Position numbers and translations under genes: made by a program | Notes under the pieces: model-generated | What the model saw: the letters and a program-made list of their open reading frames with translations, nothing else | What the model was told of the DNA's origin: nothing | The model's database searches: none | Part shown: piece after piece, positions 1-64,000 of the stretch | Layout: each line of letters begins with the position of its first letter | Numbering within the stretch: the first letter of the stretch is position 1 | Assembly: GCA_017523725.1 (NCBI GenBank) | Contig: JAFWVY010000022.1 | Coordinates: 1 to 64,000 of the forward strand | DNA from: Bacteroidales bacterium | GTDB lineage: Bacteria; Bacteroidota; Bacteroidia; Bacteroidales; UBA4181 | Direction: 5' to 3' | Length of the DNA: 64,000 nucleotides

Positions 1-83
1 CCTCTTCCCATTCCGAACAGAGAAGTTAAACCTGTCCGCGCCGATGGTACTGCATTATGTGGGAGAGTAGGTCGCCGCCGACC
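1..83 (+). rRNA. rrf: 5S ribosomal RNA, 3' part
   Basis: The first 83 bases match the conserved 3' two thirds of bacterial 5S rRNA, including the CCGAACAGAGAAGTTAA core and the GATGGTACTGC and GGGAGAGTAGGTCG blocks. The 5' end lies outside the window, so this is the tail of an rRNA operon. A rho-independent terminator follows directly. The exact 3' end is uncertain by a few bases. Confidence 0.93.
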
Positions 84-88
84 TTCAG

Positions 89-119
89 GAGCGGATCAGC
101 AATGGTCCGCTCTTTTTTT
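89..119 (+). terminator. Terminator of the rRNA operon
   Basis: A 7-bp perfect stem (89-95 with 106-112) is followed by a run of seven T, directly after the 5S rRNA. It should end the rRNA transcript before the GH3 gene. Confidence 0.85.
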
Positions 120-135
120 GTGCCTGCAAAAATTA

Positions 136-143
136 TATCTTTG
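136..143 (+). promoter_or_regulatory. Putative -7 box (TATCTTTG) for the GH3 gene
   Basis: This matches the Bacteroidota -7 consensus TAnnTTTG and lies 22 bases before the GH3 start codon. The T-run of the rRNA terminator (113-120) sits where a -33 TTTG element would be. The assignment is inferred from motif and position. Confidence 0.5.
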
Positions 144-165
144 TCTTGTCGCATAATTCATTTTT

Positions 166-2397
166 ATGACCATGAAGAGTCTGAGATATCTGTCGGCAGC
201 CATGCTGCTGTCGGTGCTTTGTGCTGCCTCCTTCACTGTATCGGCACAGACTGTGCCGGTGTCTGCCGGGCAGCAGGAACTTGCTCCGGCTGACATGCCG
301 TTTATGAACCCCTCTCTGCCGGTGGCAGCCCGTGTGGAAGATCTCCTGTCCCGGTTGACAGCCGAAGAAAAAGTCGGCTTGATGATGAACAATTCGTCGG
401 CGGTGCCCCGTCTGGGAATCCCCGCCTACGAATGGTGGAACGAAGCCCTGCACGGGGTGGCCCGTTCGGGTATGGCCACCGTTTTCCCGCAGGCCATCGG
501 TCTGGCAGCCGCCTTCGATACCGAGGCGCAATACAAGACATTCTCCATTGTCTCGGACGAGGCCCGGGCCAAATACAACGAGGCGCTCCGTCAGGACAAT
601 CGCCGCCGCTACTACGGCATTACCTTCTGGACCCCGAATATCAATATTTTCCGTGATCCGCGTTGGGGACGGGGTATGGAAACCTATGGCGAAGACCCGT
701 ATCTGAGTTCGCAGCTTGGCGTTATGACTGTCAAAGGGTTGCAGGGTGATGATGCCAAATATCTCAAGACGCATGCCTGCGCCAAGCATTTCGCCGTCCA
801 CAGCGGTCCGGAGTGGAACCGTCACAGCTATGACGCCTATGTTTCCGACCGGGATTTGTGGGAAACTTATCTGCCAGTATTTGAATCACTTGTAAAGAAA
901 GGAAATGTCCAGGAAGTCATGTGTGCCTATAACCGCTTCGAGGGTGAGCCTTGTTGTGGCAGCGACCGGCTATTGATCCGGATTCTGCGCGAGAAGTGGA
1001 ACTATCAGGGGTTGGTGGTCTCGGATTGCGGTGCCATCAACGATTTCTACCAGCAAGGTCACCATGAAACCCATGCCAATGCCGAAGAGGCGTCGGTGGA
1101 CGCTGTGCTGACCGGTACCGATATCGAATGCGGCAGTGCCTACAGGGCGTTGTTGCAGGGACTGGCCGACGGCAAGATTACGGAATCACAGTTGGATGTG
1201 TCGGTACGTCGTCTGTTGAAGGGCCGGTTTGAATTGGGCATGTTCGACCCGGCGGACAGAGTGCCTTGGAACAGTTTGCCGTACAGTATCGTAGGATCGG
1301 CTCCGCACGCTGCGCATGCGCTGGAAATGGCAAGAAAAAGCATGACGCTGCTGAAGAATTCCAAGGGTGTACTGCCTTTGGACGCGTCCCGTATAAAGAC
1401 ACTGGCGGTAGTCGGACCCAATGCGACCGACTCGACCATGATGTGGGGCAATTACAACGGAACGCCCAAATCGACGGTCACCATCCTGCAAGGGATACAG
1501 CGCCGGTTGCCGGATGCGCAGATTATCTATGAGCGTGGTTGCGAATGGGTGGGCGATATTTCGCCGGATGCGCTTGCTTCGCTTTCGCATCGCGTCGCCT
1601 CGGCTGATGCCATCGTTTATGTGGGCGGTCTGACACCGCGGCTGGAAGGTGAGGAAATGCGGGTCAACGCCGAAGGATTCCGCGGCGGCGACCGTGATTC
1701 CATCGACCTGCCGACGGTGCAGAAACAGGTGCTTGCCATGCTTCATGCCACGGGCAAGCCGGTTATTTTCGTCCTCTGTGCCGGCAGTGCCATTGCACTG
1801 GGTGACGTGGAACAATATTATGATGCGCTGCTTGACGCATGGTATCCGGGCCAGGCCGGCGGTACTGCCGTGGCCGAAGTGCTGATGGGTGACTACAACC
1901 CGGCCGGCCGTCTTCCGGTGACGTTCTATGCTTCTCAGAATCAGCTTCCTGATTTCGAAGATTACAATATGGAAGGCCGCACATACCGGTATTTCCGTTC
2001 CAAACCGTTGTATGCGTTTGGCTATGGATTGAGTTATACTGCCTTCAAATACAGCAAAGCTAGACTTTCGCAGAAACGCATCCAGGCGGGTGAAACGGTG
2101 GACATTACTTTCCGGGTGAAAAATACGGGCGGCCGTGCAGGTGACGAAGTGTCGCAGGTTTATGTACAGCGGCTGAACGATGCCGATGCGCCGATCAAGG
2201 CGTTGAAAGGTTTTGCCAGAACGCATATCGGCTCGGGAGAAACGGCGACACTTACCCTGACGCTTGAGGCTGATGCGTTTGCCTATTATGACAATGCATC
2301 GGGCGACATGGCGGTCAAGCCGGGAGACTATCGCATCTTGTACGGTTCTTCCTCACGTGATGAAGATTTGAAGGCGCTGTCACTCCGGGTGGAATAG
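166..2397 (+). CDS. Secreted GH3 glycoside hydrolase (beta-xylosidase/beta-glucosidase-like)
   Basis: The 743-residue product begins with a signal peptide (about residues 1-27, ending near VSAQT), so it is exported. It has the GH3 architecture: an N-terminal TIM-barrel domain, an alpha/beta sandwich domain (about 400-600) and a C-terminal fibronectin-III-like domain (about 640-735). The SDCGAI motif holds the expected nucleophile Asp287. The N-terminal motif EWWNEALHG and the overall length suit the beta-xylosidase branch, but the substrate cannot be fixed from sequence. ATG172 is an alternative start. It lies beside pectin-degrading genes, so release of xylose or glucose from pectic or hemicellulosic side chains is inferred. 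No SusC/SusD genes are nearby. Confidence 0.9.
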   Translation: MTMKSLRYLSAAMLLSVLCAASFTVSAQTVPVSAGQQELAPADMPFMNPSLPVAARVEDLLSRLTAEEKVGLMMNNSSAVPRLGIPAYEWWNEALHGVARSGMATVFPQAIGLAAAFDTEAQYKTFSIVSDEARAKYNEALRQDNRRRYYGITFWTPNINIFRDPRWGRGMETYGEDPYLSSQLGVMTVKGLQGDDAKYLKTHACAKHFAVHSGPEWNRHSYDAYVSDRDLWETYLPVFESLVKKGNVQEVMCAYNRFEGEPCCGSDRLLIRILREKWNYQGLVVSDCGAINDFYQQGHHETHANAEEASVDAVLTGTDIECGSAYRALLQGLADGKITESQLDVSVRRLLKGRFELGMFDPADRVPWNSLPYSIVGSAPHAAHALEMARKSMTLLKNSKGVLPLDASRIKTLAVVGPNATDSTMMWGNYNGTPKSTVTILQGIQRRLPDAQIIYERGCEWVGDISPDALASLSHRVASADAIVYVGGLTPRLEGEEMRVNAEGFRGGDRDSIDLPTVQKQVLAMLHATGKPVIFVLCAGSAIALGDVEQYYDALLDAWYPGQAGGTAVAEVLMGDYNPAGRLPVTFYASQNQLPDFEDYNMEGRTYRYFRSKPLYAFGYGLSYTAFKYSKARLSQKRIQAGETVDITFRVKNTGGRAGDEVSQVYVQRLNDADAPIKALKGFARTHIGSGETATLTLTLEADAFAYYDNASGDMAVKPGDYRILYGSSSRDEDLKALSLRVE

Positions 2398-2468
2398 TGC
2401 CACATTCAGCCATGGATCTGCCGGAGTCTGCATTGCAGGTTTTTCTTCCGGCGAACATTTAAAAAAAG

Positions 2469-2502
2469 AAGGCGACTGATAAATAATCGGTCGCCTTCTT
2501 TT
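2469..2502. terminator. Bidirectional terminator between GH3 and acetylesterase genes
   Basis: A long stem of the form AAGAAGGCGACtGAT ... ATCgGTCGCCTTCTT is flanked by A-rich and T-rich runs. It lies between two convergent genes, so it can serve both. Its core closely resembles the groEL terminator at 35104. Confidence 0.85.
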
Positions 2503-2520
2503 CATGTCCTCTGTTCGTTT

Positions 2521-3393
2521 TTAATACTGTCCACCGCGGGGATCCACCGGATGAATCTCGCCTTTGAGCAGATACTTTTTCAGTTTGCTCTTCGTGCCCT
2601 TCAGACCGGTGACAACCGATTCTGCATTGACGACGGCGCCGTCCCAGTTGGTGTGCAGCCAGTCGTTGATGAAGTATTTGGCCTTGACGGTGGCCTCGTC
2701 CATCTGTTCGTATTTCTGTGCGGTGATTTCGTTGAGCGGGATGAAATAGGCGCCGCATTTCTCGGCGGCCTCCTTGGCCCACTGTGCGAACTCCTCACGG
2801 ACAATCTTGCCGTCTTCGGTCCATCTGTTGCGCGGAACCAGCGAGCAGATAAAGCAGGTGACGCCTTTGGCCTGGGCCTGTTTGACGTATTCCTGCAGAT
2901 AGCCGCCATAGGTCAGGACCGTCTCCGTCTCGCCATTACGTCCGGTGACCGTCTCGGTTTCGTCGCCGCTGCCCCGCATCGGAGACGCACCCATCCGGAA
3001 GTCGCCGTTGTCGTTATGTCCGAACTGCAGCATCAGATAGTCGCCTTTCTTCATGTCTTCCAGAATCGGCGGCCACAGCGTCTTGAGGAACGAACGGCTT
3101 CCCGTGCCTCCCATCGCCCGGTTCTCTACGTTGATCCGGTCTCTGTCAAAGTAATTCTCAATGGGTTTGCCCCAGCCCCAGAGACCGCCGTCGCCGATGC
3201 CCTTGCTGCCGTTCCGGACGGTGGAGTCACCGATGATGAAAAGCGTCGGTTTGGTTTTACTTTTCGCTTCGGCCAGACCAGTCATGAGTGGAATCAGCAG
3301 GCAGCATGCCAGCAGCAGACGGGCCAGGCGTACCAGCGCTGCTGTGCGCAGGATTTTTCCCATTGGCCTCGATACAGATGTATTATTGCTCAT
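2521..3393 (-). CDS. SGNH hydrolase, CE12-like rhamnogalacturonan acetylesterase
   Basis: This 290-residue protein is probably secreted: a hydrophobic signal segment spans about residues 20-43. SGNH/GDSL blocks are visible. The GDST block carries the nucleophile Ser57, the Gly block is in RAMGGTGS, the Asn block is GHND, and DWLHTN (Asp244, His247) completes the triad. This order and length fit CE12 pectin or rhamnogalacturonan acetylesterases, which remove acetyl groups that block lyases. Two PL11 rhamnogalacturonan lyases start divergently upstream, which supports that role. ATG3363 (residue 11) is an alternative start. Exact substrate is inferred. Confidence 0.85.
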   Translation of the reverse strand: MSNNTSVSRPMGKILRTAALVRLARLLLACCLLIPLMTGLAEAKSKTKPTLFIIGDSTVRNGSKGIGDGGLWGWGKPIENYFDRDRINVENRAMGGTGSRSFLKTLWPPILEDMKKGDYLMLQFGHNDNGDFRMGASPMRGSGDETETVTGRNGETETVLTYGGYLQEYVKQAQAKGVTCFICSLVPRNRWTEDGKIVREEFAQWAKEAAEKCGAYFIPLNEITAQKYEQMDEATVKAKYFINDWLHTNWDGAVVNAESVVTGLKGTKSKLKKYLLKGEIHPVDPRGGQY

Positions 3394-3459
3394 GGTAATA
3401 AAGTGTTAGGATAAATAAAAAATATTTTACGATGTGTTAATGAAGCTTAAAAACAATGT

Positions 3460-3467
3460 CAAATGTA
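3460..3467 (-). promoter_or_regulatory. Putative -7 box (TACATTTG) for the CE12-like gene
   Basis: A TAnnTTTG match on the minus strand, 67 bases before the CE12-like start. It sits back to back with a plus-strand box at 3489, so this short intergenic region probably drives both pectin genes. Confidence 0.45.
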
Positions 3468-3488
3468 CGAAATAAATCGTCAAATTAG

Positions 3489-3496
3489 TACTTTTA
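3489..3496 (+). promoter_or_regulatory. Putative -7 box (TACTTTTA) for the first PL11 gene
   Basis: A near match to TAnnTTTG (last base A), 49 bases upstream of the chosen PL11 start. It is weaker than the other boxes in the window. Confidence 0.35.
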
Positions 3497-3544
3497 CATA
3501 ATTTATTATGTCTCTTGAAAGATTTAGTAATAACAATTAATGTG

Positions 3545-5485
3545 ATGAATACCAATAGATTAAAATTCTTTTTAGCTCTTTTCCTCTGTGGCGCTGCCGT
3601 TTTGTGCCAGGCAGTTCCGCGTCCGATGGAAGCTCTTGGCCGCGGCGTGGTCGCCACGCCGCAGGACGGCGGCAAAGCCTTTGTCTCATGGCGTCTGCTC
3701 GGTACCGATCCCGACGGACTGGCATTCAATCTTTACCGTTCCACAGGCGGTGGCAAGCCTGTCCGCCTGAATGCGACGCCTATCTCCGGACCGACCTGGT
3801 TCCTCGATGAAAATGTCAGTGCCTCGGAAGATTACACTTACTATGTATGTACTGTACTGAAAGGCAAAGAACAGAAGAATTCGCAGAGTGCACCGTATGT
3901 CCTCAAGGCTGGCGCACTTCCCTATATCTCCATTCCTCTGCGGACACCGGAAGGATATTCGGCCAACGACTGCAGCGTCGGAGACCTGGACGGTGACGGC
4001 GAGTATGAGATTGTGGTGCATATGACGGGACGTGGCATCGACAACGCGTTCAGCGGTTTCGGTTCCGACCCGATTCTCCAGGCCTACCGGATGGACGGCA
4101 CGTTCATGTGGGAAATCAATTTGGGGAAGAACATCCGCGAAGGTGCACATTATACACAGTTTATGGTATACGACTTTGACGGTGACGGCAAGGCCGAGCT
4201 CATCTGCAAGACAGCAGACGGCACAAAGGATGGCCTGGGCCAGGTAATCGGTGATGCAAATGCCGACTGGCGTGAGCCGGAAACGGCGCCTGCACGTCCC
4301 ACTCGTGACCGTACGGGCAGTTCGCGTGATGCCGAAGGCAACATGGTGGCTGGAGTGGCCGGCCGTATCCTGAGCGGTCCGGAATACCTGACGGTATTCG
4401 AAGGGACAACGGGACGCGCCATCTGCACAGTGGACTATGTGCCCGAACGTGGTGAACTGACTTCCTGGGGAGACACCTATGGTAACCGTTCGGAACGTTA
4501 TCTGGCGGGTGTGGCTTACCTGGACGGCATTCATCCCTCTGCCATTATGTGCCGCGGTTACTATGCGCGGACGGCGATCACGGCATGGGACTTCGACGGC
4601 AAGGAACTCAAGTTGCATTGGGCATTTGACACTTATCTCCAGAAAGAATGGGAGAAATGGGGCGGTCAGGGCTCGCACAGCTTGAATGTGGCTGATGTGG
4701 ACGGAGACGGCTTCGATGAGATTATATATGGTGCCGCGACTATCGACCACGATGGGAAAGGTATGTACACCACCGGGCTTCTGCATGGTGACGCCCTGCA
4801 TACGGGCGATCTTGATCCGGACCGTCCGGGTCTGGAGGTGTTCATGCCGCATGAGACGCCGCATCCGACGGCCGGTGCCGAACTTCATGATGCGCGTACG
4901 GGTGAAATTCTGTGGGGTGTGCCCAGTCCTTCTGACAATGGCCGCGGTGTGGCGTTCAATATCGATCCGCGCTATCCCGGCAGTGAATGCTGGTCGGCGG
5001 CAAATGGCAACTTATACAGTGTCAAGGGAGAAGAAATCGGACGTAAACCGCGCTCTGCCAACTTCTCGATATATTGGGACGGCGATCTCCTGCAGGAACT
5101 GCTGGACGGCAACCAGATCAGCAAATGGGATTGGGAACAGCAGACCCAGAATACGTTGTTTGTGGCCGAAGGATGCCAGGCCAACAATGGTTCCAAGTCT
5201 AATCCGGCTTTGAGTGCTGACCTTTTCGGCGACTGGCGTGAGGAGCTGATGATGCGTACGCGTGACAGCAAGGAACTGCGCATTTATACCACGGTCATAC
5301 CTACAGACACACGGTTGTACACGCTGATGCATGATCCGCAGTACCGCCTGTCCATCGCATGGCAGAATGTGGCGTATAACCAGCCGCCGCACACCAGTTT
5401 CTACATGGATCCTTCCGTGAAGACGTTCCCGAAACCGGATATCACGCTGGTGGGCACATCCGGCAAAAAGAAAAACAAGAAATAA
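3545..5485 (+). CDS. PL11 rhamnogalacturonan lyase, first copy
   Basis: The start at 3545 gives 646 residues beginning with a clean signal peptide (about 1-23, ending CQA). An upstream in-frame ATG at 3515 would put ten extra residues before it. After a fibronectin-like N-terminal region (about 25-125) comes the PL11 beta-propeller. Several calcium-binding DxDGDG segments are visible (GDLDGDGEYE, YDFDGDGKAE, ADVDGDGFDE), as are the family blocks SVGDLDGDG, GRGIDN and MHDPQYR. PL11 enzymes cleave the rhamnose-galacturonate backbone of rhamnogalacturonan I by beta-elimination. Residues ~250-285 hold an insertion (AREPETAPARPTRDRTG-like) absent from copy two. A second PL11 gene follows. Confidence 0.95.
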   Translation: MNTNRLKFFLALFLCGAAVLCQAVPRPMEALGRGVVATPQDGGKAFVSWRLLGTDPDGLAFNLYRSTGGGKPVRLNATPISGPTWFLDENVSASEDYTYYVCTVLKGKEQKNSQSAPYVLKAGALPYISIPLRTPEGYSANDCSVGDLDGDGEYEIVVHMTGRGIDNAFSGFGSDPILQAYRMDGTFMWEINLGKNIREGAHYTQFMVYDFDGDGKAELICKTADGTKDGLGQVIGDANADWREPETAPARPTRDRTGSSRDAEGNMVAGVAGRILSGPEYLTVFEGTTGRAICTVDYVPERGELTSWGDTYGNRSERYLAGVAYLDGIHPSAIMCRGYYARTAITAWDFDGKELKLHWAFDTYLQKEWEKWGGQGSHSLNVADVDGDGFDEIIYGAATIDHDGKGMYTTGLLHGDALHTGDLDPDRPGLEVFMPHETPHPTAGAELHDARTGEILWGVPSPSDNGRGVAFNIDPRYPGSECWSAANGNLYSVKGEEIGRKPRSANFSIYWDGDLLQELLDGNQISKWDWEQQTQNTLFVAEGCQANNGSKSNPALSADLFGDWREELMMRTRDSKELRIYTTVIPTDTRLYTLMHDPQYRLSIAWQNVAYNQPPHTSFYMDPSVKTFPKPDITLVGTSGKKKNKK

Positions 5486-5501
5486 GTATAAATCAGGCTG
5501 T

Positions 5502-5525
5502 ATCCCGGATGATTCTATCCGGGAT
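5502..5525 (+). other. Perfect hairpin between the two PL11 genes
   Basis: Nine-base arms (5502-5510 and 5517-5525) form a perfect stem with a 6-base loop in the 65-base gap between the PL11 genes. No T-run follows, so it is not a standard terminator. It could stabilise or cleave the dicistronic mRNA, which would set unequal levels of the two enzymes; that is inference. Confidence 0.6.
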
Positions 5526-5550
5526 GGCGTTTGAACAATAACGAAGTACA

Positions 5551-7425
5551 ATGAAAAACAATTATCTGATTAAGAGCATGCTGCTGGTATGCTGCCTGTT
5601 CTTTGCACTGAGTGGTTCCGCCCAGCGTCAGATGGAGAATCTGGACCGCGGGGTGGTGGCCGTCAATCAAGGTGACGGCGTGTTCGTGTCCTGGCGTCTG
5701 CTGGGTACGGAGCCCATGGATCTCGGTTTTAACGTTTATCGTCAGACCGACGGCGGCAAAGCCGTTAAACTTAACGACAGTCCGATTGTCGGTCCTACGT
5801 GGCTGGTTGACAGCAAGGCCGACATGACCAAGTCGAATGCCTGGTATGTCTGTGCGGTAGAAAAGAAGAAAGAACAGGCGCCGAGCAAGGCCTTTACACT
5901 GCCGGCCAATGCGCCGGTACAGCAGTATGTGTCGATTCCGATGCGTACGCCGCAGCGCTATTCGCCCAACGACTGCAGCGTAGGAGACCTGGACGGCGAC
6001 GGTCAGTACGAACTGGTGGTCCATATGTCTGGGCGGGGTATCGACAATCCTTCCAATGGCGTTTCGGACATCCCGATTTTCCAGGCATACCGGTTGGACG
6101 GCACGTTCATGTGGGAAATCAACTTGGGTGTCAACATCCGCGAAGGGGCGCACTACACGCAGTTCATGGTAGCCGACCTGGATGGCGACGGCAAGGCGGA
6201 ATTCGCCTGCAAGACCGGAGACGGGACCAAGGATGCGCTGGGCAACGTAATCGGTGATGCCTCGAAAGACTGGCGTGACAATAACGGTAAGATTCTGACC
6301 GGGCCGGAATATTTCACCGTGTTCAACGGAGAAACCGGTGCGGCATTGGCCACGGCCGATTACATTCCTTCGCGCGGAGCCCTCGACGGCTGGGGCGGCT
6401 GGGGCGGCAACGGCGGTAACGACAGCAATGGCAACCGCGTGGACCGTTTCCTGGCTTGTGTGGCTTATCTGGACGGCAAACTGCCGAGCGTCGTAATGTG
6501 CCGTGGATACTATGGCCGCAGCGTGCTGGCGGCATGGGATTACCGCGACGGCAAGCTTACGTCGCGCTGGGTGTTCGATTCAGAGAACCGCGACAATCCT
6601 TTCTCCGGCCAGGGCAACCATAATCTGTCGGTGGCGGATGTCGATGGAGACGGCTGTGATGAGATTATATATGGATCCATGGTGGTCGATAACGATGGAA
6701 AGGGACTGTTCTCAACCGGCTTCCGTCATGGTGATGCATTGCATGTCAGTGATTTGGATCCGGATATTCCTGGGTTGGAAGTATTCGGTATACATGAGAA
6801 CGAAGCGGAAGGCATGGACGGTGCCATCGGTCCGGGTGCTGCTTTATACTCGGCCAAGGATGGTAAAGTGCTGTTCCGGCTTAATGAGGGTCAGGATGTC
6901 GGCCGCGGTGTAGCGGAAGATATCTGGGACGGCAACCGTGGTGCCGAGATATGGTATTCCGGATCCAATGGACTGCTCAACACCAAAGGCGAACGGATCG
7001 GTGATGCGCCGCGTTCAACCAACTTCCTCATCTGGTGGGACGGCCAGCTTACCCGTCAGTTGCTGGACGGCAACCGCATCGAGCGTTATGGCCAGGGCGT
7101 CATTTTCACCGCCGAAGGCTGCCAGTCGAACAATGGCTCGAAATCGACGCCGGCTCTGTCGGCCGATATCTGGGGAGACTGGCGTGAGGAACTGATTCTC
7201 CGCACATCCGACAACAAGGAACTGCGTATTTTCACGACGACCATACCCACCGAATACCGGATGTACACGCTGATGCACGACCCTGTGTATCGTAATGGCA
7301 TCGCATGGCAGAATGTCGGTTACAACCAGCCGCCGCATCTCGGATTCTGGCTTGGAGCCGGTGTGGACAAGGCGCCGCGGCCGAACATCGTGCTGACCGG
7401 CGCGGATCAGAAAAAGAAAAAATAA
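5551..7425 (+). CDS. PL11 rhamnogalacturonan lyase, second copy
   Basis: This 624-residue protein has a signal peptide (about 1-24, ending GSAQ) and the same layout as the upstream copy: an N-terminal beta domain, then a propeller with DLDGDGQYE, ADLDGDGKAE and ADVDGDGCDE calcium-binding segments. It differs by a Gly/Trp/Asn-rich insert around residues 275-292 and lacks the Pro/Arg-rich insert of copy one. Tandem PL11 pairs often combine different preferences for chain length or side chains; that is an inference here. The final residues of both copies are lysine-rich (KKKNKK, KKKK). It lies 65 bases after copy one, so co-transcription is likely. Confidence 0.95.
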   Translation: MKNNYLIKSMLLVCCLFFALSGSAQRQMENLDRGVVAVNQGDGVFVSWRLLGTEPMDLGFNVYRQTDGGKAVKLNDSPIVGPTWLVDSKADMTKSNAWYVCAVEKKKEQAPSKAFTLPANAPVQQYVSIPMRTPQRYSPNDCSVGDLDGDGQYELVVHMSGRGIDNPSNGVSDIPIFQAYRLDGTFMWEINLGVNIREGAHYTQFMVADLDGDGKAEFACKTGDGTKDALGNVIGDASKDWRDNNGKILTGPEYFTVFNGETGAALATADYIPSRGALDGWGGWGGNGGNDSNGNRVDRFLACVAYLDGKLPSVVMCRGYYGRSVLAAWDYRDGKLTSRWVFDSENRDNPFSGQGNHNLSVADVDGDGCDEIIYGSMVVDNDGKGLFSTGFRHGDALHVSDLDPDIPGLEVFGIHENEAEGMDGAIGPGAALYSAKDGKVLFRLNEGQDVGRGVAEDIWDGNRGAEIWYSGSNGLLNTKGERIGDAPRSTNFLIWWDGQLTRQLLDGNRIERYGQGVIFTAEGCQSNNGSKSTPALSADIWGDWREELILRTSDNKELRIFTTTIPTEYRMYTLMHDPVYRNGIAWQNVGYNQPPHLGFWLGAGVDKAPRPNIVLTGADQKKKK

Positions 7426-7435
7426 TCATTCATTG

Positions 7436-7473
7436 AAGTTCCCCGCACTGCAGGTCGGCGCGGGGAACTTTTC
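7436..7473 (+). terminator. Terminator after the PL11 pair
   Basis: An 11-bp perfect stem (7436-7446 with 7460-7470) is followed by a short T stretch. It separates the lyase genes from the NikR-like gene, whose start is only 13 bases further on. Read-through is possible because the T-run is short. Confidence 0.65.
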
Positions 7474-7485
7474 ATTATTCAGTTT

Positions 7486-7887
7486 ATGGCACTCAAACGG
7501 TTCGGTGTATCTCTGGACGCGAAGGTTCTGGACGCGCTTGACAGTTTTGTCCGCGACAACGGTTTTTCCAACCGTTCCCAGGCCATCCGTTTCCTGGTGG
7601 AGAAAAGCGTGACCGAGACGAAATGGCAGTGCAATCATATCGTCGCGGGTACGATTGTGCTCATGTACGACCGCAGCAAGAAGGATATTCCCGTACATAT
7701 TGCTGAAGTGCAGGATGCATATCGCGAACTGATTCTTTCGTCCTCGCAGTATTTCCTGAACGACGGTGTCTGCCTGCATGTCACGACCATCACCGGAGAG
7801 GCGCATTGCCTGACGGAATTTTCCGACCGTCTGATAGCCATCAAAGGCATCCGTCACGGGAAGCTTCTGATGGGACGTGCCGACTGA
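7486..7887 (+). CDS. NikR-like ribbon-helix-helix regulator with a degenerate nickel site
   Basis: This 133-residue protein has the NikR layout: an N-terminal ribbon-helix-helix DNA-binding domain (about 3-45, with FSNRSQAIRFLVE) and an ACT-like C-terminal domain ending in GIRHG. The alignment to E. coli NikR (from memory) is gapless across the metal site. There the nickel ligands His76, His87, His89 and Cys95 correspond to Asp77, Gln88, Phe90 and Cys96. Only the cysteine remains, so classical square-planar nickel binding looks impossible. It precedes a TonB-dependent receptor gene on the same strand and probably controls it. The effector is unknown: another metal, a different ligand set, or no metal. 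Confidence 0.85.
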   Translation: MALKRFGVSLDAKVLDALDSFVRDNGFSNRSQAIRFLVEKSVTETKWQCNHIVAGTIVLMYDRSKKDIPVHIAEVQDAYRELILSSSQYFLNDGVCLHVTTITGEAHCLTEFSDRLIAIKGIRHGKLLMGRAD

Positions 7888-7892
7888 TTTTT

Positions 7893-7923
7893 AACGGACT
7901 ATGTTGTATGTCCGTTTTTTTTT
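7893..7923 (+). terminator. Terminator after the NikR-like gene, overlapping the receptor promoter
   Basis: A 7-bp stem (7893-7899 with 7910-7916) is followed by nine T. The loop contains the TTG that could act as the -33 element of the receptor promoter. The inverted repeat might therefore double as a regulator binding site. Confidence 0.65.
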
Positions 7924-7933
7924 GCTATGTTTG
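7903..7933 (+). promoter_or_regulatory. Putative promoter of the TonB-dependent receptor
   Basis: A TATGTTTG -7 box (7926-7933) lies 19 bases downstream of TTG (7904-7906). Transcription would start near 7940, before ATG7971. This supports the chosen receptor start rather than an upstream one inside the regulator gene. Confidence 0.55.
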
Positions 7934-7970
7934 TAACACGATTTTTGAAATTAGTAACACTCAAATCGCA

Positions 7971-9890
7971 ATGAGAATCATTATGAAACAAATAGTTATG
8001 ATGTCATGGCAGATTGCAGCGACAACTGCAGTGTGTCTCTTTTTCATGCAGGCCGCCGGTGCACAGACGCTGTCGGAAGATATGCATCTCGATCAGGTGG
8101 TGGTGACGGGTACCCGTGTGCCGGTGCTGCAGGAATCGCTGGCTACGCCGGTCACTGTCGTGGGGCGTGAAACCATTGAGCAAAGCGGTAATAATGCGCT
8201 GTTGCCGGTTCTTTCGCAGGAAGTTCCCGGATTGTTTGTCAACTCGAGGGGAATTCTCGGATATGGTGTCTCCGGAGGTGCGGCCGGCAACATCAGCATG
8301 CGTGGTGTGACCGGTGCTGACGGGCGGGTGCTGATGCTGATCGACGGTCATCCGCAGTACGCGCCGATTTATGGCCATCCCATCGCCGATGCCTATATCG
8401 CTGGCGATGCAGAGCGTGTGGAAGTGTCGCGGGGTGCCTCGTCGGTTCTCTATGGATCGAATGCTATGGGCGGTGCCATCAATATTATCACACGCCGGCC
8501 GCAGGAAGACGGCAACCAAGCGCACTTACGTGCCATGGCCGGCTCGTACGGGTCGCAGCAATACCAACTGACCGACAGCTACAAACAGGATCGTCTGACC
8601 GTATTCGGTGGCGCCAGCTACACGCGCACGGACGGCCACCGGCAGAATTCGGCGTTCGAATCGCTCAGCGCCATGGGCAAGGTCGGATACGAACTTTCCG
8701 ACACATGGCGCGTTTCCTCGCATGTCAACCTGGCCAAGTTCTACGCTGAGAATCCGGGTTCCGAGGCCAATCCGATGGTGGAAGGTTATGCCGATGTGCT
8801 GCGCGGCATGTCGGAGATTTCGCTCGACAACCGTTACGACCAGTTCTCCGGTTCTTTGAACCTGTTCTACAACTGGGGCAACCATTTCATCGATGACGGC
8901 CATAATGCGGTTAACCCGCCGCAGCCATATGTATTCCACTCCACCGACTACATGGGCGGTTTCAACTTGTACGAAGCGGCGCAGCTCTTCGAGGGCAACA
9001 CGCTGACGGCCGGCATGGACATGCTGTGGTATGGCGGCAATGCGTACCGCAATCCTGAGACCGAGGTTTATGCCGATCACAAGAAACTGTACGATGTCGC
9101 GGGCTACCTTTTCATGCAGCAGACTCTGCAGCGCCTGTCGCTGAATACCGGCGTGCGTCTGGATCATCACGAACTGTACGGTAATATATGGATCCCGCAG
9201 GCGGGCGTGTCGTACGGCATCAACGAGTCGTTCTATGTCAAGCTCTCGGCGACCAAAGGTTTCCGGACACCCAGTATGAAGGACCTCTACATGTTCCCGC
9301 CCCATAACGAGGAATTGGAGCCCGAGGAAAACTGGAATTATGATTTCACGATATCGAAATATTTCCTGGACAACCGGCTCAGCATGGAACTCGACCTGTT
9401 CTATGTCGACGGGGACAATATGGTGGAAAAGGTGATTGAAGACGGCAAGCCGAAGAACCGCAATGTCGTGGAATACACCAACAAAGGGGTGGACTACAGT
9501 TTCAAATACCGCATCAACAACAGCTGGATGCTGCATGGCAATTACAGCTATCTGCACATGGAAAAACCTATTGTAGGTTCACCGCGTAACCAAGGCTATT
9601 TCGGGCTGCAGTACAGGACGGACTGTCTGACAGTTTCATCCGGCGTACAGGTGTTCGACGACCTTTATCTGGTTACCGGCGCAAATCCGGTCTGCGAGCA
9701 TGCCGTTCTCTGGAACGCCCGCGTGGACTACAAATGGCGTCCGACGATCAATGTGTTCGTCAAGGGAGAGAATCTCCTGGCGCAGGAATATGCTACCATG
9801 GCCGAAACGGACATCACAAAAGTTTCCTTCGGTAGCCCTTTCCCGATGCCGCGTGCCACGTTCATGGCCGGTGTTTCTATCGATCTGTAG
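7971..9890 (+). CDS. TonB-dependent outer-membrane receptor
   Basis: The 639-residue product has a signal peptide (about 1-31, ending GAQ) and a short TonB-box-like segment (DQVVVTGTRV). A plug domain follows (about 40-165; NISMRGVTGADGRVLMLIDG, VEVSRGASSVLYGSNAMGGAINI), then a beta-barrel that ends in an aromatic/aliphatic C-terminus (VSIDL). It has no N-terminal carboxypeptidase-like extension and no SusD partner, which suggests a metal complex, siderophore or cobalamin-type ligand rather than a glycan. The in-frame extension back to 7806 overlaps the NikR-like gene and lies upstream of the putative promoter, so it is rejected. The adjacent regulator suggests control by a small ligand. Confidence 0.92.
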   Translation: MRIIMKQIVMMSWQIAATTAVCLFFMQAAGAQTLSEDMHLDQVVVTGTRVPVLQESLATPVTVVGRETIEQSGNNALLPVLSQEVPGLFVNSRGILGYGVSGGAAGNISMRGVTGADGRVLMLIDGHPQYAPIYGHPIADAYIAGDAERVEVSRGASSVLYGSNAMGGAINIITRRPQEDGNQAHLRAMAGSYGSQQYQLTDSYKQDRLTVFGGASYTRTDGHRQNSAFESLSAMGKVGYELSDTWRVSSHVNLAKFYAENPGSEANPMVEGYADVLRGMSEISLDNRYDQFSGSLNLFYNWGNHFIDDGHNAVNPPQPYVFHSTDYMGGFNLYEAAQLFEGNTLTAGMDMLWYGGNAYRNPETEVYADHKKLYDVAGYLFMQQTLQRLSLNTGVRLDHHELYGNIWIPQAGVSYGINESFYVKLSATKGFRTPSMKDLYMFPPHNEELEPEENWNYDFTISKYFLDNRLSMELDLFYVDGDNMVEKVIEDGKPKNRNVVEYTNKGVDYSFKYRINNSWMLHGNYSYLHMEKPIVGSPRNQGYFGLQYRTDCLTVSSGVQVFDDLYLVTGANPVCEHAVLWNARVDYKWRPTINVFVKGENLLAQEYATMAETDITKVSFGSPFPMPRATFMAGVSIDL

Positions 9891-9911
9891 TGTAGTCGAA
9901 GTCCCTTTCGG

Positions 9912-11180
9912 CTATGCAGTGGCATGCCGGCGGGGGAAAAAGATGGCGAAAGCCATGGCGACAGCCAGCATATAGACGGCGAAGACGGTCCACGAGACCT
10001 GCCAGCCGTGCATCACCCGGGGCCAGTCAATGGCCCCGGCGTCTATACCGGCCTTGTGTGCATTGACATAGTGGTTGACGACCTTTTGGGCGGCAAATGA
10101 TCCGATGGTTGCTCCTAAACCGTTGGTAAACAACATAAAGAGTCCCTGTGCACTGGCGCGGATACTGTGGTCGGCCTCCTGGTTGACAAACAGCGATCCG
10201 GCGATGTTGAAGAAATTGAAGGCAATGCCGTAAATAACCATGGACATCACCAGCCACCAGCATCCCGGCCCAGGATTTCCGGTCGCGAAGAATGCGAAGC
10301 GCAGCGTCCAGGCAATCAACGCTATCAGCAGCACGGCCTTGATGCCGAACCGTTTCAGGAAAAACGGAACCAGCAGAATGCAAAACAATTCCGAGATCTG
10401 CGACAGCGAAATAAGGATGTTGGCATGCTGTACGCCGAAGGTGTCTCGATAGGCGTCGATGTGCCCGAAATCGGCGATGAAGGGATTGGCGAATCCGTTT
10501 GAAATCTGCAGAGCCATGCCCAGCAGCAGCGACAGCGCGAAGAATATGGCCATTTCCTTGCGCCGCAGCAGTTGCAGTGTCTGCCGGCTGAAGGGCTGGA
10601 CGTGCGACGGGCGGGCCGGTGTCCGGATGAGGCATCCTACGTAAACAGCCTGAGCCAGACCGAGTCCGGCCGCCATGACGTATTGAAGTGATGAACTTTG
10701 CCAGCCGATCAGATCGACTGCCCACATGGCCAGGATGAAACCGGCGGTCCCCCACATGCGGATGGCTGGGAAGTCTTTCGCCGGATCTTTCCCCTCTTGT
10801 TCCAGGGTGCCGTACGATACGGCATTGGACAGGGAAATGGTCGGGAAATAGAATACCATGGCTGTGAAATAAAGCGTAATCATCGGCGCGAAGGTGGCGG
10901 ATGTCCCCGCCGTCTGGCCGTACAGTCCGAGCGAAAGCATAGCCATCGCAGAGCAGATATGGCAGAAGACCAGCAATTTCTGTGCGGAGATGAGCCGGTC
11001 GGCGGCATAGCCGATAAGGGCCGGCATAAACAGAGACACAAATCCCTGTGCCGCATAGAAGTAGCCTATGCGGTCGCCCAAGCCGCACTGGCTTAGATAA
11101 CGTCCCTGAGATGTGAGGTAGCTTCCCCATATTCCGAACTGTAAAAGATACAGCCCGATAAGTCTCGCCTTGGTATTCAT
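9912..11180 (-). CDS. Nucleoside:H+ symporter-family MFS transporter (NupG-like)
   Basis: This 422-residue protein has about twelve hydrophobic segments with the two-times-six pattern of the major facilitator superfamily. The N-terminus (LIGLYLLQFGIWGSYLTSQG) and the IRMWGTAGFI block resemble the nucleoside:proton symporter group, in which an RxWGTxGxI motif is conserved. It would act in the inner membrane; nucleoside uptake is the family expectation, not shown. It converges with the receptor gene (21-base gap without an evident terminator) and has its own -7 box upstream. Confidence 0.85.
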   Translation of the reverse strand: MNTKARLIGLYLLQFGIWGSYLTSQGRYLSQCGLGDRIGYFYAAQGFVSLFMPALIGYAADRLISAQKLLVFCHICSAMAMLSLGLYGQTAGTSATFAPMITLYFTAMVFYFPTISLSNAVSYGTLEQEGKDPAKDFPAIRMWGTAGFILAMWAVDLIGWQSSSLQYVMAAGLGLAQAVYVGCLIRTPARPSHVQPFSRQTLQLLRRKEMAIFFALSLLLGMALQISNGFANPFIADFGHIDAYRDTFGVQHANILISLSQISELFCILLVPFFLKRFGIKAVLLIALIAWTLRFAFFATGNPGPGCWWLVMSMVIYGIAFNFFNIAGSLFVNQEADHSIRASAQGLFMLFTNGLGATIGSFAAQKVVNHYVNAHKAGIDAGAIDWPRVMHGWQVSWTVFAVYMLAVAMAFAIFFPRRHATA

Positions 11181-11197
11181 GTGACAGTAAATGCCTG

Positions 11198-11205
11198 CAA
11201 AGGTA
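11198..11205 (-). promoter_or_regulatory. Putative -7 box (TACCTTTG) for the MFS gene
   Basis: An exact TAnnTTTG match on the minus strand, 18 bases before the MFS start codon. Confidence 0.6.
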
Positions 11206-11246
11206 ACATTTATTATACGTTCTCATCCGAGACATTCGGCTCCGCT

Positions 11247-13340
11247 CTAGAATTTACGGATGATCTGGCAACGGACTTCGTCCCGGATGTGACCGTCCAA
11301 GGCATTGAGTCCGCTGCCGATACCCGGTTGCCGGTACCGGGTCCAGGCGTACTTGCAGCGTAGACTCCACTGTCGTTCCACGGTGTATCTGAACATGAGG
11401 GCGGTGTGCCAGCCGCAGCGGTAGTACATGCCGGACGAAAATCCGTACAGCATGTCTTTTTCGGACAGATAAACACTGCTCTGGTAATCGTCGGTACGGA
11501 AGAAGGCTGCCTGCGCATAGCATTGCAACCGCTCCTGCCACAGCAAGATTGTGGCATTCTGGGCCAGGATGAATCCGTTCGACCCGGCCGACTCTTTCCG
11601 ATAGTGTTTGCCTGCTATCTGTGTCTGAAGTGTCAGCCTGGCGGAGGGGACCCATTGGAAACGACACCGGATTTCCTGTTGCCGGACGGATGTGATGCGT
11701 TGGTCCACCGGGCTGCCGGTCCGGTTGACATCCCGTGTCCGCCAGAGCCATTGCAGGGAAAGACTGTTCCGGCGCGATGCCGTGTATTGCATCCGGAGGG
11801 CATAGCGTCGTGCGGAGGACGGAGCGTCAGTGCCGTATTTGAGCCAGGGCATCCTGGCAAGGTCGGCGTAGCCGGACCAGGTCCAACGGCCGGGACCTGG
11901 CAGACTGAATCCCAGATGCCAGCCGTTTTCGTTGGCGACAGACGATGAGGCTCCGGCGGATGTGCCGTACCGAGTATGATAATCGCGGTCGTACCGGCGG
12001 TAGATCATATAGACACAGGCATTACCGGGCCAGAGCCACTGCATGCCGGCTGTCAGCGCCCATGCACCGTTGCCGCTGCGTGCCGTCTCGCCGAATCCCA
12101 GCATCCCGCGCCAGGTGAAACGGAAATCGGCGCCCAGGTTGTATCCGCCGGTTCCACGGTCGGCGAAGAGCCGGTAAGGTTGCACTTCCGGCAGGAACGG
12201 CCGGTCGAAGCGGTATTGCATCCATGTGACGCCGAGGACGCAGTCCGGGACGCGCCATTGCAGGTGTGCGCCTGTCACGGTCTCCCGGACTTGCCGTCTG
12301 TGCGTTTCCTCGCCGGCCGTACGGTGCAATCCTCCGGTCAGGAACGAGGTGAAATAACTGTCGTTTCCCAGTGTGTCCTGCCTGACCAGCCGGGCATCGA
12401 GCGCTGTCCGCGCGTACCATCCGCTCCAGGTCCAGTGCCCCCGGTCGAGCGTACATCCGATGCCGTTCAGGAATCCGGATTCACCGGTCGAGGTGTAAGG
12501 CCGCAGACCGGAGGCCTGACGTTTGGCTGCCGTTGAGAGGGTGGAAATTCCGGCCGAAAAAGCATTGCCGGCAATCAGACCCTGTCCCCAGTCCATTTTG
12601 AAATGGCCCAGCACGATTTTCCGAATGAGGCCTTCTCCTTGGTATGCGAGCGATCCGGCATAGCTGTCAGCGCCATGATGTCCGCCGGTGAAGAACGGTT
12701 CGCCGGCATCCTTGTCCGCCCCGATGTGCAGTTGCCAGCGGCTTCTCCAAGTATAGTCCGCCTTCAGTGTCAGGGTATATGGGTCTCCGAGATAGCGGTT
12801 CGCGGCACTGTCTGGCAGCATGAAGCCTTTGACCGGTTGCAGCTGCCGTCGGGCTGTGGCCACCACTTCTCCTTTGCCTCTCTTGCCGCGCGGGGCATTG
12901 CCGCCGCCGCTGTCCGCCGTCGTGACGAAATACTGCAACCAGCGGGCTGTTTCCTCATCAAATCCGAGGATGTAGGGAATCTCATAGACGGAAGCGATGC
13001 GGCCATGCTCTTTCCGGTAGTGCAACAGACTTTTTATTTGGAAAGAAGAAAGCCAGACAATCCGTTCCAGATCTGCCATGTCGCCCCGGTTCAGATTGAC
13101 AGGATGGTCGTAAAGCGCTTTGGCGATGGCCAGCGATTCCAGATAATATCGTGTCATGGATTCCTCGTCAGGTTCTTCCTGTGCATCGATATCCGCATCG
13201 GTCTGTTGGGCAAGCCACTGTTCCACGGCTTCAAACCCTTCCTTCGAAGACAAACTTGGATTATTCGCAGCAGCAAATGACAGTAATCCGAATCCGCCAA
13301 GCGCCAGTACGGCGTACAGATGTTTCACCATGCTTTGCAT
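11247..13340 (-). CDS. Helix-hairpin-helix / outer-membrane beta-barrel fusion protein
   Basis: From ATG13340 the product is 697 residues with a signal peptide (about 1-26). Residues 80-139 form a ComEA-like helix-hairpin-helix region (PVNLNRGDMADLERI ... GFDEETARWL). The remaining 550 residues show alternating polar and hydrophobic strands, many Trp/Tyr/Arg, repeated WxW and YxxRxxxD patterns, and a C-terminal Phe, as expected of an outer-membrane barrel. Such proteins recur in Bacteroidetes, but I know of no established role. Periplasmic HHH domains can bind DNA, so DNA or nucleotide-related transport is one hypothesis. The start overlaps the upstream gene's end by 16 bases, so translational coupling is likely. 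ATG13331 is an alternative; longer frames lie wholly in the upstream gene. Confidence 0.75.
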   Translation of the reverse strand: MQSMVKHLYAVLALGGFGLLSFAAANNPSLSSKEGFEAVEQWLAQQTDADIDAQEEPDEESMTRYYLESLAIAKALYDHPVNLNRGDMADLERIVWLSSFQIKSLLHYRKEHGRIASVYEIPYILGFDEETARWLQYFVTTADSGGGNAPRGKRGKGEVVATARRQLQPVKGFMLPDSAANRYLGDPYTLTLKADYTWRSRWQLHIGADKDAGEPFFTGGHHGADSYAGSLAYQGEGLIRKIVLGHFKMDWGQGLIAGNAFSAGISTLSTAAKRQASGLRPYTSTGESGFLNGIGCTLDRGHWTWSGWYARTALDARLVRQDTLGNDSYFTSFLTGGLHRTAGEETHRRQVRETVTGAHLQWRVPDCVLGVTWMQYRFDRPFLPEVQPYRLFADRGTGGYNLGADFRFTWRGMLGFGETARSGNGAWALTAGMQWLWPGNACVYMIYRRYDRDYHTRYGTSAGASSSVANENGWHLGFSLPGPGRWTWSGYADLARMPWLKYGTDAPSSARRYALRMQYTASRRNSLSLQWLWRTRDVNRTGSPVDQRITSVRQQEIRCRFQWVPSARLTLQTQIAGKHYRKESAGSNGFILAQNATILLWQERLQCYAQAAFFRTDDYQSSVYLSEKDMLYGFSSGMYYRCGWHTALMFRYTVERQWSLRCKYAWTRYRQPGIGSGLNALDGHIRDEVRCQIIRKF

Positions 13341-14167
13341 AATGTAAAGGATGTGTGTTGTCCCAGGTAGTTGTGCGACATGGATGCCATGTCCAGCCGC
13401 CATCCGGCGTGACGGAAGGTACATCCCAGGCTGAATGCCGCCGTCTCGTCGCAGACGATGCCGCAGCGCAGCGTCAGCAGGTTGGAAGGCTGATATTCAA
13501 AGCCGGCATGGCATGTGCCGCGCCGGACACGTTCGTCGTACCGGCACCATTCGGCGACACACAGTGTTTGTCCGGACAGCCGGTAGCCGCAACCGATGCG
13601 GTATCGGACGTGACGGCAGCTCTGCGGCAGTACAGTGCGGTCGTCGAGAGTCAGACGGGAGGCAAGGAATCCGAAAACCAGCGTTTCCGTCGGATGCCAT
13701 TGCAGGGCCAGCGCGCCTGACAGATGCCAGGTGTTCCGTCCTTCGTCAGAACCGGCATGTGCCATATCCCAGCGGATACCGGCCGGCATTTTCGGCAACA
13801 GGCGGCATGCCCATGCAAGACCGAGTTCTGTTTCGTGATACAGAGGATATCCGAAGTGTTGCATCCGGATGGCGGCGACCCATCTTACCGGTGCTCCGCG
13901 CGGCCGATACGGCACGATGGCAAAGGCTTCGCGGACGGCTATCTCGCGGATGCCGAATCCATTATGATATCCAATCCCCACACTTGCAGATGTCTGTTCC
14001 GGTAATGCTGCGATGCCCGCACAGGCGGTGGCCGCATCGTCCAGTACGGTCACCACTGCGCCCATACCCATCGAGCGGGCGGACAGGAAGATGGTTTCGG
14101 CCACGAGCGGAGAATACAGGCCGTTTATCAGGCAGAAGACTGCCAGAAGCAAGCGTGTGGAAGGCAT
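13325..14167 (-). CDS. PorV/FadL-like predicted outer-membrane protein of unknown function
   Basis: This 280-residue protein has a signal peptide (about 1-23). The N-terminal segment ARSMGMGAVVTVLDDAATACAGIAAL matches in style the 'NPA/N' entry of PorV- and FadL-type barrels, where an early Gly-Met-Gly and a DD-A-A-N/G pattern is common. The rest alternates strand-like stretches rich in Arg, Cys, Tyr and Trp; seven or more cysteines is unusual for a Bacteroidales barrel. It overlaps the HHH-barrel gene and probably forms one transcription unit with it. The two proteins may act together in the outer membrane; that is inference. Confidence 0.65.
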   Translation of the reverse strand: MPSTRLLLAVFCLINGLYSPLVAETIFLSARSMGMGAVVTVLDDAATACAGIAALPEQTSASVGIGYHNGFGIREIAVREAFAIVPYRPRGAPVRWVAAIRMQHFGYPLYHETELGLAWACRLLPKMPAGIRWDMAHAGSDEGRNTWHLSGALALQWHPTETLVFGFLASRLTLDDRTVLPQSCRHVRYRIGCGYRLSGQTLCVAEWCRYDERVRRGTCHAGFEYQPSNLLTLRCGIVCDETAAFSLGCTFRHAGWRLDMASMSHNYLGQHTSFTLCKAW

Positions 14168-14196
14168 AGTTGATAGTCCGTGATATAAATGTATCG

Positions 14197-14204
14197 CAAA
14201 TATA
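14197..14204 (-). promoter_or_regulatory. Putative -7 box (TATATTTG) for the outer-membrane pair
   Basis: An exact TAnnTTTG match on the minus strand, 30 bases before ATG14167. It lies divergent from the ruvX promoter. Confidence 0.55.
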
Positions 14205-14244
14205 ATACTAATCCGAAAAACTTATGCCGATTGAGGCAAAAATC

Positions 14245-14274
14245 TTGGATGCGCTGTTTTTTTTACTATTTTTG
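14245..14274 (+). promoter_or_regulatory. Putative promoter of the ruvX operon
   Basis: TATTTTTG (14267-14274) lies 18 bases after TTGG (14245-14248). Transcription would start near 14281, which rules out the upstream ATG at 14224 and supports the GTG start at 14299. Confidence 0.6.
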
Positions 14275-14298
14275 TTCATCCTATACCTCTGTATCTAC

Positions 14299-14781
14299 GT
14301 GGGAAGAATCATCGCCATCGATTACGGAAAGAAACGCACAGGACTGGCTGTCACGGATGAGCAGCAGCGCATTGCGACGCCCCTGGACACGGTGCCGACT
14401 GCAAGTCTGGTGTCGTACCTGGTCAGCTACATGTCCCGTGAACCGGTCGAAGCCATGGTGATAGGCTGGCCGGTCCAGTTAGACGGCACGCCGTCTGAGA
14501 CGCAGAAACAGTATGTGGAGCCGGCTATCCGGCAATTGCGCAAAATCTTTCCCGATATCCGTCTGGAAACGATGGACGAGCGGTTCACCTCCAAAATGGC
14601 TTTCCAGAGTATGATTGACGGAGGTCTGCGCAAGAAGGACCGGCGGGACAAAGGCACCATTGACCGGGTCAGTGCCGTCATCCTGCTGCAATCGTATCTG
14701 ATCCGGCAACAAATGGAGGCTGAACGCACCGCCGCACAGTCGGAAAACAGGACCGCCGCCTCCGCATCCTTTCTGATATGA
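14299..14781 (+). CDS. ruvX: RuvX/YqgF Holliday-junction resolvase-like nuclease
   Basis: From GTG14299 the product is 160 residues and begins directly with the family's first strand, [20 protein letters not shown], where RuvX proteins normally start. The RNase H-like fold carries Asp8 in IAIDYG and later motifs ERFTSK and [14 protein letters not shown]. Family members act in 16S rRNA 5' end maturation and may resolve junctions. The open frame continues upstream to ATG14224, adding a hydrophobic stretch that looks like a membrane helix, but the likely promoter lies in that extension. The stop overlaps the def start (ATGA), so coupling is likely. Confidence 0.9.
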
Positions 14782-15332
14782 CACTTCCTATTTATTTGTA
14801 TGGATGGCCGCTGCTGCGCAAGCCCTCCGAAGACATCACCCCGGATTATCCGGGGCTCCAGACATTGATTGCCGACATGTTCGAAACCATGTACAAGGCG
14901 GACGGCGTCGGCCTGGCAGGTCCCCAGATCGGCCGGAACATCCGGATTTTCGTCGTGGACGCTTCACCGCTTGACGAGGACGATCCGTCGCTTGCGGGTT
15001 TCAAGAGAACGTTCATCAATGCGCATATCACGGAACGTGGCGGCGAACCTTTCCTGTACAATGAAGGCTGCCTCAGCCTGCCAGGTATCCATGAGGATGT
15101 GAGCCGGCCGTCCTGGATTGAGATGACATACCGCGATGAGAATTTTGTGGAGCACCACGAACGTTTCGAGGGCTATGCCGCACGGGTCATCCAGCACGAA
15201 TATGACCACCTCGACGGTAAACTGTTCATAGACTATGTCTCGCCGCTCCGGCGGAAACTGCTGCTGCCCAAACTGACCATGATGGCCAAAGGAAAGGCCC
15301 GCACTTCATACAAAATCAAACGGATGAAATAA
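14778..15332 (+). CDS. def: Peptide deformylase
   Basis: This 184-residue metalloenzyme removes the formyl group from the N-terminal methionine of new proteins in the cytoplasm. All three signatures are present: motif [11 protein letters not shown], motif [10 protein letters not shown] (Cys metal ligand) and motif [11 protein letters not shown] (two His ligands and the catalytic Glu). Length is typical. It overlaps ruvX by four bases and is followed after five bases by lysA, so the three probably share one mRNA. Confidence 0.97.
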
Positions 15333-15337
15333 AACAC

Positions 15338-16567
15338 ATGGAACTGATCAATCACAGATACTGCATTGACGGCGTGGATGTGCTGGACCTGGCGTCCCGC
15401 TATCCGTCGCCGCTTTTCGTTTACAGCGCCGCCACCATCGAACGGCAGTACCGGCGTCTGTCCGATGCTTTCGCCGCTACCCGCATCCGGCTCAACTATG
15501 CCTGCAAGGCGCTTCAGAACATCAATATCCTGCGGATCCTGTGCAGGGCGGGTGCCGGACTGGATGCAGTCTCCGTCCAGGAGGTCCGCATGGGATTGTT
15601 GGCCGGTTTCCCGCCGGAGCGCATCGTGTTTACGCCGAGCGGCGTCTGCATGGAGGAACTGGAAGAGGCGGTCTCGCTCGGGGTGCATGTCACGCTGGAC
15701 AGTCTGTCGCTCATCGAGAAATTCGGTCTGCGCTACGGAACGCAGGTGCCGGTCTTCATCCGGATCAATCCCCACGTGATGGGCGGTGGCCACCTGAAGA
15801 TTTCCACCGGTCACAAGGGCTCCAAGTTCGGTATTTCGTATGAGCAGACTGCCGAGATTCTTGAACTGGTCCGACGTTACGGTATCCAGGTGGAAGGACT
15901 CCACATGCATACGGGCTCTGATATTCTCGATTTGAATGCATTCTTCGCGAGTGCCGACATCATGTTCCGGACGGCCGCGCAGTTTCCTTCGCTCAGGTTC
16001 ATCGACATGGGCAGTGGTTTCAAGGTGCCCTATAAGCCGGACGACTATCAGACGGACATCGTACAGCTTGGCGCGCAGCTGTCCGCCAAGTTCAATGCTT
16101 TCTGCCAGGACTACGGCCGGGAACTGACGCTCATTTTCGAACCAGGCAAATTCATGGTCAGCGAGGCCGGCTATTTCCTCACAAAAGTCAATGTGGTGAA
16201 ACAGACGCCTATAACAACTTTTGCCGGTATCAACACGGGGTTGAACCATCTGATCCGCCCCATGTTCTACGATGCATACCACCATATCGTGAACGCCTCG
16301 AATCCGGAAGGGGAAGTGAAGAACTATTCGGTGGTGGGCTATATCTGCGAAACCGATACCTTCGCATGGGAACGTCCGCTGCCGGAAATCCGGGAAGGGG
16401 ACTGCCTGGTGTTTCAGAACGCCGGTGCCTACTGTTTTTCCATGGCTTCGAACTACAATGCGCGCCTCCGGCCGGCCGAGGTGCTTGTGCGCGACGGCCG
16501 GGACTTCCTGATCAGGGAGCCGGAGGTCTTCGACGACTTGATGCGTCATCAGATAGATCTGGGATAA
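15338..16567 (+). CDS. lysA: Diaminopimelate decarboxylase
   Basis: This 409-residue PLP-dependent fold-III enzyme makes L-lysine from meso-diaminopimelate. The PLP lysine is Lys57 in NYACKAL. Other family blocks are the glycine-rich phosphate-binding region (DMGSGF), the arginine region EPGKFMV and the CETDTFA motif, which supplies the partner-subunit cysteine. Carboxynorspermidine decarboxylases share the fold; the length and CET motif favour LysA. It lies five bases after def. A 28-base gap without a clear terminator separates it from the esterase gene. Confidence 0.92.
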   Translation: MELINHRYCIDGVDVLDLASRYPSPLFVYSAATIERQYRRLSDAFAATRIRLNYACKALQNINILRILCRAGAGLDAVSVQEVRMGLLAGFPPERIVFTPSGVCMEELEEAVSLGVHVTLDSLSLIEKFGLRYGTQVPVFIRINPHVMGGGHLKISTGHKGSKFGISYEQTAEILELVRRYGIQVEGLHMHTGSDILDLNAFFASADIMFRTAAQFPSLRFIDMGSGFKVPYKPDDYQTDIVQLGAQLSAKFNAFCQDYGRELTLIFEPGKFMVSEAGYFLTKVNVVKQTPITTFAGINTGLNHLIRPMFYDAYHHIVNASNPEGEVKNYSVVGYICETDTFAWERPLPEIREGDCLVFQNAGAYCFSMASNYNARLRPAEVLVRDGRDFLIREPEVFDDLMRHQIDLG

Positions 16568-16595
16568 TCATTACATTACATAACAACCGAATAAC

Positions 16596-18020
16596 ATGAG
16601 AAGAATTGCTATGACAATGTGCCTGCTGCTGAGTGTTTTCCTGACAGTTGCAGCACAAGCTCCGCAAGGGGCGCCGCAGGGATTCCCCGGTGGATTCATG
16701 GGAATGGGCATGCCGCGCGGGCCGGCCCTGCAGCTGAATGCCCTGCCGACACATCCGGACTGGGTTTACGAAACGGGCGAAGAAGGCCTGATAGACATCG
16801 AGGTGTTGGTGGACGGCAAGCCGGTGAAAGAAGCCAAGGTGACCTATACAGCCGGACAGGAGAAAATGGCGACGGACCTCCGTGGCGAGGTGGTGCTCAA
16901 GAAAGGGAAGGGGCAGATCAGTGTCGGCACGATGCGGACGCCGGGTTTTGTCAGGTGCAGCATCTCCGCCGAGAGTGAAGGCGGCCGTGCCTCGACGACC
17001 ATCACGCTCGGTTTCAGTCCGGAGAAAATCCAGCCGACGACTACGCTCCCGGACGATTTCCAGGCTTTCTGGGACAAGTGCAAGGCCGACCTGGCCCGAC
17101 TGCCACTGGACCTGCAGATGGAGCTGATGCCGGAGCGGTGTACCGAGGATGTCAATGTATATCACGCTTCGGCTGCCAATATGCGTAACGGTGTCCGGGT
17201 CTATGGCATCCTGTGCGTGCCGAAGGCTGAGGGCAAATATCCGGCCCTGCTGACGGTGCCGGGAGCAGGCGCACGCAATTATACGGGAGATATCCGGATG
17301 GCGCAGAAGGGGTTCATTACGTTCGAGATGGGCATCCACGGCATTCCGGTGAACCTGGACCCGAATTTCTACAACGTATTCAAGCAGGGAGCCTTGAACA
17401 ACAGCGCCGGATATACCGAATTCGACCTGGATAACCGTGATGAGTATTACTACAAGCGCGTTTATCTGGGCTGTGTGCGTTCCATCGACATCATGTGCTC
17501 GCTGCCCCAGTGGGATGGCAAGAACGTGGCGGTGACCGGCGGCAGCCAGGGCGGCGGTCTGTCCATCGTGACAGCCGGTCTCGACCCGCGTGTCAACTGC
17601 TATGTCAGTTTCTTCCCGGCCATGTGCGACTTGACGGGATATCTGTACGGACGTGCCGGCGGATGGCCGCATATGTTTGCACCGGCCAAATGGTCCAAAA
17701 ATCTGACACAGATAAAGATTGAGACATCAAAATATTTTGATGCCGTGAATTTTGCCCGCGGGATCAAAGCGCCCGGCCTGTGGTCTTTCGGTTATAACGA
17801 CACGACTTGTCCTCCTACGTCGGTGTATTCGGCCTACAATGTCGTGCCCGCCGAGAAGGAGTTGATGCTGCGCGTCGAAACCGGTCACAATCGCTATGCC
17901 GAACAGATAACCGCATCGCAGCAATGGATCATGAAACAGTTCGGCATGCAGGTGGATGAGGAAGCCCCGTCCCAGACGCAGCGGACCGTCATCAGAGACA
18001 ACGTCACAGTAAACAATTAA
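16596..18020 (+). CDS. Secreted CE7-like acetyl(xylan) esterase with N-terminal extension
   Basis: The 474-residue product has a signal peptide (about 1-20), then a short Gly/Pro/Met-rich stretch (about 22-42), then an Ig-like beta region (about 50-140), then an acetyl xylan esterase (AXE1/CE7-like) alpha/beta hydrolase domain. The nucleophile Ser317 lies in GGSQGGG; Asp402 (GYNDTTCPP) and His431 (TGHNRY) complete the triad. It would remove acetyl groups from xylan or oligosaccharides in the periplasm or outside. CE7 enzymes are usually about 320 residues, so the front 140 residues are extra. A GH51 arabinofuranosidase gene follows after 11 bases, which supports a hemicellulose role. Confidence 0.88.
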
Positions 18021-18031
18021 ACGATAGAACA

Positions 18032-19570
18032 ATGAAACGCATCCTGCTTATCGCGCTGCTTTGTGGCGCAGTGGCGGCCTCGGCTGCCCCGAAGACGGCC
18101 TCGGTAGCCCTGCATCCGGACCGTTCGAGAACCACCATCAACAAAAATATCTACGGACAGTTCGCGGAACATCTAGGCACACTGATTTACGGTGGCATCT
18201 GGGTCGGCGAAGATTCAACGATACCGAACCAGAACGGATACCGGACCGATGTGCTCGAAGCCATGAAGAAGCTCAGTATTCCGGTTCTGCGATGGCCGGG
18301 CGGCTGCTTCGCGGACGAGTATCACTGGATGGATGGCATCGGTCCGCGTGAAAACCGGCCCAAAATGGTGAATACCAACTGGGGCGGTGTGGTTGAGGAC
18401 AACAGTTTCGGCACCCACGAATTCCTGAACTTCTGCGAATTGATCGGCGCCGAACCTTATCTGAGCATGAACGTGGGCAGTGGTACGGTTGAAGAAATGG
18501 CAAAATGGGTGGAATACGTCAATTCGGACGGAGACAGTCCGATGGCCAACCTGCGTCGCGCCAATGGCCGTGACAAGCCGTGGAAGGTGAAATACATCGG
18601 CGTCGGCAACGAGAGTTGGGGATGCGGCGGCAATATGCGCCCCGAGTTCTATTCCGACCAGTTCCGCCGTTACCAGACTTACTGCCGGAACTACGGCACG
18701 CCGCTATACAAAGTGGCCAGCGGTGCCAGCGACTATGACTACAATTGGACAGAGGTGCTCATGGACCGTGTGGGCAACCAGATGAACGGTCTTTCGCTTC
18801 ATTATTATACGGTAACCGGATGGTCTGGCAGCAAAGGCTCCGCCACGAATTTCGATATGGACAGCTATTATTGGATTCTCGGTAAAGCCGTCGAAATCGA
18901 GGAAGTCATCCAGAAGCACATCGCCATCATGGACAAGGCGGACCCGCGCAAACGCATCGGGCTGATGGTGGACGAGTGGGGAACCTGGTATGATGTGGAA
19001 CCCGGGACGCCTGCCGGTTTCCTCCATCAGCAGAACACCTTGCGTGATGCCATGGTTGCCGCCCTGTCGTTCAATATTTTCCACAAATACGCCGACCGTA
19101 TCCAGATGTGTAACATCGCGCAGGTGGTTAATGTGCTTCAAGCCATGATTCTGACCGATGGCGACAAGATGCTGCTGACACCGACCTACCATGTGTTCGA
19201 GATGTACAAGCCGTTCCAGAATGCCAGACACATTCCGCTTGATCTGACTTCCGATGAGAAAACCATCCGTGAACGTCAGGTGCAGACACTCAGCGCCACG
19301 GCTGCGACGGGAACGGATGGAAACGTTTATGTGGCCCTTACCAACATTGATGCCGACAATGCCCAGCAGGTGTCTGTCGATCTGGGTGGAATCAGCGCAA
19401 AAACCATCTCCGGCCGCATTCTGACTTCGGCCCGGGTGAACGACCACAATACATTCGATAAGCCGGAAACGGTGCGTCCTGTGGAATTCAAGGATGCCAA
19501 GCTCAAGAACGGCGTACTGACGGTTGACATGCCCGCCAAGTCGATTGTGGTGCTTACGCTGGCTAAATAA
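18032..19570 (+). CDS. GH51 alpha-L-arabinofuranosidase
   Basis: This 512-residue enzyme has a signal peptide (about 1-19, ending ASAAP) and the GH51 (beta/alpha)8 barrel. The acid/base Glu194 is in [11 protein letters not shown] and the nucleophile Glu315 is in VDEWGTWYD. The N-terminal block [10 protein letters not shown] and [13 protein letters not shown] are typical. A C-terminal beta-sandwich covers about 400-512. It cuts alpha-L-arabinofuranosyl side chains from arabinoxylan, arabinan or pectin. With the esterase directly upstream it forms a small debranching pair. A strong terminator follows. Confidence 0.95.
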
Positions 19571-19588
19571 ATCCGGACTTCCGGCAAT

Positions 19589-19621
19589 AAAAAAAGCGGA
19601 TCGCTGTGATCCGCTTTTTTT
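19589..19621. terminator. Bidirectional terminator between GH51 and rpmF
   Basis: An 8-bp perfect stem (19595-19602 with 19608-19615) has an A-run on the left and a T-run on the right. It lies between convergent genes, so it can end both transcripts. Confidence 0.88.
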
Positions 19622-19641
19622 ATGTTTTGTCCGGCAGCCGG

Positions 19642-19827
19642 TTATTCGGCGGCGTTCTTTTCGATGGCTAATTTACCTCTGTAAAAGCCGCAGGAGGGAC
19701 ATACCCTGTGGTAAAGCACGGTCGCGTTGCAGTTCGGGCATTTGGCCGTGGTGGGGACCAGCGCGTGGTCGTTCGCTCTTCTCTTGTCTCTCCGCTGTTT
19801 GGAATGTCTGCGTTTCGGATTCGGCAT
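19642..19827 (-). CDS. rpmF: Ribosomal protein bL32
   Basis: This 61-residue protein starts MPNPKRRHSKQRRDKRRA, the usual L32 N-terminus, so the upstream in-frame extension to 19914 is rejected. Two CxxC pairs (CPNC and CPSC) form an intact zinc ribbon. It lies 26 bases after the DUF177 gene, the conserved yceD-rpmF arrangement of many bacteria. Confidence 0.96.
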   Translation of the reverse strand: MPNPKRRHSKQRRDKRRANDHALVPTTAKCPNCNATVLYHRVCPSCGFYRGKLAIEKNAAE

Positions 19828-19853
19828 GGTTCTAAATATTAAAAATGAATACT

Positions 19854-20336
19854 CTATTCTTTTTCCGTCTGTACCAAATGAGCTTTCAGATACGTCATCA
19901 TCTCCTTGTTGCACGTCGGTTCGCCGTCTTCGCCGATGGGGTGCACCCGCTTGTATGGCAGCGCCAGATGCGCATATTCGTACAGGTACTGCGCCACATC
20001 GAGTTCGTGCTCCTCATAGGACAGGACCAGCAGTTCGTCCGAGGCCTCGTACGTTTCCTCTCCGAATTTGACGAACAAGGATGCCGTATAATCAACAGGA
20101 ATGGAAACATCGTCCAGGCAGCGGTCGCACATCACAACGGCGTATCCTTTTAAATGAAAGTCAAGCGTCAGTAAATCAGCCTTTTTTTCTAATAAAAGAG
20201 ATACATCGATACAACCGTCGGTTATCTCCGATTCCTCAAAACCCGAGAAAAAATCCTTCCCAAGTTGCCAGGAGAAGGTGTGTTTTCCGAGGCTAAGCCC
20301 TTTAAATGGAAGGAGATAAGTCCGGTCGGTTTCCAT
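19854..20336 (-). CDS. yceD: DUF177/YceD family protein
   Basis: From ATG20336 the product is 160 residues. It matches the DUF177 pattern: an N-terminal strand-rich part (TYLLPFKGLSLG), a central CDRCL motif and a C-terminal block CNKEM preceded by DGEPT. Members are encoded beside rpmF and are linked to 23S rRNA or L32 accumulation in other bacteria. ATG20348 (METDR preceded by MSGI) is also possible, but a -7 box at 20361 leaves little leader for it. Confidence 0.87.
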   Translation of the reverse strand: METDRTYLLPFKGLSLGKHTFSWQLGKDFFSGFEESEITDGCIDVSLLLEKKADLLTLDFHLKGYAVVMCDRCLDDVSIPVDYTASLFVKFGEETYEASDELLVLSYEEHELDVAQYLYEYAHLALPYKRVHPIGEDGEPTCNKEMMTYLKAHLVQTEKE

Positions 20337-20360
20337 AATCCCACTCATTTTTTCAGCCTG

Positions 20361-20368
20361 CAAAACTA
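20361..20368 (-). promoter_or_regulatory. Putative -7 box (TAGTTTTG) for DUF177-rpmF
   Basis: An exact TAnnTTTG match on the minus strand. It makes the longest in-frame start (20363) impossible and favours ATG20336. Confidence 0.55.
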
Positions 20369-20461
20369 CGAATTAAAACAAAACAGCGAAAAAAAAAAAC
20401 GAATAAAATGTGCCGAACGAGAAAAACTGGAACGTGAAAGGTGAAATCTTGGAATAACGTG

Positions 20462-20469
20462 TAAATTTG
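20462..20469 (+). promoter_or_regulatory. Putative -7 box (TAAATTTG) for the typA operon
   Basis: An exact TAnnTTTG match 21 bases before ATG20491. It overlaps the in-frame TTG at 20467, so that codon cannot be the start. Confidence 0.6.
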
Positions 20470-20490
20470 CAGCGCAGAAAAAGCACATAT

Positions 20491-22302
20491 ATGTCAGAAA
20501 TCAGAAATATCGCCATTATTGCGCATGTCGATCACGGGAAGACGACACTGGTGGACAATATCATCAGAATGGGTCATCTTTTCAGGTCCAATGAGAATCC
20601 TGGGGAACTCATCATGGACAACAACGATCTGGAACGCGAACGTGGCATCACCATTCTGGCAAAAAATGTCTCTGTTGTTTACAAGGACGTAAAAATCAAC
20701 ATTATAGACACTCCGGGTCACGCCGATTTCGGGGGTGAGGTGGAGCGTGTGCTGAACATGGCCGACGGCGTTCTGCTGTTGGTCGATGCGTTCGAGGGCA
20801 CCATGCCGCAGACGCGCTTCGTGCTGCAGAAGGCCCTGGCGCTCGGTAAGAAGCCCATCGTGGTCATCAACAAGGTGGACAAGCCCAACTGCCGTCCGGA
20901 TGAAGTACAGGAACAAGTATTGGAACTGATGTTCTCGCTGGATGCCACTGAAGACCAGCTCGATTTCCCTGTTGTGTTCGGTTCGGCCAAGGAAGGCTGG
21001 ATGTCGTCCGACTGGCGCAAGCGGACCGAGGACATTTCGATTCTGCTGGATTACATCATCAAATACATACCGGCGCCGCCCGTGCAGGAGGGCACGCCGC
21101 AGATGCTTATTTCATCGCTGGAGTATTCGTCCTATGTGGGCCGTATCGCCATCGGACGGCTGCAACGCGGCACATTGCGGGAAGGCATGCCTGTCACCCT
21201 GATGCACGCCGACGGCACTTCCGTCAAGACCCGGATCAAGGAGCTGCTCGTTTTTGAGGGATTGACCAAGCAGAAGGTGACCGAGGTTTCTTCCGGTGAT
21301 ATCTGTGCATTGGTCGGACTGGAAGGGTTCAACATCGGCGATACCGTGGCCGATTTCGAAAAGCCGGAACCGCTCGGGACCATTGCCATCGACGAGCCGA
21401 CCATGAGCATGGTCTTCACCATCAACAATTCGCCCTTTTACGGACGTGACGGCAAGTATGTCACGTCGCGCCATATCAAGGAACGTCTGGAGCGGGAACT
21501 CGAAAAGAACATCGCCTTACGGGTGTCGATGACGGATTCCTCCGATGCCTTCACGGTTTACGGCCGTGGCATCCTGCATCTCTCCGTGTTGATCGAAACC
21601 ATGCGCCGCGAAGGTTATGAACTCCAGGTCGGACAGCCGAAGGTCATTATCAAGACCATCGACGGCCGGCAGTGCGAACCTATCGAGGAATTGAATGTGG
21701 ACGTGCCTGAGGAGTCGGCCGGCAAGGTCATCGAGATGGTGACCCGGCGAAAGGGAGAACTGGTGCAGATGGACACGAAAGCTGACCGGGTTTTCCTGAA
21801 TTTCACCATCCCTTCACGCGGCATCATCGGATTGCGGAATACTATGCTGACGGCAACAGCCGGCGAAGCGGTCATGACGCACCGGTTCGTGGAATTCGCG
21901 CCCATGCGCGGCGATATCGAGATGCGTATCAACGGATCGCTGATTGCCATGGAAACGGGCGTCGCAATTCCATACGCACTGGACAAACTGCAGGACCATG
22001 GCAAGTTCTTCGTCGATCCCGGCGAGGAGATCTACGAAGGACAGGTGGTCGGCGAAAACACGCGTCCGGGCGATATCTGCCTCAATCTGACGAAAACAAA
22101 GAAACTCTCCAATATGCGGGCATCCGGCACCGACGAAAAGATGAAAATCGCACCGGCTGTCAAATTCTCTTTGGAAGAGGCGTTGGAATACATCCAGGAA
22201 GACGAATATGTGGAGGTGACCCCCCATCATATCCGCCTGCGTAAGATTCTGCTGAAGGAAATCGACCGCAAACGCCAGCATATGGCCGCCTCCAAAAGCT
22301 GA
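20491..22302 (+). CDS. typA: Ribosome-associated GTPase TypA/BipA
   Basis: From ATG20491 the product is 603 residues. The G domain shows AHVDHGKTTL (P-loop), RGITIL (switch I), DTPGHADF (G3) and NKVDK (G4). EF-G-like domains II, III and V follow, then the TypA-specific C-terminal domain (LNLTKTKKLSNMRASG). TypA binds 70S ribosomes and supports 50S assembly and growth under stress or cold. coaX follows after ten bases. Confidence 0.97.
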   Translation: MSEIRNIAIIAHVDHGKTTLVDNIIRMGHLFRSNENPGELIMDNNDLERERGITILAKNVSVVYKDVKINIIDTPGHADFGGEVERVLNMADGVLLLVDAFEGTMPQTRFVLQKALALGKKPIVVINKVDKPNCRPDEVQEQVLELMFSLDATEDQLDFPVVFGSAKEGWMSSDWRKRTEDISILLDYIIKYIPAPPVQEGTPQMLISSLEYSSYVGRIAIGRLQRGTLREGMPVTLMHADGTSVKTRIKELLVFEGLTKQKVTEVSSGDICALVGLEGFNIGDTVADFEKPEPLGTIAIDEPTMSMVFTINNSPFYGRDGKYVTSRHIKERLERELEKNIALRVSMTDSSDAFTVYGRGILHLSVLIETMRREGYELQVGQPKVIIKTIDGRQCEPIEELNVDVPEESAGKVIEMVTRRKGELVQMDTKADRVFLNFTIPSRGIIGLRNTMLTATAGEAVMTHRFVEFAPMRGDIEMRINGSLIAMETGVAIPYALDKLQDHGKFFVDPGEEIYEGQVVGENTRPGDICLNLTKTKKLSNMRASGTDEKMKIAPAVKFSLEEALEYIQEDEYVEVTPHHIRLRKILLKEIDRKRQHMAASKS

Positions 22303-22312
22303 CCTCCGCGCC

Positions 22313-23104
22313 ATGCGTTATCTCTGTGCAGACATCGGCAACACCCATGTAAAGCTGGGCTTTTATGTCGATGGCAAGTTATCTTGCCAGGCATCCTTCC
22401 TGCTGTCGGATGCGGTTCCGGCCTGCGAATGGATTGGCGCAAATGCCATGGATGCCGACGGTGCGATTCTTGCGGCATCCGGTGCCGTGCCGGAACGTCT
22501 GGAACAGGCGGTGCGTTCATCGGCGGCACGCTATGAGCGACTTACTGCAGATACGCCGATCCCCATCGAAAACCGTTACAGGACGCCCCGGACGCTGGGT
22601 CCGGACCGGTTGGCTGCCGCGGTCGGTGCCTATGCCGGGCATGGCGGGCAGCCGTTGCTTGTCGTAGATGCCGGTACAGCCATCACATTTGATACCGTTA
22701 CGGCTTCAGGCGCCTATCTCGGCGGTACCATTTCGCCCGGTCTGCAGATGCGGTTCGAGGCGCTGCACCATTATGCCGAACGGCTTCCACTGGTCACGCC
22801 CGGCGAACAGGAAGGACTGGTGGGACGGACAACGGCCGAAGCCATCGCCTTGGGTGTGCAGAATGGAATCCTGGCAGAAATAGATTACTACGTGCGAGAG
22901 TTTGGCTCAATTTTTGGAAAACCGACAGTGGTGCTGACCGGAGGTGATATGATTTTTTTGATGAATCGATTGAAAAATACGGCAAAATATATCATCTTTG
23001 CGGAGCGGGACCTGGTCCTGGACGGGTTGCACAGCATAATCCGCGGGATTGTCAGCCCGGAAGGGGAAAAACAAGGAAACGTAAACATTAATCAAATACC
23101 GTAA
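22313..23104 (+). CDS. coaX: Type III pantothenate kinase
   Basis: This 263-residue ASKHA-fold kinase phosphorylates pantothenate in the first step of coenzyme A synthesis. Motifs are DIGNTHVKLG (phosphate loop), GPDRLAA, VDAGTAITFD and GGTISPG. The type III form uses a monovalent cation and is not inhibited by CoA. The stop codon overlaps the start of the next gene by one base (TAATG), which suggests coupling. Confidence 0.93.
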   Translation: MRYLCADIGNTHVKLGFYVDGKLSCQASFLLSDAVPACEWIGANAMDADGAILAASGAVPERLEQAVRSSAARYERLTADTPIPIENRYRTPRTLGPDRLAAAVGAYAGHGGQPLLVVDAGTAITFDTVTASGAYLGGTISPGLQMRFEALHHYAERLPLVTPGEQEGLVGRTTAEAIALGVQNGILAEIDYYVREFGSIFGKPTVVLTGGDMIFLMNRLKNTAKYIIFAERDLVLDGLHSIIRGIVSPEGEKQGNVNINQIP

Positions 23105-24444
23105 TGAAACGCTATTTCAGAATATCCGGATTATTGGTCGTGCTGGCTTTCTGCTGCATGTCGCTCCACGCCGAGAAGGGCATTGTCACCAAAACCCGTT
23201 TCGGTACGGGCGAAGACAGCATCCAGTGCGCCGTGTCGCTGTCGTTGTTCAATACTTTTTACAGAGCGCAGGACTATGCATCGACACTGGTTCAATACCG
23301 TAAACTGGCGGCCGAGTGCCCGTATTGCTCCAAGAACCTGTTCATCAGAGGTATCGCTATCTACAAGTCGTTTATTGAAGCTGAAACAGACCAGGCCAGA
23401 CGCGATGCGTACATCGACACGCTGATGACGGCCTACGACAACCTTTCGCTGTATGGCGACAGATTCGTCGGCGAGGAAAAACTGGATGATATGATTCAGT
23501 ACAAGAACGACACTTCTTATTACGATGAAATCTATGCCGCCATCAAAGCTTGCCGGGAACAACTCGGAGAGGCTTCGTCTAGCAAGTTGATCGGCCGTGA
23601 GTTCCTGTACTCCGTAGAGATGGCCAAAGCCGGCAAGATGACGGTGGACGAGTTGCTGGATTCGTATGCCGCTCTTACTGCTTTCGTGCAGGCCAAGTTG
23701 GACGAGGAGCTCTTCAGCGAGGAATGGGGTACCATCAAGGCTTATCTGGACCAGTTGCTGTCGCAGAGCGGACTGACCGATTGCGAGTCGTTGGTCAAGT
23801 TGTATGAGCCGCAGTTCGAAGCCAACCAGAACGACGAGGTCTTCCTGAACCGCATGCTGGAACTGTTGAAACGGCAGAAATGCACGGACAGCGATCTGTT
23901 CATGAAGGCTACGGAAAAACAGTATGCACTCAACCCGACGCCTGAAGCCGCCTATAACATGGCTGTCAGCTTCCTGAGAAAGGGGAACAATGATAAAGCG
24001 ATTGAGTATCTGAACAATCTGGTCAAGCTGGATGAAGCTTCCGCCGACATCAAGGCTGATTCCTATGTCTTGCTCGGCAAACTTTATCTCGACCGTCAGA
24101 ATTATGAGGGCGCCCGTACGATGGGTCAGAATGCACTGCGTAACAAGGCTAACTACGGCGAGGCCTATATCCTGATCGGCGATGCATACGTCATGGGATC
24201 CAAAAAGTGCGGCGATTCCGATTTCGATCAGCGCAGAGTCTATTGGGCTGCCGTTGACAAATACGAGCAGGCACGCCGTGATCCCGATCCGGAAACGGCT
24301 GCCAAGGCTGCCCAGCGTGTGAGAGATTACTCCAACCAGTATCCGAGAAAGGCCGATGCGTTCTTCCGTAACATCAGCGAAGGCGACGAGGTGACAATCA
24401 ATTGCTGGTTCACGGAGAAAACGAAAGCCAGATTCTCCGACTAG
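23104..24444 (+). CDS. Exported TPR-repeat protein of unknown function
   Basis: The 446-residue product has a signal peptide (about 1-23). It is mainly helical, with tetratricopeptide-like repeats strongest at about 280-400 (AYNMAVSFLRKGNNDKAIEYLNNLV, YVLLGKLYLDRQNYEGARTMG). The middle part (about 100-270) is helical without clear repeats. TPR proteins are usually scaffolds. Its position between coaX and lptC is, from memory, common in Bacteroidales and hints at a periplasmic envelope role. The function is not known to me. Confidence 0.8.
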   Translation: MKRYFRISGLLVVLAFCCMSLHAEKGIVTKTRFGTGEDSIQCAVSLSLFNTFYRAQDYASTLVQYRKLAAECPYCSKNLFIRGIAIYKSFIEAETDQARRDAYIDTLMTAYDNLSLYGDRFVGEEKLDDMIQYKNDTSYYDEIYAAIKACREQLGEASSSKLIGREFLYSVEMAKAGKMTVDELLDSYAALTAFVQAKLDEELFSEEWGTIKAYLDQLLSQSGLTDCESLVKLYEPQFEANQNDEVFLNRMLELLKRQKCTDSDLFMKATEKQYALNPTPEAAYNMAVSFLRKGNNDKAIEYLNNLVKLDEASADIKADSYVLLGKLYLDRQNYEGARTMGQNALRNKANYGEAYILIGDAYVMGSKKCGDSDFDQRRVYWAAVDKYEQARRDPDPETAAKAAQRVRDYSNQYPRKADAFFRNISEGDEVTINCWFTEKTKARFSD

Positions 24445-24460
24445 TCCGAATGTGCTGAGA

Positions 24461-25105
24461 ATGAATCATTCTCGTATCATACATTTTCTAAAGATGTTGC
24501 TCATTGTTTGGGCAGCATCTTTTTTTGTATCCTGCGAGAACGACATGGCAACTATCAACCGGATTGTTAATCCGGAGGAAGAGCCGGATTTCACGGGCTC
24601 CAAGGTTACGATTCTGTATTCTGATTCGGCATACCTCAAAATCAAGGTGGAAGCCCCTCTTATTGAGCGGTATGCCGAAACGGATCCTCCACAGACAGTA
24701 TTCGGGGAAGGCGTACGTGCGGTTTTCTACAACCGCGACCGGCAGGAAGAGAGCTCGCTTGCGGCCGACTGGGCGCGCCTGGATGAAAAAACCGAAATAT
24801 GGGAAGCCCGCGGGCATGTGGTCGTGAATCAGACGGGCGGTGACAGCCTGCTGACGGAGGTTATTTTCTGGGATCAGCACGAGGGTGTCATTTATAACGA
24901 GACCTATACCCAGATATTCAGCGAGGGTACCTATTACCAATGCAATGAAGGCATCCGTGCGGCACAGAATTTCTCCTGGTGGTCCTGTACGTCAAGTGCC
25001 GGCGAGATAGAGTTCGAGGATGTGCCTGTCGCGTCGGATACGCTTGTTACCGAATCGTATGAGGAATCCGTTCTGCGGGATATTCAGGCCGGAGAATCCG
25101 AATGA
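24461..25105 (+). CDS. lptC: LPS export protein LptC (lipoprotein form)
   Basis: From ATG24461 the product is 214 residues; GTG24452 is an alternative. The N-terminus is a lipoprotein-like hydrophobic segment ending FVSCEN. The body is a beta-jellyroll typical of LptC, with the Bacteroidetes pattern YSDSAYLKIKVEAP, FGEGVRAVFYN, WEARGHVVVNQ and EVIFWDQHEGVIYN. LptC bridges the LptB2FG inner-membrane extractor and LptA in lipopolysaccharide transport. lptE is encoded about 6 kb away in this window. Confidence 0.87.
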   Translation: MNHSRIIHFLKMLLIVWAASFFVSCENDMATINRIVNPEEEPDFTGSKVTILYSDSAYLKIKVEAPLIERYAETDPPQTVFGEGVRAVFYNRDRQEESSLAADWARLDEKTEIWEARGHVVVNQTGGDSLLTEVIFWDQHEGVIYNETYTQIFSEGTYYQCNEGIRAAQNFSWWSCTSSAGEIEFEDVPVASDTLVTESYEESVLRDIQAGESE

Positions 25106-25206
25106 CGGGTCTTCGACGGACACAAAAAGTAGGAAAAATAATTGAAATTCAACTCATGGTTGATAAATGCACCATGACAGTTGATATGTCGTCAGGATGA
25201 TATTAC

Positions 25207-25214
25207 TACCTTTG
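25207..25214 (+). promoter_or_regulatory. Putative -7 box (TACCTTTG) for the Xre regulator
   Basis: An exact TAnnTTTG match 16 bases before ATG25231, with TTGA at 25181-25184 as a possible -33 element. Confidence 0.6.
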
Positions 25215-25230
25215 TAGAAAACTTAATCAT

Positions 25231-25653
25231 ATGAACCGGAAAAATATCATGACGGCCTTGCGTGTCATCCGTACAGGCAAGGGGCTTTCACAGGAGGCTT
25301 TGGCCCAGGATCTTGGTATCACCACTTCGGCTTATTCGAAAATCGAACGCGGAGAAACCAATGTATCGCTTGACCGCGTATTGCAGATACTGGACAGTCT
25401 GTCGGTCAATTTCTTCGAAGTATTGTATGCCAACGAAATGATTGCCAAAAGCTCACAGAAAGGGCAGGTGGCTGACTCGCCAGTGTCGGAGTATTACAGT
25501 ATGGCGGCTATGACGCAGGATATCAGAAATCTGCGGCTTGAGAACCAACGCCTGGCTTCGTTGCTGAAAGTCAAGGACGAACTGCTCAAAATCTATGTGG
25601 AGGAGGAGCAGAAAAAGGAGGAAGAAAAGAAACGGTCCGGGACTAGGTCGTAA
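25231..25653 (+). CDS. Xre-family HTH regulator with C-terminal coiled coil
   Basis: This 140-residue protein has a Cro/CI-type helix-turn-helix at about 8-62 (LRVIRTGKGLSQEALAQDLG, SAYSKIERGETNVSLDRVLQIL). A linker follows, then a heptad-like helix (about 95-135; LRLENQRLASLLKVKDELLKIY) that ends in a highly charged E/K-rich tail. Coiled coils of this kind usually mediate dimers or partner binding. It is monocistronic between its own promoter and a strong terminator. Its targets are unknown. Confidence 0.85.
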   Translation: MNRKNIMTALRVIRTGKGLSQEALAQDLGITTSAYSKIERGETNVSLDRVLQILDSLSVNFFEVLYANEMIAKSSQKGQVADSPVSEYYSMAAMTQDIRNLRLENQRLASLLKVKDELLKIYVEEEQKKEEEKKRSGTRS

Positions 25654-25667
25654 CAGATTGGCCCATG

Positions 25668-25705
25668 CAAAAAAAGAAGGTGAATGTCATACATTCACCT
25701 TCTTT
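25668..25705. terminator. Bidirectional terminator after the Xre gene and OmpH-like gene
   Basis: A 15-bp perfect stem (25673-25687 with 25691-25705) with a 3-base loop and A/T-rich flanks lies between convergent genes. Confidence 0.9.
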
Positions 25706-25725
25706 GGGAGGGACGGTATAGCGGA

Positions 25726-26331
25726 CTATTTGGCTGTTTCGTCGTAAGTCTTGTTCAGTCCGTCAAGAATCTCCCGCGTAATGTCCAGGGATTTGTCGGA
25801 GTAGAGAATCATACCGCCGAACGACGTGCCCAGGATATAGTGGAAATGATGTGATTCGTTGTATACGGCCAGGTAGTCCATGATGCTTTGCAGCACCTTC
25901 CGGTTGATGACCTGCGCTTCTTCGGAAATTTCCATGGCGTACTGCTGTTGCAGGGCGGCGAGTTGCTGCTCGCGTTCGGACAGTGCATTGCCCATTTCCT
26001 CCAGCTTGGCGCGGGTTTCAAGTCCCTTCTGGGCCTTGTTTTGGAAATCGGCCACATCGGCCTGGAATTTCTGAGCCTTGGTATTCAGATCGGCCTCTTT
26101 CTGGTTCTGCTTGGTTTGCAGTTCCGCCGTCAGATTGATATACATGTGGTAGTTCGGAATGATGCTGTCGATCTCAATGTAGGCAATCTGTGAATCAATG
26201 AGCGAAGCCGAAGCCGCAGCCGTGTCGTCGGAGGTCGCAGGTGCCGCGTTTTTTCCGGACGGCTGGAAGTGAAGAATGAAAAGGGCTGCAACGGCAAGAG
26301 CCAGTACGATGTCTATCCAGTATTTTTTCAC
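25726..26331 (-). CDS. OmpH/Skp-like coiled-coil envelope protein
   Basis: From GTG26331 the product is 201 residues. It begins VKKYWIDIVLALAVAALFIL, a signal anchor, followed by an Ala/Ser/Asp linker. A long charged coiled coil follows (about 70-140), then the OmpH-type C-terminal block YILGTSFGGMILY and DITREILDGLN. OmpH/Skp proteins are periplasmic chaperones for outer-membrane proteins; the uncleaved-looking anchor differs from E. coli Skp. The open frame extends to 26463, but a -7 box at 26362-26369 places transcription start near 26355, so GTG26331 is preferred. Confidence 0.8.
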   Translation of the reverse strand: MKKYWIDIVLALAVAALFILHFQPSGKNAAPATSDDTAAASASLIDSQIAYIEIDSIIPNYHMYINLTAELQTKQNQKEADLNTKAQKFQADVADFQNKAQKGLETRAKLEEMGNALSEREQQLAALQQQYAMEISEEAQVINRKVLQSIMDYLAVYNESHHFHYILGTSFGGMILYSDKSLDITREILDGLNKTYDETAK

Positions 26332-26361
26332 GATAAAATGCTGTTTAATGGTTAACCGCGG

Positions 26362-26369
26362 CAAAAATA
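26362..26369 (-). promoter_or_regulatory. Putative -7 box (TATTTTTG) for the OmpH-like gene
   Basis: An exact TAnnTTTG match on the minus strand, 31 bases before GTG26331. It decides against longer upstream starts. Confidence 0.55.
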
Positions 26370-26452
26370 CACGAAAATCCGGACATATCGTGCCAATCCT
26401 TTTTTGTTGTGAAAAAAAACGCGGCTTGTGGCGCTGCAAACGGATTCTCGTG

Positions 26453-26460
26453 TACTTTTG
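26453..26460 (+). promoter_or_regulatory. Putative -7 box (TACTTTTG) for the four-helix membrane protein gene
   Basis: An exact TAnnTTTG match 15 bases before ATG26475, with TTGTG at 26426-26430 as a possible -33 element. Confidence 0.55.
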
Positions 26461-26474
26461 CAATCATGTCCGTC

Positions 26475-27236
26475 ATGTCACACAAAAAAAATACGAACGT
26501 ATCCCGGTGGTTGCCACTGTTGTGCGGACTGAGTCTGCTTCTGTGTCTGCCACTGCGGCTGGATGCGGTTTCCAGACCGTATTACGTTGAACTGACGTTG
26601 ATGCCGGCCGTGGAAGATGCACAGACGCAGCCAACGGAAGGGGCATTGCAGATGGTTACGGCACAGGCAGATTCTTTTCTGGTGCAGTATGCAACTTCGA
26701 CGGTGGTCTGGCCGGTATCGGAATCGCAGGTTTTCTTTTTCAAGATGACACAGCGCGGACGGATGCAGGTGCGTTGGATTTCGGCGGCGGATACCTTGTA
26801 CAGCCGGCCGTTCCGGTTGTCCCCCGTCCGGACGGACATGCTCGTCCGGGCACAGGGAGGACGGCTGAGAGTGCATCGTATATGGTATTTTCCGCCGGGA
26901 CATTCCGGCCGGGTGGGCATGGTACTGCTTTTCGTCCTGGTCGCTTTGCCTGTCAAGCTGCTGATTGCCTTGTTGGTATTGACCGCTCGTCGGCAACCGT
27001 TACGCATACTGTGGCCGGCGGCCGGATGGTTTGCCCTGACGATTTTCCTCTGCGGCTATTTTCCGATGAGCCTGCTGTGTCTGTTCATGTTGCCGGTCGT
27101 ATTGGAAACGGCTGGACTGCGGCTGTGTTGCAAGCCGTGGCTCGGATGGAAGGAAACGCTGTGGTTCGTATTGCTGACCAATGTCTGCACGTTCGGACTC
27201 GTGCATCTGCTGTATCGGTCGATTTTCTTTATGTAG
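26475..27236 (+). CDS. Membrane protein of unknown function (periplasmic domain plus about four helices)
   Basis: From ATG26475 the product is 253 residues; ATG26466 lies almost at the predicted transcription start. An N-terminal hydrophobic segment (about 12-30) precedes a strand-rich region (about 32-145) that looks extracytoplasmic. Four or so hydrophobic helices follow (about 150-250; VGMVLLFVLVALPVKLLIALLVL and later segments). I recognise no family motif. It is convergent with ruvC and the two stop regions overlap by eight bases, with no terminator between them. Confidence 0.7.
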   Translation: MSHKKNTNVSRWLPLLCGLSLLLCLPLRLDAVSRPYYVELTLMPAVEDAQTQPTEGALQMVTAQADSFLVQYATSTVVWPVSESQVFFFKMTQRGRMQVRWISAADTLYSRPFRLSPVRTDMLVRAQGGRLRVHRIWYFPPGHSGRVGMVLLFVLVALPVKLLIALLVLTARRQPLRILWPAAGWFALTIFLCGYFPMSLLCLFMLPVVLETAGLRLCCKPWLGWKETLWFVLLTNVCTFGLVHLLYRSIFFM

Positions 27237-27822
27237 TAACGATTCTGTCCGGATTGTTCCGGACAAAATCATTCCATGACCCCTTGTGCGAGGTCGTCCG
27301 TCTGGCTGTGCCCGATGCGGGTGGCACGGGCAGTTCTTTCTGGAAATAGTGGCATACCGATGCGGCCAGTGCATCGGTGGCATCGAAATACTCCGGCAGG
27401 CCGTCCATGTGGAACATGGTCTGCAGCATACGAGCCACCTGCTCCTTGGAGGCGGCGCCTTTTCCCGTAACGGCCAGTTTGATTTTCCGTGGCGCATATT
27501 CGAAGACTGGAATGCTGCGGGACAAGGCTACGGTAATGACCGTGCCCTGTGCCCGGCCCAGTTTGAGCATGGACTGGACATTCTTGGCATAGAACGGCGC
27601 TTCAATGGCAAGTTCGTCGGGATGGAACTCGTCGATGAGCGACACGGCCCTTTCATAGATTTTCCGGAGACGTACATAGTGGTCCTGAAATTTGTTCAGT
27701 TTCAGGACTCCCAGGGCCAGGATGCGGGGCGTGCCGTTTTTCGGACATTGCAACATGCTGTATCCGAGAACGGAGGTACCTGGGTCGATGCCCATAATGA
27801 TGCGGTCTGCCGTATGGTCCAT
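27229..27822 (-). CDS. ruvC: Holliday junction resolvase RuvC
   Basis: From ATG27822 the product is 197 residues. The RNase H-fold acidic residues are visible in MGIDPGT, AIEAPFYAKN and DATDALA, and the Lys/Arg-rich segment YAPRKIKLAVTGKGAASKEQV is typical. RuvC cuts Holliday junctions in partnership with RuvAB, which are not in this window. The C-terminal tail (about 175-197) is family-variable. An upstream in-frame ATG (27843) adds seven residues and is less likely given the -7 box at 27841. Confidence 0.95.
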   Translation of the reverse strand: MDHTADRIIMGIDPGTSVLGYSMLQCPKNGTPRILALGVLKLNKFQDHYVRLRKIYERAVSLIDEFHPDELAIEAPFYAKNVQSMLKLGRAQGTVITVALSRSIPVFEYAPRKIKLAVTGKGAASKEQVARMLQTMFHMDGLPEYFDATDALAASVCHYFQKELPVPPASGTARRTTSHKGSWNDFVRNNPDRIVTT

Positions 27823-27840
27823 GCTGGAAGAATGAAAAAG

Positions 27841-27848
27841 CAAATCTA
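27841..27848 (-). promoter_or_regulatory. Putative -7 box (TAGATTTG) for ruvC
   Basis: An exact TAnnTTTG match on the minus strand, 19 bases before ATG27822. It is divergent from the meaB promoter. Confidence 0.55.
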
Positions 27849-27905
27849 CACGAAAAAAGGCAAAAAAACGAGAGCAACCATGTCCGAACGCGCCGTTTTA
27901 TTGTG

Positions 27906-27913
27906 TAGTTTTG
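27906..27913 (+). promoter_or_regulatory. Putative -7 box (TAGTTTTG) for meaB-ddl
   Basis: An exact TAnnTTTG match 21 bases before ATG27934. The meaB frame stays open far upstream across ruvC, and this box supports the short start. Confidence 0.55.
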
Positions 27914-27933
27914 TCACCGCGAAGAAATACAGG

Positions 27934-29040
27934 ATGGACAGCGGAGAACATATCAAAAGTGCATTGAGCGTGACGGCCGGCATTGAGCCGCCGCCGATGG
28001 TGGATCCGGCTTCCCTGCAGCGTTTTCTGGCTCGTCAGCGCAAGACCCCGATGACGGCTGCCGCCTATGTCAACGGTATTCTGCAGGGCAACCGCACGAT
28101 CCTCAGCCAGGCCATCACGATGGTGGAGAGTTCACTCCCTGCCCATGAAGCAGTGGCGCAGGAGATTGTATCGCGTTGCCTGCCGTATGCGGGACATTCG
28201 GTCCGGATCGGCATCACCGGTGGTCCCGGGGTCGGCAAGAGCACGTTTATCGAGGCCCTGGGCATGTACCTGGTGACGGAGCGGCAGCGCCGACTGGCGG
28301 TGCTGGCCATCGACCCCTCCAGTGAACGCAGCAAGGGCAGCATTTTGGGCGACAAAACGCGTATGGAACAGTTGTCGGTACATCCATCTGCATTTATCCG
28401 GCCTTCACCTTCGGCCGGATCTTTGGGCGGAGTCGCAAAAAAAACGCGCGAAATCATTGTCCTGTGCGAAGCCGCCGGATTCGACACCATTTTTGTAGAG
28501 ACGGTCGGTGTCGGCCAGTCGGAGACCTCGGTGCATGCCATGACCGATTTTTTTCTGTTGCTGATGATATCCGGTGCCGGTGATGAATTACAGGGCATCA
28601 AGCGCGGAATCATGGAAATGGCGGACTTGATTGCCATCAACAAGGCCGACGGCGACCGGGTGCAGGCGGCGGAGATGACCCGTGTGCAGTATCAGAACGC
28701 CTTGCGTCTGTTCCCTCCAACCGCATCGCAGTGGGTTCCGAAATCGCTGGCCTGCTCATCTCTGACCGGGACGGGCATCCGGGAGATATGGGACGCGGTG
28801 ACCGCGTATGTGGACCAGACCTGTGCCAATGGCTATTTCTCCGAACGCCGCAAACAGCAGTCGGCATACTGGATGTATACCTATATCAATGAAATTCTGA
28901 AGAACCGGTTTTATCAGCATGCTTCTGTCCGGGACCAGTTCGGCTATTACGAGCAGCAGGTCGCAGACAGTCGGCTGAGCCCGTTTGCAGCGGCTGATCG
29001 TTTGATTGACGAATACTTACAGTCAATGGATAAATCATGA
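27934..29040 (+). CDS. meaB: MeaB/ArgK-family G3E GTPase
   Basis: From ATG27934 the product is 368 residues, the usual length for the family. The P-loop is GGPGVGKST, followed by DPSSERSKGSILGDKTRM, the G3 region FVETVGVGQSE and the NKAD base motif. A helical C-terminal dimerisation arm ends the protein. MeaB protects and loads cobalamin into methylmalonyl-CoA mutase, which Bacteroidales use for propionate formation; the mutase genes are not in this window. The frame stays open back to 27286, but that part is antisense to ruvC. The stop overlaps the ddl start (ATGA). Confidence 0.93.
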   Translation: MDSGEHIKSALSVTAGIEPPPMVDPASLQRFLARQRKTPMTAAAYVNGILQGNRTILSQAITMVESSLPAHEAVAQEIVSRCLPYAGHSVRIGITGGPGVGKSTFIEALGMYLVTERQRRLAVLAIDPSSERSKGSILGDKTRMEQLSVHPSAFIRPSPSAGSLGGVAKKTREIIVLCEAAGFDTIFVETVGVGQSETSVHAMTDFFLLLMISGAGDELQGIKRGIMEMADLIAINKADGDRVQAAEMTRVQYQNALRLFPPTASQWVPKSLACSSLTGTGIREIWDAVTAYVDQTCANGYFSERRKQQSAYWMYTYINEILKNRFYQHASVRDQFGYYEQQVADSRLSPFAAADRLIDEYLQSMDKS

Positions 29041-30026
29041 AAAAAATAAAGAATATCGCCCTTGTGGCGGGCGGCAATTCCGCGGAGCGGGAGGTGTCGC
29101 TGCGCGGAGCCCGTCAGGTGCGCAAGGTGCTGGAAGACGAGACTTACCGTGTTTTCCCGGTCGTGGTGACAGGCACCCGCTGGACGGTTGAACGGGACGG
29201 ACAGACGGCGGAAATCGACAAGAACGATTTCAGTGTAGTATGGCAGGGAGAACGGATTACTTTTTACTGTGCCTATCTGATGATTCACGGCACCCCTGGC
29301 GAGAACGGGCTGTTGCAGGGTTATTTCGAGATGATGCACATTCCGTATTCATCGTGTGATGTGCTTGTTTCGGCCCTGACTTTCAACAAATATGCTTGCA
29401 AAACCTACCTGAAGGCGTTTGACATACCGCAGGCCGATGCGGTCCTGCTCAGAAAAGGTGTGCCGTACAATGCCGATGAGATTCTGCAGCAGCTGGGACT
29501 TCCGTGTTTCGTCAAGCCGAACAACGGCGGATCCAGTTTCGGCACAACCAAGGTGAAACGGGTGGAGGACTTTGACGAAGCGGTGGCGAAGGCCTACGGG
29601 CAGGACGATGAAGTCATCGTGGAACGTTTCATAAGCGGTACGGAGGTGTCAAACGGTGTCTTCCGCATCGGCGACAAGACAACGGTGCTGCCGGTTACGG
29701 AAATCGTGCCGGTCCACGACTTTTTTGATGTGGAATCGAAGTATCAGGACGGGATGTCAGAGGAAATCACCCCGGCGCGGATCTCTCCGCTCCTGACGCT
29801 GCGCTGCCAGGCACTTTCGGAGAAGATATACGACGCTTTGCATTGCCGGGGCATCGTCAGAATGGACTACATTATCATGCACAATGTACCTTATTTCCTG
29901 GAAGTCAATACAGTACCTGGGATGAGTGAGGCCAGTATCGTGCCGAAGCAGATGGCAGCTGAGGGGTTGTCACCCAAGCAGGTGTTCGTTGACATTATCG
30001 AGGACGTTGTGGCCCGCTGCTGCTGA
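29037..30026 (+). CDS. ddl: D-alanine--D-alanine ligase
   Basis: This 329-residue ATP-grasp enzyme joins two D-alanines for peptidoglycan precursors in the cytoplasm. Family blocks are GGNSAEREVSLR (N-terminal substrate site), HGTPGENGLLQG, FVKPNNGGSSFG (ATP site), RMDYI and EVNTVPGMSEASIVPKQ. Length is slightly under the common 340-360. It overlaps meaB by four bases, so coupled translation is likely although the functions are unrelated. Confidence 0.94.
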   Translation: MKKIKNIALVAGGNSAEREVSLRGARQVRKVLEDETYRVFPVVVTGTRWTVERDGQTAEIDKNDFSVVWQGERITFYCAYLMIHGTPGENGLLQGYFEMMHIPYSSCDVLVSALTFNKYACKTYLKAFDIPQADAVLLRKGVPYNADEILQQLGLPCFVKPNNGGSSFGTTKVKRVEDFDEAVAKAYGQDDEVIVERFISGTEVSNGVFRIGDKTTVLPVTEIVPVHDFFDVESKYQDGMSEEITPARISPLLTLRCQALSEKIYDALHCRGIVRMDYIIMHNVPYFLEVNTVPGMSEASIVPKQMAAEGLSPKQVFVDIIEDVVARCC

Positions 30027-30053
30027 AAAGCGGAAATTTTGGCAGATTATTGT

Positions 30054-30061
30054 TATCTTTG
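30054..30061 (+). promoter_or_regulatory. Putative -7 box (TATCTTTG) for the sigma-54 regulator operon
   Basis: An exact TAnnTTTG match 22 bases before ATG30084. It lies inside the open frame beginning at 30039, so the shorter start is chosen. Confidence 0.55.
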
Positions 30062-30083
30062 GCGCAAAAATCGGCAGCCTATC

Positions 30084-31361
30084 ATGGAGAATGAGGAGAT
30101 ACAGCGCATTAAACAACGGTTTGGCATCATCGGGTCCGATGCAGGTCTGATGCGGGCCATTGCTACGGCATTGCAGGTGGCGCAGACCGATCTGTCGGTA
30201 TTGATTACTGGCGAGAGCGGGGTAGGCAAGGAGGTTTTTCCGCAGATTATCCATCAGCACAGTATCCGCAAGCATGGTGCTTATATTGCCGTGAACTGCG
30301 GCGCCATTCCCGAGGGTACCATTGATTCCGAACTGTTCGGTCACGAAAAGGGCGCGTTCACCGGTGCGACCGAAAGCCGCAAAGGTTATTTCGAGGTCGC
30401 CGACGGGGGGACGATTTTCCTGGACGAAGTAGGTGAGCTGCCGCTTTCAACCCAGGTGCGTCTGCTCCGTGTGCTTGAGACAGGTGAATATCTGCGCGTA
30501 GGCTCTTCGAAAATCATGAAGACCGATGTCCGGGTGGTGGCCGCCACCAATCTGGACGTACCCGATGCGGTTGCCAAGGGAAAGTTCCGGGAGGATTTGT
30601 ATTACCGGCTCAACACGGTGCCGATCGCCATTCCGCCGCTGCGCGCGCGTCAAGATGACATTGCGTTGCTTTTCAGAAAGTTCGCAGTGGATTTTGCTGC
30701 AAAATACCGGATGCCGGCCGTTCAACTTACGGACGATGCGCGTCAGGTGCTGCTGTCGTATAACTGGCCTGGCAACATCCGGCAGTTGCGGAATATCACG
30801 GAGCAGATCTCAATCATCGAAACCGACCGGACCATCACGGCAGAGGTGCTCCGGCGCTATCTGCCGGACTATGTGGCCCAGAAACTGCCGGCCCGTCTTT
30901 CCGTGACATCCGATGAACACACGTTTGCTTCGGAACGGGAGATACTGTACAGTGTGCTTTTTGACCTCCGGAAAGATGTGAACGACCTGAAACGGATGAT
31001 GAAGGAAATGGGGCATGGCGACATGCGGCCGGTGGAACCGGCCACAACGCCGTACGAGATTCTCCAGTCCATTGCCGCACCGCAGCCGCCGTCGCCTGAC
31101 GAAACGCAGCAATTCACAGTTGTGGCTTCGCCACCGGTTTCTGTCATAACGTCCGCAGATCAGCCGGGGCAGAAAAACCGCGGCCATGTCGAAGACACCG
31201 AAGCTATCCAGGAAGAATCTTTGTCTCTGAATGCCCATGAAATAGAAATGATTCGCAAGGCGCTTGAGAAGCACCGCGGCAAACGGAAGGATGCCGCCCG
31301 CGAACTTGGCATCTCGGAAAGGACCCTGTATCGTAAAATCAAGGAACACCATCTGGAGTAA
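30084..31361 (+). CDS. Sigma-54-dependent activator without an N-terminal sensory domain
   Basis: From ATG30084 the product is 425 residues. The AAA+ domain starts almost at once: Walker A is GESGVGKE, the sigma-54 contact loop is GAFTGA, and Walker B lies in GTIFLDEVGELP, with sensor regions after it (about 20-255). A less conserved linker rich in Pro/Ala/Thr (about 285-370) leads to a C-terminal Fis-type HTH (about 380-425; RKDAARELGISERTLYRKI). It has no receiver, PAS or GAF domain, so its activity must be set by level or by a partner. lptE starts at its stop codon (TAATG). In Bacteroidales this neighbour pattern appears conserved, from memory. Confidence 0.92.
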   Translation: MENEEIQRIKQRFGIIGSDAGLMRAIATALQVAQTDLSVLITGESGVGKEVFPQIIHQHSIRKHGAYIAVNCGAIPEGTIDSELFGHEKGAFTGATESRKGYFEVADGGTIFLDEVGELPLSTQVRLLRVLETGEYLRVGSSKIMKTDVRVVAATNLDVPDAVAKGKFREDLYYRLNTVPIAIPPLRARQDDIALLFRKFAVDFAAKYRMPAVQLTDDARQVLLSYNWPGNIRQLRNITEQISIIETDRTITAEVLRRYLPDYVAQKLPARLSVTSDEHTFASEREILYSVLFDLRKDVNDLKRMMKEMGHGDMRPVEPATTPYEILQSIAAPQPPSPDETQQFTVVASPPVSVITSADQPGQKNRGHVEDTEAIQEESLSLNAHEIEMIRKALEKHRGKRKDAARELGISERTLYRKIKEHHLE

Positions 31362-31873
31362 TGCGCGTACTGTATCGTTTTCTTCTCGCTATTGTTCCGT
31401 TCTTCATGCTGACCGGATGTTCGCTCTCGTTTAACATGTCCGGTGCAGTCATCGACTATACGCAAATATCAACCTGCGAGATACAATACATTCAGAACAA
31501 TGCGGAGATAGTCAACGCGACCCTGAGTAACATGATTACCGAGAAACTGCGTGACAAGATCCAGTCCGATACACGGCTCAAACTCGTCCCGAGAAACGGC
31601 GACGTGATCTTCGAAGGAGATATCACGGGTTATACCGTTACCTCGCAGGGTGTGACCGCCGATGCTACGTCTGCCAAAGACCGCTTGACGGTGACGCTGA
31701 ACATCCGTTATACAAACACCAAAGTGGCGTCCGAAAGTTTTACAAAGTCTTTCTCTGAATTCGCAGAGTACGATCGGACGACCTCTTTTTCGTCGGTTGA
31801 ATCGGCTCTGCTTGATGAGATTGTCCCGCTGCTGATAGAGGATATCTTCACGGCATCATTCTCTAACTGGTGA
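31361..31873 (+). CDS. lptE: LPS assembly lipoprotein LptE
   Basis: This 170-residue lipoprotein has a signal ending in the lipobox LTGC (Cys20). The mature part has the LptE pattern of Bacteroidetes: SFNMSGAVIDYTQISTCEI, then a helix with NATLSNMITEKLRDKI, DVIFEGDITGY and paired strands with TVTLNIRYTN. LptE plugs the LptD barrel that inserts lipopolysaccharide into the outer membrane. It overlaps the regulator by one base and the next gene by one base, so the three are probably translated together. Confidence 0.9.
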   Translation: MRVLYRFLLAIVPFFMLTGCSLSFNMSGAVIDYTQISTCEIQYIQNNAEIVNATLSNMITEKLRDKIQSDTRLKLVPRNGDVIFEGDITGYTVTSQGVTADATSAKDRLTVTLNIRYTNTKVASESFTKSFSEFAEYDRTTSFSSVESALLDEIVPLLIEDIFTASFSNW

Positions 31874-32550
31874 TGGAACAGGATATTACGCTGGAAACAC
31901 TTAGCAGTTGTCTGGAAAAGCAAACAATCGGTGAAGGATCCTGTCCGCCGGCTTTGTCTGCGGTGCTTGACCGTTATCCATATTTTGCACTGGCCGGCAG
32001 CGCTTGCCTGAATGCGATGTATCGCACATCCCGTGCAGATTTCCGTCAGACAGCAGCCCGGACGGCATGGTCACTGTCCAGTCCGGTATGGATGCGGATG
32101 TATTTGCAGGGCGTATGGCAACCTTTGGCAGAACCCGATATGGAGAAGCCCGAAGTTGAGGTTGCCGTGGAAGTCCTGCCGGCAGCATCGCCGGAGGTGG
32201 AGATGCCGTCCGTTCCAGTGGTGTCTGCTGCAAGCCCGGAAGCCTCCGCTACACCTGTTGTTGCGCCTGCATCGCCAGCCACGGACCGGGAGGCCTGGAA
32301 TGCCGCGGTCGATGCGTTCATCGCCGACTGTGCGACGTTGAAGCCTCAGAATACCGGATTCGTGGTGGACATTGCATCGAGTATCCGGCCGGATGAAGAC
32401 CTGGTGACGGAAACGTTGGCCAGGGTTTATGCCTCGCAACATATGTATAAAAAGGCTATTCAGGTTTATCATAAATTAATTTTGAGATATCCGGAAAAAA
32501 GCAATTACTTTGCGGTGCAGATTGAAATGCTGAAACAAGAACTCATTTAA
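31873..32550 (+). CDS. Protein of unknown function between lptE and secG
   Basis: From ATG31873 (overlapping the lptE stop by one base) the product is 225 residues. It has no signal peptide or membrane helix. The N-terminal part (about 1-85) is helical. A low-complexity region rich in Ala, Pro, Val, Glu and Ser follows (about 90-142), and the C-terminus has a TPR-like pair of helices (about 180-220; ARVYASQHMYKKAIQVYHKLILRYPEK). It is probably a cytoplasmic scaffold or adaptor; I know no function. secG follows after 17 bases. Confidence 0.75.
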   Translation: MEQDITLETLSSCLEKQTIGEGSCPPALSAVLDRYPYFALAGSACLNAMYRTSRADFRQTAARTAWSLSSPVWMRMYLQGVWQPLAEPDMEKPEVEVAVEVLPAASPEVEMPSVPVVSAASPEASATPVVAPASPATDREAWNAAVDAFIADCATLKPQNTGFVVDIASSIRPDEDLVTETLARVYASQHMYKKAIQVYHKLILRYPEKSNYFAVQIEMLKQELI

Positions 32551-32567
32551 TTAATAATTAACGACTT

Positions 32568-32957
32568 ATGTATTTAATTGTAACGATATTGATTTTCATC
32601 GTCGCCATCCTTCTCGTTCTGGTAGTACTTGTTCAGAACTCGAAAGGAGGTGGTTTGGCTGCCAATTTTTCGTCGACTAACCAGATTATGGGTGTCCGCA
32701 AGACGGCCGACTTTCTGGAAAAAAGCACATGGACGCTGGCTGCGGTCATGATTTTCCTGTGCGTGGTGGCCGGACTGATGGTGCCTCGGGCCAGCGAAGT
32801 GAATGCAGCCGGACCGCAGTCTCAGATTCAGCGTCAGATTGACGAAGCCGTCGATCCGACCTCGGTGCCCGGTTTCTCAACAACACTGCCGGCTGCGGCT
32901 GAAAATGCGGCTGAGCCGTCTGCAGCGGATGCGCCTGCCGAGACCGATGGCAACTGA
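32568..32957 (+). CDS. secG: Preprotein translocase subunit SecG
   Basis: This 129-residue inner-membrane protein has two hydrophobic helices (about 2-22 and 58-77) on either side of the conserved loop VLVQNSKGGGLAANF. SecG assists SecYE in protein export; secY lies in the ribosomal superoperon of this window. The C-terminal 40 residues are an Ala/Glu/Pro-rich tail typical of Bacteroidetes SecG. It is the last gene of the operon before a terminator. Confidence 0.92.
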   Translation: MYLIVTILIFIVAILLVLVVLVQNSKGGGLAANFSSTNQIMGVRKTADFLEKSTWTLAAVMIFLCVVAGLMVPRASEVNAAGPQSQIQRQIDEAVDPTSVPGFSTTLPAAAENAAEPSAADAPAETDGN

Positions 32958-32978
32958 TCCGTCGTTCAATGCAATCGG

Positions 32979-33016
32979 AAAAAGTGTCAGTTTTTTTTGA
33001 CTGACACTTTTTTTTT
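32979..33016 (+). terminator. Terminator after secG
   Basis: A 13-bp stem (32979-32991 with 33000-33012) with a T-rich loop is followed by more T. It isolates the secG operon from groES. Confidence 0.88.
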
Positions 33017-33141
33017 GCTGTCGCCGGACCGCGCCGGATGTGCTAAAATGTCGTATTTGGAGTGCCTTTCCTCTTTGGCATAAATTCTGATTGAGGGGGT
33101 GCGTCAATTTGGACAAAGTCTAACTTTAAATAAAAACAATT

Positions 33142-33420
33142 ATGGCAGAAGTTAAAATCAAACCCTTGGCTGACAGAGTGCTTGTCAAGCCAATGGAGGC
33201 GGAATCCAGAACGGCCAGCGGCCTGATCATCCCGGATTCGGCGAAGGAAAAACCGCAGAAAGGCACCGTGGTAGCCATGGGCCCCGGCACCAAGGACGAA
33301 AAAATGGAGGTGAAAGCCGGTGACGTGGTGCTGTACGGCAAGTACGCCGGCACGGAACTGAATGTGGACGGCATCGACTACCTGATGATGCGTCAGTCGG
33401 ATATTCTGGCAATTCTTTAA
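33142..33420 (+). CDS. groES: Co-chaperonin GroES
   Basis: This 92-residue protein is the GroES cap: [12 protein letters not shown] at the N-terminus, a mobile loop around residues 16-32 ([19 protein letters not shown]) and [10 protein letters not shown] at the end. groEL follows after 23 bases. I see no CIRCE-type inverted repeat in the 125 bases between the secG terminator and groES, so HrcA control is not indicated. No convincing TAnnTTTG box was found there either. Confidence 0.97.
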
Positions 33421-33425
33421 GATAA

Positions 33426-35078
<1,653 letters not shown>

Positions 35079-35103
35079 GATCTGCTCCTGAAAGAAAGAG
35101 AAG

Positions 35104-35133
35104 GCGACCGATACATTATCGGTCGCTTTTTTT
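35104..35133 (+). terminator. Terminator after groEL
   Basis: A 9-bp perfect stem (35104-35112 with 35118-35126) with a 5-base loop is followed by seven T. Its sequence closely resembles the terminator at 2469. Confidence 0.92.
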
Positions 35134-35203
35134 ATGGCTGAACGATGTGGTTTTTCGTGATGGGATACTGCCCCTGCCGGAGCAAGTCTGCCGGGGAAAG
35201 TTG

Positions 35204-35236
35204 AAAAAAAAAGTCGACTGAAAAGTCGACTTTTTT
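35204..35236. terminator. Second, bidirectional terminator between groEL and korB
   Basis: A 13-bp stem including the A/T flanks (35207-35219 with 35224-35236) has a GAAA loop, an A-run before and a T-run after. It probably ends korAB and backs up the groEL terminator. Confidence 0.88.
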
Positions 35237-35270
35237 ATGCCTGTTCTTACCGGACGGTATGGCAGTCTGG

Positions 35271-36299
35271 TCAGATTTCGAAGGTGTCGCCGCTGCGCAG
35301 CAGGTCATCCACACAGTGGATGGACGATTTCGCTTTCTGCGATTCAATCTGCTGTTCGATGGCGTCCTCGTAAGTGTCGCCGGCTGCGGCGCGGATGACG
35401 CCGATGGCGACGGGATAGTCTGGCAGACACATCTGTGCCAGCATCATGTGCAGTTGGGAATCTTGCGTGTACGGATCGTGTACGAGAATGTCGTCCAGCG
35501 TGATGCCGTTCTCTCCGATGGTGACCACCTTGAGCCGGCCGCCTTCGAAAATGAGTCCCTTCTCCTTGTTCTTTCCGAACAGCATAGGCTTGCCGGCTTC
35601 CAGAATAAGCTGATTGTCATCCCGGGTCTCCTTGGAAGTGATGGCAGCATGGGCCTTGTCGGCGAAAATCATGCAGTTCTGCAGTACTTCCACCACGGCG
35701 GTGCCTTTGTGCTGCGCACCTTGCAGCAGGATGTCACTGAGTAGTTTAGGATTTGTGTCAACACAGCGTGCAAAGAAATTGCCCTTGGCACCGATGACCA
35801 GTTCGCCCGGGTTGCACGGGCGCTCGATGGTGCCCAGTGGCGAAGTCTTGGTCACGGTTCCCTGCGGCGTGGTGGGGGAGTACTGTCCCTTGGTCAGGCC
35901 GTAGATCTGGTTGTTGAACAGAATCATCGTCAGATCGATATTCCTGCGGATGATATGGATGAAATGGTTGCCTCCGATGGAGGTGCAGTCACCGTCGCCG
36001 GTGGCCACCCATACGCTGAGTGCGGGGTTGGTGATCTTGATGCCGGTGGCGATGGCCGCGGCACGGCCGTGAATGCTGTGGAACCCATAGGTGTTCACGT
36101 AGTAGGGGAAACGTGAAGAACAACCGATGCCGGATACGACCATGAAATGATCCTGGGCATATCCTGTCCTCGGGAAGGTCTGGGCCACAGCGCTCAGAAT
36201 GGCGTGGTCGCCGCATCCGGGGCACCATTTGACCATCTGGTCGCTTAAAAAGTCTTCTTTGGTGAGCGGATGGTCGCTCAACGGAATTTTATTGGACAT
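35271..36299 (-). CDS. korB: 2-oxoacid:ferredoxin oxidoreductase, beta subunit (KorB-like)
   Basis: This 342-residue subunit binds thiamine diphosphate and part of the iron-sulfur electron path. Visible motifs are KWCPGCGDHAIL and GDGDCTSIGGNH (TPP/Mg site). With the alpha subunit it oxidises a 2-oxoacid, most likely 2-oxoglutarate, to the acyl-CoA with reduction of ferredoxin, or works in the reverse direction. korA lies 21 bases upstream. Substrate is from family resemblance and not certain. Confidence 0.9.
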   Translation of the reverse strand: MSNKIPLSDHPLTKEDFLSDQMVKWCPGCGDHAILSAVAQTFPRTGYAQDHFMVVSGIGCSSRFPYYVNTYGFHSIHGRAAAIATGIKITNPALSVWVATGDGDCTSIGGNHFIHIIRRNIDLTMILFNNQIYGLTKGQYSPTTPQGTVTKTSPLGTIERPCNPGELVIGAKGNFFARCVDTNPKLLSDILLQGAQHKGTAVVEVLQNCMIFADKAHAAITSKETRDDNQLILEAGKPMLFGKNKEKGLIFEGGRLKVVTIGENGITLDDILVHDPYTQDSQLHMMLAQMCLPDYPVAIGVIRAAAGDTYEDAIEQQIESQKAKSSIHCVDDLLRSGDTFEI

Positions 36300-36320
36300 G
36301 ACTTTATGGTTTGATGCGGA

Positions 36321-38156
36321 TTATTCTGATAAAATCTTGTGAACGTGTTCGGTGAGTTCGGATACGAAGAACGGTTTGCCGTAGATGCGGTTGTATTGCA
36401 GATAGGCGAACTGCGGGAACGTCATGCGAAGGTAATTGACGAACTGACCGGAGTTGAGCTCGCACACCAGCAGGCGTTTGTAGCGTCCGAAAATCTCCTT
36501 GGTGTTGCGCGGCAACGGCATGATATGTCTGAAGTGCGCGTGTCCGACTTTCAGGCCTTCTTTCTGCAGTTCCTGCATGGCCGAAACAACAGCGCCGTAA
36601 GTGCCGCCCCAGCTGATGAGCAGCAAATCGCCTTCTTCGTCGCCTTCCACTTTCTGCGGGGCGATGAAATCGGCGACTTTCTGGACTTTGGCATGACGGT
36701 AGGCCACCATTTTTTCGTGGTTGTCCCCATCGGTCGATACCGCACCGTAAATGTCCGTTTTTTCCAGACCGCCGACGCGGTGGCGCAGGCCTGGTGTTCC
36801 AGGCAACGCCCATTGGCGGACAAATGTTTCCGGATCGCGGCGGAAAGGCTTGAAATCCGGGTCATTGGGCTGTGCCAATGGCGGTGTGATCGGGTCCAGG
36901 TCCTTGACTTTGGGAATCCGGAACAGTTGCGAACCGTTGCCGATATAGGCATCGGAAAGCAGGATGACCGGCGTCATGTGTTCCATGGCCAGTTTTGCAG
37001 CTTCATAGGCACTGTAGAAACAGTCGACCGGCGAGGAGGCTGCCATGACGATGCACGGGCATTCTCCGTTGCGGCCGAAAAGTGCCTGGTAGAGGTCGGC
37101 CTGTTCGGATTTGGTCGGCATACCGGTCGACGGACCGGCGCGCTGTACATCAATCAGGACAAGAGGCAGTTCCGTGATGACGGCCAGACCAATGGCTTCG
37201 CTCTTCAAGGACAGGCCAGGGCCGGAAGTACTCGTGACTGCCAGCGATCCGGCATAGGCGGCACCGATGGCGGAGCAGATGCCGGCAATTTCGTCTTCGG
37301 CCTGCAATGTCTTTACACCCAGACTTCTGTGCTTAGTGAGTTCCACCAGGATATCTGTAGCCGGGGTAATGGGGTAGGAGCCCAGGAAAATGGGGCGTCC
37401 GCTGTTTTCAGAGGCCGCCATCAATCCCCATGCGGTGGCGATGTTACCGGTGATGTTGCGGTAGAGTCCCTTTTCGAGCGGCGCGGCACTGACGTGGAAA
37501 CGCGATTCCAGCGCCTCGATGTTTTCTCCATAGATGTAGCCGGCTTCCAACACCCGTTTGTTGATGTCCACGAGTTCGGGCTTGGCGGCAAATTTCTTTT
37601 TCAGATAGGCGAGGGGCGATGAGAGATCCTTGTCGAACAGGTAAAGCAACAGGCCGAGCGCGAACATATTGCGCGACTTGTTGACCGTCTTGAAATCGAC
37701 GTTCAGCGGTGCCAGAGCCTCTTTCGTCAGGACGTTGATCGGCGCCTTGATTACCTGATAGGAAGACAAGGTGTCGTCGTAGAGCGGGTTCTCTTCGTAA
37801 CCTGCTTTTTCACAGGTTTTTTCATCAAACGCATCGGCGTTTGTAATGATGGTCGCTCCCATCTTGGCCCATTTGAGATTTGCTTTCAGGGAAGCAGGAT
37901 TCATGGCCACCAGTACGTCGCAGAAATCGCCGGAGGTATTGATCTTGGTACTTCCGATATGGACTTGGTAGCCCGATACGCCCGATACGGTGTTTTGCGG
38001 GGCACGGATTTCCGCCGGATAATCCGGGAATGTGGACAGGTCGTTGCCGGCATGGGCGGCTGCTTCCGAAAACAGCGTGCCGGTAAGTTGCATACCATCA
38101 CCGGAGTCCCCGGCAAATTTGATGACGACTTGGTCTAATTCAGTGATTCGATTCAT
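36321..38156 (-). CDS. korA: 2-oxoacid:ferredoxin oxidoreductase, fused gamma-alpha subunit (KorA-like)
   Basis: This 611-residue protein joins a gamma domain (about 8-195; VVIKFAGDSGDGMQLTGTLF, SYQVIKAPINV) to the alpha pyrimidine-binding and transketolase-like domains (about 225-600; PITPATDILVELTKH, TSTSGPGLSLKSEAIGLAV, QRAGPSTGMPTKSEQ). The fusion is usual for the 2-oxoglutarate type. No separate delta/ferredoxin gene is adjacent. It lies upstream of korB in a two-gene operon between the groEL and rplQ terminators. Confidence 0.92.
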   Translation of the reverse strand: MNRITELDQVVIKFAGDSGDGMQLTGTLFSEAAAHAGNDLSTFPDYPAEIRAPQNTVSGVSGYQVHIGSTKINTSGDFCDVLVAMNPASLKANLKWAKMGATIITNADAFDEKTCEKAGYEENPLYDDTLSSYQVIKAPINVLTKEALAPLNVDFKTVNKSRNMFALGLLLYLFDKDLSSPLAYLKKKFAAKPELVDINKRVLEAGYIYGENIEALESRFHVSAAPLEKGLYRNITGNIATAWGLMAASENSGRPIFLGSYPITPATDILVELTKHRSLGVKTLQAEDEIAGICSAIGAAYAGSLAVTSTSGPGLSLKSEAIGLAVITELPLVLIDVQRAGPSTGMPTKSEQADLYQALFGRNGECPCIVMAASSPVDCFYSAYEAAKLAMEHMTPVILLSDAYIGNGSQLFRIPKVKDLDPITPPLAQPNDPDFKPFRRDPETFVRQWALPGTPGLRHRVGGLEKTDIYGAVSTDGDNHEKMVAYRHAKVQKVADFIAPQKVEGDEEGDLLLISWGGTYGAVVSAMQELQKEGLKVGHAHFRHIMPLPRNTKEIFGRYKRLLVCELNSGQFVNYLRMTFPQFAYLQYNRIYGKPFFVSELTEHVHKILSE

Positions 38157-38178
38157 ATCGATATTCTTTTTCGGGATG

Positions 38179-38186
38179 CAAAGGTA
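38179..38186 (-). promoter_or_regulatory. Putative -7 box (TACCTTTG) for korAB
   Basis: An exact TAnnTTTG match on the minus strand, 23 bases before the korA start. No clear -33 TTTG was seen. Confidence 0.5.
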
Positions 38187-38234
38187 ACAAATAATACGAC
38201 ACAGTGTTGAAAGGTTCTGTGGCGCAGGACAAAG

Positions 38235-38273
38235 AAAAAACGGCCGGATGGCATTGTGCAGCCCCGGCCGTTT
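38235..38273 (-). terminator. Terminator of the ribosomal superoperon
   Basis: A 10-bp stem (38238-38247 with 38264-38273) is followed, on the minus strand, by a T-run. It stands 22 bases after the rplQ stop. Confidence 0.88.
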
Positions 38274-38294
38274 CTGTCTTTTGCGACAAAGCGT

Positions 38295-38792
38295 TTACTC
38301 TGTCTTTGTTTCTTCGGCCGAAGTCTCGACGGTCTGAGCATCGGAAACCACGTCTGAGGCCGCTTTCTTCGCGCCACCGCGGCGGCTGCGACGGGTCACG
38401 TTGGTCTTGGGCTTGGCCGCAGCCAGCATATTCTCGTTGTAGTCCACCAGTTCCATGATGCACATGCTGGCGTTGTCGCCTTCGCGGAAACCCGTCTTCA
38501 GGATACGCGTGTATCCGCCGGGACGGTTGGCGATTTTCGTAGCTACGTTGCGGAACAGTTCCGATACGGCGTCTTTATCTTGCAGATAGCTGAATACAAC
38601 ACGTCTGGAGTTGGTCGTATCCTCTTTGGCACGGGTCAGCAGCGGCTCAACATAGCTTCTCAGCGCTTTGGCCTTGGCCAAAGTGGTGGAGATTCTTTTT
38701 TCCTTGATCAGAGAAGATGCCATGTTCGCCAGCATGGCCTTGCGATGCGAGGCCGTTCTGCCAAGATGGTTGTTGCTTTTTAAGTGTCTCAT
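38295..38792 (-). CDS. rplQ: Ribosomal protein bL17
   Basis: The first 120 residues ([20 protein letters not shown] onward) are the standard L17 core on the 50S subunit. The protein is 165 residues, about 38 longer than E. coli L17, with a Lys/Arg/Ala-rich then acidic C-terminal tail ([20 protein letters not shown]). It is the last gene of the superoperon, six bases after rpoA. Confidence 0.97.
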
Positions 38793-38797
38793 TGCTA

Positions 38798-39790
38798 TTA
38801 TTCCTTGTCTAATTTATACTTTGACGTATCCATGCCGAATTGCAGGTTCATGGATTCCAGAAGCTCGTCCAGTTCGGTGAGCGATTTCTTTCCGAAGTTG
38901 CGGAAACGCAGCAGGTCGGTCTTGTTGTACTGGACCAGGTCGCCCAGCGTAACCACTTCGGCGGTCTTGAGGCAGTTCAGCGCACGGACGGACAGATCCA
39001 TGTCGGCCAGCTTGGTCTTCAACAGCTGGCGCATCCGCAGGATTTCTTCGTCGAATTCGTCGTTGGTGTATTTCTCTTCGAAATCGAGGGTGATCTTCTC
39101 GTCCGAGAACAGCATGAAGTGGTAGATCAGAATCTTGGCAGCTTCTTTCAGCGCGTCCTTGGGGGAGATGGAACCATCCGTCTCAATCTCGATGACCAGC
39201 TTTTCGTAGTCGGTCTTCTGTTCCACGCGGTAGTTCTCCACGGTGTACTTGACGTTCTTGATCGGGGTGTAGATGGCATCGATGGCGATGACTCCGATTT
39301 CGGGAGCAATCTGCTTGTTTTCCTCGGCGGGAATGTAGCCGCGGCCTTTCTCGATGGTGAAATCGATGTTCAGGTCGGCCTTTTCGTCGAGGTGGCAGAT
39401 GAGCAGTTCCGGATTGAGGACGACAAAGTCGGTCAGAACCCGGTTCAAGTCACCGGCAGTGAACGTGGTCTGGTTGCTGATATGCAGTTTGAACTTGGCA
39501 CCTTCCGAATTCTCGGCCATGCACTTGAAACGCACTTGTTTCAAATTCAGCACGATATCGGTAACATCCTCGACGACTCCCGGGATGGTGGAAAACTCGT
39601 GTTTCACACCTTCGATGGCAATCGACGTGATGGCATATCCTTCCAAAGAAGACAGCAGGATACGTCTCAGCGCATTGCCGACCGTAATGCCGTAGCCGGG
39701 CTCCAGGGGACGGAATTCGAACTTTCCGTAATGATCGTTTGCTTCGAGCATTACAACCTTGTCGGGTTTCTGAAATGTCAGTATGGCCAT
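38798..39790 (-). CDS. rpoA: RNA polymerase alpha subunit
   Basis: This 330-residue subunit starts RNA polymerase assembly. The N-terminal dimerisation domain (about 1-235) contains [25 protein letters not shown]. The C-terminal domain, which contacts UP elements and activators, carries [19 protein letters not shown]. It lies between rpsD and rplQ, the usual alpha-operon position. Confidence 0.98.
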
Positions 39791-39798
39791 GTTAAATG

Positions 39799-40407
39799 CT
39801 ATTTTGAATACAATTCGACGATAGACTGCTCATTGATGTTCTCGGGAATGTCAGCGCGTTCGGGAACGTTGAGGAACTTGCCGGACATCGAGGCAGCATC
39901 CCATTCCATCCACGAATAGCGGGACTGCTTGGAGGAGGCTGTCGAGTTGACAATGACTTCGAGCGCTTTGGATCTTTCGCGTACGCCAACCACATCGCCC
40001 GGTTTCACCTGGTACGACGGGATGTTGACGACGTCGCCGTTCACCACGATATGACCATGGTTGACCAGCTGGCGGGCAGAACGGCGCGTGGGCGCGATAC
40101 CCAGACGGAACGCGACGTTGTCAAGACGGGATTCGAGCAACTGGAGAAGCACTTCGCCCGTGACACCTTTGCTGCGTTCGGCCTTCTCGAACAGATTGGA
40201 GAACTGACGTTCCAGGACGCCATAGGTATATTTGGCTTTCTGTTTCTCTTTCAGCTGGGCACCGTATTCTGAGGATTTGCGTTTGCCTTTCATCGAGCCG
40301 TGCTGTCCCGGAGGATAGTTCTTTTTCTCGAAGTATTTGTCAAATCCATAGATCGGTTCCCCGAACTTTCTTGCAATTTTGGTTGTAGGACCTGTATATC
40401 TTGCCAT
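39799..40407 (-). CDS. rpsD: Ribosomal protein uS4
   Basis: This 202-residue protein nucleates 30S assembly on 16S rRNA. The S4 RNA-binding domain spans about 93-155 ([32 protein letters not shown]). The N-terminus lacks the four-cysteine zinc site of some S4 proteins. In other bacteria S4 represses the alpha operon. Confidence 0.98.
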
Positions 40408-40431
40408 TTTACAAATAATTAAAATCTTTAA

Positions 40432-40821
40432 CTAAACTCTTCTGCGTTTGGCAGGACGGCAGCCGTTGTGCGGCATGGGCGTCACGTCAATGATCTCGGT
40501 CACTTCGATTCCTGCGGCATGAATGGTTCTGATGGCAGATTCGCGTCCGGCACCGGGGCCCTTCACATAGGCTTTCACCTTGCGCAGTCCCAGGTCGTAG
40601 GCCACTTTCGCACAGTCTGCAGCAGCGGTCTGGGCGGCGTACGGGGTGTTTTTCTTAGAACCCTTGAATCCCATCTTTCCAGCGGAAGACCACGAGATGA
40701 CCTGGCCCGTCGCATTGGTCAGCGTAACGATCACGTTGTTGAAAGAGGCATTGATGTGTGCCTGTCCGTTCGCTTCGACTTTGACAACTTTCTTCTTAGT
40801 TGCTCCTGTTTTTTTTGCCAT
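40432..40821 (-). CDS. rpsK: Ribosomal protein uS11
   Basis: This 129-residue protein of the 30S platform has a Lys-rich N-terminus followed by the conserved core [18 protein letters not shown] and a C-terminus ending [11 protein letters not shown]. Length and position after rpsM are normal. Confidence 0.98.
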
Positions 40822-40833
40822 AATATCTATCTA

Positions 40834-41211
40834 TTATTTAGTAGCTTTCTTTTTGTTTGCAACGGTTTTCTTTTTACCCTTCCTCGTACGGGCGTTGTTC
40901 TTCGTGCTCTGGCCTCTGACCGGCAGTCCGTTTCTGTGACGGATTCCGCGGTAGCAGCCGATGTCCATCAGTCGTTTGATGTTCATCTGAACCGACGAAC
41001 GCAGTTCGCCTTCGACCTTGAAGTCGGAGAGGAGGATGTTACGGATCTTGCCAAGATCGTCATCGTCCCAGTCCTGGACTTTCTTGTCGAAATCAATACC
41101 CGCTTCTGTCAGAATGCGTCTTGCGGAGCTGCGGCCGATGCCGTAGATGTAGGTCAGACCTATTTCTCCGCGTTTGTTCTTTGGTAAATCAACACCAACA
41201 ATTCGTGCCAT
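40834..41211 (-). CDS. rpsM: Ribosomal protein uS13
   Basis: This 125-residue protein sits in the 30S head and contacts the P-site tRNA and 50S bridges. It starts [25 protein letters not shown] and ends with the basic tail typical of S13 ([20 protein letters not shown]). It follows rpmJ after 18 bases. Confidence 0.98.
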
Positions 41212-41229
41212 ATCTTGTATTTAATTTGT

Positions 41230-41346
41230 TTATCCTTGACGTTGTTTGAATTTGGGATTCTTTTTATTGATGACGTAAAGGCGACCTTTACGACGGACGA
41301 TCTTGCAATCGTCGGTTCTCTTCTTGATGGATGCTCTAACTTTCAT
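41230..41346 (-). CDS. rpmJ: Ribosomal protein bL36
   Basis: This short gene encodes 38 residues ([20 protein letters not shown], then [18 protein letters not shown]), a full L36. Only one cysteine is present, so this is the zinc-free form, unlike bL32 in this window. It lies between infA and rpsM, the usual place. Confidence 0.96.
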
Positions 41347-41359
41347 ATTGTGTTGTTTT

Positions 41360-41575
41360 TTAATATCTGAACTTGATTCTGCCTTTGGTCAGGTCGTAGG
41401 GAGACATCTCCAGTTTGACTTTGTCGCCAGGGAGAATCTTGATGTAATTCATCCGCATCTTGCCGGAGATATGGGCCGTGATGACGAGCCCGTTCTCCAA
41501 CTCCACCCGGAACATGGCATTGGACAATGCCTCGATGATGGTGCCGTCTTGCTCTATGGATGCTTGTTTCGACAT
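41360..41575 (-). CDS. infA: Translation initiation factor IF-1
   Basis: This 71-residue OB-fold protein occupies the ribosomal A site during initiation. Conserved segments are [41 protein letters not shown] and [10 protein letters not shown]. It lies five bases after map. Confidence 0.97.
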
Positions 41576-41580
41576 ATAGT

Positions 41581-42348
41581 TTATTTTTTTCCTTCGATGT
41601 AGTCAAAAGTGGACAGCAGGTCCGCCTGGTGCTTGCCGATGGCCACCGTCAGCTCGAAATGGGCTGATGGCTGGTGGTCACGCGTACAGATGGTCCATCC
41701 GTCCCGTTCCTGGTAGATATCCCGTTTGCCCAGGTTGATCATGGGCTCGATGCAGATGGTCAGGTTCTCCTTGAGCCTGCATCCGGCACCGCGGTGTCCA
41801 TAGTTGGGAACTTCAGGGCGCTCGTGCAGTCGTTTGCCGATACCGTGTCCGACCATCTCGCGCACTACGGAGTAGCCGTGCTGCTCGCAGAAGCTCTGGA
41901 TGGCGTATCCGATATCACCCATACGGAATGCCGAGGTCGCCTTCTCGATGCCTTTGAACAACGAAAGACGGGTCGTCTCGAGAAGCTGTTTCACTTCGGG
42001 AGCGACTTCCCCCACGCAGAACGTATAGGCGCTGTCGCCGTTGAATCCGTTCAAGATTGCTCCGCAGTCGACTGAAACGACATCACCTTCTTTCAGAATC
42101 ACTTCTTTCGAAGGAATGCCGTGGACGACCTGGTCGTTCACCGAGGTGCACAGCGTGGCGGGGTAGCCGGCATATCCCTTGAATCCGGGGATGCCGTGGT
42201 TGTCACGGATAAACGTCTCGGCTATGGAATCCAAGTCCCATGTGGAGACGCCCGGCCGGACATGTTTACCTACCTCAGCCAGCGTACGCGACACCAAATC
42301 GCCGCTCAGCCTCAGTAACTCAATCTCTTCGGATGTCTTTACTATCAT
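41581..42348 (-). CDS. map: Methionine aminopeptidase type I
   Basis: This 255-residue enzyme removes N-terminal methionine after deformylation (def is also in this window). The metal ligands of the pita-bread fold are visible in [20 protein letters not shown] (two Asp), [10 protein letters not shown] (His), TICIEPMI (Glu) and HFELTVAI (Glu). ATG42348 is preferred to an adjacent TTG. It sits between secY and infA; adk, found here in many other phyla, is absent. Confidence 0.97.
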
Positions 42349-42369
42349 CAAAGAACGTTATCTCTTGTC

Positions 42370-43689
42370 TTATATGCTGCTTCTTCCTTTGATGCGGCCG
42401 GTCTTCATCAGACCGTCATAGTGTCTCATCAGCAAATGGCTTTCAATCTGCTGCAGCGTATCAAGCACCACACCGACCATGATAAGCAGGGTGGTACCGC
42501 CGAAGAACTGAGCAAATTGTCCCTTAATGCCCAAAAGAGCCGCAAAGGTAGGGAAAATTGCAATAAGCGCCAAAAATATCGAGCCGGGCAGAACCAGTCG
42601 CGACATGATCTCGTACAGGTATTCGATGGTCTTTTTGCCGGGTTTGACACCGGGGATGAAACCGCCGTTGCGCTTCATGTCTTCGGCCATCTGGTTCGGG
42701 TTGATGGTAATGGCCGTATAGAAGTACGTGAAGGCTACGATGAGCAGGCCGAACACCAGATTGTACCAGAAACTGTGCATGTTCAGGAAGGCCGATGTGA
42801 ACGAACTGACCTTCTCGTCGCTCGATGCATAGCCGGCCAGCACCACCGGAATGAACATCAACGCCTGGGCGAAGATGATCGGCATGACGCCCGCCGCATT
42901 CACTTTCAGCGGGATATATTGCCGGACACCGCCATACTGCCGATTGCCTACGATGCGTTTGGCATACTGTACGGGAATCTTGCGCGTTCCCTGTACCAGC
43001 CCGACCGAGAGACCGATGACAATCAGCCAGGCCACCAGTTCGACCAACAGCGCGACACCGCCACCCTGGCCTTCCAGACGGACTGCAAACTCCTGCACGA
43101 GTGCCTGGGGCAGACGGGCAATGATACCGATCATGATGATCAGGGAGATACCGTTTCCGATGCCCTTGTCGGTGATCTTTTCACCCAGCCACATGATGAA
43201 CATGGTACCGGCGATGAGGATGATCACGGCCAGCGGCACGTTGAAATTGGGGGAGAACGCCGCCGGGGAACGCTGTTTCAGGTTGATGAGGTACGCAGCG
43301 CCCTGGAAAATCAGGATAACCACCGTCAGATAACGGGTAATCTGGTTGATTTTCCGGCGTCCGCTTTCACCTTCGCGCTGCATCTTCTGGAACGAAGGAA
43401 TCATGATGCCCAGCAGCTGCACCAGAATGGAGGCCGTGATATAGGGCATGATACCCAGTGCCACGATGGAGGCGTTGGCGAACGCACCACCCGAGAACAT
43501 GTCCAGCAGTCCCATGATACCTTCGGAGGTCTGGCTCTTCAGAGCGGCCAGGCCGGAGGGATCGATGCCGGGCAGCACGATGACCGTGCACAGACGGTAC
43601 ACGAGCAGAATGCCCAGCGTGAACAGGATGCGGGAACGCAGTTCCTCAATCTTGTAGATATTCTTTAAAGTCTGAATGAATGCTTTCAT
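42370..43689 (-). CDS. secY: Preprotein translocase subunit SecY
   Basis: This 439-residue protein forms the inner-membrane export channel. About ten transmembrane helices are visible, with the first after a short amphipathic N-terminus. The family blocks MLLGIMIPSFQ-like region, NPNQMAEDMKRNGGFIPGVKPG and the charged loop before TM10 are recognisable. It lies between rplO and map. SecG is encoded about 10 kb away in this window. Confidence 0.97.
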   Translation of the reverse strand: MKAFIQTLKNIYKIEELRSRILFTLGILLVYRLCTVIVLPGIDPSGLAALKSQTSEGIMGLLDMFSGGAFANASIVALGIMPYITASILVQLLGIMIPSFQKMQREGESGRRKINQITRYLTVVILIFQGAAYLINLKQRSPAAFSPNFNVPLAVIILIAGTMFIMWLGEKITDKGIGNGISLIIMIGIIARLPQALVQEFAVRLEGQGGGVALLVELVAWLIVIGLSVGLVQGTRKIPVQYAKRIVGNRQYGGVRQYIPLKVNAAGVMPIIFAQALMFIPVVLAGYASSDEKVSSFTSAFLNMHSFWYNLVFGLLIVAFTYFYTAITINPNQMAEDMKRNGGFIPGVKPGKKTIEYLYEIMSRLVLPGSIFLALIAIFPTFAALLGIKGQFAQFFGGTTLLIMVGVVLDTLQQIESHLLMRHYDGLMKTGRIKGRSSI

Positions 43690-43695
43690 GGACGA

Positions 43696-44145
43696 TTATG
43701 CAATTACGGCCGTGCCTTCCAAAGCTTCGATGGCGGCAATAGCAGATTTAGAAAAAGCGTTGGCAGTGATGTTCACCTTCTTGGTCAGGGTTCCGTTGCC
43801 AAGCACCTTTACCAGCGTGTTCTTGGGAACAAGTCCGTATTCCACCATCTTCTCGATGTTGATGTCGGTTTCGCCGGTGGCCTCCGCGAACGCCTCGATG
43901 GCGCTCAGGTTGACAGCCTTGTATTTGACACTGTTGATATTCTTGAAACCAAACTTCGGCAGACGGCGCTGCAAAGGCATCTGACCGCCTTCGAAGCCGA
44001 CCTTCTTGGAATAACCGGAGATGGCTTTCTGTCCCTTATGACCTTTTGTGGATTGACCGCCTTTACCGCTGCCTTCTCCGCGTCCCAAACGTTTCCCTTT
44101 GCATTGAACTGAACCGGATGCCGGTTTTAAAGTACTTAAATCCAT
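43696..44145 (-). CDS. rplO: Ribosomal protein uL15
   Basis: This 149-residue late-assembly 50S protein has the expected Gly/Lys-rich N-terminal extension (GKRLGRGEGSGKGGQSTKG) and the C-terminal L18e/L15 domain (NTLVKVLGNGTLTKKVNI). It follows rpmD and precedes secY by six bases. Confidence 0.98.
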   Translation of the reverse strand: MDLSTLKPASGSVQCKGKRLGRGEGSGKGGQSTKGHKGQKAISGYSKKVGFEGGQMPLQRRLPKFGFKNINSVKYKAVNLSAIEAFAEATGETDINIEKMVEYGLVPKNTLVKVLGNGTLTKKVNITANAFSKSAIAAIEALEGTAVIA

Positions 44146-44162
44146 TGTATTAACTTTTCAAA

Positions 44163-44342
44163 TTATAATTCTTCAACACTAACCAAATGACTCACTTTGC
44201 GAATCATGCCCAGCATCTGGGGATTGGCTTCCACTTCAACGGTACTGTTCATGCGGTGCAGGCCCAAAGCTTTGACCGTGGCCTTCTGGCGTTCGGGGCA
44301 ACCGATGATGCTCTTGACTAATTTTACGCGAACTTTCGACAT
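44163..44342 (-). CDS. rpmD: Ribosomal protein uL30
   Basis: This small gene encodes 59 residues: MSKVRVKLVKSIIGCPERQK, ATVKALGLHRMNSTVEV and a tail ending VSHLVSVEEL. Length and the spc-operon position between rpsE and rplO are standard for L30. Confidence 0.96.
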   Translation of the reverse strand: MSKVRVKLVKSIIGCPERQKATVKALGLHRMNSTVEVEANPQMLGMIRKVSHLVSVEEL

Positions 44343-44354
44343 GGTACATTCAGT

Positions 44355-44870
44355 TTATCCGTTAAACACTCTGTTCACTTCGATGCCGCGCTGCTGTGCC
44401 ACCGCATAGGCGTCGCGCAGTTGAGTCAGCGCCTCGAAAGTGGCCTTGACCAGGTTGTGCGGGTTGGAAGAACCTTTGGATTTGGCCAGCACGTCCTTGA
44501 TGCCGACGCTTTCCAAGACGGCGCGCATAGCACCACCGGCCTTGACACCGGTACCGTTGGAAGCGGGTTTCAGGAATACGAACGCGCCACCGTATTTGGC
44601 GATTTGCTCGTGGGGAATGGTGCCCTTCAGAACCGGCACCTTGATCAGATTCTTCTTGGCGTCTTCGATGCCCTTCGAGATGGCGGAGGTCACTTCGTTG
44701 GATTTGCCCAGGCCGTATCCTACGATACCGTTTCCGTCACCCACGACGACGATGGCCGAAAAGCTGAACGTACGTCCGCCCTTGGTGACCTTCGTGACGC
44801 GCTGGATGCTGACGAGTCTGTCTTTTAACTCTAAATCTGTGGTTTTAACCTTACGAATACTTGCTGACAT
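44355..44870 (-). CDS. rpsE: Ribosomal protein uS5
   Basis: This 171-residue 30S protein, important for decoding accuracy, has the dsRBD-like N-terminal domain ([37 protein letters not shown]) and the C-terminal domain with [22 protein letters not shown]. Length is normal. Confidence 0.98.
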
Positions 44871-44876
44871 ATCTTC

Positions 44877-45233
44877 TTAAAATTTGAGCCCGCCTTCTCT
44901 GGCTGCATCTGCCAGCGATTTGACTCTCCCGTGATACAAATAACCATTTCTGTCGAATACGACCGAGTTGATGCCGGCGGCGATGGAGCGCTCTGCGATG
45001 AGCTTGCCGACCAGCGCGGCCTGTTCGGTCTTGTTAACTTTCTGGCCGGCGATTTCCTTGCAGCGCGACGAAGCTGCCACCAGGGTCTTGCCGGACTCGT
45101 CGTCGATGAGCTGAACGTAAATCTGGGTGTTGCTTCTGAAAACAGACATACGCGGCTTCACGGCGGTTCCTTTGACGATCTTGCGGATTCTTTTCTTGAT
45201 CCGGAATCTTCTTTCTATTTTAGTTAATGCCAT
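44877..45233 (-). CDS. rplR: Ribosomal protein uL18
   Basis: This 118-residue protein binds 5S rRNA in the 50S central protuberance. Recognisable blocks are [21 protein letters not shown], and the end with [23 protein letters not shown]. It lies six bases upstream of rpsE. Confidence 0.98.
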
Positions 45234-45261
45234 AATCTTTCTTCTTTAGACGTGCTACTTG

Positions 45262-45819
45262 TTATTTCGCGCCGGCTGCTTTACCCGCCTTGCTTCTCAA
45301 GGTTTCTCCGACGAACTTGATACCCTTGCCCTTGTACGGTTCGGGCGCACGCAGGGAGCGGATCTTGGCGGCGACCTGGCCGAGCAGCTGCTTGTTGGTC
45401 GAGGTCATCGTGATAACCGGATTGGAACGTTTTTCAGTGACAGCCGTCACTTTGATCTCATCGGGCAGCTGGATGACGAAGTTGTGGGAATATCCCAGGC
45501 TCAGTTCCAGCACCTGGCCCTTGGCTTCGGCGCGGTAGCCGACGCCGACCAGTTCCTGCTTGACCGTGTAGCCTTCCGACACACCGACCACCATGTTGTG
45601 GATGAGGGCGCGGTACAGACCGTGCATGGCTTTGTGACGTTTCTGCTCGGTAGGACGGGTGATGACAATCTTTCCATCTTCCAGCGCAACCTTGATGTCC
45701 CGGTCGACCTTCTGGGAAAGGGTTCCCAGCGGACCTTTGACCGTGACGGTGTTGTCGTCGGCGATGTCTATCGAGACTTTCTCAGGCAATGATATAGGCA
45801 ATTTTCCAATTCTTGACAT
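45262..45819 (-). CDS. rplF: Ribosomal protein uL6
   Basis: This 185-residue protein near the factor-binding site of 50S has the two duplicated L6 domains, starting SRIGKLPISLPEKV. The signature near the C-terminus is RAPEPYKGKGIKFVGETLRSKAGK. Length is normal. Confidence 0.98.
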   Translation of the reverse strand: MSRIGKLPISLPEKVSIDIADDNTVTVKGPLGTLSQKVDRDIKVALEDGKIVITRPTEQKRHKAMHGLYRALIHNMVVGVSEGYTVKQELVGVGYRAEAKGQVLELSLGYSHNFVIQLPDEIKVTAVTEKRSNPVITMTSTNKQLLGQVAAKIRSLRAPEPYKGKGIKFVGETLRSKAGKAAGAK

Positions 45820-45837
45820 TTCCTTACCCTCCTTCGA

Positions 45838-46233
45838 TTAATAAACATAACAAATAACTTCTCCGCCAATGCCTTTGGCACGGGCTTCCTTGTCGGTCAT
45901 CAGACCCTGAGAAGTGGAAATAATGGCAATGCCCAGTCCGTTCAGGATTCTGGGCAGATCTTCGTGTCCCGTGTATTTGCGGAGACCGGGGCGGCTGACG
46001 CGTCCCAGCTCCTTGATGGCGTTCTGACGGGTGACAGGGTTGTACTTCAGGGCAATCTTGATGGTGCCCTGTGCGCTGTCTGGTTCGAATTTGTAATTCA
46101 AAATGTAACCCTTCTCAAAGAGAATTTGAACGATGCCCTTCTTCATCTTGGAAGCGGGAACTTCCACGATTTTGTGACGGGCCATGATGCCGTTTCTGAT
46201 GCGGGTTAACAAATCTGCGATTGGATCAGTCAT
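45838..46233 (-). CDS. rpsH: Ribosomal protein uS8
   Basis: This 131-residue 30S protein starts [19 protein letters not shown] and ends [11 protein letters not shown], both conserved. S8 binds helix 21 of 16S rRNA and represses the spc operon in E. coli. An 81-base gap separates it from rpsN upstream, the longest in this part of the operon; I see no defined element there. Confidence 0.98.
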
Positions 46234-46314
46234 TTTTAACTCTAATTATTGTTATTAATGGATGCAGGTGATACGTAAAAATCGATATCCCAATGCATTT
46301 GTTTTATTTCTTGC

Positions 46315-46584
46315 TTACCAGCTGGCTTTCTTCACGCCCGGAATCAGTCCTTTCGAGGCCATTTCCCGGAACTCGATCCTGCTGATGCCGAACTGACGCA
46401 TGTAACCTTTCGGACGTCCGCTCAGCAGACAACGGTTGTGAAGCCGTACGGTGCTTGAGTTGCGCGGCAGCAGTGCGAGGGCCTGGTAGTCGCCCGCCGC
46501 TTTCAGTGCAGCGCGTTTCTTTGCATATTTCTCAACCATCTTGGCACGTTTCACTTCGCGTGCGATCATTGATTCTTTTGCCAT
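46315..46584 (-). CDS. rpsN: Ribosomal protein uS14 (zinc-free long form)
   Basis: This 89-residue protein is the long S14 form ([39 protein letters not shown]). It lacks the CxxC pairs of the short zinc-binding S14. It occupies the 30S head. Confidence 0.97.
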
Positions 46585-46599
46585 AACTTTATTTCTATG

Positions 46600-47151
46600 T
46601 TAGCGTTTCTTAAAAGGTAATCCGAATTCGCGAAGCATGGCGTAGGCCTCTTCGTCGGTCGTGGCTGAGGTGACGAACGTAATCTCGACACCCATCATCT
46701 TCACGATTTTGTCGATGTCGATTTCGGGGAAGATAATCTGCTCGGCGATGCCCAGCGTGTAGTTGCCCCGGCCGTCCAGCTTCCCGCTGATGCCCTTGAA
46801 GTCGCGGATACGCGGCAGCGACACGGCGATGAGTCTTTCCAGGAACTCGTACATCCGGTTGCCGCGCAGCGTGACGCGCACACCGACCGGCATGCCCTTG
46901 CGGAGCTTGAAGTTGGAAACGTCCTTCTTGGAAAGGGACGCCACCGCTTTCTGTCCGGTAATGGCCGTCAGCTCGGCAATGGCCACGTCGACGATCTTCT
47001 TGTCTGCAGTAGCATAACGACCCACGCCCTGGTTCAGCACAATCTTCTGCAGACGGGGAGCCTGCATCGGTGTGGTGTACCCGAATTCTTTCATCAGTGC
47101 GGGCAGAATTTCCTCTGCGTACTTTTTCTTATAGGTAGGTATATAACTCAT
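46600..47151 (-). CDS. rplE: Ribosomal protein uL5
   Basis: This 183-residue protein binds 5S rRNA and contacts the P-site tRNA. Conserved parts are [39 protein letters not shown] and [17 protein letters not shown]. Its start overlaps the rplX stop by one base. Confidence 0.98.
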
Positions 47152-47471
47152 TATTTGATTTCCTCCCCTGATTTTTTTGAATAACGAACCAATTTTTTGT
47201 CACTGTTCAGTCTCCGTCCGATACGGGTGCCTTTTCCCGTGGTGGGATCCACGACATTGAGGTTGGAGATGTGAATCGAGGCTTCCTGTTTGATGATGCC
47301 GCCCTGGGTCGCCTTGGCGTTCGGCTTGGTATGTTTCGATACCATGTTCACGCCTTCGACGATGGCCCGCTGTTTGTCGACGAGCACCTTCAGCACGCGC
47401 CCCTGTTGTCCTTTGTCGTCTCCGGCATTTACGACAACCATGTCACCCTTCTTGATATGCAATTTGCTCAT
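47151..47471 (-). CDS. rplX: Ribosomal protein uL24
   Basis: This 106-residue 50S assembly initiator has the KOW motif near its N-terminus ([36 protein letters not shown]). It overlaps rplE by one base. Confidence 0.97.
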
Positions 47472-47491
47472 TTCGAGTTAAGTTTAATTTG

Positions 47492-47857
47492 TTACAATAC
47501 TTCAGGAGCCAGCGAAACAATTTTCATGAAATTTTCACGAAGTTCCCTGGCGACAGGTCCGAAGATACGGGTGCCGCGGATCTCGCCGGCGGGGTTCAGC
47601 AAAACGACCGCATTGTCGTCGAAACGGATATAGGATCCGTCACCACGGCGTATTTCCTTGTTCGTGCGGACCACGACGGCCTTGCTGACCGTGCCTTTCT
47701 TTACATCGCCCGACGGTAACGCGTCCTTGACAGCCACGACAATCGTGTCGCCGATGCTCGCATATTTTCTGCGCGTTCCTCCGAGCACGCGGATACACAA
47801 AACTTCTTTGGCTCCGCTGTTGTCAGCTACTGACAATCTGCTTTCTTGCTGTATCAT
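47492..47857 (-). CDS. rplN: Ribosomal protein uL14
   Basis: This 121-residue protein starts [20 protein letters not shown] and contains the conserved core [20 protein letters not shown]. It lies at the subunit interface where silencing factor RsfS binds. It is two bases downstream of rpsQ. Confidence 0.98.
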
Positions 47858-47859
47858 GA

Positions 47860-48123
47860 CTATTTTGCTCTTTCAATGATTTCAACTAATCTCCAATTCT
47901 TCTGCTTGCTTAGCGGACGGGTTTCCATGATGCGGACCGTATCGCCGATCTGGCAGGAGTTCTCCTCGTCGTGAGCGTAGAACTTGGAGGTCTTGTTCAC
48001 GAACTTGCCGTAAATGGGATGCTGATATTTGGTCTTGACGGACACCACGATGGTCTTGTCCATGCGATTGCTGGTTACCACGCCGATACGTTCTTTCCGT
48101 AAATTTCTGCTAAGTTCTTCCAT
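47860..48123 (-). CDS. rpsQ: Ribosomal protein uS17
   Basis: This 87-residue OB-fold 30S protein has the motifs [19 protein letters not shown] and [19 protein letters not shown]. Length and position after rpmC are standard. Confidence 0.97.
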
Positions 48124-48133
48124 TGTCTTGGCT

Positions 48134-48331
48134 CTACTTGTTTTGTGATGTACGTTTTGTTAACTCTGTCATCAGGCGGGCAATGTTCCTGCGCGCGGCT
48201 TTGATCTGCATAGGGTTGTCCAACGGAGAAATGGTGTGGTTCAACTTCATGCGGACCAGCGCCTCTTTCTCGGTTTCGATGCGTTCCTGAATTTCCGAAG
48301 TGGTCAGTTCTCTGATTTCTGCTGTTTTCAT
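48134..48331 (-). CDS. rpmC: Ribosomal protein uL29
   Basis: This 65-residue helical hairpin protein at the 50S exit tunnel starts [18 protein letters not shown] and contains the signature [21 protein letters not shown] and trigger factor dock near it. Confidence 0.96.
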
Positions 48332-48343
48332 ATCGATGATTCC

Positions 48344-48769
48344 TTATGCTTCTGTTTCGTAATCGCGGCGTACGATGAACTTGGTCTTGATGGGCAGTTT
48401 CTGGGCGCCGAGACGCATGGCCTCCCTGGCGACTTCCAACGGCACACCGTCCGCTTCGAGAATGATTCTGCCGGGGGTGATGGGGGATACGAACCCTTCC
48501 GGAGCACCTTTACCTTTACCCATACGGACTTCGGCAGGTTTCTTGGTGATGGGTTTATCGGGGAAGATTCTGATCCACAGCTGTCCTTCACGTTTCATGT
48601 AACGTGTCACAGCCTGACGGGCAGCCTCGATCTGATTACCGGTCAGCCAGGCGTAATCCATGGCCTTGATGCCGAAAGACCCGAAAGACAATTCATGACC
48701 ACGCTGGGCCAGGCCTTTCATCTTTCCTTTCTGCTGCCTTCTGAACTTCGTTTTTTTCGGTTGTAACAT
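48344..48769 (-). CDS. rplP: Ribosomal protein uL16
   Basis: This 141-residue protein positions the A-site tRNA on the 50S subunit. Recognisable blocks are [37 protein letters not shown] and [19 protein letters not shown]. Length is typical. Confidence 0.98.
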
Positions 48770-48815
48770 TTCGCTAATTTTTATCTGAGTAACGACTCAA
48801 TAATTATTCGGTTTC

Positions 48816-49559
48816 TTATAAAGGTTTGCGTTTGCCGGCCGCCGCACCTCTTCTCATGCCACCCGCAGGTTTCTGGGCCGCCCCGGAGGACTGCCGCGAC
48901 TGATAGTGACCGACGTTGGGCGTGAGGTCCCGGTGTCCGTAGACCATGCCGTTGCAAATCCATACCTTGATGCCGATCAGACCGACCTTGGTCAGGGCTT
49001 CGCCCAGTGCATAGTCGATGTCAGCTCTGATGGTATGCAGCGGAATACGTCCTTCCTTCAGCATTTCGGTACGTGCCATTTCGGCGCCGCCCAACCGGCC
49101 GGAAGCGATGATCTTGATGCCTTCGGCTCCCATGCGCATGGTGGACATGATGGCCATCTTCATGGCACGGCGGTAAGAAATCTTGCCTTCCACCTGACGG
49201 GCTACGTTGTTGGCGACGATGACGGCGTCCAGTTCGGGACGTTTCACCTCATAGATATAGATCTGAATCTCTTTCTTCGTGATTTTCTTGAGTTCTTCCT
49301 TCAGCTTGTCCACTTCCTGGCCGCCTTTGCCGATGATGACACCCGGGCGGGCGGTGTTGACGGTGACCGTGATGAGCTTCAAGGTACGTTCAATGACAAT
49401 CTTCGAAATACTGGCCTTCGCGAGACGCGCGCTCAGGTATTTGCGGATTTTGTCGTCTTCAACCAGCTTGGCAGAAAAGTCCTTTCCACCATACCAGTTA
49501 GAATCCCATCCTTTGATGATGCCGAGTCTGCACGAAATTGGATTTACTTTCTGTCCCAT
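48816..49559 (-). CDS. rpsC: Ribosomal protein uS3
   Basis: This 247-residue protein lines the mRNA entry site. The KH domain has GRPGV-like [16 protein letters not shown], and the C-terminal S3 domain has [20 protein letters not shown] and YGHRDL-type ends. It carries a Gly/Ala/Arg-rich tail of about 25 residues after the conserved domain. Confidence 0.98.
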
Positions 49560-49562
49560 TGT

Positions 49563-49994
49563 TTACTTAGATTGAGGTTGAACTTTTTCTTCGGTTGCTT
49601 CTGCGGCCTTGTCGACAACGATCAGGACGTGGTTGGATCTTTTTCTTATGCGATAGCCTCTGCCCTGGGGCGCGGTACGCAGTCTTTTCAGAACGGTTCC
49701 GCCGTCCACCTTGATTTCGGACACGATCAGGTTGCTGTCTTCAACCCGAGCGCCTTCGTTCTTGGCCTGCCAGTTGGCGATGGCCGAGAGCAGCAGCTTC
49801 TCTACTTTCTCCGAAGCATCTTTATTGCTGTAATGGAGGATATCCAGAGCCTTGTTGACTTCGACGCCTCTGATCATATCGGCGACATAGCGCATCTTCC
49901 TCGGTGAGGAGGGGCAGTTGCGCAGAATCGCGAAACTCTTGCTTTTAGAGGCTTCCTTGCGCTTTTCGGCGGATATTCTTTTTCTTGCACCCAT
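49563..49994 (-). CDS. rplV: Ribosomal protein uL22
   Basis: This 143-residue protein has the conserved loop that reaches into the 50S exit tunnel. Blocks seen are [36 protein letters not shown] and [16 protein letters not shown], the macrolide-sensitive loop region. A short Gln/Ser/Lys tail extends it beyond the E. coli length of 110. Confidence 0.98.
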
Positions 49995-50025
49995 GATTAT
50001 ATGCTTTTCCTTTTAGGTGTTAAAC

Positions 50026-50289
50026 TTATTTATTGCCTGAATGACCTCTGAAGGTTCTCGTGGGAGCAAATTCGCCCAGCCGGTGGCCGATCATGTTCTC
50101 GGTGACATAGACCGGGATGAATTTGTTGCCATTGTGAACGGTGATGGTATGTCCTACAAAATCCGGAGAAATCATCGAACGACGAGACCAAGTCTTGATG
50201 GCAGACTTCTTGCCGGACTCATTCATCTCGATGACTCTCTTCTCTAACTTAAGATCGATAAACGGACCTTTCTTTAATGAACGACTCAT
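50026..50289 (-). CDS. rpsS: Ribosomal protein uS19
   Basis: This 87-residue protein of the 30S head begins [18 protein letters not shown] and contains [20 protein letters not shown] and [11 protein letters not shown]. Length is normal. Confidence 0.98.
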
Positions 50290-50307
50290 AAGGATATTGG
50301 ATTCAGG

Positions 50308-51132
50308 TTATTTTTTACGTCTTTCAATGATGTACTTGTTGGAGGCATTCTTCTTGGCCCTGGTCTTGTATCCCTTGGCCGGGATGCCCTTGCGCGAACG
50401 CGGGTGGCCGCCGGACGCACGTCCTTCGCCACCGCCCATCGGGTGATCCACAGGATTCATGACGACACCACGGTTGCGCGGTCTGCGTCCCAGCCAGCGG
50501 CTGCGGCCGGCCTTGCCGGACTGCTCGTTGGAATGGTCCGCGTTCGACACGGAACCGATGGTCGCCTTGCAGGTGGTCAGCACCATACGCGTCTCACCGG
50601 AGGGCAGACGCAGGATGGCGTACTTGCCTTCGCGTGAGAGCAGCTGGGCATAGCTGCCGGCGCTGCGCGCCATGGAAGCACCCTGACCCGGACGGAGTTC
50701 GATGTTGTGAACGATGATACCCAGCGGGATATCACTCAGATACAACGTGTTTCCGACTTCGGGCGCTACGTTCTTCCCTGAAAGGATGGTCTGTCCTACT
50801 TTCAAACCGTTGGGTGCAATGATATAGCGTTTTTCGCCGTCGGTATAGGCTACCAGGGCGATACGGGCACTACGGTTCGGATCGTATTCGATCGTCAGAA
50901 CTTTTGCAGGAATATTTTCTTTATCTCTCATAAAGTCGATAATCCTATACATTTTCTTGTGACCACCGCCGATATAGCGCATGGTCATCTTACCGGAGTT
51001 GTTGCGTCCACCAGAACTCTTGTTAGGCACCACCAACGACTTCTCAGGCGTTGTGCATGTGATGTCATCAAAGGTGGTTACGATTTTGTGTCTCTGACCC
51101 GGTGTGGTAGGTTTGAACTTCTTTAATGCCAT
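50308..51132 (-). CDS. rplB: Ribosomal protein uL2
   Basis: This 274-residue protein supports the peptidyl transferase centre. Conserved features include the N-terminal [12 protein letters not shown] region, [17 protein letters not shown] and the essential [18 protein letters not shown] loop with its His. Length is typical. Confidence 0.99.
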
Positions 51133-51135
51133 GAC

Positions 51136-51426
51136 CTAAATGTTGCTATAAAAATCGATTTTGTCTCCTTCCTTCAGGGTAACGATTGCTTTCTTGTAGG
51201 CGTTCTGTTTCCCTGCGATGATGCCGGATTTGGTATAACGGCTCTTGTTCTTGCCGGCATAGCGCATGGTGTTCACCTCGCTTACGGTGACACCGTACAT
51301 GCTCTCCACGGCGTTGCGGATCTGCAGTTTGTTTGCGCGTCTGTCAACGATAAAACCGTAGCGGTTGAGCTTTTCGCCCTCCTGCGTCATCTTTTCGGTA
51401 ACGATTGATTTTAAAAGAATATCCAT
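51136..51426 (-). CDS. rplW: Ribosomal protein uL23
   Basis: This 96-residue protein at the tunnel exit is the docking site for trigger factor and SRP. It contains VTEKMTQEGEKLNRYGFIVD and KNKSRYTKSGIIAGKQNAYK. It lies between rplD and rplB. Confidence 0.97.
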   Translation of the reverse strand: MDILLKSIVTEKMTQEGEKLNRYGFIVDRRANKLQIRNAVESMYGVTVSEVNTMRYAGKNKSRYTKSGIIAGKQNAYKKAIVTLKEGDKIDFYSNI

Positions 51427-51446
51427 TGTCCTTTCGTTTTTCTCTG

Positions 51447-52070
51447 TTACTCATTCGTCTGTAATGCATTGATCGCGCTTTCGCCGAAGACCAAAACCGC
51501 TGCATTCATTATCCCGTAAGTGTTTAAATCACAAATTGTTACAACGGAAGACCGCTGCAAATTTCGGGAGGACAAATATACATTTTCATTTTGTTCGGAT
51601 AAAATAAAAAGTGATTTTTTATCCTGAATGTTCAAATTTTTGCACAACTGCTTGAACTGCTTGGTTTTCGGAGCATCGAACTGGAAGTCCTCAACGACGA
51701 CGATGTTGTTCTCCTGAGCCTTGTAAGCCAGAGCCGAACGGCGGGCCAGACATTTGAGTTTTTTGTTCAATTTGAACGAGTAATCGCGCGGCTGCGGACC
51801 GAAGACACGGCCGCCGCCCGGGTAGAGGGGAGACTTCAGGCTGCCTGCACGGGCGCCGCCGGTGCCTTTCTGGCGTTTCAGCTTGCGGGTGCTGTGCGCA
51901 TTCTCTCCTTTTTCTTTCGCCTTATGCGTGCCTTGCCGCTGGTTGGCAAGATATTGCTTGACATCCAAATAGATGGCATGGTCATTGGGTTCCACGCCGA
52001 AAATGGCGTCGTCCAGAACGACCTTTCTGCCGGTGTCTTTCCCTTCTATGTTATAAACAGCTACTTCCAT
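51447..52070 (-). CDS. rplD: Ribosomal protein uL4
   Basis: This 207-residue protein has the tunnel loop [20 protein letters not shown] and the [19 protein letters not shown] block. L4 represses the S10 operon in E. coli. The N-terminal two thirds use GC-rich, optimised codons, but about codons 135-195 shift to AT-rich and rare ones (TTA, ATA, CGA). By eye 41 of 120 bases in 51541-51660 are G or C, against 42 of 60 in 51781-51840. A TATATTTG box lies in that stretch on the coding strand. Confidence 0.97.
51573..51580 (-). promoter_or_regulatory. Promoter-like box (TATATTTG) inside rplD
   Basis: An exact TAnnTTTG match on the coding strand within the AT-rich 3' part of rplD. A T-rich stretch about 25 bases upstream (51605-51610) could act as -33. 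If active it would give extra transcript from rplW onward. It may also be chance in AT-rich sequence. Confidence 0.3.
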
Positions 52071-52072
52071 GA

Positions 52073-52693
52073 TTAGTATTCGATAATTACATAAGACCCA
52101 TTGGATCCGGGAACAGATCCTTTAACTAAGAGCAAGTTGTTCTCTTGCATGATTTTCATGATTTGCAGGTTGGTAACCTTGACGCGCTCGTTGCCTTTCT
52201 GGCCTGCCATTCTCATGCCTTTGAAAACCCTCGAAGGCCATGAGGAAGCACCCAGCGAACCGGGGGCGCGCAGTCTGTTGTGCTGACCATGAGTCGTGCC
52301 GCCTACGCCGCTGAAACCGTGACGTTTGACAACACCCTGAAAACCCTTTCCCTTGGATGTGCCGACCACGTCCACAAAGGCATTCTCTTCGATCCCTTCA
52401 AGTGTGACGACGTCGCCCAGTTTGTAGGCGCTCGTGTCGTAGTCTCTGAATTCGACCAGTTTCCGTTTGGGCGAGGTGCCCGCTTTCTTGAAATGGCCTT
52501 TCAGCGGATCGGATGTGTTTTTCTCCTTCTTCTCATCGAAGGCGAGTTGAATGGCATTGTAACCGTCATGCTCGACGGTCTTGATCTGGGTGACGACGCA
52601 CGGACCGGCTTCCAGCACGGTGCACGGCACATTCTTACCTTCCTCGGTAAAAATGGAGGTCATCCCGATTTTCTTTCCAATAATTCCTGGCAT
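52073..52693 (-). CDS. rplC: Ribosomal protein uL3
   Basis: This 206-residue protein reaches the peptidyl transferase centre. It starts [20 protein letters not shown] and contains [20 protein letters not shown] and the tip region [21 protein letters not shown]. It lies two bases before rplD; a 93-base gap separates it from rpsJ. Confidence 0.98.
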
Positions 52694-52786
52694 GATTACT
52701 ATGATTTAAAATAAATAAATGTGGATCTCAGAATGCCACTGATTCCCCACAGAAAAAACATACTGTTACAGGTTCCGACGTTTGCG

Positions 52787-53092
52787 TCAGACTTTGATTT
52801 CGACTTCGACGCCGCTCGGGAGTTCCAGTTTCATCAACGCATCGATGGTCTTGGGGGTCGAGCTGTAGATGTCCATCAATCTCTTGTAGGAGTTGAGCTG
52901 GAACTGTTCGCGCGATTTCTTGTTCACAAAGGTGGAACGGTTTACCGTGAACACCCGCGTGTGCGTGGGCAGCGGAATGGGACCGCTGACACTCGCACCG
53001 GTGGTCTTGACCGTCTTGACGATTTTCTCGGCTGACTTGTCCACCAGGTTGTGATCGTACGATTTCAATTTGATTCTGATCTTCTGACTCAT
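52787..53092 (-). CDS. rpsJ: Ribosomal protein uS10
   Basis: This 101-residue 30S protein also binds NusB in transcription antitermination. Conserved parts are [37 protein letters not shown] and [14 protein letters not shown]. It directly follows fusA, so the str and S10 gene sets are joined and tuf is absent from between them. Confidence 0.98.
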
Positions 53093-53110
53093 GGTTTTGG
53101 ATTTAATATA

Positions 53111-55213
53111 TCAAAATTCTATAATTCCCTTTACTTGTTTGATGACGGCCTTGGCCAGCGCATCGGGTACCTGGGCATTGTGCGAGAACTCCATGGTGGA
53201 GGTGGCCCGGCCCGAGGTGATGGTGCGGAGCACCGTCACATAGCCGAACATTTCCGACAACGGGGCCAGCGCTTTGATGACCTGGGCGCCGCCGCGCGAC
53301 TCCATGCCTTCGATCTGGCCGCGTCGTTTGTTGATGTCGCCCGTGACATCCCCCATATAGTTCTCCGGCGTGACAACCTCGACTTTCATGATGGGTTCCA
53401 GCAGCACCGGATTTGCTTTCCTGGCTGCGTTCTGGAATCCCTGCTTTGCGCAGATCTCGAAAGACAGCTGGTCTGAATCGACCGGATGGAAGGAACCGTC
53501 CAGCAGGACAACCTTCATCGAGGGGAGCGGGAAACCGGCCAGAACGCCGTTCAGCATGGCTTCGCGGAAACCTTTCTCCACGGCCGGGATAAATTCCTTG
53601 GGCACGTTGCCGCCCTTGACTTCGTCGACGAACTGCAGGCCCGAAACACCTTCGTCGGCCGGGCCGATGGTGAAGATGATGTCGGCGAATTTGCCGCGTC
53701 CGCCGGTCTGTTTCTTGAAGACTTCGCGGTGTTCCACCGTCGTCGTAAGAGCCTCTTTGTACGAGACCTGGGGCATGCCCTGGTTGCAGTCCACATGGAA
53801 TTCGCGTCTCAACCGGTCCATGATGATCTCGAGGTGGAGTTCTCCCATGCCGCTGATGATGGTCTGACCCGAGTCCGGGTTCGTTTCGATGCGGAAGGTC
53901 GGGTCTTCTTCGGCCAGTTTGGCCAGTGCGTTGTCCAGTTTTTCCAGGTCGTCCTGCGTCTTGGGTTCCACGGCGATACCGATGACCGGATCGGGGAATG
54001 TGATGGATTCCAGTGCCACGGGATGGCTTTCGTCGCACAGGGTGTCCCCGGTGCGGAGTTCCTTGAATCCGACGATGGCGCAGATGTCACCCGCCTCGCA
54101 GACATCGATAGGGTTCTGCTTGTTGGCGTGCATCTGGAACAGCCGGGCGATGCGCTCTTTCTTGCCGGAACGGGCGTTGAGCAGATACGATCCGCTCTCG
54201 ACTTTTCCGGAATAGACACGGACGAAAGCCAGCCGGCCGACATAGGGGTCGGTGGCGATTTTGAACACGAATCCGACGGTCGGTTCACTGACATCCGGCT
54301 TGCGTTCCTCTTCGTTCCCGTTCTTTGGATTGATTCCTGTCACGGCTCCCTTGTCAAGCGGAGAGGGCAGATAGGCCGTCACCGCGTCCAGCAGCAGCTG
54401 GACCCCTTTGTTCTTGAACGAGGAACCACATACGACCGGGGTGATAATCTGCCGGATCGTTGCCGTACGGACGGCGGTCCGGATCTCTTCTTCCGAGATG
54501 GATTCTGGCGATTCGAGGTAGCGTTCGAGCAGCGTGTCGTCGGTTTCGGCTACGGCTTCGAGCAGTTTGCCACGCCACTCCTCAGTCTCGTCGCGGAGTT
54601 CTTCCGGTACCGGTACCCAGCGGAAGGACATGCCGTTGTCTGTTTCGTCCCAGATGGCCGCCTTGCATGTAATCAAATCGATGACACCCTGGAAGTCCTC
54701 TTCGGAGCCCACGGGAATCTGGAGAGGAACAGGATTGGCGTGCAGTTTTTCCTTGATCTGGCCGACTACACCGAAAAAATCAGCCCCGCTCCGGTCCATC
54801 TTGTTGATGTACGCCAGGCGAGGCACATTGTATTTTTCAGCTTGTCTCCAGACAGTCTCGGACTGGGGCTCCACGCCGCCGACCGCACAGAACAGGGCGA
54901 CGGCGCCGTCCAGGACGCGCAACGACCGTTCCACTTCGACCGTGAAGTCAACGTGGCCCGGCGTGTCGATGATGTTGATTTTGTATTCCTGCTGATTGTA
55001 CGTCCATTTTGCGGTGGTAGCCGCCGAAGTGATGGTGATGCCGCGCTCCTGCTCCTGGACCATCCAGTCCATGGTGGCAGCGCCGTCGTGCACTTCACCG
55101 ATCTTGTAATTGACTCCGGTATAGAACAAGATGCGTTCGGACGTCGTTGTCTTGCCGGCGTCGATATGAGCCATTATACCAATGTTTCTGGTATATGTCA
55201 GATTTTTACTCAT
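53111..55213 (-). CDS. fusA: Elongation factor G
   Basis: This 700-residue GTPase drives tRNA translocation. G-domain motifs are [24 protein letters not shown] (switch I), [12 protein letters not shown] and [10 protein letters not shown]. Domains II-V follow, including [21 protein letters not shown] and [11 protein letters not shown]. Length fits the canonical factor. It lies in the str set after rpsG. Confidence 0.98.
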
Positions 55214-55252
55214 CTTGTTGAAAAACTACCCTTGAAAAAGAACGTCACAGAT

Positions 55253-55729
55253 TTAGAATCTGAAATGAGAGAAGGCTTTGTTGGCTTCGGCCATCTTGTG
55301 CATGTCTTCCTTGCGCTTGAAGGCACCGCCTTCTTCGTTGTAAGCGGCCAGGATTTCCGCAGCCAGTTTTTCACTCATGGATTTTCCGGCACGTTTGCGT
55401 GCGTAAAGTATCATGTTCTTGATACTCACGGAAATCTTTCTTTCAGGACGCACTTCCATAGGAACCTGGAACGTGGCACCGCCCACACGACGGCTCTTCA
55501 CCTCAATCTGCGGGGTGATGTTGTCCAGTGCTTTCTTCCATACTTCGATCGGGGTTTTCTCGAAAGACTGCGCCTTGGGTTCAATGGCTTTCATGGCATC
55601 GTAGAAGATGGCGTAAGCCGTCGTCTTCTTGCCGTCGAGCATCAGATTGTTGACAAAGCGGGTTACCAGCACGTCATGATAGATGGGATCGGGCAGGATA
55701 ATCCGTTTTTTGGGTTTTGATTTACGCAT
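55253..55729 (-). CDS. rpsG: Ribosomal protein uS7
   Basis: This 158-residue protein nucleates assembly of the 30S head and lines the E site. It starts [20 protein letters not shown] and contains [18 protein letters not shown] and [19 protein letters not shown]. It lies 14 bases after rpsL. Confidence 0.98.
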
Positions 55730-55743
55730 GGTTCTGTATATGA

Positions 55744-56127
55744 TTATTTTTTACTTGCTTTCGGTCTTTTGGCACCATACAGCGAACGGCTCTGGGTACG
55801 TCCGTCGACACCCGATGTATCCAACGCGCCGCGGATGATGTGATAACGTACGCCCGGAAGATCCTTCACCCTGCCGCCTCTGATGAGGACGATGGAGTGT
55901 TCCTGCAGGTTGTGGCCTTCGCCGGGAATGTAAGAGTTCACTTCCTTGCCGTTAGTCAATCTGACCCTGGCGACTTTGCGCATGGCGGAATTGGGTTTCT
56001 TGGGCGTGGTCGTGTAAACGCGCACGCAGACGCCACGGCGTTGCGGGCAGGAATCAAGCGCGGGAGCCTTGCTCTTGTCGATCAGACTGATTCTTCCTTT
56101 TCTTACGAGTTGCTGAATTGTAGGCAT
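55744..56127 (-). CDS. rpsL: Ribosomal protein uS12
   Basis: This 127-residue protein of the decoding centre is the first gene of the superoperon. It starts [12 protein letters not shown] and contains [18 protein letters not shown] and [13 protein letters not shown]. The lysines in KKPNS and RVKDLPG, whose mutation gives streptomycin resistance, are wild type. Confidence 0.98.
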
Positions 56128-56171
56128 AAAGACTATTTTGTTATACGAAATGACCTTAAAAATTTGGAGGG

Positions 56172-56203
56172 CAAAGGTATTGCTATTTTTTGAAAAAAAA
56201 ATT
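56172..56203 (-). promoter_or_regulatory. Putative promoter of the ribosomal superoperon
   Basis: A TACCTTTG -7 box (56172-56179) lies 45 bases before the rpsL start on the minus strand. A T-rich run (about 56193-56203 on that strand) sits at the -33 distance. Confidence 0.6.
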
Positions 56204-56241
56204 TTTTTTTGTCCGATTCACTGAAAAATAGACGCTTTTTT

Positions 56242-56269
56242 GCAGACGGCCGTCTTTCGGGCCGTCTGC
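56242..56269. other. GC-rich perfect hairpin upstream of the rpsL promoter
   Basis: Ten-base arms (56242-56251 with 56260-56269) form a perfect GC-rich stem with an 8-base loop, between the tRNA-His terminator and the rpsL promoter. No T-run follows it on the minus strand. It could be a second stop for the tRNA transcript or a protein-binding site. Confidence 0.6.
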
Positions 56270-56297
56270 GGCTCCGGGAGACCATGATCGGACCGCA

Positions 56298-56331
56298 TAA
56301 AAAAACCTCCCCGGTTGTCCGGGAAGGTTTT
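56298..56331 (-). terminator. Terminator after tRNA-His
   Basis: On the minus strand an 11-bp stem (one G-T pair) with an ACAA loop is followed by a T-run, directly after the tRNA gene. Confidence 0.85.
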
Positions 56332-56337
56332 CGGCGG

Positions 56338-56411
56338 GGTGGAAGGTCGGGTTCGAACCGACGACACCCGGAACCACAATCCGGTGCTCTGACCAACTGA
56401 GCTACATCCAC
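56338..56411 (-). tRNA. tRNA-His (anticodon GTG)
   Basis: The minus strand folds as a tRNA: D-arm GCTC...GAGC, anticodon arm CCGGA-TTGTGGT-TCCGG with anticodon GTG, and T-arm GTCGG-TTCGAAC-CCGAC. A G at 56412 supplies the G-1 expected of tRNA-His, opposite discriminator C73. CCA is not encoded. The acceptor stem has one T-T mismatch at position 6:67. Confidence 0.93.
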
Positions 56412-56423
56412 CAGATGCGGCCG

Positions 56424-56455
56424 CAAAGGTAGCAACTGTTTTGACAAAACAAAAA
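56424..56455 (-). promoter_or_regulatory. Putative promoter of tRNA-His
   Basis: A TACCTTTG -7 box (56424-56431) lies 18 bases from TTTTTG (56450-56455) on the minus strand, just upstream of the tRNA. Confidence 0.6.
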
Positions 56456-56456
56456 G

Positions 56457-56490
56457 ATTTTTAAAAAAACGTCGATTATACATACTTTTG
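56457..56490 (+). promoter_or_regulatory. Putative promoter of the flippase-like gene
   Basis: TACTTTTG (56483-56490) lies about 20 bases after a T-run (56458-56462). Transcription would start near 56497, before GTG56522. Confidence 0.55.
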
Positions 56491-56521
56491 CACCGCCCCA
56501 GCGGCACCGACTCGTGCAGGT

Positions 56522-57862
56522 GTGAAACTGTCATTCAACATCAATAATACAGGCGGGCTGCAACTCTTCCAGTTGCTGCGTTTCATATGTTTTCTCGTCA
56601 TCAGCGTCGTGCTGGCCAAGGAACATTATTCCGACAGCGACATCGGTGACTGGGAAACCTTCGTCTTTGTGAGCGGTGCGCTCAGTTTCTTCTGGGTGAC
56701 CGGTATCATCCAGTCGCTGCTGTCGCTGTACAATCACAACGTGGCCTTTGCGCGACACACTTCCGGGAACGGCAAGTCCCCCGAGCTTTTCAACACATTC
56801 CTCCTGCTGGTGATGTTCAGCATCCTGCTGGTGCTGCTCATCTGGTTCTCGTCGTCTGTCAATCTGTTCGGTGCGGCGAAGAACGTGCCTTATCTGGGTC
56901 CGCTGCTGCTGTATTTTTTCCTGAGCAATACCACGCCGCTCATTGAATATATCTATCTGCTCAAGGACAAACCGGGGCACATATATATATATGGTATCGT
57001 CTCCTTTGCGCTGCAGACGCTGTTCGTCTGTCTGCCGATGATGTTCGGACTGGATCTTATCTGGGCCATATGGGGGCTGATTGTGCTGACGGGACTGCGT
57101 TTCCTGCTGCTGTTGCAGTTGCTGTGGAAGTATGCTGAGTTCAAGTTTTCATGGACGTACATCAAGAACCATCTGTATGTTGGATATCCGCTGATAATCA
57201 GCACATTGTTAAGTGGTTCATCGCAGTATATCGATGGCGTGATCGCCTATTTCGCCTTCACGCCGGAACGTTTTGCCATCTTCCGATATGGCTGCAAGGA
57301 ACTGCCGTTCGTGGTGATGATGACCTCCGCCCTGAACAACGTGATGATTCCGGCTTTCGGCAACAGGAAGAACATCCCGGCCGCCCTGGCGGAAATCCGA
57401 CGGGCATCGCTCCGGCTCATGCACATCCTCTATCCGCTTTCGATTTTGTTCATGCTGTTCAGCAAGGTGATATTCGGCCAGATTCTCTTCAATGATTCTT
57501 TCTACCGGAGCGCCGACGTATTCATGGTATATCAGCTTCTGATTATCAGCCGTATCGTCTTCCCGCAGACCATCCTCATGGGCTTGAAAAAAAACCGGGT
57601 CATCCTGTGTGCCGCTATCCTGGAGTTTTTCCTGCATATCGGATGGAGTATCTTCTTTACGCATTTTTACAGTGTGACGGGTCTGCCGCTCGGCTCCGGG
57701 CTGGTGCACATTGTAGAGAAACTGGTGCTGATATGGTACGTGTACCGGCATCTGCACATTCATCCGGACAGCTACATCCCGGTCAAGTGGTATCTTTTTT
57801 ACAGCCTGTTGATCAGCGCCGTGTTCATCCTGATAGACCACAGGGTCATCTACATCATCTGA
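56522..57862 (+). CDS. Polytopic membrane protein, Wzx/MATE-type polysaccharide flippase-like
   Basis: The 446-residue product starts at GTG56522; no in-frame ATG occurs for about 95 codons. It has about twelve hydrophobic helices over its whole length, with polar loops such as YNHNVAFARHTSGNGKS. The pattern resembles the polysaccharide transport (PST/Wzx) group of the MOP superfamily, which flips lipid-linked sugars across the inner membrane. No glycosyltransferase is adjacent, although wecB and manC lie 3 kb downstream. Substrate is unknown. Confidence 0.75.
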   Translation: MKLSFNINNTGGLQLFQLLRFICFLVISVVLAKEHYSDSDIGDWETFVFVSGALSFFWVTGIIQSLLSLYNHNVAFARHTSGNGKSPELFNTFLLLVMFSILLVLLIWFSSSVNLFGAAKNVPYLGPLLLYFFLSNTTPLIEYIYLLKDKPGHIYIYGIVSFALQTLFVCLPMMFGLDLIWAIWGLIVLTGLRFLLLLQLLWKYAEFKFSWTYIKNHLYVGYPLIISTLLSGSSQYIDGVIAYFAFTPERFAIFRYGCKELPFVVMMTSALNNVMIPAFGNRKNIPAALAEIRRASLRLMHILYPLSILFMLFSKVIFGQILFNDSFYRSADVFMVYQLLIISRIVFPQTILMGLKKNRVILCAAILEFFLHIGWSIFFTHFYSVTGLPLGSGLVHIVEKLVLIWYVYRHLHIHPDSYIPVKWYLFYSLLISAVFILIDHRVIYII

Positions 57863-57880
57863 CGGCGTCGTTTCTCTTTA

Positions 57881-59116
57881 TCAATTGAACCGGATGGTTT
57901 TGGCCGGTTCGATGCGGGCCATGACGAGGGCCGGCAGTTGCAGCATCAGCCATATGCAGGCCATTGAGGCCGCATTGACGAGCAGCCACGGCCAGAAATG
58001 CAGCGCGATGGGAACGTGGTCGATGAAGTAAGAGGCCTTGTCCAGCCGGATCAGTTCGAAATGTTCCTGGATCAGGCAGACTGCGAGAGCGATGATGTTG
58101 CCGATGAGCAGTCCTTTGGCCATGATGAAGCCCGCCTGGTACATGAAAATGCGCCGCAAGTACCGGTTGTCTGCCCCCATGGCTTTGAACAGTCCGATCA
58201 TGACGGTACGTTCGAGAATCAGAATCAGAAGGCCGGAAATCATGTTGAATCCAGCTACTAGGATCATGAGAACCAGGATGATGAGAACGTTCATGTCAAG
58301 CAGCGCCAACCAGTCGAAAATGTGCGCGTAGCGTTCCCGGACCGTCTCGACGCGCAGGTGGCCGCCGGAAGCCGGATTCCGGCTTATCTGGTCGAAGATG
58401 TTATAGGCGACACGGTCCAGATGTTTGAAATCTGCAATCGAGATTTCGTAGCCGCTGACTTGTTCGCTGTTCCAGCCGTTAAGCCGCTGGACGTGCCGGA
58501 TGTCTGCGAAGGCATACATGCGGTCGAACTCGTCGATGCCCGTGTCGAAGATGCCTGCCAGCTTCAGCCGGCGCATGCGCGGCGGATCCTGGATGAAGTA
58601 CATGGCGACATCGTCGCCTGTGTGCAGCCGCAGGGCATCGGCAATCGTGCGCGATAGCAGGATCTGGGACGATGCGGCGGAGTCGGGGAAGACCGGCAGC
58701 GTACCTTCGGTCAGCATGCCGCTGAAAAAAGACAGGTCGTAGTCTGCGGTGATGCCTTTGAGTACGATGCCCTGGATGGCATCATCGGCTTTGATGACCC
58801 CCGGGCAGAGCGAAAAGGGTACCGTGCGGACGATATCCGCATTGGATTGCAACCCTTCGAGCCATGGCTGGGCGCGGTCGATGGGTGCGGTTTCGTACGA
58901 AGCGTGGAAATTGGCGGCCACAACCTGGATGTCGGCACCGAAACCTGTGATTTTCCCGCGTATTTCCGATTTGAATCCGGTAACTACTGCGATGGCGATC
59001 AGCATGACCGCGACACTGAGCGCGATGCTGGCACTGTTGATGGAAACCATGGTGTGCGATTTCCTTTTGTCAGCGGCATGCGACAGCCGGGATGCAATAT
59101 GGAACGTGTCGTCCAA
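57881..59116 (-). CDS. FtsX/LolE-like ABC transporter permease
   Basis: This 411-residue inner-membrane protein has one N-terminal helix (about 28-46), a large periplasmic domain (about 50-265) and three C-terminal helices (about 270-400; NVLIILVLMILVAGFNMISG). It ends EPAKTIRFN. This is the layout of LolC/LolE lipoprotein-release or MacB-type permeases. The likely start is TTG59116; ATG59050 would remove the conserved IASRL region. The partner ATPase is not adjacent. It lies six bases after frr. Confidence 0.87.
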   Translation of the reverse strand: MDDTFHIASRLSHAADKRKSHTMVSINSASIALSVAVMLIAIAVVTGFKSEIRGKITGFGADIQVVAANFHASYETAPIDRAQPWLEGLQSNADIVRTVPFSLCPGVIKADDAIQGIVLKGITADYDLSFFSGMLTEGTLPVFPDSAASSQILLSRTIADALRLHTGDDVAMYFIQDPPRMRRLKLAGIFDTGIDEFDRMYAFADIRHVQRLNGWNSEQVSGYEISIADFKHLDRVAYNIFDQISRNPASGGHLRVETVRERYAHIFDWLALLDMNVLIILVLMILVAGFNMISGLLILILERTVMIGLFKAMGADNRYLRRIFMYQAGFIMAKGLLIGNIIALAVCLIQEHFELIRLDKASYFIDHVPIALHFWPWLLVNAASMACIWLMLQLPALVMARIEPAKTIRFN

Positions 59117-59121
59117 AGCGG

Positions 59122-59685
59122 CTATACGGTCATGATTTCTTCTTCTTTCCGGGCGCAGATGTCTTCTATCTTCTTGTAATACTGCTCAGTGGATTTCTGG
59201 ACGTTTTCTTCGGCATCCTTGGCCTCGTCTTCGGAGACGCCGCCTTTCTGCAGTTTCTTGATCTCTTCGATAGTGTCCCGCCGGATGTTGCGGATACCCA
59301 CTTTGGCTTCCTCACATTTGGCTTTCACTTGCTTGACCAGCGCTTTGCGGCGTTCTTCCGTCAGCGGCGGCACGCACAGCCGGATGACTTCGCCGTTGTT
59401 GATGGGGGTGATGCCAATGTTGGCGGCGAAAATAACCTTTTCGATTTTCTCTATCATTTTCTTGTCCCACGGCTGGATGACCAGGGTGCGCGAATCGGTC
59501 GTGCCCAGGTTGGCCACCTGCGAGAACGGGACCTGCGAACCGTAATAGTCGACCGTCAGGCCGTCCACCATCTGCACGGAGGCTTTGCCCGCACGCATTT
59601 TTGACAGTTCATCCTTGATATAGGCGACGACTTTGTCCATCTTGGACGTTCCGTCTTCGAGATACAATTCAACTTCTTCGTTCAT
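59122..59685 (-). CDS. frr: Ribosome recycling factor
   Basis: From ATG59685 the product is 187 residues, a full RRF. Conserved segments are KMDKVVAYIKDELSKMRAGKA, RTLVIQPWDKKMIEKIEKVI and RNIRRDTIEEIKKLQK. With EF-G (also in this window) it splits post-termination ribosomes. An imperfect -7 box (GAAATTTG) lies at 59717-59724. The frame extends upstream to 59751, but that part lacks family similarity. Confidence 0.97.
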   Translation of the reverse strand: MNEEVELYLEDGTSKMDKVVAYIKDELSKMRAGKASVQMVDGLTVDYYGSQVPFSQVANLGTTDSRTLVIQPWDKKMIEKIEKVIFAANIGITPINNGEVIRLCVPPLTEERRKALVKQVKAKCEEAKVGIRNIRRDTIEEIKKLQKGGVSEDEAKDAEENVQKSTEQYYKKIEDICARKEEEIMTV

Positions 59686-59770
59686 GGTGTGAAGTATGGT
59701 GTGTGAAACTGAAAAGACAAATTTCGGCAAAAAAAATGAATTGGCCAACAATGCGGCCGTTTACACTTTC

Positions 59771-60232
59771 TTATGTCAGGTCGGCATAGACGGCGCCGGT
59801 GAAAGCCAGCAGTGCATCCGGCGCCAGTTCGATCTGGGTGCCGCGGCGGCCTGCACTCAGGATAATGGTGTCGAAACACTGGGCACATTCTTCGATGTAG
59901 GTGGGCAGCGGTTTTTTCATGCCGATGGGAGAGCATCCGCCGTGGACGTATCCCGTCAGGGGCAGCAGCTCTTTCTGGGGAATCATGGCAATACTCTTGA
60001 CATGAGCGGCGACGGCGGCTTTCTTGAGATCCAGCGTGCCGGCGACGGGAATGACAAAAACATGGAAGGCGCCCGGTCCCGACGTGGTGACCAGGGTCTT
60101 GAACACACGCATGGGATCCTGTCCAAGCAGTGCGGCCACCTGCATGCCGTCCGTCACGCCTGCGTCGTAGGCGTGGGGCGTGAAACGGACGCCCGCCTGG
60201 GTGAGCAGCCGCATGACATTGGTCTTTTCCAT
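59771..60232 (-). CDS. ybaK: YbaK/EbsC-family Cys-tRNA(Pro) deacylase
   Basis: This 153-residue single-domain protein matches the YbaK editing family: KTLVTTSGPGAFHVFVIPVAG, the catalytic lysine region KKAAVAAHVKSI, and GYVHGGCSPIGMKKPLPTYI. YbaK removes cysteine wrongly attached to tRNA-Pro. It lies three bases after the DUF4491 gene, so they are probably co-transcribed. Confidence 0.92.
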   Translation of the reverse strand: MEKTNVMRLLTQAGVRFTPHAYDAGVTDGMQVAALLGQDPMRVFKTLVTTSGPGAFHVFVIPVAGTLDLKKAAVAAHVKSIAMIPQKELLPLTGYVHGGCSPIGMKKPLPTYIEECAQCFDTIILSAGRRGTQIELAPDALLAFTGAVYADLT

Positions 60233-60235
60233 CGG

Positions 60236-60562
60236 TCAGGCTTTTTTTGCGCGTTTCGCCAGCTTTTCCTGCCGTTTCCGTTCGCGCTCTTCGTTGCGCG
60301 GGAACCAGCCGCGTTCCACCCGTTTCTTCTGCTGGAAAATTTCCAGGATGCTCCAGCCGGCGGAAAAGGCCAGTACGCCGAGTACCGACGAGATGACAAT
60401 ATCCGAAGCATACAGCGAGGCGGCCGCGGCACCCAGTCCCAGGAGCAGGAAAAACCACCAGCATCCGGTGCCGAAATAATACTCAGCCTTGATGACGATA
60501 GGGTGGAACAGCCCGATGATAAGAAAGGTCGAAAGGCCGATGATGAGTCCGGAATAATGCAT
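60236..60562 (-). CDS. DUF4491 family membrane protein
   Basis: From ATG60562 the product is 108 residues with three hydrophobic helices (about 3-20, 33-50, 55-75) and a basic C-terminal tail. It carries the family pattern FLIIGLFHPIVIKAEYYFG, followed by WSILEIFQQKKRVERGWFP. The family is found mainly in Bacteroidetes and Firmicutes and has no known function. The -7 box at 60584-60591 excludes the upstream ATG at 60586. Confidence 0.85.
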   Translation of the reverse strand: MHYSGLIIGLSTFLIIGLFHPIVIKAEYYFGTGCWWFFLLLGLGAAAASLYASDIVISSVLGVLAFSAGWSILEIFQQKKRVERGWFPRNEERERKRQEKLAKRAKKA

Positions 60563-60583
60563 GTCTGCCTGGATAATTGTGCG

Positions 60584-60591
60584 CAAAAATA
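60584..60591 (-). promoter_or_regulatory. Putative -7 box (TATTTTTG) for DUF4491-ybaK
   Basis: An exact TAnnTTTG match on the minus strand, 22 bases before ATG60562. Confidence 0.55.
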
Positions 60592-60622
60592 GCGTTTTTA
60601 TCGGTCAGTCGGGATTTATCGT

Positions 60623-60630
60623 TAAATTTG
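60623..60630 (+). promoter_or_regulatory. Putative -7 box (TAAATTTG) for wecB-manC
   Basis: An exact TAnnTTTG match 20 bases before ATG60651. It supports that start over the longer open frame from 60561. Confidence 0.58.
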
Positions 60631-60650
60631 CGAATCAAAACGCAGAGGTC

Positions 60651-61814
60651 ATGAAGAAAATAATGCTCGTGTTCGGTACGCGTCCGGAAGCTGTCAAGAT
60701 GTGCCCGCTCGTTGCGGCCTTGCGGCAGCGTCCGGCGGATTTCCGCACGGAAGTCTGCGTGACGGGCCAGCACCGCGAGATGCTCGACCAGGTGCTCCGG
60801 ATTTTCGATGTACATCCCGACTATGACCTCAATATCATGCAACCCGGCCAGGACCTTTTCGACATCACTTCCCGCGTGTTGTCGGGTATGCGTGATGTGC
60901 TGCGCCAGGCACGGCCGGACATGGTGCTCGTCCACGGTGATACGACCACCAGCGTCGCCGCAACCCTGGCCGCCTTCTACGAACATATTCCGGTCGGACA
61001 CGTGGAGGCTGGGTTGCGGACGTACAATCCTGCCAGTCCGTGGCCGGAGGAAATCAACCGGCAGCTGACCGACCGTATAGCATCATGTCTTTTTGCACCG
61101 ACGGAGCAGAGCCGTTCCAACCTGCTGTCTGAACATATCGATGAGGCCAATATCCTGGTGACGGGCAATACTGTCATCGATGCGCTGCATCAGGTGGTCA
61201 GCCGCATGGCGGAGGACACGGCGCTGCAGACGGAGACCGAACGGAACCTGGAGGCTGCCGGCTATCCGGCAATCCGTCTGGCAGATGGCCGCCGGTTGGT
61301 GCTGGTCACCGGTCACCGACGCGAGAATTTCGGCGACGGATTCCTGCATATCTGCACGGCTCTCAGGGATCTTGCGGACCGTCATGCGGCGGTGGACTTC
61401 GTTTACCCGATGCACCTGAACCCGCATGTGCGAGATGCGGTACGGCAGGTGTTCGGTGACGATTTGCATGCGCGGCCCAATCTTTTTCTTGTGGAGCCTC
61501 TGGATTACCTTGAGTTCGTATATCTCATGGCGCGTTCCTGGTTGGTGCTGACCGATTCCGGCGGGATTCAGGAAGAGGCGCCGGGGCTGGGCAAACCGGT
61601 CCTGGTGATGCGGGACACGACCGAACGCCCGGAAGCCGTGGAGGCCGGGACCGTCGAGTTGGTCGGCACTTCGTACGACCGTATTGTCGGGGGGGTCGAA
61701 CGGCTGTTGAACGACCGCGAAGCCTATCTGCGGATGAGCCGTGCCGTCAATCCGTACGGTGACGGCCATGCCTGTGGGCGGATTGCGGACAGATTAAACG
61801 AAATGCTGATATGA
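60651..61814 (+). CDS. wecB: UDP-N-acetylglucosamine 2-epimerase (non-hydrolysing)
   Basis: From ATG60651 the product is 387 residues. It interconverts UDP-GlcNAc and UDP-ManNAc for surface polysaccharide. The GT-B-like motifs are FGTRPEAVKMCPL, HGDTTTSVAATLAAF, VGHVEAGLRT, TGHRRENFG and TDSGGIQEEAPGLGKPVLV. The stop overlaps the manC start (ATGA), so the two sugar-nucleotide genes are coupled. Confidence 0.95.
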   Translation: MKKIMLVFGTRPEAVKMCPLVAALRQRPADFRTEVCVTGQHREMLDQVLRIFDVHPDYDLNIMQPGQDLFDITSRVLSGMRDVLRQARPDMVLVHGDTTTSVAATLAAFYEHIPVGHVEAGLRTYNPASPWPEEINRQLTDRIASCLFAPTEQSRSNLLSEHIDEANILVTGNTVIDALHQVVSRMAEDTALQTETERNLEAAGYPAIRLADGRRLVLVTGHRRENFGDGFLHICTALRDLADRHAAVDFVYPMHLNPHVRDAVRQVFGDDLHARPNLFLVEPLDYLEFVYLMARSWLVLTDSGGIQEEAPGLGKPVLVMRDTTERPEAVEAGTVELVGTSYDRIVGGVERLLNDREAYLRMSRAVNPYGDGHACGRIADRLNEMLI

Positions 61815-63163
61815 AACTGATACTTTTGTCGGGTGGATCAGGGAAGCGGTTATGGCCGCTTTCCAACGATACGCGGTCGAAACAGTTCCTGCCTGTGCTT
61901 CAGCGGCCGGGTGGCGGCGTAGAGTCGATGATACAGCGTATTGTCCGGCAGATTCGTGAGACGGGGCTGGCAGACCACTTTACGGTGGCGACCAATGCGG
62001 CCCAGGTTGATCTTCTGACTAACCAGCTTGGAGAAGGCGTGGACATCGTGACGGAACCGGTCCGGCGCAAGACATTTCCGGCCATCGCCCTTTCGGCGGC
62101 CTATCTTGCCTTCGAGAAACACGTCCCTTCTGACGAACCGGTGGTTGTGATGCCTTGTGACGCCTATACCGACAGCGGTTATTTCGAAACGGTGCGCACC
62201 ATGGTGCGGGCGGTGGAGACGCAGGCGGCCGAATGGGTGCTGATGGGTATCCGGCCGACACATGCTTCCCCGCGGTATGGTTATGTGCTGCATGGTCCGG
62301 ATCCGGTCGGCGCGGATGTGTTCCCGGTTGAACGTTTTGTCGAGAAACCGGCGCAGGAGGAGGCCGGACGGCTGATGGCCGCCGGTGCGTTCTGGAACGG
62401 CGGTGTGTTTGCCTTTCGGCTGGGGCGCATGATGTCGTTGCTTGCGCAATATCTGCCCGTGGATAGTTTCGCCGATCTCAGGGCGCATTACACGTCGCTG
62501 CCCGAAATCAATTTCGACTGCGAAGTGATCGAAAATGCCCGGTCGGTTGCGGTCGTGCCTTTTGACGGACCTTGGAAGGACCTCGGGTCGTGGCATGCGT
62601 TGACGGAGCAGTTGCCGTTGCAGAGCAGCGGAAACGTGCATCTTGCCGAGGACAATGTCAATACGCATGTCATCAATGAACTGGGAATTCCTGTGCTGTG
62701 CGCCGGCATGCACGATGCAGTGGTGGCCTGCAGCCCGGATGGCATCCTGGTGTGTGCCAAGAGTGCGGCGGAAGGTGTCAAACGATATGCTCACTCATTG
62801 TCAATCAGACCGATGTACGAGGAACGCCGGTGGGGAACCTACCGGGTTGTCGATGCAACCACCTATGATGACGGATACAAGTCGCTGACAAAATCGCTGA
62901 CCCTTCATGCCGGCAAGCATATCAGCTATCAGGTGCACCGGCACCGCGACGAGGTATGGACTTTCGTGGACGGCACCGGACTGCTGGTGCTCGACGGCCG
63001 TGTGCAGAAAGTGCGCCGCGGCGATGTGGTGCATATCCGGAAGGGGCAGTTCCATGCTGTGAAAGCCTTGACCGACCTGCAGCTCATCGAGGTGCAGATC
63101 GGCGACGATCTCGTCGAGGAGGATATCGAGCGTTACGACTGGGATTGGGATACACTGAAGTAG
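61811..63163 (+). CDS. manC: Mannose-1-phosphate guanylyltransferase / mannose-6-phosphate isomerase
   Basis: This 450-residue two-domain enzyme makes GDP-mannose. The nucleotidyltransferase domain (about 1-285) has LSGGSGKRLWPLSNDTRSKQ and VERFVEKP. The type II phosphomannose isomerase cupin domain (about 335-445) has ERRWGTYRVVD and QVHRHRDEVW. GDP-mannose feeds GDP-fucose, capsule and LPS sugars. It overlaps wecB by four bases. An A-rich gap of about 110 bases follows before the alanine dehydrogenase gene. Confidence 0.95.
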   Translation: MKLILLSGGSGKRLWPLSNDTRSKQFLPVLQRPGGGVESMIQRIVRQIRETGLADHFTVATNAAQVDLLTNQLGEGVDIVTEPVRRKTFPAIALSAAYLAFEKHVPSDEPVVVMPCDAYTDSGYFETVRTMVRAVETQAAEWVLMGIRPTHASPRYGYVLHGPDPVGADVFPVERFVEKPAQEEAGRLMAAGAFWNGGVFAFRLGRMMSLLAQYLPVDSFADLRAHYTSLPEINFDCEVIENARSVAVVPFDGPWKDLGSWHALTEQLPLQSSGNVHLAEDNVNTHVINELGIPVLCAGMHDAVVACSPDGILVCAKSAAEGVKRYAHSLSIRPMYEERRWGTYRVVDATTYDDGYKSLTKSLTLHAGKHISYQVHRHRDEVWTFVDGTGLLVLDGRVQKVRRGDVVHIRKGQFHAVKALTDLQLIEVQIGDDLVEEDIERYDWDWDTLK

Positions 63164-63225
63164 CTGCGGTCGGGGACATCTGCAAAAAAAAGTGTCTGTC
63201 AGTGCCCGGAAAAACTTCAAAATAA

Positions 63226-63233
63226 TACCTTTG
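63226..63233 (+). promoter_or_regulatory. Putative -7 box (TACCTTTG) for ald
   Basis: An exact TAnnTTTG match 42 bases before ATG63276. No clear -33 TTTG was seen. Confidence 0.55.
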
Positions 63234-63275
63234 CAGGATAGAAAACACAATTACTAATCAATAATCGGAAATACA

Positions 63276-64000
63276 ATGAAGATAGGTACTACGAAAGAAC
63301 TGAAGAACCACGAATACAGGGTTGGACTGACGCCTGACAACGTGAGCGCCTTCGTGGCCAGGGGCCATGCGGTTTATGTCGAGACGCACGCTGGTGAAGG
63401 GGCGGGGTTCAGCGACGAGGCTTACCGGGAAGCCGGAGCCGTTATCATGAGCACCCCGGCCGAGGTATTCGCCGCGGCGGATATGATCGTCAAGGTGAAA
63501 GAACCGGAACCGTGCGAGTTCGGCTTCCTGCGCGAAGGACAGATTCTGTTTACCTATCTGCATCTGGCTCCCAATCCGGGACTCGCCGAGGCGTTGATGC
63601 AGCGTGGTGTCAAGGCGGTGGCCTTTGAGACCATCACCGATGCGATGGGTTCGCTGCCTTGTCTGCGGCCGATGAGTCAGATTGCCGGCCGCCTGAGTAT
63701 TCAGGAGGGTGCCAAGTATCTGGAACGCAGTTTCGGCGGACGCGGCATCCTGCTGGGTGGCATTCCCGGTGTGGAACGCGGGCGGATCGTCATCCTCGGC
63801 GGCGGCATCGCCGGTACATATGCGGCCAAGGCGGCCGCCGGCATCGATGCCGATGTTACGTTGCTCGATATCAACCTCAACCGGCTGTCGTACCTGGAGG
63901 ATATCTTCGGTTCGTCGGTCACGATGCTGTACAGCACCGAGGCCAATATCCGCAAGAGTCTGCAGACGGCGGACCTGGTCATCGGCTCTGTGCTGATTCC
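63276..64000 (+). CDS. ald: Alanine dehydrogenase, N-terminal part (cut by window end)
   Basis: The open frame runs from ATG63276 past the end of the window, giving 241 residues so far. It begins MKIGTTKELKNHEYRVGLTP, with the substrate-site residues in IVKVKEPEP (Lys) and YLHLAPN (His). A Rossmann fold follows (VILGGGIAGTYAAKAAAGI, then an acidic residue in TLLDI). The enzyme oxidises L-alanine to pyruvate with NAD. N5-(carboxyethyl)ornithine and lysine-forming relatives share the fold; the N-terminus fits Ald best. The 3' end is missing. Confidence 0.92.
   Translation, partial: MKIGTTKELKNHEYRVGLTPDNVSAFVARGHAVYVETHAGEGAGFSDEAYREAGAVIMSTPAEVFAAADMIVKVKEPEPCEFGFLREGQILFTYLHLAPNPGLAEALMQRGVKAVAFETITDAMGSLPCLRPMSQIAGRLSIQEGAKYLERSFGGRGILLGGIPGVERGRIVILGGGIAGTYAAKAAAGIDADVTLLDINLNRLSYLEDIFGSSVTMLYSTEANIRKSLQTADLVIGSVLI

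Follow-up and report, generated by a model that had tools for sequence, protein, structure and literature searches.

We propose that P0001, a 697-residue protein encoded in the window (by which we mean the whole 64,000-nucleotide stretch of the Bacteroidales contig JAFWVY010000022.1 that was analysed), works at the outer membrane of Bacteroidota in the ComEC-dependent uptake of DNA, either as a channel or as a docking part, and we put the probability of this reading at about one half. The computed basis consists of the predicted fold, the conservation across the phylum, the neighbourhood of comEC in one order, the joint decay with comEC, a trend for dprA, and the independence of the type IX secretion system (T9SS); we infer the topology, the contact between the subunits, the direction of transport, and DNA as the substrate. 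Because the barrel adjoins comEC in one order and decays along with that gene, it may be a missing outer-membrane part of DNA uptake.

The gene pair and the predicted folds

P0001 and its partner P0002 constitute an overlapping pair (Table 1), with P0002 upstream and P0001 downstream, and both reading frames lie where the preliminary description had located them, with the 16 shared bases that it had reported. An overlap or a very short gap between the two genes was seen in the relatives too, and translational coupling of P0002 and P0001 through the 16-base overlap is likely. The signal peptides of both proteins, including the one already attributed to P0001, were called by eye; since that of P0001 begins at 13340, an alternative and longer start at the ATG at 13424, within the P0002 gene, is less likely.

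Table 1. Features of the gene pair in the window (positions in nucleotides; aa, amino acids)
Feature	Positions	Strand	Remarks
HHH-barrel gene P0001	11247..13340	(-)	697 aa; reading-frame coordinates as in the preliminary description
Parts of P0001			signal peptide ~1-25, acidic linker, HHH_3 79-139, barrel 156-696
FadL/PorV-fold partner gene P0002	13325..14167	(-)	280 aa; signal peptide ~1-23; 14 strands (predicted)
Overlap of the P0001 and P0002 frames	13325..13340	(-)	16 bases
HHH_3 (ComEA-like) domain of P0001	12924..13106	(-)	residues 79-139; divergent, hairpin glycines lost
Large beta-barrel of P0001 (predicted)	11253..12875	(-)	residues 156-696; 24-26 strands

On the same strand, some 67 b downstream of P0001, lies a gene for a nucleoside H+ symporter (PF03825, 329 bits; 9912-11180 (-)), and upstream of the pair, divergently transcribed, are ruvX and a peptide deformylase gene (14224-15332 (+)). 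The G+C content of the pair (11247-14167) is 0.59 versus 0.54 for the window. The many cysteines that had been remarked upon in the partner are real as a count, the two proteins holding 12 and 8 against a median of 1 in the relatives, but they are not conserved, no Cys column of P0002 having that residue in more than 2 of 30-43 relatives; we accordingly rejected cysteine richness as a family trait and regard it as a local oddity.

Each protein was modelled alone with AlphaFold2, from 60 aligned sequences for P0001 and 44 for P0002, and a barrel was obtained in both instances. The P0001 model (mb86e57ccc289; pLDDT 86.5, pTM 0.84) has a helical N-terminal part containing the helix-hairpin-helix (HHH) domain, followed by a barrel with 24 strands of at least 9 residues plus shorter ones, which agrees with the earlier notice of a barrel-like region of about 550 residues ending in Phe, the C-terminal residue being indeed Phe. 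According to a rough periodicity rule, the inward-facing strand positions of the barrel have a median net charge of only +8. When the barrel was compared with the folds in the PDB, the best matches were the usher pores FimD and PapC, with a modest Z of 13-14 (FimD 13.8), followed by TonB receptors and OccK (each about 12), LptD (11.8), and AlgE; the scores overall ranged from 11 to 14, those of the usher, LptD, TonB-receptor, and OccK folds being near each other, and no close solved relative was present among the families listed in that comparison. PDB sequence searches likewise returned no relative of the barrel part, the HHH region alone being matched, and the weak UreD, YadA_anchor, and FapF matches in the domain scans of both proteins were dropped as far under the cut-offs.

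For P0002, the model is a 14-strand barrel (pLDDT 90.3) whose closest folds are those of FadL (Z 30.1, rmsd 2.4, 248 aligned) and of PorV, a subunit of the T9SS (Z 29.2), while three chains of the BAM complex (BamG) score lower than PorV, at 24-25; the earlier designation of the partner as a PorV/FadL-like barrel thus agrees with the predicted structure. Since its PorV_fam (NF033709) score is 26.6 bits versus a cut-off of 90, we consider P0002 a member of the FadL/PorV fold family and do not class it as PorV. A PDB sequence search with P0002 gave nothing convincing.

The ComEA-like region recognized at the outset was recovered in the Pfam scan as an HHH_3 match at residues 79-139 of P0001, with an E of 3.3e-4 and a score of 21.1 bits that stays under the Pfam cut-off of 27; the same domain nevertheless scores 66.1 and 65.1 bits in two relatives from other classes (L119 and L121, respectively) and, by our own count, passes the cut-off in 16 barrel genes among the rows scanned, so that the match in P0001 is not a chance one. 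In the PDB sequence search, moreover, the barrel-family profile A1 matched ComE operon protein 1 (8dss; E 2.8e-5). The GhG hairpins of ComEA-type HHH domains make the contact with the DNA phosphate. Among the 60 rows of alignment A3 the first hairpin is mostly x-L-S/N/T, its glycines being gone, and the second is mostly of the G-F-D type, with one glycine kept; the HHH-barrels of Bacteroidia have thus lost the hairpin glycines, the hairpins being nearer to canonical in L119 (IPGIS and VPGIG) and L120. The median net charge is -3 for the HHH part and -9 for the linker that precedes it. With the hairpin glycines lost and the periplasmic part acidic, the HHH domain as a grip on DNA is plausible for the ancestor, whose intact GhG hairpins may have bound DNA, and, to judge from the sequences, doubtful in this lineage, where the domain is probably now a docking or gating module. 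The ComEA-like identity given to the HHH region at the outset stands. The source genome encodes a separate ComEA-like protein of 264 aa, anchored and with an intact GIG hairpin; within the end of its gene (L152, 1935-2729 (-), contig C48) an ExbB/TolQ-like frame of the same orientation begins.

Distribution of the barrel and independence of the T9SS

A search for related loci with the single P0001 protein found no relatives; a profile search in the named records found 559, of which the best 80 were kept, with Tannerella forsythia, Parabacteroides, Pontibacter, Hymenobacter, Pedobacter, Sphingobacterium, and Flavobacteriales MAGs among them. P0001 was matched in 52 of 60 relatives of the source genome. 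In the phylum sample, the HHH-barrel occurs, by our own count, in 168 of 218 genomes at E≤1e-20, and 196 genomes match the profile at E≤1e-3; we scored the barrel as present at E≤1e-20 only, the matches between the two thresholds being probably other HHH proteins.

The co-occurrence of the two genes, on which the description of a pair depended, holds in most of the loci: a FadL-like gene lies upstream of the barrel gene in 67 of the 80, in 61 of them within 400 b and often overlapping, T. forsythia ATCC 43037 (L051) being one of the carriers of both genes. Such a gene was present in 12 of 20 further loci, mostly from other classes, was missing at the four green sulfur loci read, and in Sphingobacteriales is often missing though the barrel stays; the FadL-fold partner is not obligatory for the barrel.

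SprA was found in 169 of the 218 genomes and was absent from 49, namely G061 and 48 genomes of family f65, and the barrel was present in all 49 of these SprA-less genomes (20 named individually and the remainder from our own count), hence in 48/48 of f65. Conversely, family f53, which we take to be Flavobacteriaceae, has SprA in 21/21 genomes and the barrel (E≤1e-20) in 0/21. Because every SprA-less genome sampled carries the barrel, the latter does not depend on the T9SS, and the type IX secretion role that had been offered as one of two guesses is not supported. We identify f65 with the green sulfur bacteria because a chlorosome protein was found in 4/4 of its genomes tested, versus 0/3 others.

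A barrel with a FadL-fold partner could also be a translocon for the export of proteins or lipoproteins, resembling SprA-PorV with another cargo, the HHH domain docking periplasmic partners. The architecture parallels that of SprA-PorV and BamA-BamG, a general envelope task would fit the phylum-wide spread, and the DNA-binding glycines are gone from the HHH; still, the family is SprA-independent, the partner is often missing, and the translocon would leave unexplained the comEC neighbourhood and the joint decay described below. We judge such an export function unlikely.

Among genomes of the same class, a strong DUF5689 match (E≤1e-40) was found in 27 of 30 without the barrel versus 4 of 24 with it, DUF5689 being a domain of RA0C_RS04920 of Riemerella anatipestifer, as given in PMC8459023. 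These matches contain hints that a DUF5689 protein might replace the barrel where the barrel is absent; the pattern follows phylogeny, and as a replacement marker DUF5689 was set aside, being confounded in this way and no proof of orthology to RA0C_RS04920. BT3167 of B. thetaiotaomicron, which appears in PMC10434189 as a helix-hairpin-helix protein, could not be tied to the barrel family.

Linkage to comEC, joint decay, and a trend for dprA

When the neighbourhoods of the 80 named loci were clustered, comEC was the next gene in ten, all of them in records that we take to be Sphingobacteriales from the MAG and strain names; the gap between barrel and comEC ranged from -13 to +7 b in nine of the ten, the exception being L091, whose called comEC frame starts 788 b downstream. 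In a follow-up sample of 151 genomes of that order, the barrel was matched in 104 and comEC in 146, and of the 104 barrel-bearing genomes 102 have comEC directly downstream of the barrel and in the same orientation, the exceptions being G413, with comEC about 16 kb away, and G374, with no comEC match and with fragments of both genes. The comEC-linked genomes belong to one order and one family (f50), no such adjacency having been seen outside Sphingobacteriales in the phylum sample or in the 20 further loci. In the source genome, comEC is on a contig other than that of the barrel, and dprA is also present.

Plain co-occurrence of barrel and comEC says little because comEC is found in 215 of the 218 phylum genomes; the three that lack it (G226, G266, and G274) have no barrel match, and neither sample (218 genomes of the phylum, 151 of the order) contains a genome with an intact barrel and without comEC. 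Genus g70, by our own count, has a barrel match in 0/43 genomes and keeps comEC in 42/43; in three of the five g70 loci read (L135, L136, and L137) both the FadL-like and the barrel genes are missing from the same site. That site lies between a small MerR-like regulator gene, which elsewhere precedes the barrel, and comEC. The dprA gene is a fragment in G389, a member of g70 that has no comEC.

Joint decay was tabulated over 107 scorable Sphingobacteriales genomes outside g70, G364 being dropped for a contig break, and comEC frames that fell short at the C terminus but had no further fragments (e.g., G386 and G380) being scored as intact. The barrel was defective or absent in 13 genomes (G308, G385, G415, G421, G374, G290, G362, G403, G357, G398, G399, G309, and G333); inspection of the loci showed the lesion in nine of these and the absence in G308, and G385, G415, and G421 were scored from the lack of any match in the genome searches. 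In eight of those 13 (G308, G385, G415, G421, G374, G290, G403, and G357) comEC was defective or absent too, compared with three of the 94 barrel-intact genomes (G319, G352, and G408), so that the counts for both, barrel only, comEC only, and neither were 8/5/3/91 (p 6e-7, the related genomes not being independent). With whole-locus losses left out, the counts became 4/5/3/91 (p 9e-4, uncorrected for relatedness); G309 and G333 have a stop at the same place that may represent one event, and merging them gave p 5e-4. In G308 (L140), other genes occupy the expected site of the barrel gene and of the comEC start, and one place among these genes matches a second dprA (G308:C34:154339-154962).

Since neighbouring genes may go in one deletion, we also examined dprA, which lies elsewhere in the genome. 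It was defective or absent in three of the 13 barrel-defective genomes (G421, G374, and G362) versus one of the 94 others (G380), with p 0.005; the absence in G380 may be a gap, that assembly being in about 620 contigs. Without G421 and with G309 and G333 merged, the trend was weaker (p 0.03, one-sided, uncorrected for relatedness). Of the two guesses made at first, DNA uptake is the better supported, given the adjacency to comEC and the joint decay.

Were the comEC adjacency an accident of one order, the barrel might be a channel through which a nutrient, a polysaccharide, or a lipid is taken up or expelled, as the similar Z of the usher, TonB-receptor, OccK, and AlgE folds and the nucleoside symporter gene in the window would allow; that symporter, however, was seen beside the barrel gene in none of the 80 clustered loci, the barrel decays jointly with comEC and dprA, and nutrient porins are not expected to be conserved across most of a phylum, which considerations make a solute channel improbable in our view. 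Very unlikely, we think, is that DNA is scavenged as nucleotide food and not for transformation, DNA entering by the HHH-barrel and comEC or nucleases acting after it, for which the adjoining symporter gene and the retention of comEC throughout nearly the whole phylum sample might speak, but against which stand the same decay trend in the transformation gene dprA and a conserved neighbourhood of the clustered loci in which no nuclease was recognised.

Proposed role and known systems

If P0001 is a component of DNA uptake, the protein, once exported by its signal peptide, would hold the acidic linker and the HHH domain in the periplasm, followed by a barrel whose 24-26 strands would be wide enough for a large substrate, with the FadL-fold partner beside it as an accessory subunit, in the manner of PorV on SprA and BamG on BamA. 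DNA would cross the outer membrane through the barrel, or the barrel would be a station that hands DNA on, and from there DNA would pass to the periplasmic ComEA-like protein and then to ComEC. More tentative, and in our estimation possible rather than probable, is the narrower proposal that, in Bacteroidota and green sulfur bacteria, the barrel itself forms the channel for DNA in the outer membrane. One chain would then supply both the 24-26-strand barrel and a ComEA-like module on the periplasmic side, with a FadL-fold protein flanking it, and would take the part that PilQ plays elsewhere; in Flavobacteriaceae-like genomes, proteins of the RA0C_RS04915/04920 type would have replaced it.

What likens the P0001 barrel to PilQ, the pore used in DNA uptake, is its proposed task of letting DNA pass the outer membrane; PilQ, however, is a multimeric secretin, whereas P0001 is predicted to be a single-chain barrel and its Pfam scan contained no secretin domain. 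With ComEA, the periplasmic HHH receptor for DNA, P0001 shares an HHH_3 domain of some 60 residues, expected to be periplasmic, and the profile match to ComE operon protein 1, but differs in the fusion of that domain to a large barrel and in the hairpin glycines lost in Bacteroidia. BamA carries POTRA domains where P0001 has the HHH, no BamA was among the fold matches listed, and the BamG chains resemble P0002 less than PorV does; yet the BAM complex of Bacteroidota, as it has been described, shares with our pair the proposed arrangement of a large machine in the outer membrane with an accessory subunit of the FadL fold. The SprA-PorV translocon likewise combines a large barrel with a 14-strand FadL-fold subunit, but SprA is described as having 36 strands, and the P0001 family is present where SprA is absent. 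FadL-fold subunits on these two machines, PorV on SprA and BamG on BamA, are described in PMC10994853, PMC12578637, and PMC12611786, and the ComEA of Vibrio is proposed in PMC3879209 to pull DNA as it emerges from PilQ.

In favour of the uptake role, the barrel occurs in groups with transformable members: T. forsythia, which has the pair and for which Nishikawa and Tanaka 2013 report natural competence in their title, and the green sulfur bacteria, species of which are naturally transformed according to PMC3613366. Against it count the lack of the barrel in f53, taken as the family where the naturally transformable Riemerella belongs; the retention of comEC without the barrel in g70; the comEC link in a single order; and the lost HHH glycines together with the charges of the HHH, the linker, and the barrel interior. 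RA0C_RS04915 and RA0C_RS04920 of R. anatipestifer are, like P0001, from this phylum and predicted to be outer-membrane and surface proteins, are needed for transformation, and belong to a screen whose proteins PMC8459023 describes as widely distributed in Flavobacteriaceae; they are nonetheless different proteins from the HHH-barrel, which Riemerella probably lacks, and DUF5689, commoner where the barrel is absent, is possibly a replacement. Within the open-access literature we found neither a description of an HHH-barrel protein nor a mutant of the barrel gene.

On the crossing of the outer membrane by DNA in Bacteroidota, we found in that literature a single screen, that of Riemerella (PMC8459023), and the barrel is a concrete, testable candidate for DNA uptake that most of the phylum carries, among them species of the gut and the mouth as well as the green sulfur bacteria. 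If the proposal is true, the phylum would have in the partner a third FadL-fold protein that flanks a large machine of the outer membrane.
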